From positions 95,684-144,394 of the forward strand of contig NZ_LMHZ01000013.1 in assembly GCF_001428545.1 (NCBI RefSeq): a stretch of DNA of 48,711 nucleotides. The letters run 5' to 3'. Positions 1 through 48,711 of the stretch are shown here, one piece after another. Positions within the stretch are counted from its first letter, which is position 1; every line of letters begins with the position of its first letter. This DNA comes from Noviherbaspirillum sp. Root189. GTDB taxonomy: Bacteria > Pseudomonadota > Gammaproteobacteria > Burkholderiales > Burkholderiaceae_D. The notes beneath the pieces are model-generated. The model was not told where the DNA came from. It saw only the letters and a list, made by a program, of their open reading frames with translations, and did no database searches. The translations under genes were made by a program, and so were the position numbers.

Positions 1-24
1 GCCGGGACTGGCCCCGGCGGGCCA

Positions 25-56
25 CTTACCTTCTTTGCTTCGCCAAAGAAGGTAAG
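25..56. repeat. Perfect hairpin, 13-bp arms
   Basis: The left arm CTTACCTTCTTTG (25-37) and right arm CAAAGAAGGTAAG (44-56) pair perfectly around a 6-nt loop. It directly abuts the inverted hairpin repeat at 79-201. There is no T-tract next to it, so I do not call it a terminator. It may be an end module of the adjacent repeat, but the other copies in this window do not show it. Confidence 0.75.
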
Positions 57-78
57 CCAAGAAAGGCGACCCCGCTTC

Positions 79-201
79 GCCGCCCTTCGGGTTCCCAAAA
101 GAGCAGCGCCGCAAGCGGGAAGCGCAGAACTCGCCTGCGGCTCAGACAGCTGCTCTTCTTTTTCCGCTTGCAGCGCTGCTCTTTTGGCGTCTGCACAGGG
201 G
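79..201 (-). repeat. Hairpin repeat, copy 1 (inverted)
   Basis: Read on the minus strand, this matches the repeat at 434-560. It starts with CCCCTGTGCAGACGC, has outer arms CAAAAGAGC/GCTCTTTTG (96-104 and 178-186), and keeps a central TCTGAGCCGCAGGCGAG. It ends with ACCCGAAGGGCGGCG. The inner stem sequence differs from the other copies, yet its two arms still pair with each other. Confidence 0.85.
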
Positions 202-225
202 CATTTCAACCCATCCCCACCCTGA

Positions 226-246
226 CCCTCCCCTTGAAGGGGAGGG
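226..246. repeat. Short palindromic repeat (CCTCCCCTT type)
   Basis: This is a perfect palindrome with 10-bp arms, CCCTCCCCTT and AAGGGGAGGG, around one base. It is flanked on the left by an ACCCATCCCCACCCTGA sequence. An opposite-facing copy follows at 387-407 and degenerate relatives lie at 12813-12834, about 29165-29190, about 29270-29290 and 48519-48542. All are intergenic. Confidence 0.85.
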
Positions 247-386
247 AACGTTCTTGATGTTGGAAAGTGGTGAAGATGGATTCCTGTTCGAGGAACGCAC
301 TGTCCGAAGGATGTGCCGTCCGCAGAGAGCATCGACTTCAGCAATCAGCAATCAGCAAGGCGATGCGCAGCGAGCGAGCCGAGGTT

Positions 387-407
387 CCCTCCCCTTCAAG
401 GGGAGGG
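387..407. repeat. Short palindromic repeat, opposite-facing copy
   Basis: Same palindrome as at 226-246. Its GGGTGGGGATGGGTT flank (411-425) is the reverse complement of the left flank of that copy, so the two form an inverted pair inside the larger inverted hairpin repeats. Confidence 0.85.
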
Positions 408-433
408 CTAGGGTGGGGATGGGTTTAAAAAAT

Positions 434-560
434 CCCCTGTGCAGACGCCAAAAGAGCACGGGCCAAAACGGATAAAGAAGCGAAACCTGTCTGAGCCGCA
501 GGCGAGTTTGTTTCGCTTCCCGTTTTGGCCCGCGCTCTTTTGGGTACCCGAAGGGCGGCG
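434..560 (+). repeat. Hairpin repeat, copy 2
   Basis: The outer arms CAAAAGAGC (449-457) and GCTCTTTTG (534-542) enclose a second, nearly perfect stem (ACGGGCCAAAACGG against CCGTTTTGGCCCG). Inside that is a third stem, GAAGCGAAAC against GTTTCGCTTC, around a loop containing CTGAGCCGCAGGCGAG. Transcribed, it would fold into a rod of about 95 nt. It matches 79-201 in inverted orientation and 48611-48711 in direct orientation. Confidence 0.85.
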
Positions 561-573
561 GCACCGATTCACC

Positions 574-597
574 GAAGTGAAGTGAAGTGAAGTGAAG
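574..597. repeat. GAAGT pentanucleotide tandem repeat
   Basis: There are 4.8 perfect copies of GAAGT just beyond the pntB stop. It lies in no gene, so a change in copy number would not shift a reading frame. Confidence 0.9.
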
Positions 598-612
598 AAA
601 AAAACCAATACA

Positions 613-2037
613 TCAAGCCGACTTCAAAGACACCAACACCTCATCCAGCATCTTCTTCGCATCCCCAAACAACATCCGATTGTTTTCCTTATAGAACAGC
701 GGATTATCCACCCCCGCATATCCCGAAGCCATACTCCGCTTCATCACAATCGACGTTTTCCCTTTCCAGACTTCCAGCACAGGCATGCCAGCGATCGGGC
801 TGGTCGGATCCTCCATCGCCGCAGGATTGACGATGTCATTGGCGCCAATTACCATCGCCACATCGGTACCCGGGAAATCCTCATTGATCTCATCCATCTC
901 CATGACGATGTCATAAGGCACCTTCGCTTCCGCCAGCAGCACGTTCATGTGCCCAGGCATACGGCCCGCCACCGGATGGATGCCGAAGCGCACATTCACC
1001 CCCTTCTCACGCAACACCTTGGTGATTTCAAATACGGTGTGCTGTGCTTGCGCAACCGCCATGCCGTAGCCCGGCACAATGATCACACTTTTCGCGTCAC
1101 GCAGCAGTTCAGCCGTTTCCCCGGCAGTCACCGCAGTGACTTCGCCCTCAGGTTGGGCCGCCGCGCCAGCAACGGCTTTCGGTTTCCCGCTGTCGCTGCC
1201 AAAGCCGCCGGCAATCACGCTAAAGAAGTTGCGGTTCATCGCGCGGCACATGATGTACGACAGGATCGCACCGCTCGAACCGACCAGCGCGCCGGTCACG
1301 ATCAGCAAGTCATTCGACAACATGAAACCGGTCGCCGCCGCCGCCCAGCCGGAATAGCTGTTGAGCATCGACACCACCACCGGCATGTCGGCGCCACCGA
1401 TGGCCATCACCATGTGGATACCGAACAACAAAGCGATCACGGTCATGATGATCAGCGGGGTCATGCCGGCGGAAATCGATTCCGCGCGCAGGAACTGCAC
1501 GCCAAACCAGATCACGATCAGCAGGCCGATCAGATTCAGCAGGTGACGGCCCGGAAGCAGCAGGGGCTTGCCACCGATGCGGCCGGACAGTTTGCCGAAA
1601 GCGATGATGGAACCGGAAAAGGTCACCGCGCCGATCAGCACACCGATATAGATTTCGGCTTCGTGGATCGCTTTTTCCGCCCCGGAGAAGTTCGCCGATG
1701 CCGCCGGATCGATAAAGCTTGCATAGCCGACCAGCGTTGCAGCCAGGCCGACCAGGCTGTGCATCAATGCGACCAGTTCCGGCATCTGGGTCATTTGCAC
1801 CGTACGCGCCGCGTACAGGCCGATGGCGCCGCCGACCACCATGGCGCCGACGATCCACGGAATGCCGATTGCTGTGACATGCGGGCCAAAGATGGTGGCC
1901 AGCACCGCCAGCGCCATGCCGATGATGCCGTACAGGTTGCCACGCCGGGAAGTTTCCGGATTCGACAAACCACCCAGGCTCAGGATGAACAGGATGGCTG
2001 CACCAAGGTAGGCGACTGTTGTGAGACTTTCAGACAT
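613..2037 (-). CDS. pntB: NAD(P) transhydrogenase subunit beta (PntB)
   Basis: 474 residues, close to E. coli PntB (462). With PntA it forms the inner-membrane proton-translocating transhydrogenase, which uses the proton gradient to move hydride from NADH to NADP+. The N-terminal ~270 residues are a series of hydrophobic segments (domain II). The C-terminal ~190 residues form the NADP(H)-binding domain III, with [10 protein letters not shown], the ANDIVNPAA loop and [17 protein letters not shown]. It starts 11 bp after the pntA stop, so the two are co-transcribed. The identification is very secure. No terminator is evident; the repeat cluster at 1-612 follows. Confidence 0.96.
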
Positions 2038-2048
2038 TGATCGCTCCC

Positions 2049-3635
2049 TTATTTGCGGAACATCGCCAGCATGCGGCGCGTGACGGCGAAGCCGCCGAAC
2101 ATATTGATGGTGGTAAGCACGATGCCGATCACGGCCAGCCAGCGGATCCAGTCACCCGGACGCTCGGCACCCGCGGCCAATGGCGGCGCAATCTGCACCA
2201 GTGCGCCGATGGCGATGATGCTGGAGATGGCATTGGTTACGCTCATCAGCGGTGTATGCAATGCCGGCGTTACGTTCCACACCACCATGTAGCCAACGAA
2301 GCAGGCCAGTACGAATACCGTCAGGTGACCGAGGAAAGCCGCGGGTGCGTAGGCGCCGATCAGCCAGAACAGGACGGCCGCTACACCGAAGATGATCGCG
2401 ATGCGGCTGCCCGACGCCGGCGCACCGCCAGCGCCGTGGCCATGGCCCTTGGGCGCCGGCGCGATGGCCGGCTTGGCTGCCGGCGTTGCCGGAGCGGCCG
2501 AAAGTTTTGGCGGTGGCGGCGGCCAGGTGATATTGCCTTCCTTGATGACGGTGGTGCCGCGAATCACCTCGTCGTCCATGTTGACGTTGATGGTGCCGTC
2601 CTTGTTCTTGCACAGTTCTTCCGTCAGGCGCAGCAGGTTGGTCGCGTACAGCGTGCTTGCCTGCTTGGAGAGCCGGCTCGGCAGGTCGGCATAACCGATA
2701 ATGGTCACGCCGTGCCTGACGACGACCTGGCCCGGTTCGGTCAGCTCGCAGTTGCCGCCCTGCTCGGACGCGAGGTCGACAATGACGCTGCCCGGTTTCA
2801 TGGACTGCACCATCTCGGCGGTGATCAGCTTGGGAGCCGGTTTGCCGGGAATCAGCGCGGTCGTGATGATGATGTCGACTTCCTTTGCCTGTTTGGCAAA
2901 GGTGTCGCGCTGGGCTTTCTGGAAGCCTTCGCTCATGACCTTGGCGTAACCGCCGACACCGGAGCCTTCCTCGGTGTAGTCGACCCCGACGAATTCGCCG
3001 CCCATGGATTTAACCTGGTCGGCCACTTCGGGACGGGTATCGTTGGCGCGCACGATCGCGCCTAGTCCGGATGCCGCGCCAATCGCAGCAAGTCCGGCGA
3101 CACCGGCACCGATCACGAACACCTTGGCGGGCGGCACTTTGCCTGCAGCCGTAATCTGGCCGGTAAAGAAACGGCCAAAATGATGGGCGGCCTCGATCAC
3201 TGCACGGTAACCGGCGATATTGGCCATCGAGCTCAGGGCATCCATCTTCTGCGCGCGCGACATGCGCGGCACGCTGTCCATGGCCAGCACGGTGACTTGT
3301 TTTGCGGCCAGCTGCTGCATCAGTTCGGGGTTCTGCGCGGGCCAGAGGAAGCTGATCAGGGTGGTGCCCGGACGGATCAGGCCGACTTCTTCGGGGCTTG
3401 GCCCACGTACCTTGAACACAATGTCCGAAGTCGACCACAGCTGCGCTGCGTTATCGACAATCTGCGCCCCGGCGGCGCGATACGTGTCGTCGCTAAAGTT
3501 AGCCGCGTCTCCTGCCCCGGACTCGACAGTGACAGAAAAACCCAGCTTGATGAGCTTTTCCACAACGTCCGGTACGGTGGCAACGCGCTTTTCGCCGGGA
3601 AAAACCTCCCGGGGTACTCCAATGATCAGAGCCAT
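2049..3635 (-). CDS. pntA: NAD(P) transhydrogenase subunit alpha, fused form (PntA)
   Basis: 528 residues, the fused E. coli-like arrangement (510 aa) rather than the split PntAA/PntAB seen in many alphaproteobacteria. Residues ~1-370 form the NAD(H)-binding domain I, with the Rossmann motif [13 protein letters not shown] and a following RANDTRPE. Next comes a proline/alanine/glycine/histidine-rich linker (~375-412). About four hydrophobic segments follow to the C-terminus; these are the alpha part of membrane domain II. It is the first gene of a pntA-pntB operon. Upstream is an AT-rich 417-bp region shared with the divergent nudJ-mnmA unit. Confidence 0.96.
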
Positions 3636-4052
3636 ACGCTTCCCTTATTGATATGAATTGTGATGTGTCCACCGCAGGGTGAGCATCCACCTTACGGTCG
3701 CAGTTTCAAGCCTAATATTACAAATGATTAATTTTTACGCTGATCTTACATGGATTTCAAAAATTAGCACAACCGTTCTTTTTTATATTTTTGTCGAAAT
3801 TTGCTTCTAAATCGAGCGGTCTTGGGTAGCAAAGCGCGATTTCCACGCTCCGCCATGTTGAAAAAATTGAATGTACCAGCTTTTCTGGTGAAGTTGAGCA
3901 ACGGACAAGTAGTGTTGCGGAAAATCAAGATGCCTTTTCGCCCGCGATGGAATATTCCAAGCCTCAACTTTTACCAAGGCCATCGACCTTCCCTAGGAAG
4001 ACGGCGCAATGAATGCTTGCAGGGTAAAATGTCGCCCTCTTCAAGGAATACC
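3636..4052. other. AT-rich divergent intergenic region, pntA / nudJ
   Basis: 417 bp without a supported gene. The base composition is clearly more AT-rich than its neighbours, especially 3700-3800, as expected for two divergent promoters. A TAAAAT hexamer at 4025-4030 could be a -10 for nudJ. The open frame running through it (3801 onward) is an upstream extension of nudJ and not a separate gene. Confidence 0.5.
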
Positions 4053-4538
4053 ATGTCTGACGTCTGGAAACCCTCTGTTACTGTTGCTGCTGTCATCGAG
4101 CGCGATGGACGCTTCTTACTGGTGGAAGAAGAAACCAGCGATGGAATCCGCTTTAACCAGCCGGCCGGTCACCTCGACCCCAATGAATCGCTGATTCAGG
4201 CTGTCTCGCGCGAAACGATGGAAGAAACCGCGCATGAATTCACACCGACAGCACTGATCGGCATGTACATGTCGCGTTATGTCTCTTCACGCACCAACCA
4301 GCAGGTTACCTATCTGCGTTTCGCGTTTTGCGGCGAAGTGGGCCGGGACCTTCAGCTCCCGCTCGACACCGGCATCCTGCGCACCGTCTGGATGACCCAC
4401 GAAGAGTTGCTGGCCTGCGAAAGCAAGCACCGCAGCCCGCTGGTCATGCGCTGTATCGACGATTACCTGGCAGGCCAGCGGTCACCGTTGTCGACGATCT
4501 ACACCCATCCCAGTGTGATTGGAGAGTTCCGTGGCTAA
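4053..4538 (+). CDS. nudJ: Nudix hydrolase, NudJ-like
   Basis: 161 residues from the ATG at 4053, preceded by AAGGA at a good distance. The open frame extends upstream to 3801 but that part looks non-coding. The Nudix box is clear: G-x5-E-x7-RE-x2-EE around GHLDPNE and RETMEET. The usual glycine after the final EE-x is alanine here. E. coli NudJ hydrolyses thiamin pyrimidine pyrophosphates and nucleoside tri/diphosphates and lies directly before mnmA, as here. The reading frame overlaps mnmA by 8 nt, which suggests translational coupling. The family call is secure; the exact substrate is inferred. Confidence 0.9.
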
Positions 4539-5634
4539 GAAGCGGGTTGTCATAGGCATGTCGGGCGGCGTCGATTCGTCGGTTTCGGCCTGGCTGCTGA
4601 AGGAACAGGGCTACGAAGTCATCGGCCTGTTCATGAAAAACTGGGAAGACGACGACGATTCGGAATACTGCTCGACACGCGAAGACTGGATCGATGCCGC
4701 CAGCGTCGCCGATGTGGTCGGGGTCGACATCGAAGCGGTGAATTTTGCCGCCGAATACAAGGACCGGGTGTTTGCCGAGTTCCTGCGCGAATACCAGGCT
4801 GGCCGCACACCCAACCCCGACGTGCTGTGCAATGCCGAAATCAAATTCAAGGCCTTCCTTGACCACGCGATGAAACTGGGCGCGGACCTGATCGCCACCG
4901 GCCATTACGCACGTGTGCGGCAGGGCGAAAACGGACGTTTCGAACTGCTCAAGGCACTCGATGCGAGCAAGGACCAGAGCTATTTCCTGCACCGGCTCAA
5001 CCAGGCGCAGCTATCGAAAACCCTGTTCCCGCTGGGTGAAATTCCGAAGACGGAAGTCCGCAAGATCGCCGAACGCATCGGCCTGCCGAATGCAAGGAAA
5101 AAGGATTCCACCGGCATTTGCTTTATCGGTGAACGTCCTTTCCGCGAGTTTCTGAACCGCTATCTGTCGTACAAACCGGGACCGATGATGACACCGGATG
5201 GCACAGTCGTCGGCGAGCATGTCGGGCTGAGTTTCTACACGCTCGGCCAGCGCAAGGGGATCGGCCTTGGCGGCATCAAGTCCTACCAGAATGCGGAAGG
5301 CAGCAGCGACGCCTGGTATGTTGCACGCAAGGATGTGGAAAACAACACCTTGTATGTCGTGCAAGGACATGATCACCCCTGGCTGTTATCCGGTGCACTA
5401 AAGTCAGCCCAGGCAAGCTGGATCGCCGGCGAACCGCCAACGGCGGGGCAACTTGCGGCGAAGACGCGTTACCGTCAGGCCGACGTGCCGTGCGTTCTCG
5501 CCGTCGATGATGCCGAGCGATTCTCACTGTCGTTCGACTCTCCGCAATGGGCTGTCACACCGGGGCAATCAGCAGTACTGTACGACGGTGAAGTCTGCCT
5601 GGGTGGCGGCATCATTAATTCGGCCAGTAGCTGA
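4531..5634 (+). CDS. mnmA: tRNA-specific 2-thiouridylase MnmA
   Basis: 367 residues from a GTG at 4531, with GGAG six bases upstream. A TTG at 4519 in the same frame is possible but less likely. The enzyme inserts sulfur at C2 of wobble uridine-34 in tRNA-Lys, -Glu and -Gln. The ATP-binding PP-loop SGGVDSS is at the N-terminus. The nucleophilic cysteine is in [12 protein letters not shown] and the second catalytic cysteine in [13 protein letters not shown]. It overlaps the end of nudJ, forming a two-gene unit. Confidence 0.96.
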
Positions 5635-5665
5635 CAGCTGACGCCGGATATATTTTCCGGCACGC

Positions 5666-6043
5666 TCACCCATCATCGCTGGGCAAATCATTCCACGGTG
5701 CTTTCGTATCGACATAGATATGTTTCCGCACCGGAGTGCGGTACGGCGTGTCGAGCGTGCCCAGCGCGACCGACAGCACTTCGCTTTTATTATCGGTCAT
5801 CCACTGCAGCGTCGATCCACAAACGCTGCAAAACGTGCGCTGTACCATCGGGGAAGACGTATAGGACGCTACGTATTCCGCTCCTTCCGTAAACCTGAAT
5901 GCGCTTCTCGCCGTGTTCGCATACGATCCGAACGCGGCACCATGCGCCTTCTGACACATTGTGCAGTGGCAATGGCTGGCATCATCCAGTTCGCCATAAA
6001 TTGCGTATTTCACCTTGCCGCACAGGCAACTTCCTGCGTACAT
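5666..6043 (-). CDS. GFA/CENP-V family zinc-binding protein
   Basis: 125 residues. It has the cysteine pattern of the GFA (glutathione-dependent formaldehyde-activating) fold: CLCGKVKY at the N-terminus, CHCTMCQK at ~25-32, and CSVCGS at ~72-77, which would bind two zinc ions. Family members have been linked to glutathione-formaldehyde adducts, but most have no proven activity, so I give no reaction. It converges on mnmA with about 31 bp between stops, so it is its own transcription unit. No neighbour suggests formaldehyde metabolism. Confidence 0.88.
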   Translation of the reverse strand: MYAGSCLCGKVKYAIYGELDDASHCHCTMCQKAHGAAFGSYANTARSAFRFTEGAEYVASYTSSPMVQRTFCSVCGSTLQWMTDNKSEVLSVALGTLDTPYRTPVRKHIYVDTKAPWNDLPSDDG

Positions 6044-6129
6044 CGTCCTTCCTCCAAGTTAAATGTTTCATGGCGTCAAGTTCTCCTCTGTTCTTCTTGA
6101 TAATTCTCGCTCGAGTTACACAAAACCGC

Positions 6130-6171
6130 TTGCCAAGCCTGTTAAGTTGGACAATAATCTAAATAAGAATT
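6130..6171 (+). promoter_or_regulatory. Candidate hemP promoter with Fur-box-like site
   Basis: TTGCCA (6130-6135) and AATAAT (6153-6158) are separated by 17 bp, a good sigma-70 match. The -10 overlaps an AT-rich element at 6153-6171 that matches about 11 of 19 positions of the classical Fur consensus. HemP genes are commonly iron-repressed by Fur. The site is inferred by eye only. Confidence 0.5.
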
Positions 6172-6196
6172 GTTCGCATTTACAAAAGGACACGTA

Positions 6197-6388
6197 ATGG
6201 ACCGACTTACTGAGCAGAAGACAGGCACGACCTCGTTGACCGGTGCGACTACGGATTCCGATGCACGCATAGTGCGAATTAAAAGTGAAGACCTGTTGCA
6301 GCAGCAGCGTGAACTGGAGATAGATCACCACGGCCGGATTTACCGGCTGCGCCTGACTCAGTTGAACAAACTGATTCTGACGGCCTGA
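6197..6388 (+). CDS. hemP: Hemin uptake protein HemP
   Basis: 63 residues from the ATG at 6197 with AAGGA upstream. The in-frame ATG at 6170 lacks a ribosome-binding site and falls inside the promoter-like region. The C-terminal half, ending GRIYRLRLTQLNKLILT, is the HemP signature. HemP is a small cytoplasmic protein tied to haem/iron uptake; in some proteobacteria (as HmuP) it activates haem-uptake genes. Its neighbours bfd and bfr support an iron role. No TonB receptor or haem ABC transporter lies in this window. Confidence 0.9.
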   Translation: MDRLTEQKTGTTSLTGATTDSDARIVRIKSEDLLQQQRELEIDHHGRIYRLRLTQLNKLILTA

Positions 6389-6522
6389 TACGCCGCCAGC
6401 CACGCAGTTATTGCATTACCGACTCGTCTTCAAACAGTAAGCCCATGATTTGCCAGCCAGCCGAAGCCTCAGTTCGTGCGATAGCCAGCTACCAACGCCT
6501 CTCATTGCGAAAGGAAACTGCC

Positions 6523-6840
6523 ATGGCTATCGACACGTTCGATCCGGCTTTTTTTGAACCGACGCACCTCCCGGCCCAACCTGAATTGCTGGTTTCGGCC
6601 GTGCTTCATCTGATGTCGCATTACACGGCAAACAGCCAGGAAAGCAGGGCCTGCACCAAGCTGGCATCGGTCATTGAGCGGCACCTCAAAGCACTGGCCG
6701 AACTGCCGGATCTTGCGCCGGTGCTGCGTGCCACCTGCCAGCAGTTGTCGGAGCAATGGGCCATGGTGGTGGAGCGGGCGATGACGCCGTCCCGACAAGG
6801 TCGTCTGCTCCGACTGGTTGCCGGAAATCGTTTCAACTAA
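6523..6840 (+). CDS. Small conserved-looking protein of unknown function
   Basis: 105 residues from the ATG at 6523 (AAGGAA just upstream). The frame is open from 6445 but the upstream part looks like leader. The sequence is predicted mostly helical and amphipathic, with no signal peptide or membrane segment, and has a basic C-terminus (RQGRLLRLVAGNRFN). I do not recognise a domain. It sits between hemP and bfd, all on the same strand with gaps of about 134 and 44 bp. An accessory role in iron handling is a guess from position only. Confidence 0.7.
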   Translation: MAIDTFDPAFFEPTHLPAQPELLVSAVLHLMSHYTANSQESRACTKLASVIERHLKALAELPDLAPVLRATCQQLSEQWAMVVERAMTPSRQGRLLRLVAGNRFN

Positions 6841-6884
6841 CTTGAGCGCAGTTTCAGATCAAAGATAACAGCAAGGGTGCATGA

Positions 6885-7100
6885 ATGATTGTATGTGTTT
6901 GCCACAACGTCTCTGAACGCAAAATCCGCCAGGCCGTCGATGAAGGCCTCACTACGATGCCGCAATTGCGCGAAAAACTGGCGGTCGGTACCTGCTGCGG
7001 CAAATGTCATTCCTGCGCAAAGACCGTGCTGCGTGAAGCGCTGGAAGAACGTGAAATGGAAGGGCAACCCATCATGTTTCAGGCAGCGATCGCCGCATAA
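6885..7100 (+). CDS. bfd: Bacterioferritin-associated ferredoxin (Bfd)
   Basis: 71 residues. It has the Bfd [2Fe-2S] cysteine pattern: CVCHNVSE near the N-terminus and GTCCGKCHSC around residues 36-45. Bfd docks on bacterioferritin and passes electrons to the core haem so that stored Fe3+ is released as Fe2+. Its usual partner, bfr, is 2.7 kb downstream on the same strand, with the quorum-sensing cassette in between. Bfd genes are usually induced in iron starvation; I see no clear Fur box directly upstream. Confidence 0.94.
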   Translation: MIVCVCHNVSERKIRQAVDEGLTTMPQLREKLAVGTCCGKCHSCAKTVLREALEEREMEGQPIMFQAAIAA

Positions 7101-7464
7101 TCAGCCTGACACACGTCGTTTCGGGAGTGGGCCATAGCACCGCGTCCCCTCCCCTCACGCGGGATCGAAGAACAACTGTCTTCCTCCGATCCTGGCTTTC
7201 CGACGATTCCGGAATACAGGTGATGTGGTCACTGCATGTCTTGCATTCCGCGCATTCCGTCCTTCCACTTGTCGGCCCCGCTACAGCCCCACTACCATCC
7301 GCTTGATGCTTGGTGCACACCGCTTATCCCACCTCTTTATGACTGTCCGACACTGCCCGGCGGCTTGTCAAAACTGACAGTCGTCAACTGCGGCAACCTT
7401 ACCTACAATTTGCATCATTCTGAACTACCCCTGTCGACGTTTGCCAGTATGAGCGTGCTTCGCC
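7101..7464. other. Non-coding region between bfd and the RsaM-like gene
   Basis: 364 bp. The left part (7101-7360) holds nothing I can name; a short frame at 7236-7496 has no ribosome-binding site and an uninformative translation. The right part contains the lux-box promoter described at 7364-7409. Confidence 0.6.
7364..7409 (+). promoter_or_regulatory. Lux-box promoter upstream of the RsaM-like gene
   Basis: TTGTCAAAACTGACAG (7365-7380) fits the lux-box form of two 4-bp half sites around 8 bp, ending in a perfect ACAG. A -10 match TACAAT lies at 7404-7409. The box centre is 31.5 bp before the -10, so it would be centred near -43, the classical position where LuxR-type activators overlap the -35. 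The box closely resembles the one at 7903-7920. Binding is inferred. Confidence 0.65.
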
Positions 7465-7896
7465 GTGGACATCTACTTATCCCATCGCCCCGTTGAGCAT
7501 CGGCTGCCACGCATGTCGCCCGATGGTTATGTTCGACTGCCATTGCGCAGCCTCGCTTCAGTGCCATTCGTACATCTGTTTTCCCATACCGACACAGATT
7601 TCCTGGAAGATCTCAGGGATAGCTCCATTGCTGTCAGCACGGCGGGTTTCTCCGAATGGAAAAGCGAAACACGACCGGATATCTCCCTTGGGTGGGGATG
7701 GTTTATCCAGTCGCAATCCGGACAAGTATTGCTCGCACCGGACGGGGTGCGCAGCAACCTGATGCTGATCGACACAACCGGTTACGACCTGGGACCGCTC
7801 AGGACTTCCAGTCTGCTGCACACCTGGCTCCAGGGGTTCGAGTGGCAAGGTGCGGTGAAAAGCGCATTGGATAAGGATAGCGCCGGTTCATTCTAG
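7465..7896 (+). CDS. RsaM-like quorum-sensing modulator (DUF4902 type)
   Basis: 143 residues from the GTG at 7465; an ATG at 7513 would give 127 residues and is also possible. Neither start has a strong ribosome-binding site. No signal peptide or membrane segment. Core motifs are GYVRLPL, TAGFSEW, LGWGWF and LAPDGVRSNLMLIDTTGYDLG. From memory these resemble the RsaM/DUF4902 family, which sits beside luxI/luxR genes in Burkholderia and in plant-associated pseudomonads and usually restrains AHL production. Position directly before luxI, and a lux box in its own promoter, support that reading. The family assignment is fairly confident; the repressive role is inferred. Confidence 0.75.
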   Translation: MDIYLSHRPVEHRLPRMSPDGYVRLPLRSLASVPFVHLFSHTDTDFLEDLRDSSIAVSTAGFSEWKSETRPDISLGWGWFIQSQSGQVLLAPDGVRSNLMLIDTTGYDLGPLRTSSLLHTWLQGFEWQGAVKSALDKDSAGSF

Positions 7897-7902
7897 AGGT
7901 TG

Positions 7903-7949
7903 CCTGTCAACTTTAACAGTTTCCAAAGAATGGGCCGCAGCGATTTAAT
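7903..7949 (+). promoter_or_regulatory. Lux-box promoter upstream of luxI
   Basis: CTGTCAACTTTAACAG (7904-7919) is a perfect CTGT-N8-ACAG lux box, extended to C..T on the flanks. A -10-like TTTAAT is at 7944-7949, 32.5 bp from the box centre, almost the same as in the promoter of the RsaM-like gene. It begins 7 bp after that gene's stop. AAAAGGGA about 6 bases before the luxI ATG is the ribosome-binding site. Confidence 0.75.
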
Positions 7950-7979
7950 GCACTCGGGCAACCACAAAAGGGACCGAAC

Positions 7980-8660
7980 ATGCACACAATCTTTGGCAGA
8001 TTTAATCTATCTTTTCCGGATATCGAAACTGCTCTCGCCCAGTACCGGCATAAGATCTTCATTGAGCGACTCGGTTGGCCGCTGCCGGTGGAAAATGGCC
8101 TGGAACGCGACCAGTTCGATCATCAAAACACCTTTTACGTGATCACCCGCGAACCGGACGGCGCCATCTGCGGTTGCGCCCGCCTCCTTCCAACGACAGA
8201 ACCTTATCTCCTGAGCGAAGTGTTTCCCCATCTGCTGGCGGACATGCCGGCACCCCATGCGCACGATGTTTGGGAACTGTCGCGCTTTTCCGCTGCACCA
8301 ATCGACGCCGCCTCGGCAGTCGATCTTGCGTTGAATACCCGTACTTTGCTTGCTGCCGCCGTGAGAAGCGCGATGGAACTGGGGGCCAGACGCCTGATCA
8401 CGGTATCGCCCCTCGGCATCGAACGCCTGTTGCATCGTATGGGCGTGCATGCACACCGGGCCGGCCCACCGGCGCTGGCGGACGGCAAACCCATCTTTGC
8501 ATGCTGGATCGAGATAGACGATATGACCTGCATCGCCCTTGGCATCGAGCAGGAGCTTCAACACGATAATCCGCAGCACATCAATAACCTGCGGTACGCC
8601 ACGTACCCCCAGTCGCCGCTTGAGCGCACCATCCATGCAGCCCCCGCTGCTACCGCATGA
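7980..8660 (+). CDS. Acyl-homoserine-lactone synthase, LuxI family
   Basis: 226 residues. It makes an N-acyl-homoserine lactone from S-adenosylmethionine and acyl-ACP (or acyl-CoA). All canonical LuxI positions are present: R23, F27, W33, D44, D47, R68, E99 and R102, in the motifs YRHKIF, DQFD, CARLLPT and WELSRF. The threonine/serine region that influences acyl chain choice cannot be interpreted by eye. The gene has its own lux-box promoter and lies head-to-tail between the RsaM-like gene and luxR. The resemblance is to SolI/CepI-type synthases, but I would not assign the signal molecule. Confidence 0.95.
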   Translation: MHTIFGRFNLSFPDIETALAQYRHKIFIERLGWPLPVENGLERDQFDHQNTFYVITREPDGAICGCARLLPTTEPYLLSEVFPHLLADMPAPHAHDVWELSRFSAAPIDAASAVDLALNTRTLLAAAVRSAMELGARRLITVSPLGIERLLHRMGVHAHRAGPPALADGKPIFACWIEIDDMTCIALGIEQELQHDNPQHINNLRYATYPQSPLERTIHAAPAATA

Positions 8661-8734
8661 CCTCGGCGCATCGATAGGCGACCTCTCCTGCGCTGAATGC
8701 TGAGCATGCCACCAAATCAAGGTTAAAGTTGCTA

Positions 8735-8762
8735 TTGCCATACTTGTCATCTATGCAATAAT
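8735..8762 (+). promoter_or_regulatory. Possible luxR promoter
   Basis: TTGCCA (8735-8740) and AATAAT (8757-8762) are spaced 16 bp apart, 23 bp before the luxR start. No lux-box-like dyad is visible here, so luxR may not be autoregulated. Read by eye only. Confidence 0.4.
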
Positions 8763-8785
8763 GCCCGTTCGCGGGAGGTATAAGC

Positions 8786-9499
8786 ATGGAATGGTGGCGG
8801 GAAGATCTGTTGGGCGCATTGCTGGAGCGTGAATCGGAACACCAGCTGTTCGATCGGGCGGCCGGCATGGCGGCCGCAATTGGTTTCGAATATTGCGCAT
8901 ACGGCATCCAGATACCCGTGCCGATATCGCGCCCGAGTGTCACGATGTTCAGCAATTACTCCCGCCAGTGGCAGAGCTGCTATCACGAGCGCAACTACCT
9001 GCACGTGGACCCGACCGTACGACACGCTTTGCAATCCACCTTGCCGGTAGTGTGGTCCAATAGCCTGTTCGCCAATGCACAGGAAATGTGGGAGGATGCG
9101 CGCGAGCATGGTTTGAAATTCGGATGGGCGCAATCCTCACGCGATGCTCGTGGGAGCGTAGGCCTGCTGACACTCGCCCGCAGCACCGAACAGCTGTCAG
9201 AATGCGAACTTCATGCGAACCAGCCAAGAATGGTCTGGCTGACTCAGTGTATCCATGCCGCCATGTCAGAACGTCTGACCCCGAGGCTCGCTCCCGAGAC
9301 GCAGGTTGGTATTACGGCCCGGGAAAAAGAAGTCCTGCGCTGGACTGCCGAAGGGAAAACCGCATCTGAAATCGCGCAGATCCTGGTCGTGTCCGAACGT
9401 ACGATTAACTTCCACATCAGCAACATCGTCACCAAGCTTGGCGCCTCCAACAAAACCCAAGCCGCCGTCAAAGCCACCGCGCTCGGCCTGCTTTACTAG
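8786..9499 (+). CDS. AHL-responsive LuxR-family transcription activator
   Basis: 237 residues. The N-terminal ~165 residues are the autoinducer-binding domain. TraR-numbered W57, Y61, D70, P71 and W85 correspond to W62, Y66, D75, P76 and W90, all at conserved spacing. The C-terminal GerE-type helix-turn-helix starts at ITAREKEVLRW and continues SEIAQILVVSERTINFHISNI. The ribosome-binding site GGGAGG is clear. It lies 125 bp after luxI in the same direction, so it is the likely cognate receptor that binds the two lux boxes upstream. Confidence 0.95.
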   Translation: MEWWREDLLGALLERESEHQLFDRAAGMAAAIGFEYCAYGIQIPVPISRPSVTMFSNYSRQWQSCYHERNYLHVDPTVRHALQSTLPVVWSNSLFANAQEMWEDAREHGLKFGWAQSSRDARGSVGLLTLARSTEQLSECELHANQPRMVWLTQCIHAAMSERLTPRLAPETQVGITAREKEVLRWTAEGKTASEIAQILVVSERTINFHISNIVTKLGASNKTQAAVKATALGLLY

Positions 9500-9793
9500 G
9501 GTACGCAGTTGATTAAGGGCAATTAAGAGCGGGCCAAAAATTTCCGTCAATATACATCGCACACTACCGCCGCTCACTTGGCGGCACAATTCCAGGCGGA
9601 AATCAAACCACGGCTTTAACGCAATGACTTCGACTTGAGCGTGCATGGCAACTGGATGCAGTTTCCCTGTGAATGGAAAAAGCATCATGGTTGATGGAAA
9701 AAACGACATGGTGCGCTATCATGGATGCCTGACAACCGGACGAACTGGCATCGACAGGTTCGCCGCCCCTAAGACATGACTGCAGAGGACTCC
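9500..9793. other. Intergenic region luxR-bfr
   Basis: About 294 bp with no gene. A weak dyad CCGCCG...TTGGCGG near 9567-9585 could terminate luxR but has no T-tract. No lux box or clear Fur box is visible before bfr. Confidence 0.4.
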
Positions 9794-10264
9794 ATGAAAG
9801 GCGACCCGAATATCATCAGGCTGCTCAACGCACAGCTGACCAACGAACTGACTGCAGTAAACCAATACTTTCTACATGCGCGAATGTATCGGCACTGGGG
9901 CTTCGGCAAGATCGCCAAGAAGGAATACGAAGAATCAATCGGCGAAATGAAGCATGCCGATAACCTGATCAATCGTATCCTGATGCTGGACGGACTACCC
10001 AACCTGCAGGCGCTGCACAAGCTGATGATCGGTGAGTCAACGCCGGAAATGCTGGAATGCGACCTGAAGCTGGAACAGGCGTCACAGCAAACCGTCAAGG
10101 ATGGCATCAAGGCATGCGAAGCTACGGCAGACTTCGTGTCACGAGAAATCCTGCGTGATATCCTCGAAGACACCGAAGAGCACATCGAATGGATCGAAAC
10201 CCAGCTTGACCTGATCAACACGATAGGTCTGCAAAATTATCTGCAATCCCAGATGGACGAATAA
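9794..10264 (+). CDS. bfr: Bacterioferritin (Bfr)
   Basis: 156 residues from the ATG at 9794 (CAGAGG upstream), giving the family-typical MKGD start; an upstream ATG at 9776 adds six unlikely residues. It would assemble into a 24-mer haem-containing iron-storage shell. Ferroxidase ligands E18, E51 and H54 and the haem-ligand M52 sit in NELTAVNQYF and GEMKHAD. The second ferroxidase half is in ECDLKLE and DTEEHIEWIETQ. Its electron donor Bfd is encoded 2.7 kb upstream, beyond the quorum-sensing cassette. A hairpin terminator follows. Confidence 0.96.
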   Translation: MKGDPNIIRLLNAQLTNELTAVNQYFLHARMYRHWGFGKIAKKEYEESIGEMKHADNLINRILMLDGLPNLQALHKLMIGESTPEMLECDLKLEQASQQTVKDGIKACEATADFVSREILRDILEDTEEHIEWIETQLDLINTIGLQNYLQSQMDE

Positions 10265-10305
10265 CGCAGTCATGGCGGGCAAGACGCTCGTTCCATGGCA
10301 GCAAA

Positions 10306-10340
10306 AGCAAAGGGCAATCGATACACTCGATTGCCCTTTG
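10306..10340. terminator. Hairpin terminator after bfr (possibly bidirectional)
   Basis: Arms CAAAGGGCAATCGA (10308-10321) and its exact complement (10327-10340) surround a 5-nt loop, 14 perfect pairs. The T-tract is short. It separates bfr from the convergent GST gene and is followed 33 bp later by the MITE-like repeat. Confidence 0.7.
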
Positions 10341-10372
10341 TTGCTTATGCGTTGTCTATCTGCTCACCGGTC

Positions 10373-10534
10373 TAATACCAATCCCAAGCTATAACGTGAC
10401 AAATGAGATCGATGGATTTTTTTGACTGGCAAGGCGCAGGAGGAGTCAATAGCGAGCTATTGAAGACGAGTGCAACGCAGGCAGACGGAAAAAGACGCGA
10501 TCTCATGGTGCGTGACGGGTTGGGGTTGGTATAA
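10373..10534 (+). repeat. MITE-like repeat, copy 1
   Basis: 162 bp with imperfect terminal inverted repeats TAATACCAATCCC and (complement of the right end) TTATACCAACCCC. It has an internal palindrome TCAATAGCGAGCTATTGA near the centre. It closely matches 16665-16841 in opposite orientation, so it is a dispersed element. There is no open reading frame. It lies between convergent bfr and GST genes. Confidence 0.85.
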
Positions 10535-10596
10535 AAAGCAGCAAGTGCGGGTCACGCACACTGGCGACAGCAGAACGCTTGCTTGACACACATCCT

Positions 10597-11205
10597 TTAT
10601 TGCGGAATCGTATCCTTGAACGAAGGCCGCTCCGACAACTTGTCGAACAGCTTGGCAAGGTTGGGATAATCGCCGCGCCAATCGATTTCCGGAAAGCGGA
10701 AAGAAATCCAGCCCAGTGCGCATCCGACCGCAACATCGGCCAGCGTATAGTGATTGCCGCAGCAAAATGGTGTGTCCTTGAGGCCGGAGGACATCGCTTT
10801 CAGCCCCGCATGGACCTTGTCCATCTGGCGCTGTATCCATTCCGCGCTTTGCTGTGCTTCCGGACGCAAAGTGCGCTCGAGGCGCACCAGCACCGCGGCA
10901 TCGGCAACGCCATCGGCCAGGGCTTCCCAGCACTTGACTTCGGCACGTTCGCGACCGTTCGGCGGAAGCAACTTGCACACCGGCGTCAGCGTATCCAGGT
11001 ATTCGACAATGACGCGTGAGTCGAACATCGCGCCGCCATCTTCCATGACCAGGCAGGGAACTTTGCCAAGCGGGTTGGATTGCAGAATCCTGGTATCGGG
11101 CGCCCAGACATTCTCGATGACGAATTCATAGTCGAGCTTTTTTTCCGCCATCACGACGCGGACTTTTCTGACGTAGGGGCTGGCGAAGGAACCGATGAGT
11201 TTCAT
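10597..11205 (-). CDS. Glutathione S-transferase family protein (YibF-like)
   Basis: 202 residues from the ATG at 11205; the frame continues upstream but the start MKLIGSFASPYVRKVR is typical. The N-terminal thioredoxin-like domain has the glutathione-binding segment NPLGKVPCLV and DSRVIVEYLD. The all-helical C-terminal domain follows. Sequence and length resemble E. coli YibF, whose substrate is unknown, so I assign only the family. It is transcribed away from purB from a shared 198-bp region. Confidence 0.9.
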   Translation of the reverse strand: MKLIGSFASPYVRKVRVVMAEKKLDYEFVIENVWAPDTRILQSNPLGKVPCLVMEDGGAMFDSRVIVEYLDTLTPVCKLLPPNGRERAEVKCWEALADGVADAAVLVRLERTLRPEAQQSAEWIQRQMDKVHAGLKAMSSGLKDTPFCCGNHYTLADVAVGCALGWISFRFPEIDWRGDYPNLAKLFDKLSERPSFKDTIPQ

Positions 11206-11232
11206 AGATGAGTATGGTATGAAGTGGCGTCG

Positions 11233-11241
11233 ATTATAACA
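11233..11241 (-). promoter_or_regulatory. Extended -10 promoter of the GST gene
   Basis: Read on the minus strand, TGTTATAAT is a perfect extended -10 (TG-N-TATAAT), about 28 bp before the start codon. No strong -35 is visible, as is common with extended -10 promoters. Confidence 0.5.
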
Positions 11242-11316
11242 TTGAGGAAGCTCACTATTCCTGCCCGGCCCGCATCCAAACCGAAGCGGCGCCAAGGCTT
11301 TTCGCGTTGGCCACAA

Positions 11317-12771
<1,455 letters not shown>

Positions 12772-12812
12772 GCGTTTTTCTACCGGTTTAGATAGTCCTA
12801 TCTCGCCTTGGC

Positions 12813-12834
12813 CCTTCCCTTTAAAGGGGGAGGG
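12813..12834. repeat. Short palindromic repeat, degenerate copy
   Basis: CCTTCCCTTTAAAGGGGGAGGG is an imperfect copy of the palindrome family at 226-246, with the same GGAACC right flank. It lies directly after purB. Confidence 0.7.
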
Positions 12835-12882
12835 AACCGGTTGACTCTCCCCTCGACCGTTTCGGTCACTCCTCTTTTCATC

Positions 12883-12915
12883 CTTGGCAAGCGGCATCAT
12901 TAGCCGCTTGCCAAG
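12883..12915. terminator. Hairpin downstream of purB
   Basis: Arms CTTGGCAAGCGGC (12883-12895) and its complement (12903-12915) form 13 perfect pairs around a 7-nt loop. The following TGCTTTCC is only weakly T-rich, so termination is plausible but not certain. Confidence 0.55.
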
Positions 12916-12992
12916 TGCTTTCCTATCGCGTCGAAGTGCCAAGTTGCACATCACCCCAAGCGCGTCATACCCTTCGTCAACTTTCATGCTAC

Positions 12993-13014
12993 ATTAGTTC
13001 TAATACGAACTAAT
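12993..13014 (+). promoter_or_regulatory. Palindromic operator candidate upstream of cytochrome b561
   Basis: ATTAGTTC-N6-GAACTAAT is a perfect inverted repeat whose centre TAATAC could be a -10. It ends 6 bp before the first ATG of the cytochrome gene. Size and AT-rich symmetry fit a MarR-type operator, and a MarR gene lies three genes downstream in the same block. The pairing of site and regulator is inferred. Confidence 0.55.
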
Positions 13015-13020
13015 TATTAA

Positions 13021-13554
13021 ATGGAAATCATGTCGCGGTATACCCTGCCGGCGATCATCCTGCACTGGTTGATCGCCCTGCTTATCATTGCGGCTTTTGC
13101 GCTCGGCATCACCATGGTGGATATTCCCGGGATTACGCCGACCAAGCTCAAGTACTTCTCCTGGCACAAATGGATAGGGATTACCGTTCTTGGCCTGGCC
13201 TGTCTGAGATTGCTCTGGCGCCTCGGCCATAAGGCACCCGCCTATTCGTCGGCCATGCCCGGTTGGCAGCAAAGCGCCGCGCATAGCTTGCATGGCTTGC
13301 TGTACCTGCTGATGTTTGCCATTCCGGTGTCAGGTTACTTTTACAGCCTGGCGGCAGGTGTGCCCGTCGTTTATCTCGGCGTGCTTCCGCTGCCGGCGCT
13401 GATCGACCCGAACCCGGAGTGGAAGGCGATCCTCAAGCAGGTGCACTACTGGCTCAACATGACACTGCTGGTCATGTTCGCGCTCCACGTTGTCGCCGCA
13501 CTCAAACACCAATTCATTGACAGAGATGGCGTGCTCAAGCGCATGCTGCCCTGA
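13021..13554 (+). CDS. Cytochrome b561 (CybB-like)
   Basis: 177 residues. Four hydrophobic helices (about 10-30, 50-65, 90-110, 142-162) carry the histidines expected to bind two b-haems, including LHWLIAL, WHKWIG, HSLHGLLY and LHVVAALKH. These proteins act as membrane quinol-to-periplasm electron carriers. Start is uncertain: ATG at 13021 has no ribosome-binding site and ATG at 13030 is too close to GGAA. The two genes following encode YceI proteins, a very common partnership. A palindromic operator candidate lies immediately upstream. Confidence 0.92.
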   Translation: MEIMSRYTLPAIILHWLIALLIIAAFALGITMVDIPGITPTKLKYFSWHKWIGITVLGLACLRLLWRLGHKAPAYSSAMPGWQQSAAHSLHGLLYLLMFAIPVSGYFYSLAAGVPVVYLGVLPLPALIDPNPEWKAILKQVHYWLNMTLLVMFALHVVAALKHQFIDRDGVLKRMLP

Positions 13555-13579
13555 CCACTCGCTCGAAAGGATGACCCCC

Positions 13580-14143
13580 ATGATGACTTCCGCATTGTTG
13601 CGCCGTACTGCGGCGGCGGCCGCGATTGCCTTCGCCCTGCCCGCGCTTGCGGCCGTGATGAAGACCGACCCTGCCAAAAGCAGCGTATCAGCGGTATTCA
13701 AGCAAATGAGCGTGCCCGTCGAGGCAAAGTTCAAGAAGTTCAACGCACAGATCGATTACGACAGCGCCAAGCCGGAAGCCGGCAAGGCCAGCGTCGATAT
13801 CGACGTACCCAGCTTCGACCTGGGCGATCCGGAATACAACAAGGAAGTACAAAAGAAAGAATGGTTTAACGGCGCACAGTTTCCAAAGGCAAGCTTTGTG
13901 TCGAGCGCGCTTAAGCCGGCTGCCGGCGGCAAGCTGGATGTGTCCGGCAAGCTCACCATCAAAGGTAAGACCGCCGACGTCAGCTTTCCGATGACGGTAA
14001 AGAAGGAAGGTAATGCCCAGGTTTTCGAAGGCGCGCTGCCCATCAAGCGACTCGCCTTCAACATCGGCGAAGGCGAGTGGAAAGACACCAGCATGGTTGC
14101 CGATGAAGTCGTCATCAAGTTCCGTGTCGTCGCGACACAGTAA
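13580..14143 (+). CDS. YceI-family periplasmic lipid-binding protein, copy 1
   Basis: 187 residues from the ATG at 13580, nine bases after AAGG; ATG codons at 13571 and 13583 are alternatives. A signal peptide (TSALLRRTAAAAAIAFALPALA) precedes the YceI lipocalin-like barrel, with core motifs SSVSAVFKQM, WFNGAQFPKASFVS and GKLTIKGKTADVSFPMTV. YceI proteins bind isoprenoid lipids in the periplasm. It starts 25 bp after the cytochrome b561 stop, so the two are likely one operon. It is clearly diverged from the next gene and lacks that protein's C-terminal cysteine pair. Confidence 0.92.
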   Translation: MMTSALLRRTAAAAAIAFALPALAAVMKTDPAKSSVSAVFKQMSVPVEAKFKKFNAQIDYDSAKPEAGKASVDIDVPSFDLGDPEYNKEVQKKEWFNGAQFPKASFVSSALKPAAGGKLDVSGKLTIKGKTADVSFPMTVKKEGNAQVFEGALPIKRLAFNIGEGEWKDTSMVADEVVIKFRVVATQ

Positions 14144-14173
14144 ACACTCTCACTATCGAAACTAGGAGTATTC

Positions 14174-14758
14174 ATGCAATTGAAGCATCTGAAGTACCTG
14201 AAGCACCTCGCCGCTGCCCTGCTCGCCATCAGCGCCGCATCGGCTTTCGCACAGACGTACACCATCGAACCGAACCACACCTATCCGAGTTTCGAAGCCG
14301 ATCACATGGGCATTTCGCTATGGCGCGGCAAGTTCACCAAGACCAGCGGCACCGTGACGCTGGACCGTGCATCGAAATCGGGCTCGGTGGACATCAAGAT
14401 CGATGCCGACTCGCTGGATTTTGGCCATGCCAAGATGAACGACCATGCAAAAGGCAAGGACATGTTCAATGTCGCGCAATATCCAACCATCACCTACAAG
14501 GGCAAGTCGATCAAGTTCAATGGCGACACCCCGGTAGCGGTCGAAGGCGACATGACCATGCTGGGTGTCACCAAGCCGGTGACACTGAACATCAACAAGT
14601 TCAAGTGCATTCCCCACCCGATGCTCAAGCGTGAAGTATGCGGCGCCGATGCGACCGCACAATTCAACCGTACCGATTTCGGCCTGAGCTACGGCACGCC
14701 GATGTTTTCACCGGAAGTCAAACTGGCAATCCAGGTCGAAGCGTTGAAGGCTGATTAA
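14174..14758 (+). CDS. YceI-family periplasmic lipid-binding protein, copy 2
   Basis: 194 residues with CTAGGAG before the ATG. The signal peptide ends SAASAFAQ. The YceI barrel is closer to the E. coli type: YTIEPNHTYPSFEADHMG, FNVAQYPTITYKGKSI and MTMLGVTKPVTLNINKF. Two cysteines (KFKCIPHPMLKREVCGAD) could form a disulfide. It follows copy 1 by 30 bp and ends in a good terminator, closing the cytochrome b561-YceI-YceI unit. The precise ligand, probably a polyprenyl or quinone-like lipid, is not determined by sequence. Confidence 0.94.
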   Translation: MQLKHLKYLKHLAAALLAISAASAFAQTYTIEPNHTYPSFEADHMGISLWRGKFTKTSGTVTLDRASKSGSVDIKIDADSLDFGHAKMNDHAKGKDMFNVAQYPTITYKGKSIKFNGDTPVAVEGDMTMLGVTKPVTLNINKFKCIPHPMLKREVCGADATAQFNRTDFGLSYGTPMFSPEVKLAIQVEALKAD

Positions 14759-14780
14759 GCCAACAAGATGTTTTCCACGG

Positions 14781-14809
14781 AAAGCCGGTTGCATAAGCAC
14801 CGGCTTTTT
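14781..14809 (+). terminator. Rho-independent terminator after yceI copy 2
   Basis: AAAGCCGGT and ACCGGCTTT pair around a 9-nt loop, followed by a T-rich run to 14819. It separates the cytochrome/YceI unit from the MarR gene. Confidence 0.8.
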
Positions 14810-14835
14810 GTGTTTTTTAGTGAAGTGAATTCGCC

Positions 14836-15303
14836 ATGATCAAAGAGCGTTATCTGCGCAGTATTCGCCTTCTGGCCGAGTGCTTCCACGCGTTCCAGCG
14901 GATATCGGATACCCATGTGCGCAAGCTTGGCTTGACGCCGGCCCAGTTCGATATCATTGCAACGCTGGGAAATACGCCAGGCATGTCATTCAAGGAACTA
15001 GGGGACAAGACGCTGATTACCAAGGGCACGCTAACCGGCATCGTTGATCGCCTGGAAGAAAAATCGCTGGTCATCCGCAGCGCGTCCATGGAAGACCGGC
15101 GCAGCATGATCGTGCGCCTGACTGATAAGGGCCAGGCGGAATTCGAGCGTCTTTTCGCTCCGCACATACAGTTTTGCAAACAGACATTTTTGGGCTACAG
15201 TGACGAAGACTTTGTCGCTCTCGATACGGAACTGACAAAGCTGAAACGACAGTTGGACTCAGCGCTCGCCGCGCCTGGTGTCGATTCCTGCAGCGGTACG
15301 TAA
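14836..15303 (+). CDS. MarR-family transcriptional regulator
   Basis: 155 residues. The winged helix-turn-helix is clear: LTPAQFDIIATLGNTPGMSFKELGDK, TKGTLTGIVDRLEEKSLV, then the wing SMEDRRSMIVRLTDKG. Flanking helices would form the dimer interface. It sits between the cytochrome b561/YceI unit and cytochrome c-prime, all on the same strand, so it may control one or both. The palindrome at 12993-13014 is the best candidate target. The ligand is unknown. Confidence 0.93.
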   Translation: MIKERYLRSIRLLAECFHAFQRISDTHVRKLGLTPAQFDIIATLGNTPGMSFKELGDKTLITKGTLTGIVDRLEEKSLVIRSASMEDRRSMIVRLTDKGQAEFERLFAPHIQFCKQTFLGYSDEDFVALDTELTKLKRQLDSALAAPGVDSCSGT

Positions 15304-15361
15304 CATACCTTGCCGACCGGCCGGCAATGACATCCTTACACAACCAACAAGAGGAGATTGT

Positions 15362-15814
15362 ATGAAGTTTGCGTTAGCCAGCATCGCCCTGACCACCCTG
15401 ATCGCCGTACCTTTCTCGGCGCAGGCGCAGTTTGCCAAACCTGAAGATGCAGTCAAATACCGCCAGTCCGCTTTCTCGCTGATGGGCACCCATACCGGTC
15501 GCGTCGGCGCCGTCGTCAAAGGCGAAAAGCCCTACGACAAGGCAGCGGTCGAAGCCGATGTCGCCGTGATTGAAATGATGTCCCGGCTCCCATGGACTGC
15601 CTTTCCTCAGGGTTCCGACCTGCCGAACTCGAAGGCCAAACCGGAAGTCTGGAAAGAGCAGGACAAATTCAAGGCTGCCGCGGAAAAGATGCAAGGCGAA
15701 GTCAGCAAGCTCTCCGCTGCCGCCAAGTCCGGTGACCTGAATGCGATCAAGACTGCCTTTGGTGGTGTTGGCCAATCGTGCAAGGCTTGCCACGACAACT
15801 ATCGCAACAAGTAA
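15362..15814 (+). CDS. Cytochrome c-prime family protein
   Basis: 150 residues from the ATG at 15362, with GAGGAG upstream. A signal peptide ends PFSAQAQ. The protein is helical and carries a single C-terminal haem-attachment motif CKACH (~140-144) followed by DNYRNK, the standard arrangement of cytochrome c-prime. These periplasmic pentacoordinate haem proteins bind NO or act as electron carriers. It converges with a b-type cytochrome gene only 34 bp away. Confidence 0.93.
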   Translation: MKFALASIALTTLIAVPFSAQAQFAKPEDAVKYRQSAFSLMGTHTGRVGAVVKGEKPYDKAAVEADVAVIEMMSRLPWTAFPQGSDLPNSKAKPEVWKEQDKFKAAAEKMQGEVSKLSAAAKSGDLNAIKTAFGGVGQSCKACHDNYRNK

Positions 15815-15848
15815 CAGTCTTCCTACATTGTGCGTGCAATGTGATCGC

Positions 15849-16526
15849 CTACAGGCTTTTCGCCGGCAGGTTCACGATATAAGAAACCACGAAGCCGCAC
15901 AGCGCAAAGATCGCCAGTGCCAGCAGACGCATACCCCAACTATCGTTGGCTGGCTGCGCATCGAAGTCGACTTCCTGATCTCCGGTCAGCATGGGCTTGA
16001 CCAAGTTTTGCTTTTTGCGGAAGTAATACACGGCAATCGCAATCACATGCATGGCGACCAGCAAGTAGATCAGGTTGGCGCTCACCTCCTTGTGGAACCA
16101 GGTGATCTGGTCCGACATATCCTTGCTGATGAACTTGACCAGCGGCCCTTCGCTGGCAATATCGTCATTGGCAAACAGTCCGCTTACCGCCTGTGCCAGC
16201 ACCACACCGAGCAGTGCGAACACCGAGAGGCTGCCGAGCGGATTGTGGCCGAGATAATTAGCTTTGAGGGCAGCCTTGCCACCACGGATATAACCTGCGA
16301 TGGTTGACGGACCATGCAGGAAGCTGGAAAAACGGGCATAGCGTGGCCCGATCAGGCCCCAGATAATACGGAAGCTGACCAGGGTCAGCACTGCGTAACC
16401 GATGCGAAAATGCCATTCCATTGCATTGCCGCCTATCTGCTGCGTCACAACGGCCATGACGATCAGGAGGGCAAGAGTCCAGTGAAACAGGCGGATCGGC
16501 AAATCCCATACTCGCACTTTCTTCAT
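15849..16526 (-). CDS. Cytochrome b561 / Ni,Fe-hydrogenase cytochrome b-type membrane protein
   Basis: 225 residues starting MKKVRVWDLPIRLFHW, with GGAGATC before the ATG. About five hydrophobic helices carry haem-ligand histidines (FHWTLALL, WHFRIGYAV, WFHKEV, AMHVIAIAV). This fits the diheme cytochrome b family that passes electrons from periplasmic c-type haem or hydrogenase subunits to quinones, or back. There are no hydrogenase genes here. Its convergent neighbour cytochrome c-prime is the likely soluble partner. Confidence 0.9.
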   Translation of the reverse strand: MKKVRVWDLPIRLFHWTLALLIVMAVVTQQIGGNAMEWHFRIGYAVLTLVSFRIIWGLIGPRYARFSSFLHGPSTIAGYIRGGKAALKANYLGHNPLGSLSVFALLGVVLAQAVSGLFANDDIASEGPLVKFISKDMSDQITWFHKEVSANLIYLLVAMHVIAIAVYYFRKKQNLVKPMLTGDQEVDFDAQPANDSWGMRLLALAIFALCGFVVSYIVNLPAKSL

Positions 16527-16607
16527 GTGATCTCCAAGTGAGGCTGGCAGCTTGCTTTAGTTTTTTCTGTTGCGCAAAAATAAGAGTGAGCGCCTTTAGT
16601 CTAACCG

Positions 16608-16639
16608 AAAAAAAAGCCGGCTCGAAAGCCGGCTTTTTT
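16608..16639 (-). terminator. Rho-independent terminator of the queA-secF operon
   Basis: AAAAAGCCGGC and GCCGGCTTTTT pair around TCGAAA, with A- and T-runs on both sides, so it can work in both directions. On the minus strand it lies about 220 bp beyond the secF stop; the second MITE-like copy lies between them. Confidence 0.8.
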
Positions 16640-16664
16640 ACTGTACTGACTGTACTTGGCGTAC

Positions 16665-16841
16665 TAATACCAATCCCAACCCATAACGCACCATGAGATC
16701 GCGTCTTTTTCCGGGGGCGCCGAGCTGCCTGCCTGCGTTGCACTCGTCGTCAATAGCTCGCTATTGACTCCCCCTTGCGCCTTGTCAGTCAAAAAAATCC
16801 ATCGATCTCATTTGTTACGTTACAGGTCGGGATTGGTATAA
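16665..16841 (-). repeat. MITE-like repeat, copy 2
   Basis: 177 bp. Its reverse complement matches 10373-10534 over nearly the whole length, with about 14 extra bases near one end (a CTCGGCGCCCCC-type insert). Ends are TAATACCAATCCC and the complement TTATACCAATCCC. The central palindrome TCAATAGCTCGCTATTGA is kept. It lies between the secF stop and the operon terminator, so it would be transcribed. Confidence 0.85.
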
Positions 16842-16858
16842 GTTTCTCGGCGCCCCGC

Positions 16859-17803
16859 TCACACCACGGCGCCGTCGGTCTCGTCTCGTTCCTTGACCGG
16901 CTTGATCAGGTCTTCACGCTTGACGCCAAGCCACATCGCTACCGCAGCGGCAACGAACACCGACGAGTAGATACCGAACAGAATGCCGATGGTCAGTGCA
17001 ATCGCAAAATAATGCAGGGTTGCGCCACCGAACAGCAGCATCGACAACACCATCATCTCGGTCGAGCCGTGCGTGATGATGGTCCGCGAGATGGTGCTGG
17101 TGATTGCATGGTTCAGCACGTCTGCAGTTTCCATCTTGCCGTAACGACGATCGCGGAATGTCTCGCGCACCCGGTCAAACACCACCACTGATTCGTTCAC
17201 CGAGTAACCTAGCACCGCGAGTACCGCAGCCAGCACGGTCAGCGAAAACTCCCATTGGAAAAACGCGAAGAAGCCGAGAATGATCACCACGTCGTGCAAG
17301 TTGGCGATGATGGCAGCGACCGCAAATTTCCATTCAAAACGGAAGGCCAGGTAGATCACGATGCCGATAATCACCATGCCCAGCGCGAGCAAGCCATCGT
17401 GCGTCAGCTCTTCACCGACCTGCGGGCCGACAAACTCAACACGATGCAACTGCACTGCCGGGTCTTGCGCCTTCAGCGTGGACATGACCTTTTCGCTTTG
17501 CTGCGCGGAACTGACGTCCTTGCGCGCCGGCAAGCGGATCATCACGTTCTGTGCAGTGCCGAAGCTTTGTACCTGCGTGTCGGTATAGCCGAGCCCTTCG
17601 ATGGAAGTCCTGACTTTTTCCAGGTTGGCAGGCTTGTCATAGACTACTTCAATGACCGTGCCGCCGGTGAATTCGATCGACAGGTGCAGTCCCTTGTAAA
17701 ACAGGAAAAATACTGCAGCGACAAAGGTAAGTGCCGAGATCACGTTGAAAATCAACGCGTGGCGCATAAAGGGAATATCCCTCTTAATTCGGAACAACTC
17801 CAT
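16859..17803 (-). CDS. secF: Protein translocase subunit SecF
   Basis: 314 residues from the ATG at 17803; the frame extends to 17872, but MELFRIKRDIPFMRHA is the typical start and AGGAAA lies upstream. It is an inner-membrane RND-type protein that works with SecD to use the proton gradient to complete Sec-dependent export. One N-terminal helix, a periplasmic loop starting LSIEFTGGTVIEV, then five helices with the family motif GYSVNESVVVFDRVRE. Last gene of queA-tgt-yajC-secD-secF. Confidence 0.97.
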   Translation of the reverse strand: MELFRIKRDIPFMRHALIFNVISALTFVAAVFFLFYKGLHLSIEFTGGTVIEVVYDKPANLEKVRTSIEGLGYTDTQVQSFGTAQNVMIRLPARKDVSSAQQSEKVMSTLKAQDPAVQLHRVEFVGPQVGEELTHDGLLALGMVIIGIVIYLAFRFEWKFAVAAIIANLHDVVIILGFFAFFQWEFSLTVLAAVLAVLGYSVNESVVVFDRVRETFRDRRYGKMETADVLNHAITSTISRTIITHGSTEMMVLSMLLFGGATLHYFAIALTIGILFGIYSSVFVAAAVAMWLGVKREDLIKPVKERDETDGAVV

Positions 17804-17939
17804 GACTCTGTTTCCTTTCGCAGGATTCCTGCAGATGGCGTCGGCATGTTTGCCACGCCATCGTTGATGCATTCATGAAAACCGCAGGGGCCGCCGCAGA
17901 CTTGCGGTCGGCCCGATGGTGCGAGTGTGCTTCAGCTAT

Positions 17940-19799
17940 TCAGGTATCCGGCTTCCAGACCTGGCCGATCGATACGCCGGCCAGCTTCTTCTTGCGGCCG
18001 TACCAGAGATTGGCTACGCCACGCGACACGAATACCGCCGAGAAGATCGAGGTCAGAATACCGATGCAGTGCACCACCGCAAAACCGCGAATTGCACCGG
18101 AGCCGAAAATCAGCAGCGCAAGACCGGCGATCATCGTGGTGACGTTGGAGTCGAGAATGGTCGCCCACGCACGATCGAAACCAGCGGCAATGGCTGCCTG
18201 CGGCGAATTGCCATGGCGCAGTTCTTCACGTATCCGCTCATTGATCAGCACGTTCGCATCAATCGCCATACCGAGCGTGAAGGCAATTGCTGCCATGCCC
18301 GGCAGGGTCAGCGTTGCCTGCAGCGTCGACAACACGGCGATCAGCAGCATCAGGTTGACCGCCAGCGCGAAGACGCTGAAGAAACCGAACAGGTGATAGT
18401 AAATCAACATGAAGAGTGCGATAGCGGCGAAACCGTACAGCGTCGAGTTGAAGCCCTTCTGGATGTTCTCCGCACCAAGCTGCGGACCGATCGTGCTTTC
18501 CTCGATGATTTCCATCGGTGCGGCCAGCGAACCGGCACGCAGCAGCAGCGCGAGATCACTGGCGGCTTCAGCGGAGCCCATGCCTGTTATCTGGAAGCGC
18601 GCTCCCAGTTCGTCGCGGATGGTGGCCACGGTCAGGACTTCACCCTTGTTCTTTTCAAACAGAACGATGGCCATGGACTTGCCAATTTTGCTACGGGTGG
18701 CTTCGCGCATGCGTCGTCCGCCGTCGCCGTTCAGGTCGATACTGACCGCAGGTTGTTGGTTCGAGTCGAAGCTGGCACCGGCGCTGGAAATGTAATCGCC
18801 GGTAATGATCGGGTCCTTGTAGAGCACCACCGGCGCCCCCTTGCCAATCTTGAAGAGTTCGGAACCGAAAGGCACGGCGGCAGTTTCTTCGGTGCCGCGC
18901 ATCACGCTTTCATCGACCATGCGGACTTCCAGTGTAGCGGTACGGCCGATGATGTCTTTCGCACGCGAGACGTCCTGCACGCCGGGCAACTGCACCACGA
19001 TACGGTCCGCCCCCTGGCGCTGGATCACCGGCTCGGCAACACCCAGTTCGTTAACCCGCTTGGACAGCGTGCTGATGTTCTGCTGCACTGCCTCTTCTGT
19101 CGTGCGCTTGAGAGCTTCGGGCCGGATGGTACCGATCAGTTTCAGATCAGCGCCTTCAGCGGCATCCTGCAGTGCGAGCTCGGATAACTGCGAAGCAAGC
19201 ACTTCACGCGCCTTGTTGCGCGTTTCCTCATCGCGGAACAGCACGACGACCTGATCGCCATTGCGGCTGATGCCGGCATGACGGACGTTCTTGTCACGCA
19301 GCATGCTGCGTACGCTGGTCTGCAAGCCTTGGAGTCGCTTGGCGACGACCGCCTTGGTGTCAACCTGCATCAGGAAGTGCACACCGCCGCGCAAGTCAAG
19401 GCCGAGGTACATCGGCATTGCGCGCAGCGATTGCAGCCACTGCGGTGTATTGGGCAGCAGGTTGAAGGCGACGATATAAGTCGGGTCAGCCGGATCGGCG
19501 TTCAGTTCTTTTTCCAGCAAGGTCTTGGCGCGGAACTGGGTGTCCGTGTCGCGGAACCGTGCCCGCACCGAGCCCTGCTTGCCGGTCACGTCGAACACCA
19601 CGCTTTCAGGCGGCATGCCAGCCTTGTTCAATGCGTCGCTGACGCGACCCATCGTGGCCTGGTCGACCTTGACGGTAGCCTTGGCACTGCTGACCTGAAC
19701 TGCCGGCGATTCGCCGAAAAAGTTGGGCACCGAATACAGCACGCCGAACAGCAGCGCGATCACGATGAGGATGTATTTCCAGAGGGGATAGCGATTCAT
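17940..19799 (-). CDS. secD: Protein translocase subunit SecD
   Basis: 619 residues (E. coli 615) from the ATG at 19799. The N-terminal helix is followed by a large periplasmic P1 domain, whose conserved LGLDLRGGVHFLMQVD is at ~115-130. The six-helix RND region contains GMAIDANVLINERIREELR. It acts with SecF and YajC on the SecYEG translocon. Spacing to secF is 136 bp and to yajC 86 bp. Confidence 0.97.
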   Translation of the reverse strand: MNRYPLWKYILIVIALLFGVLYSVPNFFGESPAVQVSSAKATVKVDQATMGRVSDALNKAGMPPESVVFDVTGKQGSVRARFRDTDTQFRAKTLLEKELNADPADPTYIVAFNLLPNTPQWLQSLRAMPMYLGLDLRGGVHFLMQVDTKAVVAKRLQGLQTSVRSMLRDKNVRHAGISRNGDQVVVLFRDEETRNKAREVLASQLSELALQDAAEGADLKLIGTIRPEALKRTTEEAVQQNISTLSKRVNELGVAEPVIQRQGADRIVVQLPGVQDVSRAKDIIGRTATLEVRMVDESVMRGTEETAAVPFGSELFKIGKGAPVVLYKDPIITGDYISSAGASFDSNQQPAVSIDLNGDGGRRMREATRSKIGKSMAIVLFEKNKGEVLTVATIRDELGARFQITGMGSAEAASDLALLLRAGSLAAPMEIIEESTIGPQLGAENIQKGFNSTLYGFAAIALFMLIYYHLFGFFSVFALAVNLMLLIAVLSTLQATLTLPGMAAIAFTLGMAIDANVLINERIREELRHGNSPQAAIAAGFDRAWATILDSNVTTMIAGLALLIFGSGAIRGFAVVHCIGILTSIFSAVFVSRGVANLWYGRKKKLAGVSIGQVWKPDT

Positions 19800-19885
19800 A
19801 GGTGTCAACGTTACTTGTTGAGTGGGCCTGCCGGCCCGTGCAAAGCGCCTTGCCCGACGTGGGATAGCGCTTGCCAGGCGGTGTA

Positions 19886-20209
19886 TTACAGAGCCTTGAT
19901 GGTACCCTTGGGCAACAGCGTAGCGACAGCTGCCTTCTGGACGATGATTTCAGTACCGTTTGCAACTTCCAGTGTGACGTAAGCGTCAGTGACTTTCGAC
20001 ACCTTGCCCAGCATGCCACCGGCGGTGACGACTTCGTCGCCCTTGGCGAGCGCTTCCATCATAGCCTTCTGTTCCTTCTGACGCTTCATCTGAGGACGAA
20101 TCATCAGGAAATACAAAACCACGAACATCAGGATAATGGGCAGGAAGCTCATCAGGCTGCTTTCGGGACCTGCGGCGGCGGTTTGCGCATAGGCGTTGGA
20201 TATGAACAC
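19886..20209 (-). CDS. yajC: Preprotein translocase accessory subunit YajC
   Basis: 107 residues. One transmembrane helix (SFLPIILMFVVLYFLMIRP) is followed by a charged stretch (QMKRQKEQKAMMEAL) and a small soluble domain (GDEVVTAGGMLGKVSKVTD), all standard for YajC. It associates with SecDF. A 237-bp gap separates it from tgt, longer than elsewhere in the operon, with no gene in it. Confidence 0.96.
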   Translation of the reverse strand: MFISNAYAQTAAAGPESSLMSFLPIILMFVVLYFLMIRPQMKRQKEQKAMMEALAKGDEVVTAGGMLGKVSKVTDAYVTLEVANGTEIIVQKAAVATLLPKGTIKAL

Positions 20210-20446
20210 GTTTTAGCTCCAGATTGTAATGGTGATCAACCCGGCATTTTAGCACCCGATGCAGGGTTTCTTGGTGCTTCCGGAAAAGAGTGAGCGCCCT
20301 GGCAAGAGCCGTCACCCGTCAGCCGCTGACCGATGTGGATTTTTACAAGAGTCGCCCACTCAATGTTAAAAAGGAGGCAATGAACGTAACCAGCCAGGTC
20401 GCTTGCACCGGACAGAATGACCCGGTTATGGAATTTTCCCTATGTC

Positions 20447-21580
<1,134 letters not shown>

Positions 21581-22597
21581 TCAGATTTTTGTCAGTAGCA
21601 TGGCATCGCCATAGCTGAAGAAACGATAACGCCGGGCGATGGCATGGGCATAGGCGGCACGGATACGCTCGTAGCCGGCAAATGCGGACACCAGCATCAG
21701 CAGCGTCGATTTGGGTAGATGGAAATTGGTCACCAGGCGATCGACCGTCTTGAATGCATAGCCGGGCGTGATGAATAGCGCGGTGTCGGCACTGCCGGCC
21801 TGCAGCGCACCGGACTGGGATGCCGATTCGAGTGCGCGCATGCTGGTGGTGCCGACCGCAACGACATGCCGTCCGGCGGCCTTGGTTGCGCGTACTGCGT
21901 CGACGGTTTCGGCAGGGATCGTGTACCACTCGCTATGCATCTTGTGCTCGGCCAAGTTTTCGGTGCGCACCGGCTGAAAGGTGCCGGCGCCCACGTGCAG
22001 CGTCACGAAGGCAAACCGCACGCCCCTGTCACGCAAGCTGTCGAGCAAAGCCTGGTCAAAATGCAGGCCCGCTGTCGGTGCCGCCACCGCGCCCGGCTCC
22101 TTGGCATAGACAGTCTGGTAACGCTGTTCGTCGAATTCATCGGCCGCATGCTCGATATACGGCGGCAGCGGCAGGCGGCCGTGCGCTTCGATCAGGTCGA
22201 ACACATCGGATGGAAACATCAGCGTATAGAATTCGCCGGCGCGTTCGCCAACCGTCACGTCAAAGGCATCGGCAAGGCGAATCCTGCCACCGGCCTGCGG
22301 CGACTTGGAGGCGCGGACCTGCGCGTGCACGGTACGGTTGTCGAGCACGCGCTCAACCAGGACTTCGACCTTGCCCCCGGTCTCCTTGACGCCGAAAAAG
22401 CGTGCCTTGAGTACGCGGGTGTTATTAAAGACCAGCAGATCGCCCGGCGTGAGCAAGTCGACAATATCGGCAAAGGCGCGATCCATGAGCTGGTCGCCAT
22501 CGACATGCAGCAGGCGTGAGGCGCTGCGTTGCGGCAGTGGCAATTGCGCAATCAGTTCTTGCGGCAAGTCGAAATCAAAATCGGAAAGGGAATACAT
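21581..22597 (-). CDS. queA: S-adenosylmethionine:tRNA ribosyltransferase-isomerase (QueA)
   Basis: 338 residues, starting [20 protein letters not shown]. It moves the ribosyl part of S-adenosylmethionine onto preQ1-tRNA to make epoxyqueuosine. Family segments [24 protein letters not shown] (split here as [10 protein letters not shown] and FNNTRV), [12 protein letters not shown] and [10 protein letters not shown] are intact. It is the first gene of the queA-tgt-yajC-secD-secF unit, divergent from recG with 195 bp between start codons. Confidence 0.97.
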
Positions 22598-22792
22598 GCT
22601 TCAGGATCGCATAGAAGGTTGCAGCAGCCGGCGTTGCGCGGTAATACTTGTTATTCGTCAGGCAGGCCATGTATCCGGGCCAGCCGCTCTTAACAAAATT
22701 GCCATACAATGGCAGGCGCGCTTGCAAGTGCGCTGACTGCCGATTTCGCCGAACAAAACCCGCTATTTTACGCCTTGCCGCCCGATTCACGT

Positions 22793-24874
22793 ATGCCCGC
22801 TCCGAAGAGCAAGCCTTCCACTGCCGCAAAACCCAAAGCCAAAGCTACGCTGGAGAGCAAGCTGGCCAAACTCGGCCTGCGCACCGACATGGACCTGGTG
22901 CTGCACCTGCCCCTGCGCTACGAGGATGAAACCAGGATTACGCCGATCGGCGAGGCCGGGTTCATGGGGGGCAATGCGGCACAGGTCGAAGGTGTCGTGA
23001 CGGAATGCGATATCCAGTACCGGCCGCGCCGGCAGCTGGTGGTTACGATCGCCGACGAAACCGGGCCGCTGGTGATGCGCTTCCTGAATTTTTACGGTAG
23101 CCAGGTCAAGCAGCTTGCTGCCGGCACCCGCGTGCGCGTGCGTGGCGAAGTACGCCATGGCTTCTTCGGCGCGGAAATGGTCCATCCAACCTACAAGGTG
23201 GTGGAGGAAGGCGCCCCGCTGCCGACTGCCCTGACACCTGTCTATCCCGCCGGCGAAGGGCTGTCCCAAGCTTACCTGCGCAAGGCGATTGCCAATGCGC
23301 TCAGCCGCGTCGACTGGCGCGACACGCTGTCACCGGACTTGCTGGCCTCCCTGAAGCTGCAAGCGTTCGAGCCTTCGGTCAAGCTGCTGCACAATCCGCC
23401 GTCCGATGTGGACGAACATGCCTTGCTGGAACGCTCGCATCCGGCATGGATTCGCATGAAGTTCGATGAACTGCTGGCGCAACAGCTTTCGCTCAAGCGG
23501 GCGCAGGAAGCACGCCGCGCCAAGGGCGCATCCGCGCTGCCGGTGATCGGCGAATTGTCGAACGCCTTTTTGAACGCCCTGCCCTTTGCGCTGACCGGTG
23601 CGCAGCAACGCGTACTGGAGGAAATCCGCAGCGACCTGCGCGAATCGTTTCCGATGCAGCGTTTGTTGCAGGGGGATGTCGGCAGTGGCAAAACCGTTGT
23701 TGCCGCGCTGGCCGCCGCGCAGGCAATCGACAGCGGCTACCAGGCGGCGCTCATGGCGCCAACCGAGATTCTCGCCGAACAGCATTTCCGCAAAATCGCG
23801 ATGTGGATGGAACCGCTCGGCGTCAAGGTGGCATGGCTGACCGGCAGCCTGAAAAAGAAAGAGAAGGAGGCGTCGCAGGCGCTGATCGAATCCGGCGAAG
23901 CCCATCTCGTGATCGGTACCCACGCATTGATCCAGGAAGGTGTGGAATTTGCAAAACTGGGCCTCGTGATCGTTGACGAACAGCACCGCTTCGGCGTCGG
24001 CCAGCGTCTCGCGTTGCGCAACAAGGGCCTTGACGCAGGCGCGCCGCAGACCGTGCCGCACCAGCTGATGATGTCGGCGACCCCGATCCCGCGCACACTG
24101 GCCATGACTTACTATGCCGACCTGGAAGTGTCGGTCATCGACGAGTTGCCGCCGGGCCGCACGCCCATCGTCACCCGCATCATCGACCAGAACCGTCGCG
24201 ATGAAGTGATCGAACGCGTGCATGCGGCGGCGCTCGAGGGACGACAGGTGTACTGGGTCTGTCCCCTGATCGAAGAATCCGAGGCGCTGCAGTTACAGAC
24301 CGCCACCGACACCCATGCAACGCTGTCGGCAGCACTGCCCGACTTGCGTGTCGGCCTGGTGCATGGCCGGATGAAGCCCGCCGAGAAACAGCTGGTGATG
24401 GACGCCTTCACACGGGCTGAAGTTCATGTGCTGGTCGCCACCACGGTGATCGAAGTCGGCGTCGATGTGCCGAATGCGTCATTGATGGTCATCGAGCATG
24501 CCGAGCGTTTCGGCCTGTCCCAGTTACACCAGCTGCGTGGCCGTGTCGGACGCGGGTCGGCCGCGAGTATCTGCCTGCTGCTCTACCAGAGCCCTTTGGG
24601 ACAGGTCGCCAAGCAGCGCCTGATGACCATGCGGGAAACCACGGATGGCTTTGAAATCGCACGGCGCGACCTCGAGATTCGCGGTCCGGGAGAGTTTCTC
24701 GGCGCCCGGCAGTCAGGACAGGCGATGCTGCGCTTTGCCGACCTCGAAACGGATCAGTGGCTGGTCGAGAAGGCACGCAATCTAGCTCAGTCGTTGCTGC
24801 AACACGACCCGGCCACCGTAGAAGCACATCTGGCACGCTGGCTGGGCGGACGCGAAGAGTTTCTTAAAGTCTGA
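22793..24874 (+). CDS. recG: ATP-dependent DNA helicase RecG
   Basis: 693 residues from the ATG at 22793, exactly E. coli length; the frame is open from 22709 and neither start has a clear ribosome-binding site. RecG remodels stalled forks and branched recombination intermediates. An N-terminal wedge/OB region is followed by helicase motifs: QGDVGSGKTV (Walker A), IVDEQHRFG (motif II), MSATPIPRT (III), then TTVIEVGVDVPNA and QLRGRVGRG (V-VI). The C-terminal segment with EFLGARQSGQ is present. Confidence 0.97.
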   Translation: MPAPKSKPSTAAKPKAKATLESKLAKLGLRTDMDLVLHLPLRYEDETRITPIGEAGFMGGNAAQVEGVVTECDIQYRPRRQLVVTIADETGPLVMRFLNFYGSQVKQLAAGTRVRVRGEVRHGFFGAEMVHPTYKVVEEGAPLPTALTPVYPAGEGLSQAYLRKAIANALSRVDWRDTLSPDLLASLKLQAFEPSVKLLHNPPSDVDEHALLERSHPAWIRMKFDELLAQQLSLKRAQEARRAKGASALPVIGELSNAFLNALPFALTGAQQRVLEEIRSDLRESFPMQRLLQGDVGSGKTVVAALAAAQAIDSGYQAALMAPTEILAEQHFRKIAMWMEPLGVKVAWLTGSLKKKEKEASQALIESGEAHLVIGTHALIQEGVEFAKLGLVIVDEQHRFGVGQRLALRNKGLDAGAPQTVPHQLMMSATPIPRTLAMTYYADLEVSVIDELPPGRTPIVTRIIDQNRRDEVIERVHAAALEGRQVYWVCPLIEESEALQLQTATDTHATLSAALPDLRVGLVHGRMKPAEKQLVMDAFTRAEVHVLVATTVIEVGVDVPNASLMVIEHAERFGLSQLHQLRGRVGRGSAASICLLLYQSPLGQVAKQRLMTMRETTDGFEIARRDLEIRGPGEFLGARQSGQAMLRFADLETDQWLVEKARNLAQSLLQHDPATVEAHLARWLGGREEFLKV

Positions 24875-25052
24875 TGCCCATTTTTACCATACCCGTTTTC
24901 ACTTCATCGTGAACGCGTTACAAAATTTCCTGTCGTAACTGTCCTATTCTCCGGTGTTCTTGCGCGTCGGAGAGCGTGGATCAGTAAAGTTACCTGATTG
25001 CTAACAAGCCGGATATATATCGGCGAATGCCTGCAATTTTCCGCACTCTCTT

Positions 25053-25058
25053 TATACT
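25053..25058 (+). promoter_or_regulatory. Possible -10 of the oxyR promoter
   Basis: TATACT at 25053-25058 with CTGCAA at 25031-25036 (16-bp spacer) is a reasonable sigma-70 pair, 80 bp before oxyR. I could not identify a convincing OxyR tetranucleotide-repeat site around it. Confidence 0.35.
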
Positions 25059-25137
25059 GTCCCTATCGCGATTTAATTCTCGATTGATTTCCATACAAGA
25101 ACGCCTTTACGGCCTTGTCATATAAAGAGCAGAGAAC

Positions 25138-26085
25138 ATGACGCTTACCGAATTGAAATATATTGTCGCCGTTGCCCGCGAAAAGCATTTCGGCCATGCC
25201 GCGGAAGCGTGTTTCGTCGCGCAACCCACACTTTCGGTGGCGATCAAGAAACTGGAAGACGAACTTGGCGTGACCATCTTCGAACGCGGCGGATCTGAAA
25301 TTTCAGTCACGCCGCTCGGCGCACAAATCGTCGCGCAAGCCGAACGCGTACTTGAGCAAACCGCAGCGATCAAGGAAATCGCCAAACAGAACAAGGATCC
25401 GCTGGCGGGTCCGCTCCGGCTCGGCGTGATCTACACCGTCGCTCCCTATCTACTGCCACCGCTGGTCAAGACCATGATCGAGACCGTGCCGCAGATGCCG
25501 CTGGTGTTACAGGAAAATTTCACCGCGCGGTTGATTGAACTGCTACGCCAGGGTGAACTGGACGCCGCCATCATGGCCTTGCCCTTTGCCGATCAGGGTC
25601 TGATGGTACAACCCTTGTATGACGAACCTTTCGTCGTCGCGCTTCCCAAGCACCATGCCTGGGCGCAACGCAATGCGATCGATGCGGAAGAGCTGAAATC
25701 CGAAACCATGCTGTTGCTGGGGAACGGCCATTGTTTCCGCGACCAGGTGCTGGAAGTATGTCCCGAGATGGCGCGCTTCTCGACCAGCAGCGATGGCATT
25801 GCCCGTACCTTCGAGGGTTCGTCGCTGGAAACGATACGCCACATGGTGGCTTCCGGCATTGGCATTACGGTACTGCCGAAAGCGTCGGTGCCGGATATGC
25901 AATCGAAGGACGGGATGTTGCGCTATATCCCCTTCAAGGAGCCGGGCCCGTCACGCCGGGTGGTGATTGCCTGGCGCAAGAGCTTTACACGGCAACGCGC
26001 GATCGAAGCGGTACGTCAGGCGGTGTTGGCCTGCGAACTGCACGGCGTGACCATGCTGACGGAAGCGGAGACCGCTGAAGCCTGA
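25138..26085 (+). CDS. oxyR: Hydrogen-peroxide-sensing regulator OxyR
   Basis: 315 residues, a LysR-type regulator. The N-terminal helix-turn-helix is MTLTELKYIVAVAREKHFGHAAEACFVAQPTLS. The redox cysteines fall at C199 and C208 (LGNGHCFRDQVLEVC), the same numbers as in E. coli OxyR, which form a disulfide on peroxide exposure. This is what separates it from other LysR proteins. The recG-oxyR neighbourhood is common in betaproteobacteria. No katG or ahpC lies in the window. Confidence 0.95.
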   Translation: MTLTELKYIVAVAREKHFGHAAEACFVAQPTLSVAIKKLEDELGVTIFERGGSEISVTPLGAQIVAQAERVLEQTAAIKEIAKQNKDPLAGPLRLGVIYTVAPYLLPPLVKTMIETVPQMPLVLQENFTARLIELLRQGELDAAIMALPFADQGLMVQPLYDEPFVVALPKHHAWAQRNAIDAEELKSETMLLLGNGHCFRDQVLEVCPEMARFSTSSDGIARTFEGSSLETIRHMVASGIGITVLPKASVPDMQSKDGMLRYIPFKEPGPSRRVVIAWRKSFTRQRAIEAVRQAVLACELHGVTMLTEAETAEA

Positions 26086-26116
26086 GGCTGAAACGTGGGG
26101 CTGAAACGTGGGGCTA
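26085..26116 (+). repeat. 13-bp tandem duplication after oxyR
   Basis: GGCTGAAACGTGG occurs twice in direct succession, then GGCT again, between the oxyR stop and its terminator. It looks like a simple replication slippage product. Confidence 0.75.
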
Positions 26117-26122
26117 AAAAGG

Positions 26123-26154
26123 AAGGCATGACCATCACATGGTCATGCCTTTTT
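26123..26154. terminator. Bidirectional terminator between oxyR and ugpC
   Basis: AAGGCATGACCA (26123-26134) and TGGTCATGCCTT (26140-26151) pair perfectly around TCACA. A-rich sequence on the left and TTT on the right make it work for both convergent genes. It also shows that no ugpQ follows ugpC in this operon. Confidence 0.88.
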
Positions 26155-26156
26155 GA

Positions 26157-27233
26157 CTAATCGTCGATGCGTCGTGTCGTCTGCGCATCGAACCAGTGCA
26201 CTGCGCTGGCATCGAAACCGGCATTCACCCGCTGGCCTGCCTCGACCTGGATGCCGGCAGGCGCACGAATGACCAGCGACTGGCCGGCGGCAACTGCATG
26301 CACCAGCACATCCGCGCCCAGTGCTTCCACCATCTCCACCTGCATCGTGATACCCGGCTTGCCGAGAATCAGATGTTCGGGTCGCACGCCGAGTATGCAT
26401 TCGCGCCCCGATAAACCGGTACGCGCCGACGGCAAGGCGACCTGTGCGCCATCGCCCAGCGCAAAGCTTGTTCCGCCTGACTCAAGCTGACCACGCAACA
26501 GGTTCATGGGCGGCGAACCGATAAAGCTTGCGACAAAGGTCGTTGCCGGCTTGCCATACACCTCCGCCGGCGTACCGATCTGCTCCGCGCGACCGGCGTT
26601 CATCACGATCATGCGCTGGCCCAGCGTCATCGCTTCTACCTGATCGTGGGTCACATACAGACTCGTGGTGCCCAGTGCGCGATGCATCTTCTGGATCTCG
26701 AGCCGCATTTGCACTCGCAATTTTGCGTCGAGATTGGATAAGGGCTCATCGAACAAAAATACCGCAGGCTCACGCACGATCGCCCTGCCCATGGCGACCC
26801 GCTGGCGCTGTCCGCCTGAAAGCTGGCGTGGTGTGCGCTCGAGCAGCGCGCCAAGCTCCAGTATCTTCGCCGCCTTCTGCACGCGGGCATCGATATCTGC
26901 CTTCGAGAACTTGCGGATCTTCAATCCATACGCCATGTTTTCATACACGCTCATGTGCGGATACAAGGCGTAGTTCTGGAACACCATCGCGATATCGCGA
27001 TCCTTCGGTTCAAGCTGATTGACAACACGGTCGCCGATCACGATATCGCCGCCGGTAATCTCTTCCAGGCCGGCAACCATGCGCAGCAAGGTGGACTTGC
27101 CGCAACCGGATGGGCCCACCATGACAATGAATTCACCGTCATCAATGTCGATCGAAATGCCGTGGATGACGTCAACGCTTTTGGCGCCCTTGCCGTAGGT
27201 CTTGGTAATATTTTTTAAGTGAACTTGTGCCAT
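26157..27233 (-). CDS. ugpC: sn-Glycerol-3-phosphate ABC transporter ATPase (UgpC)
   Basis: 358 residues. It is the ATPase of the glycerol-3-phosphate importer. Walker [10 protein letters not shown] (~38-46), ABC signature [14 protein letters not shown], and Walker [13 protein letters not shown] are intact. A C-terminal TOBE/MalK-like regulatory region follows (~240-358). The ATPase alone cannot be told from MalK/MsmK types, but its operon context with ugpB, ugpA and ugpE settles it. Last gene of the unit, 89 bp after ugpE. Confidence 0.93.
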
Positions 27234-27322
27234 GCGGTCCCTGATGCCTCTGTTCTGTATTCTGTGTTTTATCTCTGTGTTGCCATGTACGGGTCGACTG
27301 CTTTATCTGCAGGACAGCAATC

Positions 27323-28174
27323 TTATTTTTCCGAATCGACCAGCCCCTTCACGAACCATTCCTGCATCACCACCACGACAAGTCCGGGCGGCAGCATCGC
27401 GAGGATAAGGGTCGCCATCACCATGTTCCATTCGATCGCCGCATCACCGCCGGTGATCATGGTCTTGATGCCGATACCGATCGGGTACATGCTCTGCTCG
27501 GTCGCCACCAGCAGCGGCCACAGGTACTGATTCCAGCCGTAGATAAACATGATGACGAACAGCGCAATCACATTGGTACGCGACAGTGGCCACAGGACAT
27601 CCTTGAAGAAGCGCATTGGTCCGGCACCATCGATACGCGCCGCCTCGGCCAGTTCGTCCGGCACGGTCAGGAAGAATTGCCGGAACAGGAAGGTAGCCGT
27701 CGCCGACGCGATCAGCGGTATCGTCAGGCCCGCATAACTGTTGAGCATGCCGAAATCCGAGATCACCTTGTAGGTCGGCGTGATCCGGACTTCGACCGGC
27801 AGCATCAGGGTGACGAAGATCATCCAGAAGAACAGCGAGCGCCCTGGAAAACGGAAGTAGACGATCGCGAACGCCGATAGCATGGATATCGCAATCTTGC
27901 CGATCGCGATGACCAGTGCGGACACCAGGCTGACCCACATCATGCGTGCGACGGGTGGCACCGATACGTTGCCGGATGCGCCGCTGACAATGACCGCCGC
28001 ATAGTTTTGAAGGAACTGGTCGCCGGGGATCAGCGAAATGGGTGCCATGGCGGCCTGCTCGGGAGTCTGTGTGCTGGCGACGAAGGCGACATACACCGGA
28101 AAGGCAACAATGGCCACGCCGATGATTAGCACCAGGTGACTGATCAGGTCGAGTATGGGACGGCGTTCAATCAT
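27323..28174 (-). CDS. ugpE: sn-Glycerol-3-phosphate ABC transporter permease (UgpE)
   Basis: 283 residues with about six hydrophobic helices. The permease EAA loop that docks the ATPase is [24 protein letters not shown] (read here as [13 protein letters not shown] then MRFFKDV). It pairs with UgpA to form the channel. Length matches E. coli UgpE (281). It lies 78 bp after ugpA. Confidence 0.94.
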
Positions 28175-28252
28175 GATTGGCTCTCGTGTTTGTACGCGCA
28201 GCTTCCGGCAGGAGAACCATGCATGTCGATGTGAATGAAAAAAGAGCGATGA

Positions 28253-29137
28253 TCATGAATACTGCACCTTGCGTTCGACATACTTGAATTGCACCACGGT
28301 GAGCGTGATGACGATAAACATCAGGATCACGGACTGCGCGGCCGAACTACCCAGGTCGCCGCCCTTGAAGCCGTCCTGGAAGACCTTGTAGACCAGGATT
28401 TCCGTTTCCTTGCCCGGACCGCCGTGGGTGGTCGCTTCGATGATCGCGAAGGTGTCGAAGAACGAATAGACGATGTTGATGACGAGCAGGAAGAAGGTGG
28501 TCGGCGACAACAGTGGAAAGACAATGGTAAAGAAACGCCTCACCGGCCCGGCGCCATCAATCGCCGCCGCTTCGATCAGCGACTTGGGAATCGCTTGCAG
28601 GCCAGCGAGGAAAAACAGAAAGTTATAGCTGATCTGTTTCCAGATCGCCGCCAGTACGATCAGGATCATCGCATGGGTGCCATTGAGCAGGTTATCCCAT
28701 TCGATGCCGATACCGCGCAGCGCATGCGCAACCACACCCAGTGTCGGGTTGAGGAGGAACAGCCATAGCACACCGACCACGACCGGCGATACCGCATAGG
28801 GCCAGATCAGGAAAGTCTTGTAGACCGACGCGCCCTTCACAATGCGATCCGCGAACACGGCAAGGATCAGGGCAAGGGACAAGCCGAACACAGCGACCAT
28901 GATGGAGAACATCGCGGTGGTCTTGAAGGATTCGAGATAGTTTGCGTCATTGAACAGGTCGCGGAAGTTGTCGAACCAGACGAACTGCGACGAGGTGCCG
29001 AAGGAATCCTGGATCAGCACGGACTGATAGAGTGCCTGCACGGCCGGCCAGAAAAAGAACAGCAGCGTGACGAGAATTTGCGGTGTGACGAGCGCATACG
29101 GCATCCATGCCGATTTGAAGCGAGCGCGTTTTTCCAT
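28253..29137 (-). CDS. ugpA: sn-Glycerol-3-phosphate ABC transporter permease (UgpA)
   Basis: 294 residues (E. coli 295) from the ATG at 29137. The frame runs upstream to 29230, but that stretch is translation of an intergenic palindrome and is not part of the protein. Six hydrophobic helices; EAA loop SLIEAAAIDGAGPVRRFFTIV. Start MEKRARFKSAWMPYALVTPQ fits the family. Confidence 0.94.
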   Translation of the reverse strand: MEKRARFKSAWMPYALVTPQILVTLLFFFWPAVQALYQSVLIQDSFGTSSQFVWFDNFRDLFNDANYLESFKTTAMFSIMVAVFGLSLALILAVFADRIVKGASVYKTFLIWPYAVSPVVVGVLWLFLLNPTLGVVAHALRGIGIEWDNLLNGTHAMILIVLAAIWKQISYNFLFFLAGLQAIPKSLIEAAAIDGAGPVRRFFTIVFPLLSPTTFFLLVINIVYSFFDTFAIIEATTHGGPGKETEILVYKVFQDGFKGGDLGSSAAQSVILMFIVITLTVVQFKYVERKVQYS

Positions 29138-29159
29138 GTTGGTTTTTTCTATACAAGGC

Positions 29160-29295
29160 AAGGTTCCCTCCCCTTTGCAGGGCGAGGGTTTGGGCGGGGC
29201 GGGCTGCGCAGACGTACGAAGCTTGAGCACGCACCTGCATCTGCTTCTGCATCACCACCCCATCCCGACCTTCCCTCTACGAGAGGGAAGGAGCT
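29160..29295. repeat. Inverted pair of short palindromic repeats between ugpB and ugpA
   Basis: Two degenerate members of the CCTCCCC-type family face each other: one near 29163-29190 (CCCTCCCCTTTGCAGGGCGAGGG on the plus strand, imperfect) and one near 29268-29293 (CTTCCCTCT-ACG-AGAGGGAAG, a good hairpin). They sit inside the ugp operon in the 199-bp ugpB-ugpA gap. Such hairpins in the mRNA could protect or separate the abundant ugpB message, as is known for binding-protein genes. Confidence 0.7.
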
Positions 29296-29336
29296 ACGCA
29301 ACAGGCAAGAGTAAAGTCAGTGAATGCCGCTTGACT

Positions 29337-30647
29337 TTACTTATTCGCCCTTTCGAACCGGACCAGCAATTCATCGCCGCGACGCACCGCCGTATCCAGC
29401 GCTTCCTTCGCTGTCTTCTTGCCGTTCCAGACGGTTTCGAGTTCTTCGTCGATGATCGTGCGGATCTGCGTGAAGCTGCCGAGACGGATACCGCGCGACT
29501 TCGCGGTAGTCTTGACGATCATCTGCTGGACCGCGACTTGCGGGTCAGGGTTCTTCTGATAGAAGCCGGACGACTTGGTCAGCTCATAAGCCGCATTGGT
29601 GATCGGCAGGTAGCCGGTCTCCTGGTGCCATTTCGCCTGGATTTCCGGTTGCGACAGGAACTTGAAGAACTTGGCGACCGCCTTGTATTCGTCGGTCTTC
29701 TTGCCGCTCATGACCCACAGCGATGCGCCGCCGATGATGGTGTTCTGCGGTGCGCCCTGCACGTCGTTGTAGTAAGGCAGCGTCGATGCCGCAAACTTGA
29801 ACTTCGCATTCTTGCTGATGTTGGCGTAAGCCGAGCTCGACGAGCTCAGCATCGCGCATTCACCCGAGTAGAACTTGGCTTCCGGCTCGTTCTTGCGGCC
29901 GGCATACGTAAAGTAGCCCTGCTTCGCCCAGTTGGCGAGGTTCTCGATATGCTTGACGTGCAGCGGGCTGTTGAACTTCAGGCGCGCATCGAGGCCGCCA
30001 AAACCGTTGTTCTTGGAAGCGAACTCGACGTTGTGCCAGGCCGAGAAACTCTCGAGGTGCACCCAGGACTGCCAGCCTGTGGTGTACGCGCATTTCTCGC
30101 CGCTGGCTTTCAGCTTGGCGGCTGCCGATACCACTTCCTGCCAGGTCACCGGCGGCTTGTCGGGATCGAGGCCGGCCTTTGCAAAGGCATCCTTGTTGTA
30201 ATAGAAGACAGTCGTCGAACTGTTGAACGGGAAGGACACCATGTCGCCTTTGGGCGAGGTGTAATAACCGGCAACCGCGGGCACGTAGACGGAGGAATCG
30301 AATTTTTCGCCGGCGGTCTTCATCACTTCGGTGACCGGCACAATCGCGCCCTTCGAATACATCATGGTGGCGGTGCCGACTTCGAAGACTTGCAGGATAT
30401 GCGGTGCATTGCCGGCGCGGAAGGCGGCGATGGCCGCGGCCATGGCTTCGTCATAGCTGCCCTTGAAGATGGGCGTAACCTTGTAGTCGTTCTGGCTCTT
30501 GTTGAACTGGTCGGCGAGGCCGGCGACGCGGTCGCCCAGCGCGCCGGTCATCGAGTGCCACCAGGTGACTTCCGTTGCGGCGTGCGCCGAAGCGGCCATC
30601 ATGGCCAACAGGCTGGCCGCAGCCAGGGGTTTCCATTTCAATTGCAT
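29337..30647 (-). CDS. ugpB: sn-Glycerol-3-phosphate-binding periplasmic protein (UgpB)
   Basis: 436 residues (E. coli 438). A signal peptide (LAAASLLAMMAASAHA) precedes a family 1 solute-binding fold. Recognisable segments are TEVTWWHSMTGALGDRVAGL at the mature N-terminus and KPPVTWQEVVSAAAKLKASG. It captures glycerol-3-phosphate and glycerophosphodiesters for the UgpAEC transporter. GGAGACG precedes the ATG. First gene of the operon, with a Pho-box candidate upstream. Confidence 0.95.
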   Translation of the reverse strand: MQLKWKPLAAASLLAMMAASAHAATEVTWWHSMTGALGDRVAGLADQFNKSQNDYKVTPIFKGSYDEAMAAAIAAFRAGNAPHILQVFEVGTATMMYSKGAIVPVTEVMKTAGEKFDSSVYVPAVAGYYTSPKGDMVSFPFNSSTTVFYYNKDAFAKAGLDPDKPPVTWQEVVSAAAKLKASGEKCAYTTGWQSWVHLESFSAWHNVEFASKNNGFGGLDARLKFNSPLHVKHIENLANWAKQGYFTYAGRKNEPEAKFYSGECAMLSSSSSAYANISKNAKFKFAASTLPYYNDVQGAPQNTIIGGASLWVMSGKKTDEYKAVAKFFKFLSQPEIQAKWHQETGYLPITNAAYELTKSSGFYQKNPDPQVAVQQMIVKTTAKSRGIRLGSFTQIRTIIDEELETVWNGKKTAKEALDTAVRRGDELLVRFERANK

Positions 30648-30669
30648 GGTGTCGTCTCCAAAATGTTCT

Positions 30670-30703
30670 ATTTTATGTATGCAATGTGACAGTTACATTA
30701 CGA
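30670..30703 (-). promoter_or_regulatory. Candidate Pho box and -10 of ugpB
   Basis: On the minus strand, TCGTAAT-N4-CTGTCAC (30703 to 30686) matches the PhoB direct repeat (7 bp, 4-bp spacer, 7 bp), with the second half nearly perfect and the first half about 4/7. TAAAAT at 30675-30670 is a good -10 exactly 10 bp downstream, the spacing known for PhoB-activated promoters. E. coli ugp belongs to the Pho regulon. Read by eye. Confidence 0.6.
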
Positions 30704-30833
30704 TAACTGAAACGGTGCAGGTGCCGCTTATAATTCGATTTTGCAGCGCAATAATGCCGCGCCGGAATGTAAGTGTAGCCTTCCTGCGCAATTCGTGTCA
30801 TTGCGACATCAATGTTTTGTCACTTCACCTGCC

Positions 30834-31688
30834 ATGAACCGCCTCGCCCTCTACGCCCGCCTGGTCCGCCTCGACAAACCGATCGGCATTCTGCTGCTGC
30901 TGTGGCCGACGCTGATTGCCTTGTGGCTCGCCGCAGATGGGCGGCCCGACTGGCGGCTGGTCGTGATTTTCACCCTCGGCACCGTGCTGATGCGTTCAGC
31001 GGGTTGTGCGATCAATGACTATGCGGACCGCGATTTCGACAAGCATGTCAAACGCACTGCCGAACGCCCCCTGACCAGCGGAAAAATCGCTTCCTGGGAA
31101 GCGGTGGCAGTCGCGGCGGCACTGGCCCTGGTGTCGTTTGCGCTCATCTTCCCGCTCAACACCCTGACCAAGCAATTATCGGTGGCTGCTGTCGTGATTG
31201 CGGCCAGCTATCCCTACTTCAAGCGATTCTTCGCGATTCCTCAAGCGTATCTGGGCATTGCCTTCGGCTTCGGCATCCCAATGGCTTTCGCCGCCGTACA
31301 GGGCGATGTGCCGCCGGCGGCATGGCTGCTGCTGCTGGCCAATATTTTTTGGGCTGTGGCCTACGACACGGAATATGCGATGGTGGACCGCGACGACGAC
31401 CTGAAGATAGGGATCAAGACATCGGCGATCACCTTCGGTCGTTTTGACGTGGCTGCGGTAATGCTGTGTTATGCGGTCAGCTGCGCCATTGTACTTGTCG
31501 TCGGCTGGCAATACGGACTGCGCTTCTGGTTCCTCGCGGGCATGCTCGTTGCCGCTGGCTGCGCGGTCTATCACTACAGGCTGATCCGTGATCGCGACCG
31601 CATGGGTTGCTTTGCCGCGTTCAGGCACAACAACTGGCTGGGCGCAGCCGTTTTTGCGGGCGTTGCGCTGGACTACGCGCTTGGATAA
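30834..31688 (+). CDS. ubiA: 4-Hydroxybenzoate polyprenyltransferase (UbiA)
   Basis: 284 residues (E. coli 290) from the ATG at 30834. The integral-membrane enzyme attaches the polyprenyl tail to 4-hydroxybenzoate in ubiquinone synthesis. Both aspartate-rich Mg-diphosphate motifs are present: [16 protein letters not shown] and [19 protein letters not shown]. About eight hydrophobic helices. No ubiC neighbour; it is divergent from ugpB. Confidence 0.95.
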
Positions 31689-31801
31689 GCATCTCTTCAG
31701 GGCATTAACGACGGGACATAGTTTGACTTCGCGCAAAATGCGCACCTTTACAGTCCCTATACACTCCAACCAAGACATTTCAACATGACATGGAGGCGTA
31801 T

Positions 31802-32119
31802 ATGGAATCGAATGGTCAGTATGGATCGACCAGGGATCGGCTGCTGGACGATCTCAAGCTGATTTTGCGTGATGCGGAAGACCTGCTGCGCAGCACCAGC
31901 CAGCAAGCCGGCGAAGGCTACCAGGTGGCACGTGCGAAGTTCGAGTCCACCCTGGGAATGGCCAAGGACAACCTGTCCGACGTTGAGCAGATCGTGGCTG
32001 AAAACGCCCGGGTCGCCATGGATACGACCGACCGCTACGTAAAGGAAAACCCGTGGCAGGCCGTCGGCGTCGGCGCACTGGCCGGGCTGGTCGTGGGCCT
32101 GATCGTCGGCCGCCGCTAA
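31802..32119 (+). CDS. DUF883 (ElaB/YqjD-type) membrane-anchored protein
   Basis: 105 residues from the ATG at 31802, with GGAGG six bases upstream; an ATG at 31790 overlaps that ribosome-binding site. A long amphipathic helical region (~10-80) is followed by ENPWQAVGVGALAGLVVGLIVGRR, the single C-terminal membrane anchor of the family. E. coli members bind ribosomes at the membrane in stationary phase. A GC hairpin follows. Confidence 0.9.
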   Translation: MESNGQYGSTRDRLLDDLKLILRDAEDLLRSTSQQAGEGYQVARAKFESTLGMAKDNLSDVEQIVAENARVAMDTTDRYVKENPWQAVGVGALAGLVVGLIVGRR

Positions 32120-32161
32120 GCAGCCAGCCACCTGCCGCGCAGACACGATGATTGCCGAATC

Positions 32162-32187
32162 GGCGGCCAGGCTGGCCGCCTCTTTCG
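32162..32187. terminator. Hairpin terminator between DUF883 gene and proC
   Basis: GGCGGCCA and TGGCCGCC pair perfectly around GGC, followed by TCTTT on the plus strand. It separates two convergent genes. The T-tract is short, so strength is uncertain. Confidence 0.6.
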
Positions 32188-32247
32188 TGACGATTCTTCA
32201 GACACGGGTGGAGCTGGCTGCTGAACAGCCAGGAATATCCGCAGACA

Positions 32248-33072
32248 TCAATCCTTGCCAAATTCTTCGCCCAGTTCCTTGCCGCGTGCAGCGGCTGCTT
32301 TCAGCGCCTTGCCGATTGCGTCCTTGACGCCGCTGGCTTCCATGCTGGTGAGCGCGGCGTAAGTCGTGCCGCCTTTCGAAGTGACACGCTCACGCAACAC
32401 CGATACCGGGTCCTGCGACTGTGCGGCCAGTTGTGACGCACCAACGAACGTGGCAATCGCCAGTTCATTCCCCTGCTCCGCGCTCAGGCCCATTTCCTGC
32501 GCTGCCTGCTGCATCGCTTCGATGAAATAAAACACGTAAGCAGGACCGCTGCCCGACACGGCAGTCACCGGGTCGATCAGCGCTTCATCGCTCAGCCAGA
32601 CGGTAGCGCCGACTGCTCGCATGATGGCATCGGCGGCATCGCGCTGCGCCGGCGACACACCCGTCATCGCCACCATGCCGGTGATCCCTTTGCCGATCAG
32701 CGCGGGCGTGTTTGGCATGGTACGCACGATGGCGGTATGGCCATTCATCCAGCGCGACAGGTCCACTGCGCGGATGCCGGCGGCGATCGAGAGAATCAGC
32801 TGCGAACCGACATGCGGCTGCAAGGCAGCAACGACTTCTTTCATCTGCTGCGGCTTCACCGACAGCACGATCACATCGGCATTTGCCAGCGTCGCATCAA
32901 TCTGTTGCGCCGTGGTGACACCAAACTGTTGCTGCAGGCGCGCAAGCGCTTCACCGTTCGGGTCGACCACATGGATGTTGGCGCCTGCAGTCAGCTTGCC
33001 GGCCAGCCCTCCGATCAGGGCGGTCGCCATGTTGCCGCCACCGATAAAGGCGATATTCAAATTATTTTGCAT
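32248..33072 (-). CDS. proC: Pyrroline-5-carboxylate reductase (ProC)
   Basis: 274 residues from the ATG at 33072; an in-frame TTG at 33087 is less likely. It performs the last step of proline synthesis with NAD(P)H. The N-terminal Rossmann motif is IAFIGGGNMATALIGG; the C-terminal dimer/substrate region has AVSGSGPAYVFYFIEAM and SKGGTTYAAL. Its start lies inside the end of yggS (11-nt overlap), a common yggS-proC pairing. Confidence 0.96.
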   Translation of the reverse strand: MQNNLNIAFIGGGNMATALIGGLAGKLTAGANIHVVDPNGEALARLQQQFGVTTAQQIDATLANADVIVLSVKPQQMKEVVAALQPHVGSQLILSIAAGIRAVDLSRWMNGHTAIVRTMPNTPALIGKGITGMVAMTGVSPAQRDAADAIMRAVGATVWLSDEALIDPVTAVSGSGPAYVFYFIEAMQQAAQEMGLSAEQGNELAIATFVGASQLAAQSQDPVSVLRERVTSKGGTTYAALTSMEASGVKDAIGKALKAAAARGKELGEEFGKD

Positions 33073-33766
33073 AGTGTCGTTGTCCAAAGATTGCTGTTCC
33101 GATTCTGACGATGGTGGCGCCTTCGGCTATCGCGGCGTCGAGATCCGCCGACATGCCCATCGACAGGGTGTCCAGTTGCAGACCCTGTGCGCGTAGTTCT
33201 TCGAGCAGCTGACGCAACTTCCGGTGCGGCGCGCGCTGCGCTTCGAATTCGGTTTCCGGCTCGGGAATCGCCATCAGGCCACGCAGGCGCAAGCGTGGCA
33301 GGACGGCAATGCGACGGGCGATGTCGAGTGCCTCCCCGGGCAGCACGCCACTTTTGCTGGCTTCTCCGCTGATGTTGACTTGTAAACAGATGTTGAGCGG
33401 CTGCCTGTCCGGCGGACGCTGATCCGACAGGCGCTCGGCGATTTTTTCGCGATCGACCGAATGGACCCAGTCGAAGTGTTCGGCGATGGGGCGGGTCTTG
33501 TTGCTCTGAATCGGCCCGATAAAATGCCATTCGAGCAAGAGATCGGGACGTTGCGCCTTGACCGCCGCGATCTTGTCCAGCGATTCCTGCAGGTAGTTTT
33601 CACCAAAAAGCCGCTGCCCGGCGTCGGCCGCCGCAATGACGGCCTCCGCTCCGAAGGTCTTGGACACGGCCAGCAAGCTGACTTCGTCCGCACGGCGCGA
33701 CACTGCTTGTGCCGCAGCGGCGATGCTTTCGTTGACGGCTTGCAAGTTCCGGGATATTGGGGACAT
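33062..33766 (-). CDS. yggS: Pyridoxal-phosphate homeostasis protein (YggS/PLPBP)
   Basis: 234 residues from the ATG at 33766 (start MSPISRNLQA); the frame extends to 33814 without support. It is a TIM-barrel protein that carries PLP without known enzymatic activity. The PLP lysine is K36 in LLAVSKTFGAE, the same number as in E. coli. FGENYLQE, WHFIGPIQSNK and SMGMSADLDAAIAEG are conserved. Divergent from pilT by 75 bp; in many proteobacteria this trio occurs together. Confidence 0.95.
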   Translation of the reverse strand: MSPISRNLQAVNESIAAAAQAVSRRADEVSLLAVSKTFGAEAVIAAADAGQRLFGENYLQESLDKIAAVKAQRPDLLLEWHFIGPIQSNKTRPIAEHFDWVHSVDREKIAERLSDQRPPDRQPLNICLQVNISGEASKSGVLPGEALDIARRIAVLPRLRLRGLMAIPEPETEFEAQRAPHRKLRQLLEELRAQGLQLDTLSMGMSADLDAAIAEGATIVRIGTAIFGQRHYAK

Positions 33767-33841
33767 AATCAGTTTGCCTCCGGCAACACCTTCATGGCGT
33801 TGCGTAACATTCATGGCTTTTCGCCAACCCCGGGATTATAA

Positions 33842-34885
33842 ATGGACATTTCCGAACTTCTCGCCTTTGCTGTCAAGAATAATGCGTCAGACTTGCACCT
33901 TTCCGCCGGCTTGCCACCGATGATTCGCGTACATGGCGATGTGCGCCGTATCAATCTGCCGCCGCTGGAGCACCGCGATGTGCATGGCATGATCTATGAC
34001 ATCATGAACGACGGCCAGCGCAAGGCGTATGAGGAAGTCCTGGAGTGCGACTTTTCGTTCGCGATTCCCGGCCTTGCCCGTTTTCGTGTCAACGCGTTCA
34101 ACCAGGACCGGGGAGCTGCAGCGGTGTTGCGGACGATTCCTTCCAAGGTCCTGACGCTGGAACAACTGCATGCACCAAAGATCTTTGCCGACCTCGCGCT
34201 GAAGCCACGTGGCCTGGTGCTGGTAACCGGCCCGACCGGTTCCGGCAAATCGACGACACTGGCGGCGATGGTCAATCATCTGAACGAAACCGAATACGCA
34301 CACATCCTGACGGTCGAAGACCCGATCGAATTCGTGCACGAGTCGAAAAAATGCCTGATCAACCAGCGTGAAGTCGGTCCGCACACGATGTCCTTCAACA
34401 ATGCGCTGCGCTCGGCACTGCGTGAAGACCCGGATGCGATTCTGGTCGGCGAATTGCGCGACCTTGAAACCATTCGGCTCGCGCTGACCGCCGCCGAAAC
34501 CGGCCACCTGGTCTTCGGCACCCTGCATACCTCGTCGGCAGCCAAGACTATCGACCGTATTGTCGACGTCTTCCCGGCCGAAGAAAAAGAAATGGTCCGG
34601 GCGATGTTGTCCGAATCGCTGCAGGCGGTGATCTCGCAGACGCTCCTGAAAACCAAGGATGGCAGCGGCCGCGTCGCCGCGCATGAAATCATGCTCGGCA
34701 CCCCCGCGATCCGTAACCTGATTCGGGAGGCAAAAATTGCGCAGATGTATTCCGCCATCCAGACCGGCAGCAATATCGGCATGCAGACGCTGGACCAGAA
34801 TCTGACCGACCTCGTGCGCCGCAATGTGATTTCGTCGGCAGCGGCACGCGCAGCAGCCAAGATTCCGGACAACTTCCCCGGCTAA
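33842..34885 (+). CDS. pilT: Twitching-motility retraction ATPase PilT
   Basis: 347 residues. It powers type IV pilus retraction as a cytoplasmic hexamer. Start DISELLAFAVKNNASDLHLSAG is classic. Walker A GPTGSGKST at ~133-141, Asp box (TVEDPIEFVH), Walker B (ILVGELRD), His box (GHLVFGTLHTSSAAKTIDRI) and the retraction motif AIRNLIREAK are all intact. First of pilT-pilU-gpx. Confidence 0.97.
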   Translation: MDISELLAFAVKNNASDLHLSAGLPPMIRVHGDVRRINLPPLEHRDVHGMIYDIMNDGQRKAYEEVLECDFSFAIPGLARFRVNAFNQDRGAAAVLRTIPSKVLTLEQLHAPKIFADLALKPRGLVLVTGPTGSGKSTTLAAMVNHLNETEYAHILTVEDPIEFVHESKKCLINQREVGPHTMSFNNALRSALREDPDAILVGELRDLETIRLALTAAETGHLVFGTLHTSSAAKTIDRIVDVFPAEEKEMVRAMLSESLQAVISQTLLKTKDGSGRVAAHEIMLGTPAIRNLIREAKIAQMYSAIQTGSNIGMQTLDQNLTDLVRRNVISSAAARAAAKIPDNFPG

Positions 34886-34926
34886 GCGGCAACAAGCAAT
34901 ATCAAGCATAAAGGACAGGAAGCAAC

Positions 34927-36063
34927 ATGGAACGCGATCAGGCCACCAAATTCATGCACGACCTGCTGCGGCTGATGCTCAGCAAAAACGGCTCCGACTT
35001 ATTTATCACTGCAGAATTTCCGCCGGCATTCAAGATCGACGGCAAAATGACGCCGGTGTCGAACCAGCCGCTGACCTCGACCCACACCGTCGAACTGGCG
35101 CGCGCAATCATGAACGACAAGCAGGCGGCGGAATTCGAGGCGACCAAGGAGTGCAACTTCGCGATCAGTCCCGGCGGCCTTGGGCGCTTCCGCGTGTCCG
35201 CCTTCGTGCAGCAAGGCAAGGTCGGCATGGTGTTGCGTACCATCACGACCACCATTCCAAAGCTCGAAGACCTCGGGGTGCCGGAAGTGCTGAAAGAAGT
35301 CGCGATGACCAAGCGCGGCCTGGTGATCATGGTCGGTGCAACCGGCTCCGGCAAGTCGACCACCCTGGCCGGCATGGTCGGCTACCGGAATGAAAACAGC
35401 TACGGTCACATCATCACGATCGAGGATCCGGTCGAGTACGTACACCCGCACAAGAATTGCATCATCACGCAGCGCGAAGTCGGCGTCGATACGGCCGACT
35501 GGTTTGCCGCGCTGAAAAACACGCTGCGCCAGGCGCCGGACGTGATCCTGATCGGCGAAATCCGCGACCGCGAAACCATGGACTATGCAGTCGCCTTTGC
35601 GGAAACGGGCCACCTTTGCCTGGCCACCATGCACGCCAACAGCGCCAACCAGGCGCTGGACCGCATCATCAACTTCTTCCCCGAAGAACGGCGCGCGCAA
35701 CTTTTGATGGATTTGTCACTCAACCTCAAGGCGATGATCTCGCAACGCCTGGTGCCGCTGAAAGACACCAAGGGACGCTGTGCAGCGGTCGAGGTGATGC
35801 TGAACTCGCCGTTGATTTCGGATTTGATCTTCAAGGGCGAAGTCCACGAGATCAAGGAGATCATGAAGAAGTCGCGCGAACTGGGCATGCAGACCTTTGA
35901 CCAGGCCCTGTTCGACCTGTATGAAAACGGCAAGATATCGTATGAAGATGCCTTGCGTAACGCCGACTCGGTCAATGACCTGCGTCTTTCGATCAAGCTG
36001 CAGAGCAAGGATGCGAAGGGACGTGACTTGAGCAAGGGCACCGAACACCTGGGGATTGTTTAA
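34927..36063 (+). CDS. pilU: PilT-like retraction ATPase PilU
   Basis: 378 residues, a PilT paralogue that assists retraction against load. Walker A is GATGSGKSTT, Walker B VILIGEIRDRETM and the His box GHLCLATMHANSANQALDRI. The C-terminal extension LSIKLQSKDAKGRDLSKGTEHLGIV is typical of PilU and absent from PilT. AAAGGACAGGAAG precedes the ATG; 41 bp after pilT. Its TAA is directly followed by the ATG of gpx. Confidence 0.97.
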   Translation: MERDQATKFMHDLLRLMLSKNGSDLFITAEFPPAFKIDGKMTPVSNQPLTSTHTVELARAIMNDKQAAEFEATKECNFAISPGGLGRFRVSAFVQQGKVGMVLRTITTTIPKLEDLGVPEVLKEVAMTKRGLVIMVGATGSGKSTTLAGMVGYRNENSYGHIITIEDPVEYVHPHKNCIITQREVGVDTADWFAALKNTLRQAPDVILIGEIRDRETMDYAVAFAETGHLCLATMHANSANQALDRIINFFPEERRAQLLMDLSLNLKAMISQRLVPLKDTKGRCAAVEVMLNSPLISDLIFKGEVHEIKEIMKKSRELGMQTFDQALFDLYENGKISYEDALRNADSVNDLRLSIKLQSKDAKGRDLSKGTEHLGIV

Positions 36064-36549
36064 ATGCCGACCGTCCACGACTTTACCGCCGAAAGCCTCG
36101 GCGGCGCCTCGGTCAAGCTTGCGGATTACCGCGGCAAGGTACTGCTGATCGTCAACACGGCCAGCAAGTGCGGCTTTACGCCGCAATACAAGGGTCTGGA
36201 AGCGGTGTACCAGCAATTTCGCGACAAGGGTGTGGAAGTGCTGGGTTTTCCCTGCAACCAGTTCGGCTCGCAGGAGCCGGGTACCGAGGAAGAGATCGGC
36301 GCATTTTGCGAAAAGAATTTCGGTGTGACATTTCCGCTGTTCGCGAAAATCGATGTCAACGGCAGCAATGCGCATCCGCTATACAAGCACCTGAAAAGCG
36401 AAGCGCCCGGATTGATGGGCACCGAAGCGATCAAATGGAATTTCACCAAGTTTCTGGTGAAGAAGGATGGCACGGTGTACAAACGCTATGCACCGCAGAC
36501 CGATCCGAAAGACTTGACGGAAGATATAGAAAAACTGCTGGCACAGTAG
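36064..36549 (+). CDS. gpx: Glutathione peroxidase family protein
   Basis: 161 residues. The peroxidatic residue is cysteine (C36 in NTASKCGFTP), not selenocysteine. The rest of the catalytic set is present: glutamine in GFPCNQFG and tryptophan/asparagine in IKWNFTKFLV. C64 (FPCNQFG) and a cysteine in AFCEKNFG (~86) are candidates for the resolving cysteine, which would make it thioredoxin-dependent like E. coli BtuE. It starts immediately after the pilU stop with no gap, so it is probably translated from the pilTU message. Confidence 0.94.
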   Translation: MPTVHDFTAESLGGASVKLADYRGKVLLIVNTASKCGFTPQYKGLEAVYQQFRDKGVEVLGFPCNQFGSQEPGTEEEIGAFCEKNFGVTFPLFAKIDVNGSNAHPLYKHLKSEAPGLMGTEAIKWNFTKFLVKKDGTVYKRYAPQTDPKDLTEDIEKLLAQ

Positions 36550-36620
36550 ATCATCATTGGTGGCGGTGGGTGGTGACTGCTTGTGGTTAATCCAGCCTGT
36601 GAATGACCAAGCAGTTCTGC

Positions 36621-37346
36621 TCATGCCGCACCAAACAGCTTCAGCACGAAAGGCAGCAGCAAGGCGGTCAGCACGCCGGACAGGCCCATCGCGAGGCCTG
36701 AAAACGCCCCCATCTCTTCGCTGACCTGAAACGCGCGTGCGGTCCCGATACCATGCGAAGTAACACCGAGCGCAAAGCCGCGCACGCCATGGTCATCGAT
36801 CTTCATCAGGTTGAAAATCCAGCGCGCCGTGGAAGCACCCAATATGCCGGTCAGCATGACCAGCACCGCGGTCAACGAAGGCAAGCCACCAATTTTCTCG
36901 GACACCCCCATCGCGATCGGCATCGTCACCGCCTTGGGCGCCAGCGACAGGATGGTGGCGGGTGAAGCACCAAGCGCCCACGCCACACCCATTGCGGTCG
37001 CGATGGCAGCAGCACCACCCACCAGGGCACTGGTGATCAGCGCGAACCAGTTGCGCCTGAGTTTTTCCAGTTGCAAAAACAGTGGGATTGCCAGGGCGAC
37101 CGTGGCGGGACCCAGCAGAAAATGCACGAACTGGGCGCCTTCAAAATACGTGGGGTACTCGGTATGCGTGCCAATCAGTACCGCGACCAGCAGCGCCACC
37201 GCGATGGCAACGGGATTAACCAGCGGATTGAATTTCGAGCGCGCATACAAGGCATACGCGAATTGATAGGCCAGCAGCGTGGCAGTCAGCCACAGCAGCG
37301 GCGAGGCCGACAGGTAGACCCATACCTTAGTCAGTCCCGGCGTCAT
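36621..37346 (-). CDS. LrgB/CidB-family membrane protein
   Basis: 241 residues from the ATG at 37346, giving MTPGLTKVWVYLSASPLLWL; the open frame upstream overlaps lrgA in another frame. About six to seven hydrophobic helices with the family segments GPATVALAIPLF, PKAVTMPIAM and GVTSHGIGTARAF. LrgAB/CidAB pairs are described as holin/antiholin-like or as carriers of pyruvate, glycolate or similar acids. The gene start overlaps the lrgA stop by 4 nt. Confidence 0.93.
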   Translation of the reverse strand: MTPGLTKVWVYLSASPLLWLTATLLAYQFAYALYARSKFNPLVNPVAIAVALLVAVLIGTHTEYPTYFEGAQFVHFLLGPATVALAIPLFLQLEKLRRNWFALITSALVGGAAAIATAMGVAWALGASPATILSLAPKAVTMPIAMGVSEKIGGLPSLTAVLVMLTGILGASTARWIFNLMKIDDHGVRGFALGVTSHGIGTARAFQVSEEMGAFSGLAMGLSGVLTALLLPFVLKLFGAA

Positions 37347-37675
37347 TTTTGCAGCCCTCGCAACACCAATGCCGTCACTACCAGCGACACGGTGGCACTG
37401 ATGACAAGTGCCGCAAGGATAGGCAGCCACTCGGTCGCCACGCGCTGCGCGTGCACCATGATGCCTACGCCGGCCGGAATGAATAGCAATGACAGATGCT
37501 TGAGGAATTCCAGTGTAGTGGGCGCGAGTCGCTGCGCCAGCGACGGACGCGCAACCAGGAAGCAGAACAGCAGCAGCATCCCGATGACAGGACCCGGTAC
37601 GGGCAGGGAAAGACCATAGGCAATGGTTTCGCCTACGGTCTGGAATAGCAGAAGGATGGCAAAGGTATGGATCAC
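37343..37675 (-). CDS. LrgA/CidA-family membrane protein
   Basis: 110 residues with four hydrophobic helices and the family segments LPVPGPVIGMLLLF and LLFIPAGVGIMVH. Partner of the downstream LrgB gene; stop and start overlap in ATGA, which suggests strict co-translation. In plants a fused LrgAB protein (PLGG1) carries glycolate and glycerate. The glycolate oxidase genes lie 3.6 kb upstream, so a glycolate link is possible but unproven. Confidence 0.92.
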   Translation of the reverse strand: MIHTFAILLLFQTVGETIAYGLSLPVPGPVIGMLLLFCFLVARPSLAQRLAPTTLEFLKHLSLLFIPAGVGIMVHAQRVATEWLPILAALVISATVSLVVTALVLRGLQK

Positions 37676-37805
37676 GATGGCGTTGTCGGATTGGAAAACG
37701 CCTTTAGTGTATCGCTACTGCCCTGTTCGCGTTACGCTGACTGCCGCGCCATGTTGTGCTGCGCTGTCTTGTGCCGCGCTGTGCGCAATGAGCACGGCAC
37801 GATCC

Positions 37806-40800
37806 TTAGCCGCTGCGAAAGCAATCGCGGCCCGCGTCCTTGGCCTGGTAAAGCGCACCATCAGCTCTCAGGCACACTGCACCGGCATGCTCGCTTCCTG
37901 TCGACACCGCAATACCGATGCTGACCGATACACGCAGGGACCGGCCTTGCACGCTGACCGGTTCCCTGATGGCAGCGATCAGCTTGGCGGCGATCGTCTG
38001 CGCCTCGGTTTGTGCCGTACCGCTCAGCCCTTCAAGAATAATGACGAATTCATCCCCACCCAGGCGTGCCACCGTATCGGTGCTCCGAATACTGTGCTTC
38101 AGGCGGCTGGCGATTTCGATCAGCACATCGTCGCCGCCCGCATGCCCGTGTCCGTCATTGATGCTTTTAAAGAAATCGACGTCCACATACATCAGAGACA
38201 ACACCTGGCCTGTGCGTGCATTGCGTGCAAGCGCCTCCTCCAGTTTCTCCTCAAAGTGCCGGCGATTCGGCAGTCCTGTCAGGGCGTCATAACGCGCAAG
38301 CTGGTTAAGTTGCTGTTCAACCGCCTTGCGTGACGAGATGTCGATCGTCAACGCGTACACGCCTTCAACCCTGCCATCCTTGATATGCGGAATATAGGAC
38401 GTTTCCAGGTAGCGCTTGATACCTAACGCGTCGGATGTCATCTCGAACTGTACCGGCGTGCCCGACAGCGCCGTCCTGAAATGCGTCTCCCTGGCTTCAA
38501 TCATGTGGGTCGGAAGCGCTTCGCTGGCTGTCATGCCGATCAGCGCCTGAGGATCGATACCCAGCCATGACCGGTACGTTTCATTGGTAAAACGAAAACG
38601 CCGATCCTTGTCGATATACGAAATCAACACCGGCAAGCTGTCAGCAATGGTGCGCAGCCTGCCGGTGCTTTCACGCAACTGCTCAGTGGTACGTTTCAGT
38701 TCGGTGACATCCTGGACCGCAGCCACCGCGCCGCTGGCTTGTCCGCTCTTGTCCCGCAAGGTCCTGGCAGTCACGATGACATGGCGCGGCCCATCGCCAT
38801 GTTCAATGGTCAGCTCAAGGTTCTGTACCGGCTCGCCCTTCAACGCACGGGCAAGTGCAGACTCCTGCATCGTGGTGGCATGCGTTCGATACAAGCCTGA
38901 GGCGACAGCCCATTCCTCCAGCGACAAGCCGCGCGCATCGTCGATCGAAATCAGCTCCCTCAGCGCACGATTCGCCAGCATGATGGTGCCATCCGCATCG
39001 CACACCTCGACACCGACATCGATTGTTTCCAGGATGGCGTTCAATAGTTGCCGCTCCTGTTCAAGCTTGCGCTCCAGCAGCTTGCGCCGGGAAATGTCAT
39101 GCAGGAAGGCATGAAAGTGATAGCGGTCGCCCTGCTTGTTGGCGCCAATAGTCATCTCAACCGTCAGGATGGTGCCGTCACGACGCAGTGCAGGCAGCTC
39201 CGTCCGATTGCTGGCAACGAATTTGTCGCATGCGGCCACGAACTGCGCCATGCGCTCGTGATGTTCAGCGCGCGCATGCGCGGCAACAATCAGGTCTACG
39301 GCGTTCAATCCAAGCGCTTCCTGCTCGGTCCAGCCAAAGGTCTTTTCGGCTTGCTTGTTCCATTCGGTGATGCGCCCGTCCTGGTCCATTCCGACGAAGG
39401 CTTCGTTGGCATTGTCGATGAACTGCCGGATCCGCTCCTCATTGGCGCGCCTGTGCTCCTGGGCATCATGTTCTTCGGTCACGTCGAGCACGATGCCGGT
39501 GAAGGCAATTTCCTTATTGAAGATCTGTGTCGGCGACGACGTGCACTTGATCCAGCGCACCGAACCGTCGGGGCGCAGCAAGCGCCCTTCGAAGGACCAT
39601 TCGGCATGATTGGCCACCGCGTCGTGAACGCTGTTCAAGAAGATTGCCATGTCCTCAGGATGCACCGGGGTGCGCGTCCAGTCGGCCATCAATGCCGCTG
39701 CAGGAACCCCGAACATTTCATCGCAGCGGCTGCTGATGTAGTTGTAGCCCTGGGCACCATTACTCCGCGAATACCACTGGAAAATCAATGCCGGTATGCG
39801 AGACGTGATTTGTTGAAGGTGCACTTCCCGATTACGCAACTCTTCCTGCGCGCGAACCCGCTCGGTGATGTCCTCGATAACGCCGACATAGTTCAGCAAT
39901 CGCCCGTCCTTGTCACGCACCGGCGCCATCAGCAACTCGTTGTAGAACAACTGGCCATTCTTGCGGTAATTGCGCAGGACCACCTGGGATTCCTTGCCTG
40001 CAGCGATTGCCTCATTCAATATTCTGAGCGCATCCTGCTCACGATCGCTGCCATGCAGGAATTGACAGTTGCGGCCCAGGACTTCGACTTGCGCATATCC
40101 GGTGATGCGCTCAAAGGCAGGATTGCAATAGACGATCGGACTGTCCGGCAGATGAGGGTCAGTGATCAGGATACCGTTGCTGGCGGCGCGTAAGGCATCG
40201 CCCTGCACCCGTAATCTTTCCTGAATTTCCTGCTGCCGCGTCACGTCGCGGACGACACAATACAGGTCGCCATTGCCGGTGACGCGCGTATTCCATTCGA
40301 GCCAGCGGTAGTCGCCCGACTTGTGGCGGTAGCGATTGCGAAATCCCCTGAGCGGCCGGCCCTGATACACGGCATGGGTTTCAGCGGAGGTACGCGAACG
40401 ATCTTCAGGATGAACGAAATCGAGGAGCGGCCGCGACACCAGTTCATGACTGGACCATCCCAGAGTTTGGGTCCATGCTTCATTGACTTTTTCGAGATAA
40501 CCCATGCGGCAGGTAATGGCCAGCATATCCGGAGCGAGGTCGAAGAAAGCCTCGCGATCGGCCTCGGCACGCTTGCGGACGGAGATATCCTGGATCTGTG
40601 CGATGAACAGCTCGGGTTGACCGCTTTCATGGCGCACCAGCGAGCAGGTCAGCATGGCCCAGACCGAGTGTCCGTTGCGATGGATATAACGTTTTTCGAG
40701 GTTGAAAAAAGGGATTTCTCCCCTTACCAGTTCATCGACCAGATGAAGATCGATGCCGAGGTCATCCGGATGCGTGATGTCCTGGAAAGACATCGCTTCG

Positions 40801-40940
40801 AGTTCCGCCTTTGTGTAACCGACAATGCGTGCCAGCGCTTCATTGGCATCGATAAAGCGACCGTCGAGGCGGGTCAGCGCCATCCCGATCGCGGAATGCT
40901 CGAATGCATGTTGAAATAAATCTTGTCGTTCAGTGATCAC
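37806..40940 (-). CDS. Seven-PAS diguanylate cyclase with a LOV-like domain
   Basis: 1044 residues from a GTG at 40940 (GGAGAG six bases upstream); an ATG at 40970 has no ribosome-binding site. I count seven PAS units (about 7-125, 130-240, 248-362, 375-495, 500-625, 630-755, 760-880), then a GGDEF domain (~885-1044). The active site is intact (RLGGDEF, GGDEF at ~961) with an RSTD inhibitory site five residues before it, so it should make cyclic-di-GMP with product inhibition. No EAL domain, membrane helix or signal peptide is evident. PAS 3 has GRNCQFLHG, the LOV photosensor motif (C292). Many PAS units carry PAC-type tails (DITERVRAQEEL, DISRRKLLERK). Confidence 0.94.
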   Translation of the reverse strand: MITERQDLFQHAFEHSAIGMALTRLDGRFIDANEALARIVGYTKAELEAMSFQDITHPDDLGIDLHLVDELVRGEIPFFNLEKRYIHRNGHSVWAMLTCSLVRHESGQPELFIAQIQDISVRKRAEADREAFFDLAPDMLAITCRMGYLEKVNEAWTQTLGWSSHELVSRPLLDFVHPEDRSRTSAETHAVYQGRPLRGFRNRYRHKSGDYRWLEWNTRVTGNGDLYCVVRDVTRQQEIQERLRVQGDALRAASNGILITDPHLPDSPIVYCNPAFERITGYAQVEVLGRNCQFLHGSDREQDALRILNEAIAAGKESQVVLRNYRKNGQLFYNELLMAPVRDKDGRLLNYVGVIEDITERVRAQEELRNREVHLQQITSRIPALIFQWYSRSNGAQGYNYISSRCDEMFGVPAAALMADWTRTPVHPEDMAIFLNSVHDAVANHAEWSFEGRLLRPDGSVRWIKCTSSPTQIFNKEIAFTGIVLDVTEEHDAQEHRRANEERIRQFIDNANEAFVGMDQDGRITEWNKQAEKTFGWTEQEALGLNAVDLIVAAHARAEHHERMAQFVAACDKFVASNRTELPALRRDGTILTVEMTIGANKQGDRYHFHAFLHDISRRKLLERKLEQERQLLNAILETIDVGVEVCDADGTIMLANRALRELISIDDARGLSLEEWAVASGLYRTHATTMQESALARALKGEPVQNLELTIEHGDGPRHVIVTARTLRDKSGQASGAVAAVQDVTELKRTTEQLRESTGRLRTIADSLPVLISYIDKDRRFRFTNETYRSWLGIDPQALIGMTASEALPTHMIEARETHFRTALSGTPVQFEMTSDALGIKRYLETSYIPHIKDGRVEGVYALTIDISSRKAVEQQLNQLARYDALTGLPNRRHFEEKLEEALARNARTGQVLSLMYVDVDFFKSINDGHGHAGGDDVLIEIASRLKHSIRSTDTVARLGGDEFVIILEGLSGTAQTEAQTIAAKLIAAIREPVSVQGRSLRVSVSIGIAVSTGSEHAGAVCLRADGALYQAKDAGRDCFRSG
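39855..40200 (-). other. LOV-like PAS domain (third PAS unit)
   Basis: Against phototropin LOV2 the spacing is exact. C450 maps to C292 and N482/N492 to N324/N334. However Q513 maps to I355, and the flavin-phosphate arginines R451 and R467 map to Q and N. The surrounding sequence (ITDPHLPDSPIVYCNPAFERITGY, shown here only as motif pieces ITDPHLPDSP and NPAFERITGY) is LOV-typical. It may be a degenerate LOV or a relative that binds flavin poorly or not at all. Confidence 0.7.
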
Positions 40941-41268
40941 GCAACGCTCTCCGCAATGAGGGCGCGCCATGTGGTCATGCAGCGCCCGCCCTGTGTTGTT
41001 CGACCGCTATCGAGTGCTTGTACTCACAGGTGCATGCTGCGAAGTGCAGATGCCGCTATAACAAGAGGTCAAGCGTTCAACTCGCTCCGGTCGTTTTGGG
41101 AACAGGGAGAAGTAGCGGTCAGGACCATTGACCAGCGACAGCCGGAATGGTTCTCAATGGAAATGTTAACTGCGGGGTGCGGCAGGAAGATGAAGGCATA
41201 GGGACGACTGTTTGCAAGGATTGGGCAAACAGTCGTCCACGAATATTCTTGAGTGCAACAATATTCTA
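40941..41268. other. Intergenic region between the PAS-GGDEF gene and glcF
   Basis: About 328 bp without a supported gene. It must hold the promoter of the PAS-GGDEF gene, which I cannot place. Near glcF it contains the 14-bp-arm hairpin at 41202-41238 and a dyad GAATATT...AATATTC at 41241-41266. Confidence 0.5.
41202..41238 (-). terminator. Long hairpin downstream of glcF
   Basis: GGACGACTGTTTGC (41202-41215) and its exact complement (41225-41238) form 14 pairs around AAGGATTGG. No T-tract follows in either direction, so it may be an mRNA-stabilising or Rho-assisted end and not a simple terminator. Confidence 0.5.
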
Positions 41269-42501
41269 TCAGCGTGCCGAAGTTAAGGCGGTATCAATCA
41301 GTTCAATCCAATGACTGACTTGCATGTCAGTTCCCGACTGCAGATGCGTCTGGCAGCCGATGTTCGCCGACACGATCATGTCCGGCCTGGTGGCCTGCAG
41401 GTTGGCCAGTTTATTGTCACGCAACTGATATGCCATCTCGGGCTGCAATACCGAATAGGTCCCCGCCGAGCCGCAGCACAGATGGCTGTCCGCGCATAGC
41501 TGCACGTCGACGCCCGCCATGCGCAGCAATTGCTCGACCTTGCCGCGAATCTGCTGGCCATGCTGCAAGGTGCAGGGCGGATGGAAGGCGACGCGCTTGC
41601 TGATTTTGCCTTTCAGCTTTTGCTGCAGTTCCGTTTCGAATGCCGGCAGGATTTCGCTGATGTCGCGCGTCAGTTCGGAAATGCGTTTGGCCTTGGTTGC
41701 ATAGCTGTCATCGTGCGCCAGCAGATGGCCGTATTCCTTGACCGTTGCGCCGCAGCCGGAAGCGTTCATCACGATCGCTTCGACGCCAGCTTCCACATGG
41801 GGCCACCAGGCGTCGATATTGTTACGCATGTCATTCAAACCGCCATCGTGGTCGTTCAAGTGATAGCGGATCGCGCCGCAGCAACCGGCCTTGGGGGCGA
41901 CGATCAGTTGCACGCCAAGCGCATCGAGCACGCGGGCAGTTGAAGTATTGATATTCGGCGCCATGGAAGGCTGCACGCAACCGTCCAGCAGCAGCATCTT
42001 GCGCGCATGCTGGGTGGTCGGCCATGCGCCTGCATGCTGTTTTGCCGGCACCTTGTTCTGCAAAACCTTGGGGAGCAGCGGGCGCACCATCTGGCCGACC
42101 TTCATCGCTGGAGAGAACAGCCATTTGCGTGGCAGCGCCTCTTTCAACGCATTGCGTACAAGGCGTTGCGACAAGGGCCGCGGCACCTGGTCTTCGACGA
42201 TTTTGCGGCCGATGTCGACAAGCCGTCCGTACTGCACGCCCGACGGACAGGTCGATTCGCAGTTACGGCAGGTCAGGCAGCGATCGAGATGAGTCTGGGT
42301 CTTTTGCGTCGCCGGCTTGCCTTCAAGCACCTGCTTCATCAGGTAGATGCGGCCACGCGGACCGTCCAGCTCATCGCCCAGCAATTGGTAAGTAGGGCAA
42401 GTCGCGGTGCAAAACCCGCAATGCACGCACTTGCGCAGGATGGCGTCGGCTTCTTCGCCTTCGCGGGTGTTCTTGATGAAATCAGCGAGGTTGGTTTGCA
42501 T
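41269..42501 (-). CDS. glcF: Glycolate oxidase iron-sulfur subunit (GlcF)
   Basis: 410 residues. Two 4Fe-4S motifs are at the N-terminus, CVHCGFCTATCP (~25-36) and CLTCRNCESTCP (~75-86), and the CCG-type cysteine-rich repeats follow (GCCGAIRYH, HLCCGSAGTYS). It passes electrons from the flavin subunits to the respiratory chain. Two bases separate it from glcE. Confidence 0.96.
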   Translation of the reverse strand: MQTNLADFIKNTREGEEADAILRKCVHCGFCTATCPTYQLLGDELDGPRGRIYLMKQVLEGKPATQKTQTHLDRCLTCRNCESTCPSGVQYGRLVDIGRKIVEDQVPRPLSQRLVRNALKEALPRKWLFSPAMKVGQMVRPLLPKVLQNKVPAKQHAGAWPTTQHARKMLLLDGCVQPSMAPNINTSTARVLDALGVQLIVAPKAGCCGAIRYHLNDHDGGLNDMRNNIDAWWPHVEAGVEAIVMNASGCGATVKEYGHLLAHDDSYATKAKRISELTRDISEILPAFETELQQKLKGKISKRVAFHPPCTLQHGQQIRGKVEQLLRMAGVDVQLCADSHLCCGSAGTYSVLQPEMAYQLRDNKLANLQATRPDMIVSANIGCQTHLQSGTDMQVSHWIELIDTALTSAR

Positions 42502-42503
42502 GC

Positions 42504-43571
42504 TTAAAACTCGGTGTACATCCGTCCCGGATTAAAAATCCCGGATGGATCAAAGGCATTCTTGAGGTGGCGATGTATCTTGCCGACCGCGGGCGCGAGC
42601 GGATGGAACACACCGAGCGACTTGTCGCCGCCACGGAACAACGTGGCATGTCCACCAACCTGCTCGGCAGCGGAGCGGATGGCATCGGCAGGCAATTCGG
42701 TACGCAGCCAGCGTTGCGCGCCGCCCCACTCGACCAGGTGCTCCCCTTCCAGCGCCAGCGGTGGCGTGACCGACGGCACGGACAGCCGCCACAGCGCGTT
42801 GGGACCGGTCGTCGCGCCGAAAAATTCGTTGTCGTGGTTGCGCAGCGCTTCCCAGAAACCAGCAGCCTGGCTTTCTTCTTCGCCGCCCATCTTTTGCTTC
42901 GCGGAGCTGACCGCCGCTTGGGCACCCGACAGGCGCACGATCAATACGCCGCCATGCCAGGCGCTTGCCGATATCGGCAGCGGCAGGCCGCCCCATTTGT
43001 TGAGTTGTTCGATGGCGTCGGCCTTGCCTATTTCATAGCGCAATGTCGTTTCTGCAAACGGCTTGGGCAGGACCTTTAATGACACTTCGAGGATCAGTCC
43101 GAGCGTGCCGAGCGAGCCGCAGAGCAACCGCGACACATCGTAGCCGGCGACGTTTTTCATCACCTGTCCGCCGAAATGCAGCACTTCTCCCTTGGCATCC
43201 ATCAGCACGGCGCCGAGCACAAAGTCGCGTACCGCACCGACGGCCTGCCGGCGCGGTCCGGACAAGCCGGCCGCGACCACGCCGCCTATGGTCGATGCGG
43301 CGCCGAAGCGTGGCGGTTCAAACGCCAGCATCTGATTGTTTTTGTCCAGCACCGCCTCCACGTCGGACAGTAGTGTGCCGGCGCGCGCGGTAATCACCAG
43401 TTCGGTCGGGTCGTAGGCAATGATGCCGGCGTACTCGCGCGTATCGAGGATAGCGCCGTTCAGCGCCTGGCCGTACCAGTCCTTGGTGCCGCCGCCGCGG
43501 AGTCGCAGCGGCGTCTTGTTCGCCGTTGCCGAGACGATCGTGTCGCGATAATGTTGCAGAGCCTGTTCCAT
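42504..43571 (-). CDS. glcE: Glycolate oxidase FAD-binding subunit (GlcE)
   Basis: 355 residues from the ATG at 43571; the long frame upstream to 43823 overlaps glcD in another frame and is not coding. The FAD-binding part has RLRGGGTKDWYG and TIGGVVAAGLSGPRR. It lacks the large substrate domain of GlcD, as is normal for GlcE. It starts 8 bp after glcD. Confidence 0.95.
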   Translation of the reverse strand: MEQALQHYRDTIVSATANKTPLRLRGGGTKDWYGQALNGAILDTREYAGIIAYDPTELVITARAGTLLSDVEAVLDKNNQMLAFEPPRFGAASTIGGVVAAGLSGPRRQAVGAVRDFVLGAVLMDAKGEVLHFGGQVMKNVAGYDVSRLLCGSLGTLGLILEVSLKVLPKPFAETTLRYEIGKADAIEQLNKWGGLPLPISASAWHGGVLIVRLSGAQAAVSSAKQKMGGEEESQAAGFWEALRNHDNEFFGATTGPNALWRLSVPSVTPPLALEGEHLVEWGGAQRWLRTELPADAIRSAAEQVGGHATLFRGGDKSLGVFHPLAPAVGKIHRHLKNAFDPSGIFNPGRMYTEF

Positions 43572-43579
43572 GAAATGTC

Positions 43580-45073
43580 CTAAAAGCGCGGCAGGTCGGC
43601 AAACTTCAGTTGCCCGCGTTTGACGTGCATCTTGCCGTATTCGGCGCAGCGGTGGAGCGAAGGGATCGCCTTGTCCGGATTGAGGAGGAAGGCGGTATCG
43701 AACGCCCGTTTCACCGCGAAGAAGACTTCCCGCTCGGCCGGTGAATACTGCACGCACATCGAGTTGATCTTTTCGATGCCGACCCCGTGTTCGCCGGTGA
43801 TGGTGCCGCCGACCTCGACGCACAATTCGAGGATGTCGGCGCCGAAGGCTTCAGCCCGCTCGAATTCGCCCGGTGTATTGGCATCGAACAGAATCAGCGG
43901 ATGCAGATTGCCGTCGCCGGCATGAAAGACGTTGGCGCAGCGCAGCCCGTACTTGCTTTCCATTTCGGTAATGCGCACCAGCACTTCCGCCAGGTTCTTG
44001 CGCGGGATGGTGCCATCCATGCAGTAATAGTCGGGCGAAATGCGGCCCGCGGCCGGAAACGCGTTCTTGCGGCCCGACCAGAACTTGAGGCGCTCGGCTT
44101 CGTTTTGCGACACGGCAATGGCGGTCGCGCCGGAGGCTTTCAGCACGTCGGTCATGCGTGCGATTTCTTCCTCGACCTCTTCCGGGATGCCATCGGACTC
44201 GCACAGCAGGATGGCTTCGGCATCGGTATCGTAGCCGGCCTTGACGAAAGGCTCGACCATGCGCGACGAGGTCTTGTCCATCATTTCCAGGCCGGCTGGA
44301 ATGATGCCGGCGGCGATCACGTTCGCCACCGCATCGCCGCCTTTGACCACATCATCGAACGAGGCCATGATCACGCGCGCCAGCTGCGGCTTCGGCACCA
44401 GCTTGACGGTGACTTCGGTGACCACGCCCAGCATGCCTTCGGAACCGATGAAGACCGCCAGCAGGTCGAGCCCGGGCGCGTCCAGCGCGCCGCCGCCAAG
44501 TTCGACAACCTCGCCGTCAATGGTGACCATGCGCACACGCAGCACGTTGTGTACCGTCAGACCGTATTTCAGGCAGTGCACGCCACCGGAGTTTTCAGCC
44601 ACATTGCCGCCAATGGTGCAGGCAATCTGAGACGAGGGATCGGGCGCGTAGTACAAGCCGTGCGGCGCGGCGGCTTCCGAGATGGCGAGGTTGCGCACCC
44701 CGGGCTGCACGACCGCCGACCGCGAAGCGGGATCGAGCCGCAGGATCTTGTTGAGTTTCGCGGTCGAGACCACGACACCGTCGGCAATCGGCATCGCGCC
44801 GCCCGACAGGCCAGTGCCTGCGCCACGCGGGACGATGGGCGCTTTCAGGTCACGGCAAGTCTTGAGCACATCGATTACCTGTGCCTCGTTTTGCGGCAGC
44901 ACCACGACCATCGGCAGCTGGCGGTAAGCCGACAAGCCGTCGCATTCGTACGGACGGGTATCTTCTTCATTGAACAATACACAACCTGCAGGCAGCAGCT
45001 TGTCCAGTGCGGCAACGACTTCGCGCTGGCGTTCAAGGGTGAATCGGGGGTGTGCAGGTGCGGGGGCGTTCAT
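43580..45073 (-). CDS. glcD: Glycolate oxidase catalytic subunit (GlcD)
   Basis: 497 residues (E. coli 499) from the ATG at 45073, with GGAG upstream. It oxidises glycolate to glyoxylate using FAD. The FAD_binding_4 domain has VPRGAGTGLSGGAMP and GGNVAENSGGVHCLKYG; the C-terminal FAD-oxidase domain has HAGDGNLHP and TGEHGVGIEK. First gene of glcD-glcE-glcF. The LysR gene upstream is on the same strand and not the divergent glcC type. Confidence 0.96.
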   Translation of the reverse strand: MNAPAPAHPRFTLERQREVVAALDKLLPAGCVLFNEEDTRPYECDGLSAYRQLPMVVVLPQNEAQVIDVLKTCRDLKAPIVPRGAGTGLSGGAMPIADGVVVSTAKLNKILRLDPASRSAVVQPGVRNLAISEAAAPHGLYYAPDPSSQIACTIGGNVAENSGGVHCLKYGLTVHNVLRVRMVTIDGEVVELGGGALDAPGLDLLAVFIGSEGMLGVVTEVTVKLVPKPQLARVIMASFDDVVKGGDAVANVIAAGIIPAGLEMMDKTSSRMVEPFVKAGYDTDAEAILLCESDGIPEEVEEEIARMTDVLKASGATAIAVSQNEAERLKFWSGRKNAFPAAGRISPDYYCMDGTIPRKNLAEVLVRITEMESKYGLRCANVFHAGDGNLHPLILFDANTPGEFERAEAFGADILELCVEVGGTITGEHGVGIEKINSMCVQYSPAEREVFFAVKRAFDTAFLLNPDKAIPSLHRCAEYGKMHVKRGQLKFADLPRF

Positions 45074-45339
45074 GACCGGCTCCAGAGGGTGATCCGAAAG
45101 TGTAGCGAAATACGGCGTGGCTGAGTGGCAATTGCAGGCGATGGCCGCTGAAAAGCTTGATAAGGAAGCTTGAATTATTTTCACCGAAGGCCGCTGGCGG
45201 GCCATTGGATGCAGACAGGGATTATCCCGGTAAACGCGGGACGCTGCAGATGCGCGGCCTGCCCGGCCTACCGATCATTAAAAGTTTCAATTGCGCACAA
45301 CCTGTCCGCGTTCGCCTCCGCATCGACACGTGACGCGTT

Positions 45340-46230
45340 TTACAGCTTGCCGAAGGTATCGCGCAGCCACTCGATGAAAGCCCTCACCTCGGGTCGCGTG
45401 CGGACCTGCGGTTCATAGACGACGTAGTACGCGTGCGGCGGCGTTTTCAGCTCGATGTCCTTGAACAGATGGACAATCTCGCCATTGGCCAGCAGGTCCT
45501 GCACGAAATGCTTGCGTGTCAGGCCGACGCCATGTCCGTGCCGCACCGCTTCGAGCAGCAATCCGAGGTCATCCAGACGCAAGCCATTTGATGGTTCCGG
45601 CCAGTCCAGCCCCGCTACTTCGAACCATGGCTGCCAGGGCTCCAGTGCCGAGCGCAGCAAGGTCGCCTTTTTCAGGTCGGCGGGTGTGTCGAGTCCGCCT
45701 GTTTTTGCGAGGTAGGCCGGACTCGTGACCGCGAACGTCGGTTCTTCGAACAGTTTTTCAGTGACAGTATCGAAGTACTTGCCCGCGCCGAAGCGAATTT
45801 CAACATCGCTTTCCGACAGGCTGAGGTCGTACAAGGGGACCGAGAGAAACAGTTCCAGCACGATCTCGGGATGGAGCGTTGCGAACTCCGAGAGCCGAGG
45901 CACCAGCAGGCAGCGCGCGAAAGTGGGAGTGACGGTGACCTTGATCCGCGGTTGCGCCGGCGCGGTGCGATGCGGCAACGGAAAATCGGTCAGCGTGCGC
46001 AAGGCTGCCTTCACCACATCAAGATACCGCCGGCCAAACTCGGACAGGCTGACCGCCCTGCCGTCGCGCAGGAACAGGCGCTCGCCGACAAACTCTTCCA
46101 GCAGCCGGATCCGATGTGACAAGGCCGAGGGCGTGATGCAGAGTTCCTCCGCAGCAAGGGCAAAGGAATGATGTCGGGCAGCGGCTTCGAAGGCGGACAA
46201 AGCATGAACCGGAGGAAGGCGTTGGGCCAT
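45340..46230 (-). CDS. LysR-family transcriptional regulator (GcvA-like)
   Basis: 296 residues from the ATG at 46230 (MAQRLPPVHALSAFEAAARH). The frame runs to 46281 and no ribosome-binding site decides between starts. The N-terminal helix-turn-helix (AAEELCITPSALSHRIRLLEEFVGERLF) and an effector-binding domain are clear. It belongs to the GcvA/AmpR-like branch by its N-terminus. It lies between the glc operon and a D-lactate dehydrogenase gene, all on the minus strand, so it may control either; which one cannot be told from sequence. Confidence 0.92.
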   Translation of the reverse strand: MAQRLPPVHALSAFEAAARHHSFALAAEELCITPSALSHRIRLLEEFVGERLFLRDGRAVSLSEFGRRYLDVVKAALRTLTDFPLPHRTAPAQPRIKVTVTPTFARCLLVPRLSEFATLHPEIVLELFLSVPLYDLSLSESDVEIRFGAGKYFDTVTEKLFEEPTFAVTSPAYLAKTGGLDTPADLKKATLLRSALEPWQPWFEVAGLDWPEPSNGLRLDDLGLLLEAVRHGHGVGLTRKHFVQDLLANGEIVHLFKDIELKTPPHAYYVVYEPQVRTRPEVRAFIEWLRDTFGKL

Positions 46231-46338
46231 ATGGGCGATTAAGTTGATGTTCGGGACCGGAGCGGACCGGCGATGCTCCACGCCCTGCCTGTCGTGCGCG
46301 ACGGCAGCAGGGCGGTGCGCGGCTTCACGGCTTCAGCC

Positions 46339-47748
46339 TTACCACTGAATGATCTTGCCGGGATTCAGGATATTTTTGGGGTCGAACGCATGCTTGAGGA
46401 TGCGCATGCTTTCGATGGCTTCTTCGCCGTGTTCCTGCACCAGAAAATCCATCTTGTGCATTCCCACGCCATGTTCGCCGGTGCAGGTGCCGTCCATGGA
46501 AATGGCGCGTGCCACCATGCGGGCATTGACGCCTTCCGCCTTGGCGACATCGGCCGGATCATTCGGATCGACCATCATCAGCACATGGAAATTGCCGTCG
46601 CCGACATGGCCGATGATGGAATAGATCATGTCGTTCTTTTCGCAATCGGCCTTGGTGTCGAGGATGCATTCCGCGAGACGGGAAATCGGCACGCAGCAAT
46701 CGGTCGAGATCGCCCGTCCGCCGGGGCGCATCTGCAGCATCGCGAAATACGCATTGTGCCGCGCGGTCCACAGGCGGGTGCGGTCTTCGGGCCGGGTCGC
46801 CCATTCGAAACCGATCGCGTTGTACTCCGCGGCAATTTCCTGGACCAGCTGCGCCTGTTCGGCCACCCCGTTTTCGCTGCCGTGAAATTCGAACAGCAGC
46901 AACGGCTTTTCAGGCAAGCCAAGCTTGTCGTGCGCATTGATCGAGCGCACGCTGTTTTCATCCAGAAACTCGACACGGGCGACCGGCACGCCCATCTGTA
47001 TCGTGCGGATCACCGAATTGACCGCATCGGCGGTCGATGGAAACGAACATACCGCAGCGGACACGGCTTCCGGCTGCGGGTAGATTCTGACGGTGACTTC
47101 GGTAATGATGCCCAATGTGCCTTCGCTGCCGACGAAGATGCGGGTCAGGTCATAGCCGGCGGACGACTTTTTTGCGCGCGTGCCGGTCTTGATGATGCGC
47201 CCGTCGGAGGTCACCACTGTGAGAGCCAGGGTGTTTTCACGCATGGTGCCGTAGCGCACGGCGTTGGTGCCGGACGCGCGGGTTGCGGCCATGCCGCCGA
47301 GTGAGGCATCGGCGCCCGGGTCGATTGGGAAGAACAAGCCGGTATCGCGGATTTCCTGGTTGAGTTGCTTGCGGGTCACACCTGCCTGGACAGTCACTGT
47401 CTGGTCTTCCGCATGCACGGCCAGCACCTGGTTCATCTGCGACAGGTCGATGGTGACGCCACCGCGCAAGGCGAGGATGTGCCCTTCCAGCGAGGTGCCG
47501 GTGCCATAGGGAATGACGGGCACATCATGGCTTGCGCAGAGCTTGACCGTCTGCGCCACTTCTTCGGTGGTCTGAGCGAACACCACTGCGTCAGGCAGCA
47601 TCGGATCGTAGGATGACTCATCGCGGCCGTGGTGTTCCCGCATGGCTTGCGAGGTCGACAGGCGATCTTCGAAGATGGATTCGAGTGCGGCCAGCAATTC
47701 GGCCGGAAGCGGCCTCTTGAGTGACGAGGCAGTGGCGGGATGGTTCAT
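46339..47748 (-). CDS. FAD-linked oxidase, D-lactate dehydrogenase (cytochrome) type
   Basis: 469 residues from the ATG at 47748 (GGAGA upstream). Same fold as GlcD: an FAD_binding_4 domain with IPYGTGTSLEGH and GGMAATRASGTNAVRYG, then a C-terminal FAD-oxidase domain with IIGHVGDGNFH and CTGEHGVGMHKM. The sequence is closer to eukaryote-type D-lactate dehydrogenase (LDHD/Dld1) than to GlcD. D-2-hydroxyglutarate or a related 2-hydroxyacid is also possible. It follows the divergent cobalamin gene start by 130 bp. Confidence 0.88.
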   Translation of the reverse strand: MNHPATASSLKRPLPAELLAALESIFEDRLSTSQAMREHHGRDESSYDPMLPDAVVFAQTTEEVAQTVKLCASHDVPVIPYGTGTSLEGHILALRGGVTIDLSQMNQVLAVHAEDQTVTVQAGVTRKQLNQEIRDTGLFFPIDPGADASLGGMAATRASGTNAVRYGTMRENTLALTVVTSDGRIIKTGTRAKKSSAGYDLTRIFVGSEGTLGIITEVTVRIYPQPEAVSAAVCSFPSTADAVNSVIRTIQMGVPVARVEFLDENSVRSINAHDKLGLPEKPLLLFEFHGSENGVAEQAQLVQEIAAEYNAIGFEWATRPEDRTRLWTARHNAYFAMLQMRPGGRAISTDCCVPISRLAECILDTKADCEKNDMIYSIIGHVGDGNFHVLMMVDPNDPADVAKAEGVNARMVARAISMDGTCTGEHGVGMHKMDFLVQEHGEEAIESMRILKHAFDPKNILNPGKIIQW

Positions 47749-47878
47749 GGATGTCTCCGTTTTTGCGGGCGTTTGCCTGATTTTACTCCCTTGCGCCTTT
47801 GTGAACATCGTCACTTTCGTGACTGCATCGCGATCGGTTTTACCGTATGCTGGATGTTTTCATTTACCTATCACCATC

Positions 47879-48436
47879 ATGGGCAACCGACTCTCAAAAA
47901 TCGCGACGCGAACCGGCGATAACGGCACCACTGGCCTGGGCGACGGCAGCCGCGTCGGCAAGGACAGCTTGCGTGTCCACGCCATGGGCGACGTCGATGA
48001 ACTCAATTCCCACATCGGCCTGCTGCTGTGCGAAGACCTGCCGCCGGCGTTGCGCGACGAGCTTGTCTCGATCCAGCATGATTTGTTCGATCTTGGCGGC
48101 GAGCTATGCATTCCTGGCTACACGCTGATCACCGACGTGCATGTGGCGCGACTGGACACGCTGCTGGAGAAATACAACGCTGATTTGCCGCCGCTGAAGG
48201 ATTTCATCCTTCCTGCGGGTGCGCGCAGTGCGGCCCTTGCCCATGTTTGCCGCACGATCTGCCGTCGCGCTGAACGGGCGATTGTCAGCCTGGGGAATAG
48301 CGAAACGATCAATGACAATCCGCGGCAGTATATGAATCGATTGTCGGATCTGATGTTTGTATTGTCGCGGGTGTTGAACCGGTTTGCGGGCGGGAGCGAT
48401 GTGTTGTGGGAGAAGGAGCGGAAGCGGGATGTTTGA
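47879..48436 (+). CDS. Cob(I)alamin adenosyltransferase, PduO type
   Basis: 185 residues from the ATG at 47879; the frame extends upstream antisense to the lactate dehydrogenase gene and should be ignored. It transfers the adenosyl group of ATP to cob(I)alamin. The N-terminal ATP-binding TRTGDNGTTGLGDG, the central RRAERAIVSLG and the C-terminal NRLSDLMFVLSRVLNR are characteristic of the PduO family (not CobA). No cobalamin riboswitch or other B12 genes are nearby. Confidence 0.94.
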   Translation: MGNRLSKIATRTGDNGTTGLGDGSRVGKDSLRVHAMGDVDELNSHIGLLLCEDLPPALRDELVSIQHDLFDLGGELCIPGYTLITDVHVARLDTLLEKYNADLPPLKDFILPAGARSAALAHVCRTICRRAERAIVSLGNSETINDNPRQYMNRLSDLMFVLSRVLNRFAGGSDVLWEKERKRDV

Positions 48437-48518
48437 AGCGGGAGCGCTTGAAGAGGCTTACTAACTCGTTGCCACTTTAAGTTCACCACGCAGTTGAACC
48501 GCACTACCCCCATCCTAG

Positions 48519-48542
48519 CCTTCCCCCTGCAAGAGGGAAGGG
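48519..48542. repeat. Short palindromic repeat, degenerate copy
   Basis: CCTTCCCCCT-GC-AAGAGGGAAGGG with the ACCCCCATCCTAG left flank is another member of the family at 226-246, between the adenosyltransferase gene and the hairpin repeat. Confidence 0.7.
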
Positions 48543-48610
48543 ACCGGGCAGCGTAACGGTGAGAGCCGGAGCACTTGACCACGTTGCCCATAGAGGCTGT
48601 GGTGGTTGTT

Positions 48611-48711
48611 CCCCTGTGCCGACGCCAAAAGAGTGCGCGTCAAAACGGATAAAGAAGCGAAACCTGTTTGAGCCGCAGGCGAGTTTGTTTCGCTTCCCGT
48701 TTTGGCGCGCG
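48611..48711 (+). repeat. Hairpin repeat, copy 3 (cut by window end)
   Basis: It starts CCCCTGTGCCGACGCCAAAAGAG and continues nearly identical to 434-530. The inner stem bases differ (TGCGCGTCAAAACGG) and the opposite arm changes to match (CCGTTTTGGCGCGC), which keeps pairing. The outer right arm lies beyond the window. Confidence 0.85.

Follow-up and report, generated by a model that had tools for sequence, protein, structure and literature searches.

Lux-box-like dyads at like promoter positions ahead of an rsaM-like gene and luxI in Noviherbaspirillum sp. Root189: candidate LuxR operators and their conservation in relatives

Gene content of the locus

The DNA considered here is a stretch of 48,711 nucleotides from Noviherbaspirillum sp. 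Root189 (contig NZ_LMHZ01000013.1), with this whole stretch hereafter described as the window. Between positions 6197 and 10264 of the window are found, in order, hemP, a small gene without a Pfam match, bfd, an rsaM-like gene, luxI, luxR, and a ferritin-like gene, here bfr. The features upon which the following is based are these:

7365..7380, no strand assigned: lux-box-like dyad ahead of rsaM, TTGTCAAAACTGACAG; left end without the C of CTG
7381..7386, + strand: -35-like hexamer TCGTCA, immediately following the rsaM dyad and separated from TACAAT by 17 bases
7404..7409, + strand: -10 hexamer TACAAT, rsaM promoter candidate
7465..7896, + strand: rsaM-like gene (DUF4902), 143 aa, GTG start, stop codon at 7894-7896
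7904..7919, no strand assigned: lux-box-like dyad ahead of luxI, CTGTCAACTTTAACAG; begins just beyond the rsaM stop codon (7894-7896)
7944..7949, + strand: -10 hexamer TTTAAT, luxI promoter candidate, at +25
7980..8660, + strand: luxI-type AHL synthase gene, 226 aa; PF00765, E 4.3e-25
8786..9499, + strand: luxR-type AHL receptor gene, 237 aa; PF03472 and PF00196; recognition helix SERTINFH

PF00765, PF03472, and PF00196 all score above cut-off, that is, the synthase and receptor domains of a LuxI/LuxR AHL pair are present, with no second LuxI match in the genome at an E of 0.001 or lower. The luxR gene of the window lies downstream of luxI.

The rsaM-like protein matches PF16245 (DUF4902) with an E of 3e-36 (124.3 bits, versus a cut-off of 25) and also matches, over residues 8-135, the solved BcRsaM 4o2h (listing name BCAM1869; E 3.8e-25). 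Its gene is linked to luxI/luxR, as is the case for the RsaM family. Support for GTG at 7465 as the start comes from an alignment in which relatives align from residue 1 and have Met there. RsaM homologues have been described as having a four-Trp core (PMC8088503). The tryptophans of the window's protein are W65, W77, W79, and W127 and, among 20 aligned sequences, W79 is invariant, W77 and W127 are nearly so, and W65 is not. A class-wide search with PF16245 was of little use, matching 2 of 369 genomes, one of them that of the window.

Within 6885-10264 the rsaM-luxI-luxR cassette is flanked by bfd and bfr. Of the 14 other genomes of the genus, 11 have bfd adjoining bfr without the cassette, and for this reason the cassette looks to have been inserted in the window. 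Those 11 genomes include the five which have LuxI elsewhere, and in the rest of the 14 (L143, L145, and L151) no bfd was seen near bfr.

The dyads and their promoter elements

The initial annotation of this DNA described two similar 16-bp dyads, and both indeed are present as written. So too are the distances which it gave from dyad center to -10 start, i.e., 31.5 bp to TACAAT (7404-7409) and 32.5 bp to TTTAAT (7944-7949), with the -10 hexamers thus found 23 (rsaM) and 24 (luxI) bases beyond the dyads. Letters like TCGTCA, the -35-like hexamer which abuts the rsaM dyad, are seen by eye at the same place in close relatives. Those relatives, also by eye, have TTACCA or similar just after the luxI dyad, 17 bases before TGTAAT. 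Relative to the transcription starts that would be predicted from such -35 and -10 elements, the dyads are centered at about -42 to -46.

The likely interpretation of this arrangement is that the dyads are LuxR operators and that the LuxR of the window activates both rsaM and luxI, resulting in positive as well as negative feedback from one receptor. Alternatives to that interpretation exist, the most basic of which is that the dyads are chance matches, or instead are the sites of another regulator.

Chance expectations

With a loose pattern (3 mismatches) there are 92 matches in the window versus 89.8 expected. As loose matching thus shows nothing, strict scores and conservation were used instead. 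By weighted lux-box score the two dyads are the only window sites at 18.5 or above, out of 21, with 200 dinucleotide shuffles averaging 0.1 such sites and two or more being found in 1 of those 200. At a looser score level of 16 there are 7 window sites versus 6.4 expected. One site at that level, a weak lux-box-like CTGTTAAGTTGGACAA upstream of hemP (6139-6154), could alternatively be, by eye, a Fur site and was not accepted as a lux box.

Over the 6.1-Mb genome the strict pattern has 10 matches at 7 places (5 matches with a control pattern), with two of these places being the dyads. The other five (L037 and L040-L043) have, by eye, no TANNNT at +24/25 on either side, and no further target is claimed for them. 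Those in L040, L041, and L043 are inside of open reading frames, and that in L042 precedes a gene which looks, by eye, to be LacI-type. This last site (L042:1501-1516) is a perfect palindrome, CTGTTAGCGCTAACAG, and more likely is the LacI-type-looking regulator's own operator rather than a lux box.

A chance origin, or service to another regulator, would be in keeping with loose-threshold matches being as frequent as in shuffles and with the strict pattern having other genome sites without an obvious target. Against it, however, are that the two strict matches are found in expected places, that their position and -10 are conserved, and that the LuxR helix is tracked by the letters of the boxes (below). 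With those in mind it seems exceedingly improbable that the dyads are chance matches or the sites of another regulator. Conservation is a stronger test here than are chance counts.

Conservation ahead of luxI

Of 392 genomes searched within the family, 29 have an rsaM match, counting that of the window. A contig scan with the single LuxI as query found no relative. Among the ten closest other loci (L003-L012) the luxI dyad is present in all ten and an rsaM-side box in nine, those nine including L009, in which letters have changed, and L005, in which the box is far upstream and lacks the usual -10. The tenth, L010, has on the rsaM side a right half-site and -10 only.

A wider set consists of 81 loci, i.e., the window plus the best 80 of 247 named matches. 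Conservation of both boxes in relatives had been suggested by the initial annotation as a check and, with this check run on the wider set, 79 of the 81 loci have a luxI dyad with CT..AG ends and 33 of 70 have an rsaM-side box (see next section). The median distance from the end of the luxI dyad to luxI is 63 bases. Because luxI dyads were chosen in a manner favoring CT..AG ends, the 79 of 81 is to be read against the same choice made on shuffled regions, which has such ends in 182 of 1620. Dyad scores of at least 10 are seen in 55 of the 81 loci versus 13 of 1620 shuffled regions. A hexamer matching TATAAT at no fewer than 4 of 6 positions is found at +23 to +25 from the luxI dyad in 73 of 79 loci (42 of 474 for control windows), and among these 73, the window included, it lies at +24 in 55 and at +25 in 18.

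In 70 of the 81 loci, rsaM is upstream of luxI on the same strand. It might be that rsaM and luxI instead are one transcription unit, with the upstream dyad driving both, the luxI dyad adding to this, and brake and synthase not set separately. The rsaM stop codon indeed is followed within ten bases by the start of the luxI dyad and, with a simple scan having detected no terminator between the two genes, read-through from the rsaM promoter into luxI may occur as well. Where rsaM is missing upstream of luxI, however, as in 11 of the 81 loci (again, window plus best 80 of 247), the luxI dyad is present along with a -10 of at least 4/6 at +24/25 in 11 of 11, implying that luxI has its own promoter. 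By RT-PCR, furthermore, abaM and abaI of Acinetobacter baumannii form no operon (PMC8088503). We view a single unit as rather unlikely, and it is in any case compatible with, not opposed to, activation of both genes by LuxR.

The box ahead of rsaM

Boxes on the rsaM side were scored by their likeness to a locus's own luxI half-sites, as compared with 200 mononucleotide shuffles. By this measure 33 of 70 loci, the window included, have an rsaM-side box at no more than 2 of 200 shuffles and 40 of 70 have one at no more than 10 of 200, i.e., 37 and 30, respectively, miss these thresholds. These loci are not independent, with L085, L091, and L111 near-identical, and one of the 33, L115, was scored against a doubtful luxI dyad. 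The count is conservative, as the close relatives L059 and L061 have visible boxes yet miss even the threshold of 10 of 200. No rsaM box was found in the six loci of the non-Arg clade (L106, L107, L110, L121, L132, and L134; the Arg in question is considered below), in Chitiniphilus L103 and L113, nor in L064, L065, L067, and L068. Single loci without an rsaM box at 10 of 200 include, among others, L087, L088, L096, L098, and L114. The double-box design that is predicted from these comparisons is common, that is, rather than universal.

Two side observations pertain to this set of loci. L111 is a MAG contig labelled Kiritimatiellae, the LuxR of which differs very little from the LuxR of Rugamonas L085 (branch lengths of approximately 0.004), and this contig probably is misbinned. 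In L075, L076, L092, and L094 (Duganella and related) two rsaM genes are found in tandem after luxI, and two rsaM genes per system in such genera are noted as well in a review of RsaM (PMC10710839).

Which gene does the upstream box serve? In many relatives luxR is divergent from rsaM, with the box found between them. The upstream dyad might therefore be a relic of, or still be serving, a divergent luxR, i.e., in autoregulation or as a roadblock, with rsaM driven independently. The box indeed is located 17-35 bp before the luxR start in L058, L059, L062, L069-L074, L081, L083, L100, L118, L126, and L128. Of the 33 rsaM-side boxes, however, in the choosing of which the -10 played no part, 26 have TANNNT at +24/25 toward rsaM and none have it at that distance in the opposite direction (at +23, 3 of 33 versus 2 of 33), which also disfavors the upstream box as a luxR activator. 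With a stricter hexamer test, i.e., 4/6 to TATAAT, 19 of the 33 rsaM-side boxes pass versus 24 of 198 control windows.

Equally against service to a divergent luxR are those loci in which luxR lies elsewhere. Two such loci are the window and G100 (L003/L046), both of which have luxR downstream of luxI and yet have rsaM still accompanied by the box and its -10. Elsewhere with luxR downstream, the box of G173 (L010/L050/L057) is half lost, with the right half-site and -10 kept, and L068 has no rsaM box. The one-sidedness of the -10, together with the box staying with rsaM when luxR has moved, indicates that the upstream box, where present, serves rsaM. A relic of luxR control, or control of luxR in place of rsaM, seems therefore improbable. 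In the divergent relatives a roadblock on luxR, besides rsaM activation, is possible.

Unequal box ends

Though the initial annotation had these promoters as matched, that description applies to their geometry and not to their letters, as the rsaM box usually is without one terminal base that the luxI box keeps. Of the luxI boxes of the 33 loci, 32 retain C1 as well as G16, the two terminal bases, versus 10 of the rsaM boxes. The choices made for that first count could have favored intact luxI ends, and counting therefore was repeated with boxes chosen by inner letters only. Among the 31 loci which then qualify, both ends are kept in 31 of 31 luxI boxes and in 6 of 31 rsaM boxes, with exactly one end lost in 25 of 31 rsaM boxes and both ends lost in none. 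In the window's group it is the left end that is missing and in most other loci the right, with various letters found as replacements. With its box lacking one terminal base, and the luxI box intact, rsaM probably would need more active LuxR and thereby would follow the synthase.

The LuxR recognition helix and the letters of the boxes

A LuxR was found in 71 of the 81 loci (window plus best 80 of 247), with 69 of these used upon the dropping of L084, which has a frameshifted luxR, and L115, which has no clear luxI dyad. Where helix residue 3 is Arg, base 3 is G in both luxI half-sites (62 of 62 loci), and where that residue is other than Arg, base 3 is A (7 of 7 loci). A tree from which the helix columns were left out displays two changes of the helix-3 residue and two of the box base, and these are concordant. 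The association is not significant on the tree, as two independent changes are too few, with no fewer than 6 pairs required for a sign test to reach 0.05.

All 5 of the loci with Lys at helix position 6 have one or both half-sites with CC at bases 4-5. In L132 this Lys is combined with the non-Arg form, and there CC is found in one half-site only. A CC half-site is found without Lys in four loci, L106, L110, L121, and L134. Also considered was a rule of Thr at helix position 6 going with A at base 5, which was rejected given exceptions in L077, L090, L092, L101, L116, and L134.

QscR displays by alignment the same DxRTVKFH pattern, which ties helix positions 3 and 6 to TraR 203 and 206. Both QscR and CviR have Arg and Lys at the TraR 203/206 positions according to a review (PMC9654057), and the site of CviR is there quoted as CTGNCCNNNNGGNCAG. 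That CviR with Arg plus Lys is reported on such a site agrees with a helix-to-box rule.

In L053/L062, a MAG labelled Paucimonas, the helix is SAAT, versus SERT or similar in other loci. The luxI box there is CTAGCAAGTTTGCTAG and the rsaM box CTCACAATATTGCTAG, both of which are of CTAGCA/TGCTAG type. Helix, luxI box, and rsaM box thus all have changed, as would be expected if one LuxR reads both boxes, and this MAG represents a natural altered-specificity pair. Elsewhere, Chitinimonas L072 and L073 have boxes of their own CTGCCC type on both sides (p 1/200 and 5/200), and in L087 an own-type CTGCCC box was not found on the rsaM side. L133, the Pseudomonas fuscovaginae locus, has a CTGCCC luxI box and the helix DERTVKFH, with its rsaM-side box weak (9/12, p 6/200). 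In the seven Rhodanobacter-type loci (L069-L071, L074, L081, L083, and L100) two types fit the rsaM-side site equally well or almost so.

RhlR, which by alignment has Ser at helix position 3, binds a CTG-type box and would therefore be an exception to the rule. LasR binds a CTA-type box. With an Ala at helix position 3 (PMC9654057), LasR fits; a literature search for the letters of the LasR box found nothing. No LuxR helix-to-box rule was seen in the titles and abstract openings of the literature searched, though absence is not proven thereby.

Most likely, as judged from sequence comparison, one LuxR reads both sites. Shared LuxR control of rsaM and luxI, as the initial annotation had predicted, is thus supported by conserved position and geometry, by the -10 found on the rsaM side, and by the changing together of helix and boxes.

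A more ambitious joint reading can be put forward tentatively, as a possibility that is somewhat less likely than not. That is, with geometry matched and strength mismatched, RsaM would be a delayed, higher-threshold brake family-wide, and LuxR would follow a partly modular helix rule at the TraR 203 and 206 positions. That rule is Arg with G at base 3, or otherwise A, and Lys with CC at bases 4-5, Asn being most often with TCA. If true, LuxR targets would be predictable from protein sequence.

The proposed circuit

Activation of both genes by LuxR would proceed as follows. AHL-bound LuxR (8786-9499) would bind beside each promoter's -35, centered near -43, and the bound LuxR would recruit RNA polymerase to rsaM and luxI. 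LuxI would amplify the signal and RsaM, by analogy with relatives, would hold AHL output down, with rsaM expected to fire after the synthase, i.e., as needing more active LuxR.

The putative role of RsaM as brake is based on homology and on published work in other species, among which the sign of its action varies. The RsaM homologue tofM provides an example that not all act as brakes (PMC3527420), and a review, which gives the regulatory mechanism of RsaM as unknown, describes its effects as mostly negative but also positive (PMC10710839).

RsaM is a widespread quorum-sensing regulator, and comparison of these loci suggests that LuxR directly drives rsaM in many lineages, from a luxI-like promoter position and with one end of the box usually lost. 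The feedback design thereby becomes measurable, that is, in terms of which promoter fires first as AHL rises. Those loci in which the LuxR helix and both boxes have changed together should serve, in addition, as natural altered-specificity pairs for study of LuxR DNA choice.

Comparison with known systems

The system most like that of the window is abaR/abaM/abaI of A. baumannii, in which a gene for an RsaM homologue is located between the receptor and synthase genes, and in which lux boxes are predicted ahead of abaM as well as abaI (PMC8088503). The abaM promoter is AHL-induced according to reporter data, AHL rises when abaM is lost, and the system has been termed an incoherent feed-forward loop (PMC8088503). 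In the window, too, boxes are found ahead of both the synthase and a putative brake, as in an abaM-type loop. The two systems differ in that abaR is divergent, versus a window luxR that is downstream of luxI, and in that the abaM box is described as being downstream of the predicted -35 and -10 (PMC8088503), whereas the window box abuts the -35, at what would be an activating position.

Other RsaM genes, i.e., rsaM1 and rsaM2 of Burkholderia thailandensis and rsaM of P. fuscovaginae, similarly are luxI-linked and limit AHL (PMC5717390, PMC10710839, PMC11064508). In Pseudomonas aeruginosa, rsaL is found between lasR and lasI and thus also represents a receptor-induced brake beside a synthase, but RsaL differs in being an unrelated, DNA-binding repressor (PMC8088503, PMC10710839). 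The rsaM of Noviherbaspirillum is listed in the RsaM review as topology 4c (PMC10710839). The term 'lux box' has 0 occurrences in the text of that review, and promoter geometry is absent from those of its passages at hand.

The double-box design is already known from abaM/abaI. What comparison among loci adds to the initial annotation is the loss of one end from the rsaM box along with a candidate rule connecting LuxR helix to box.
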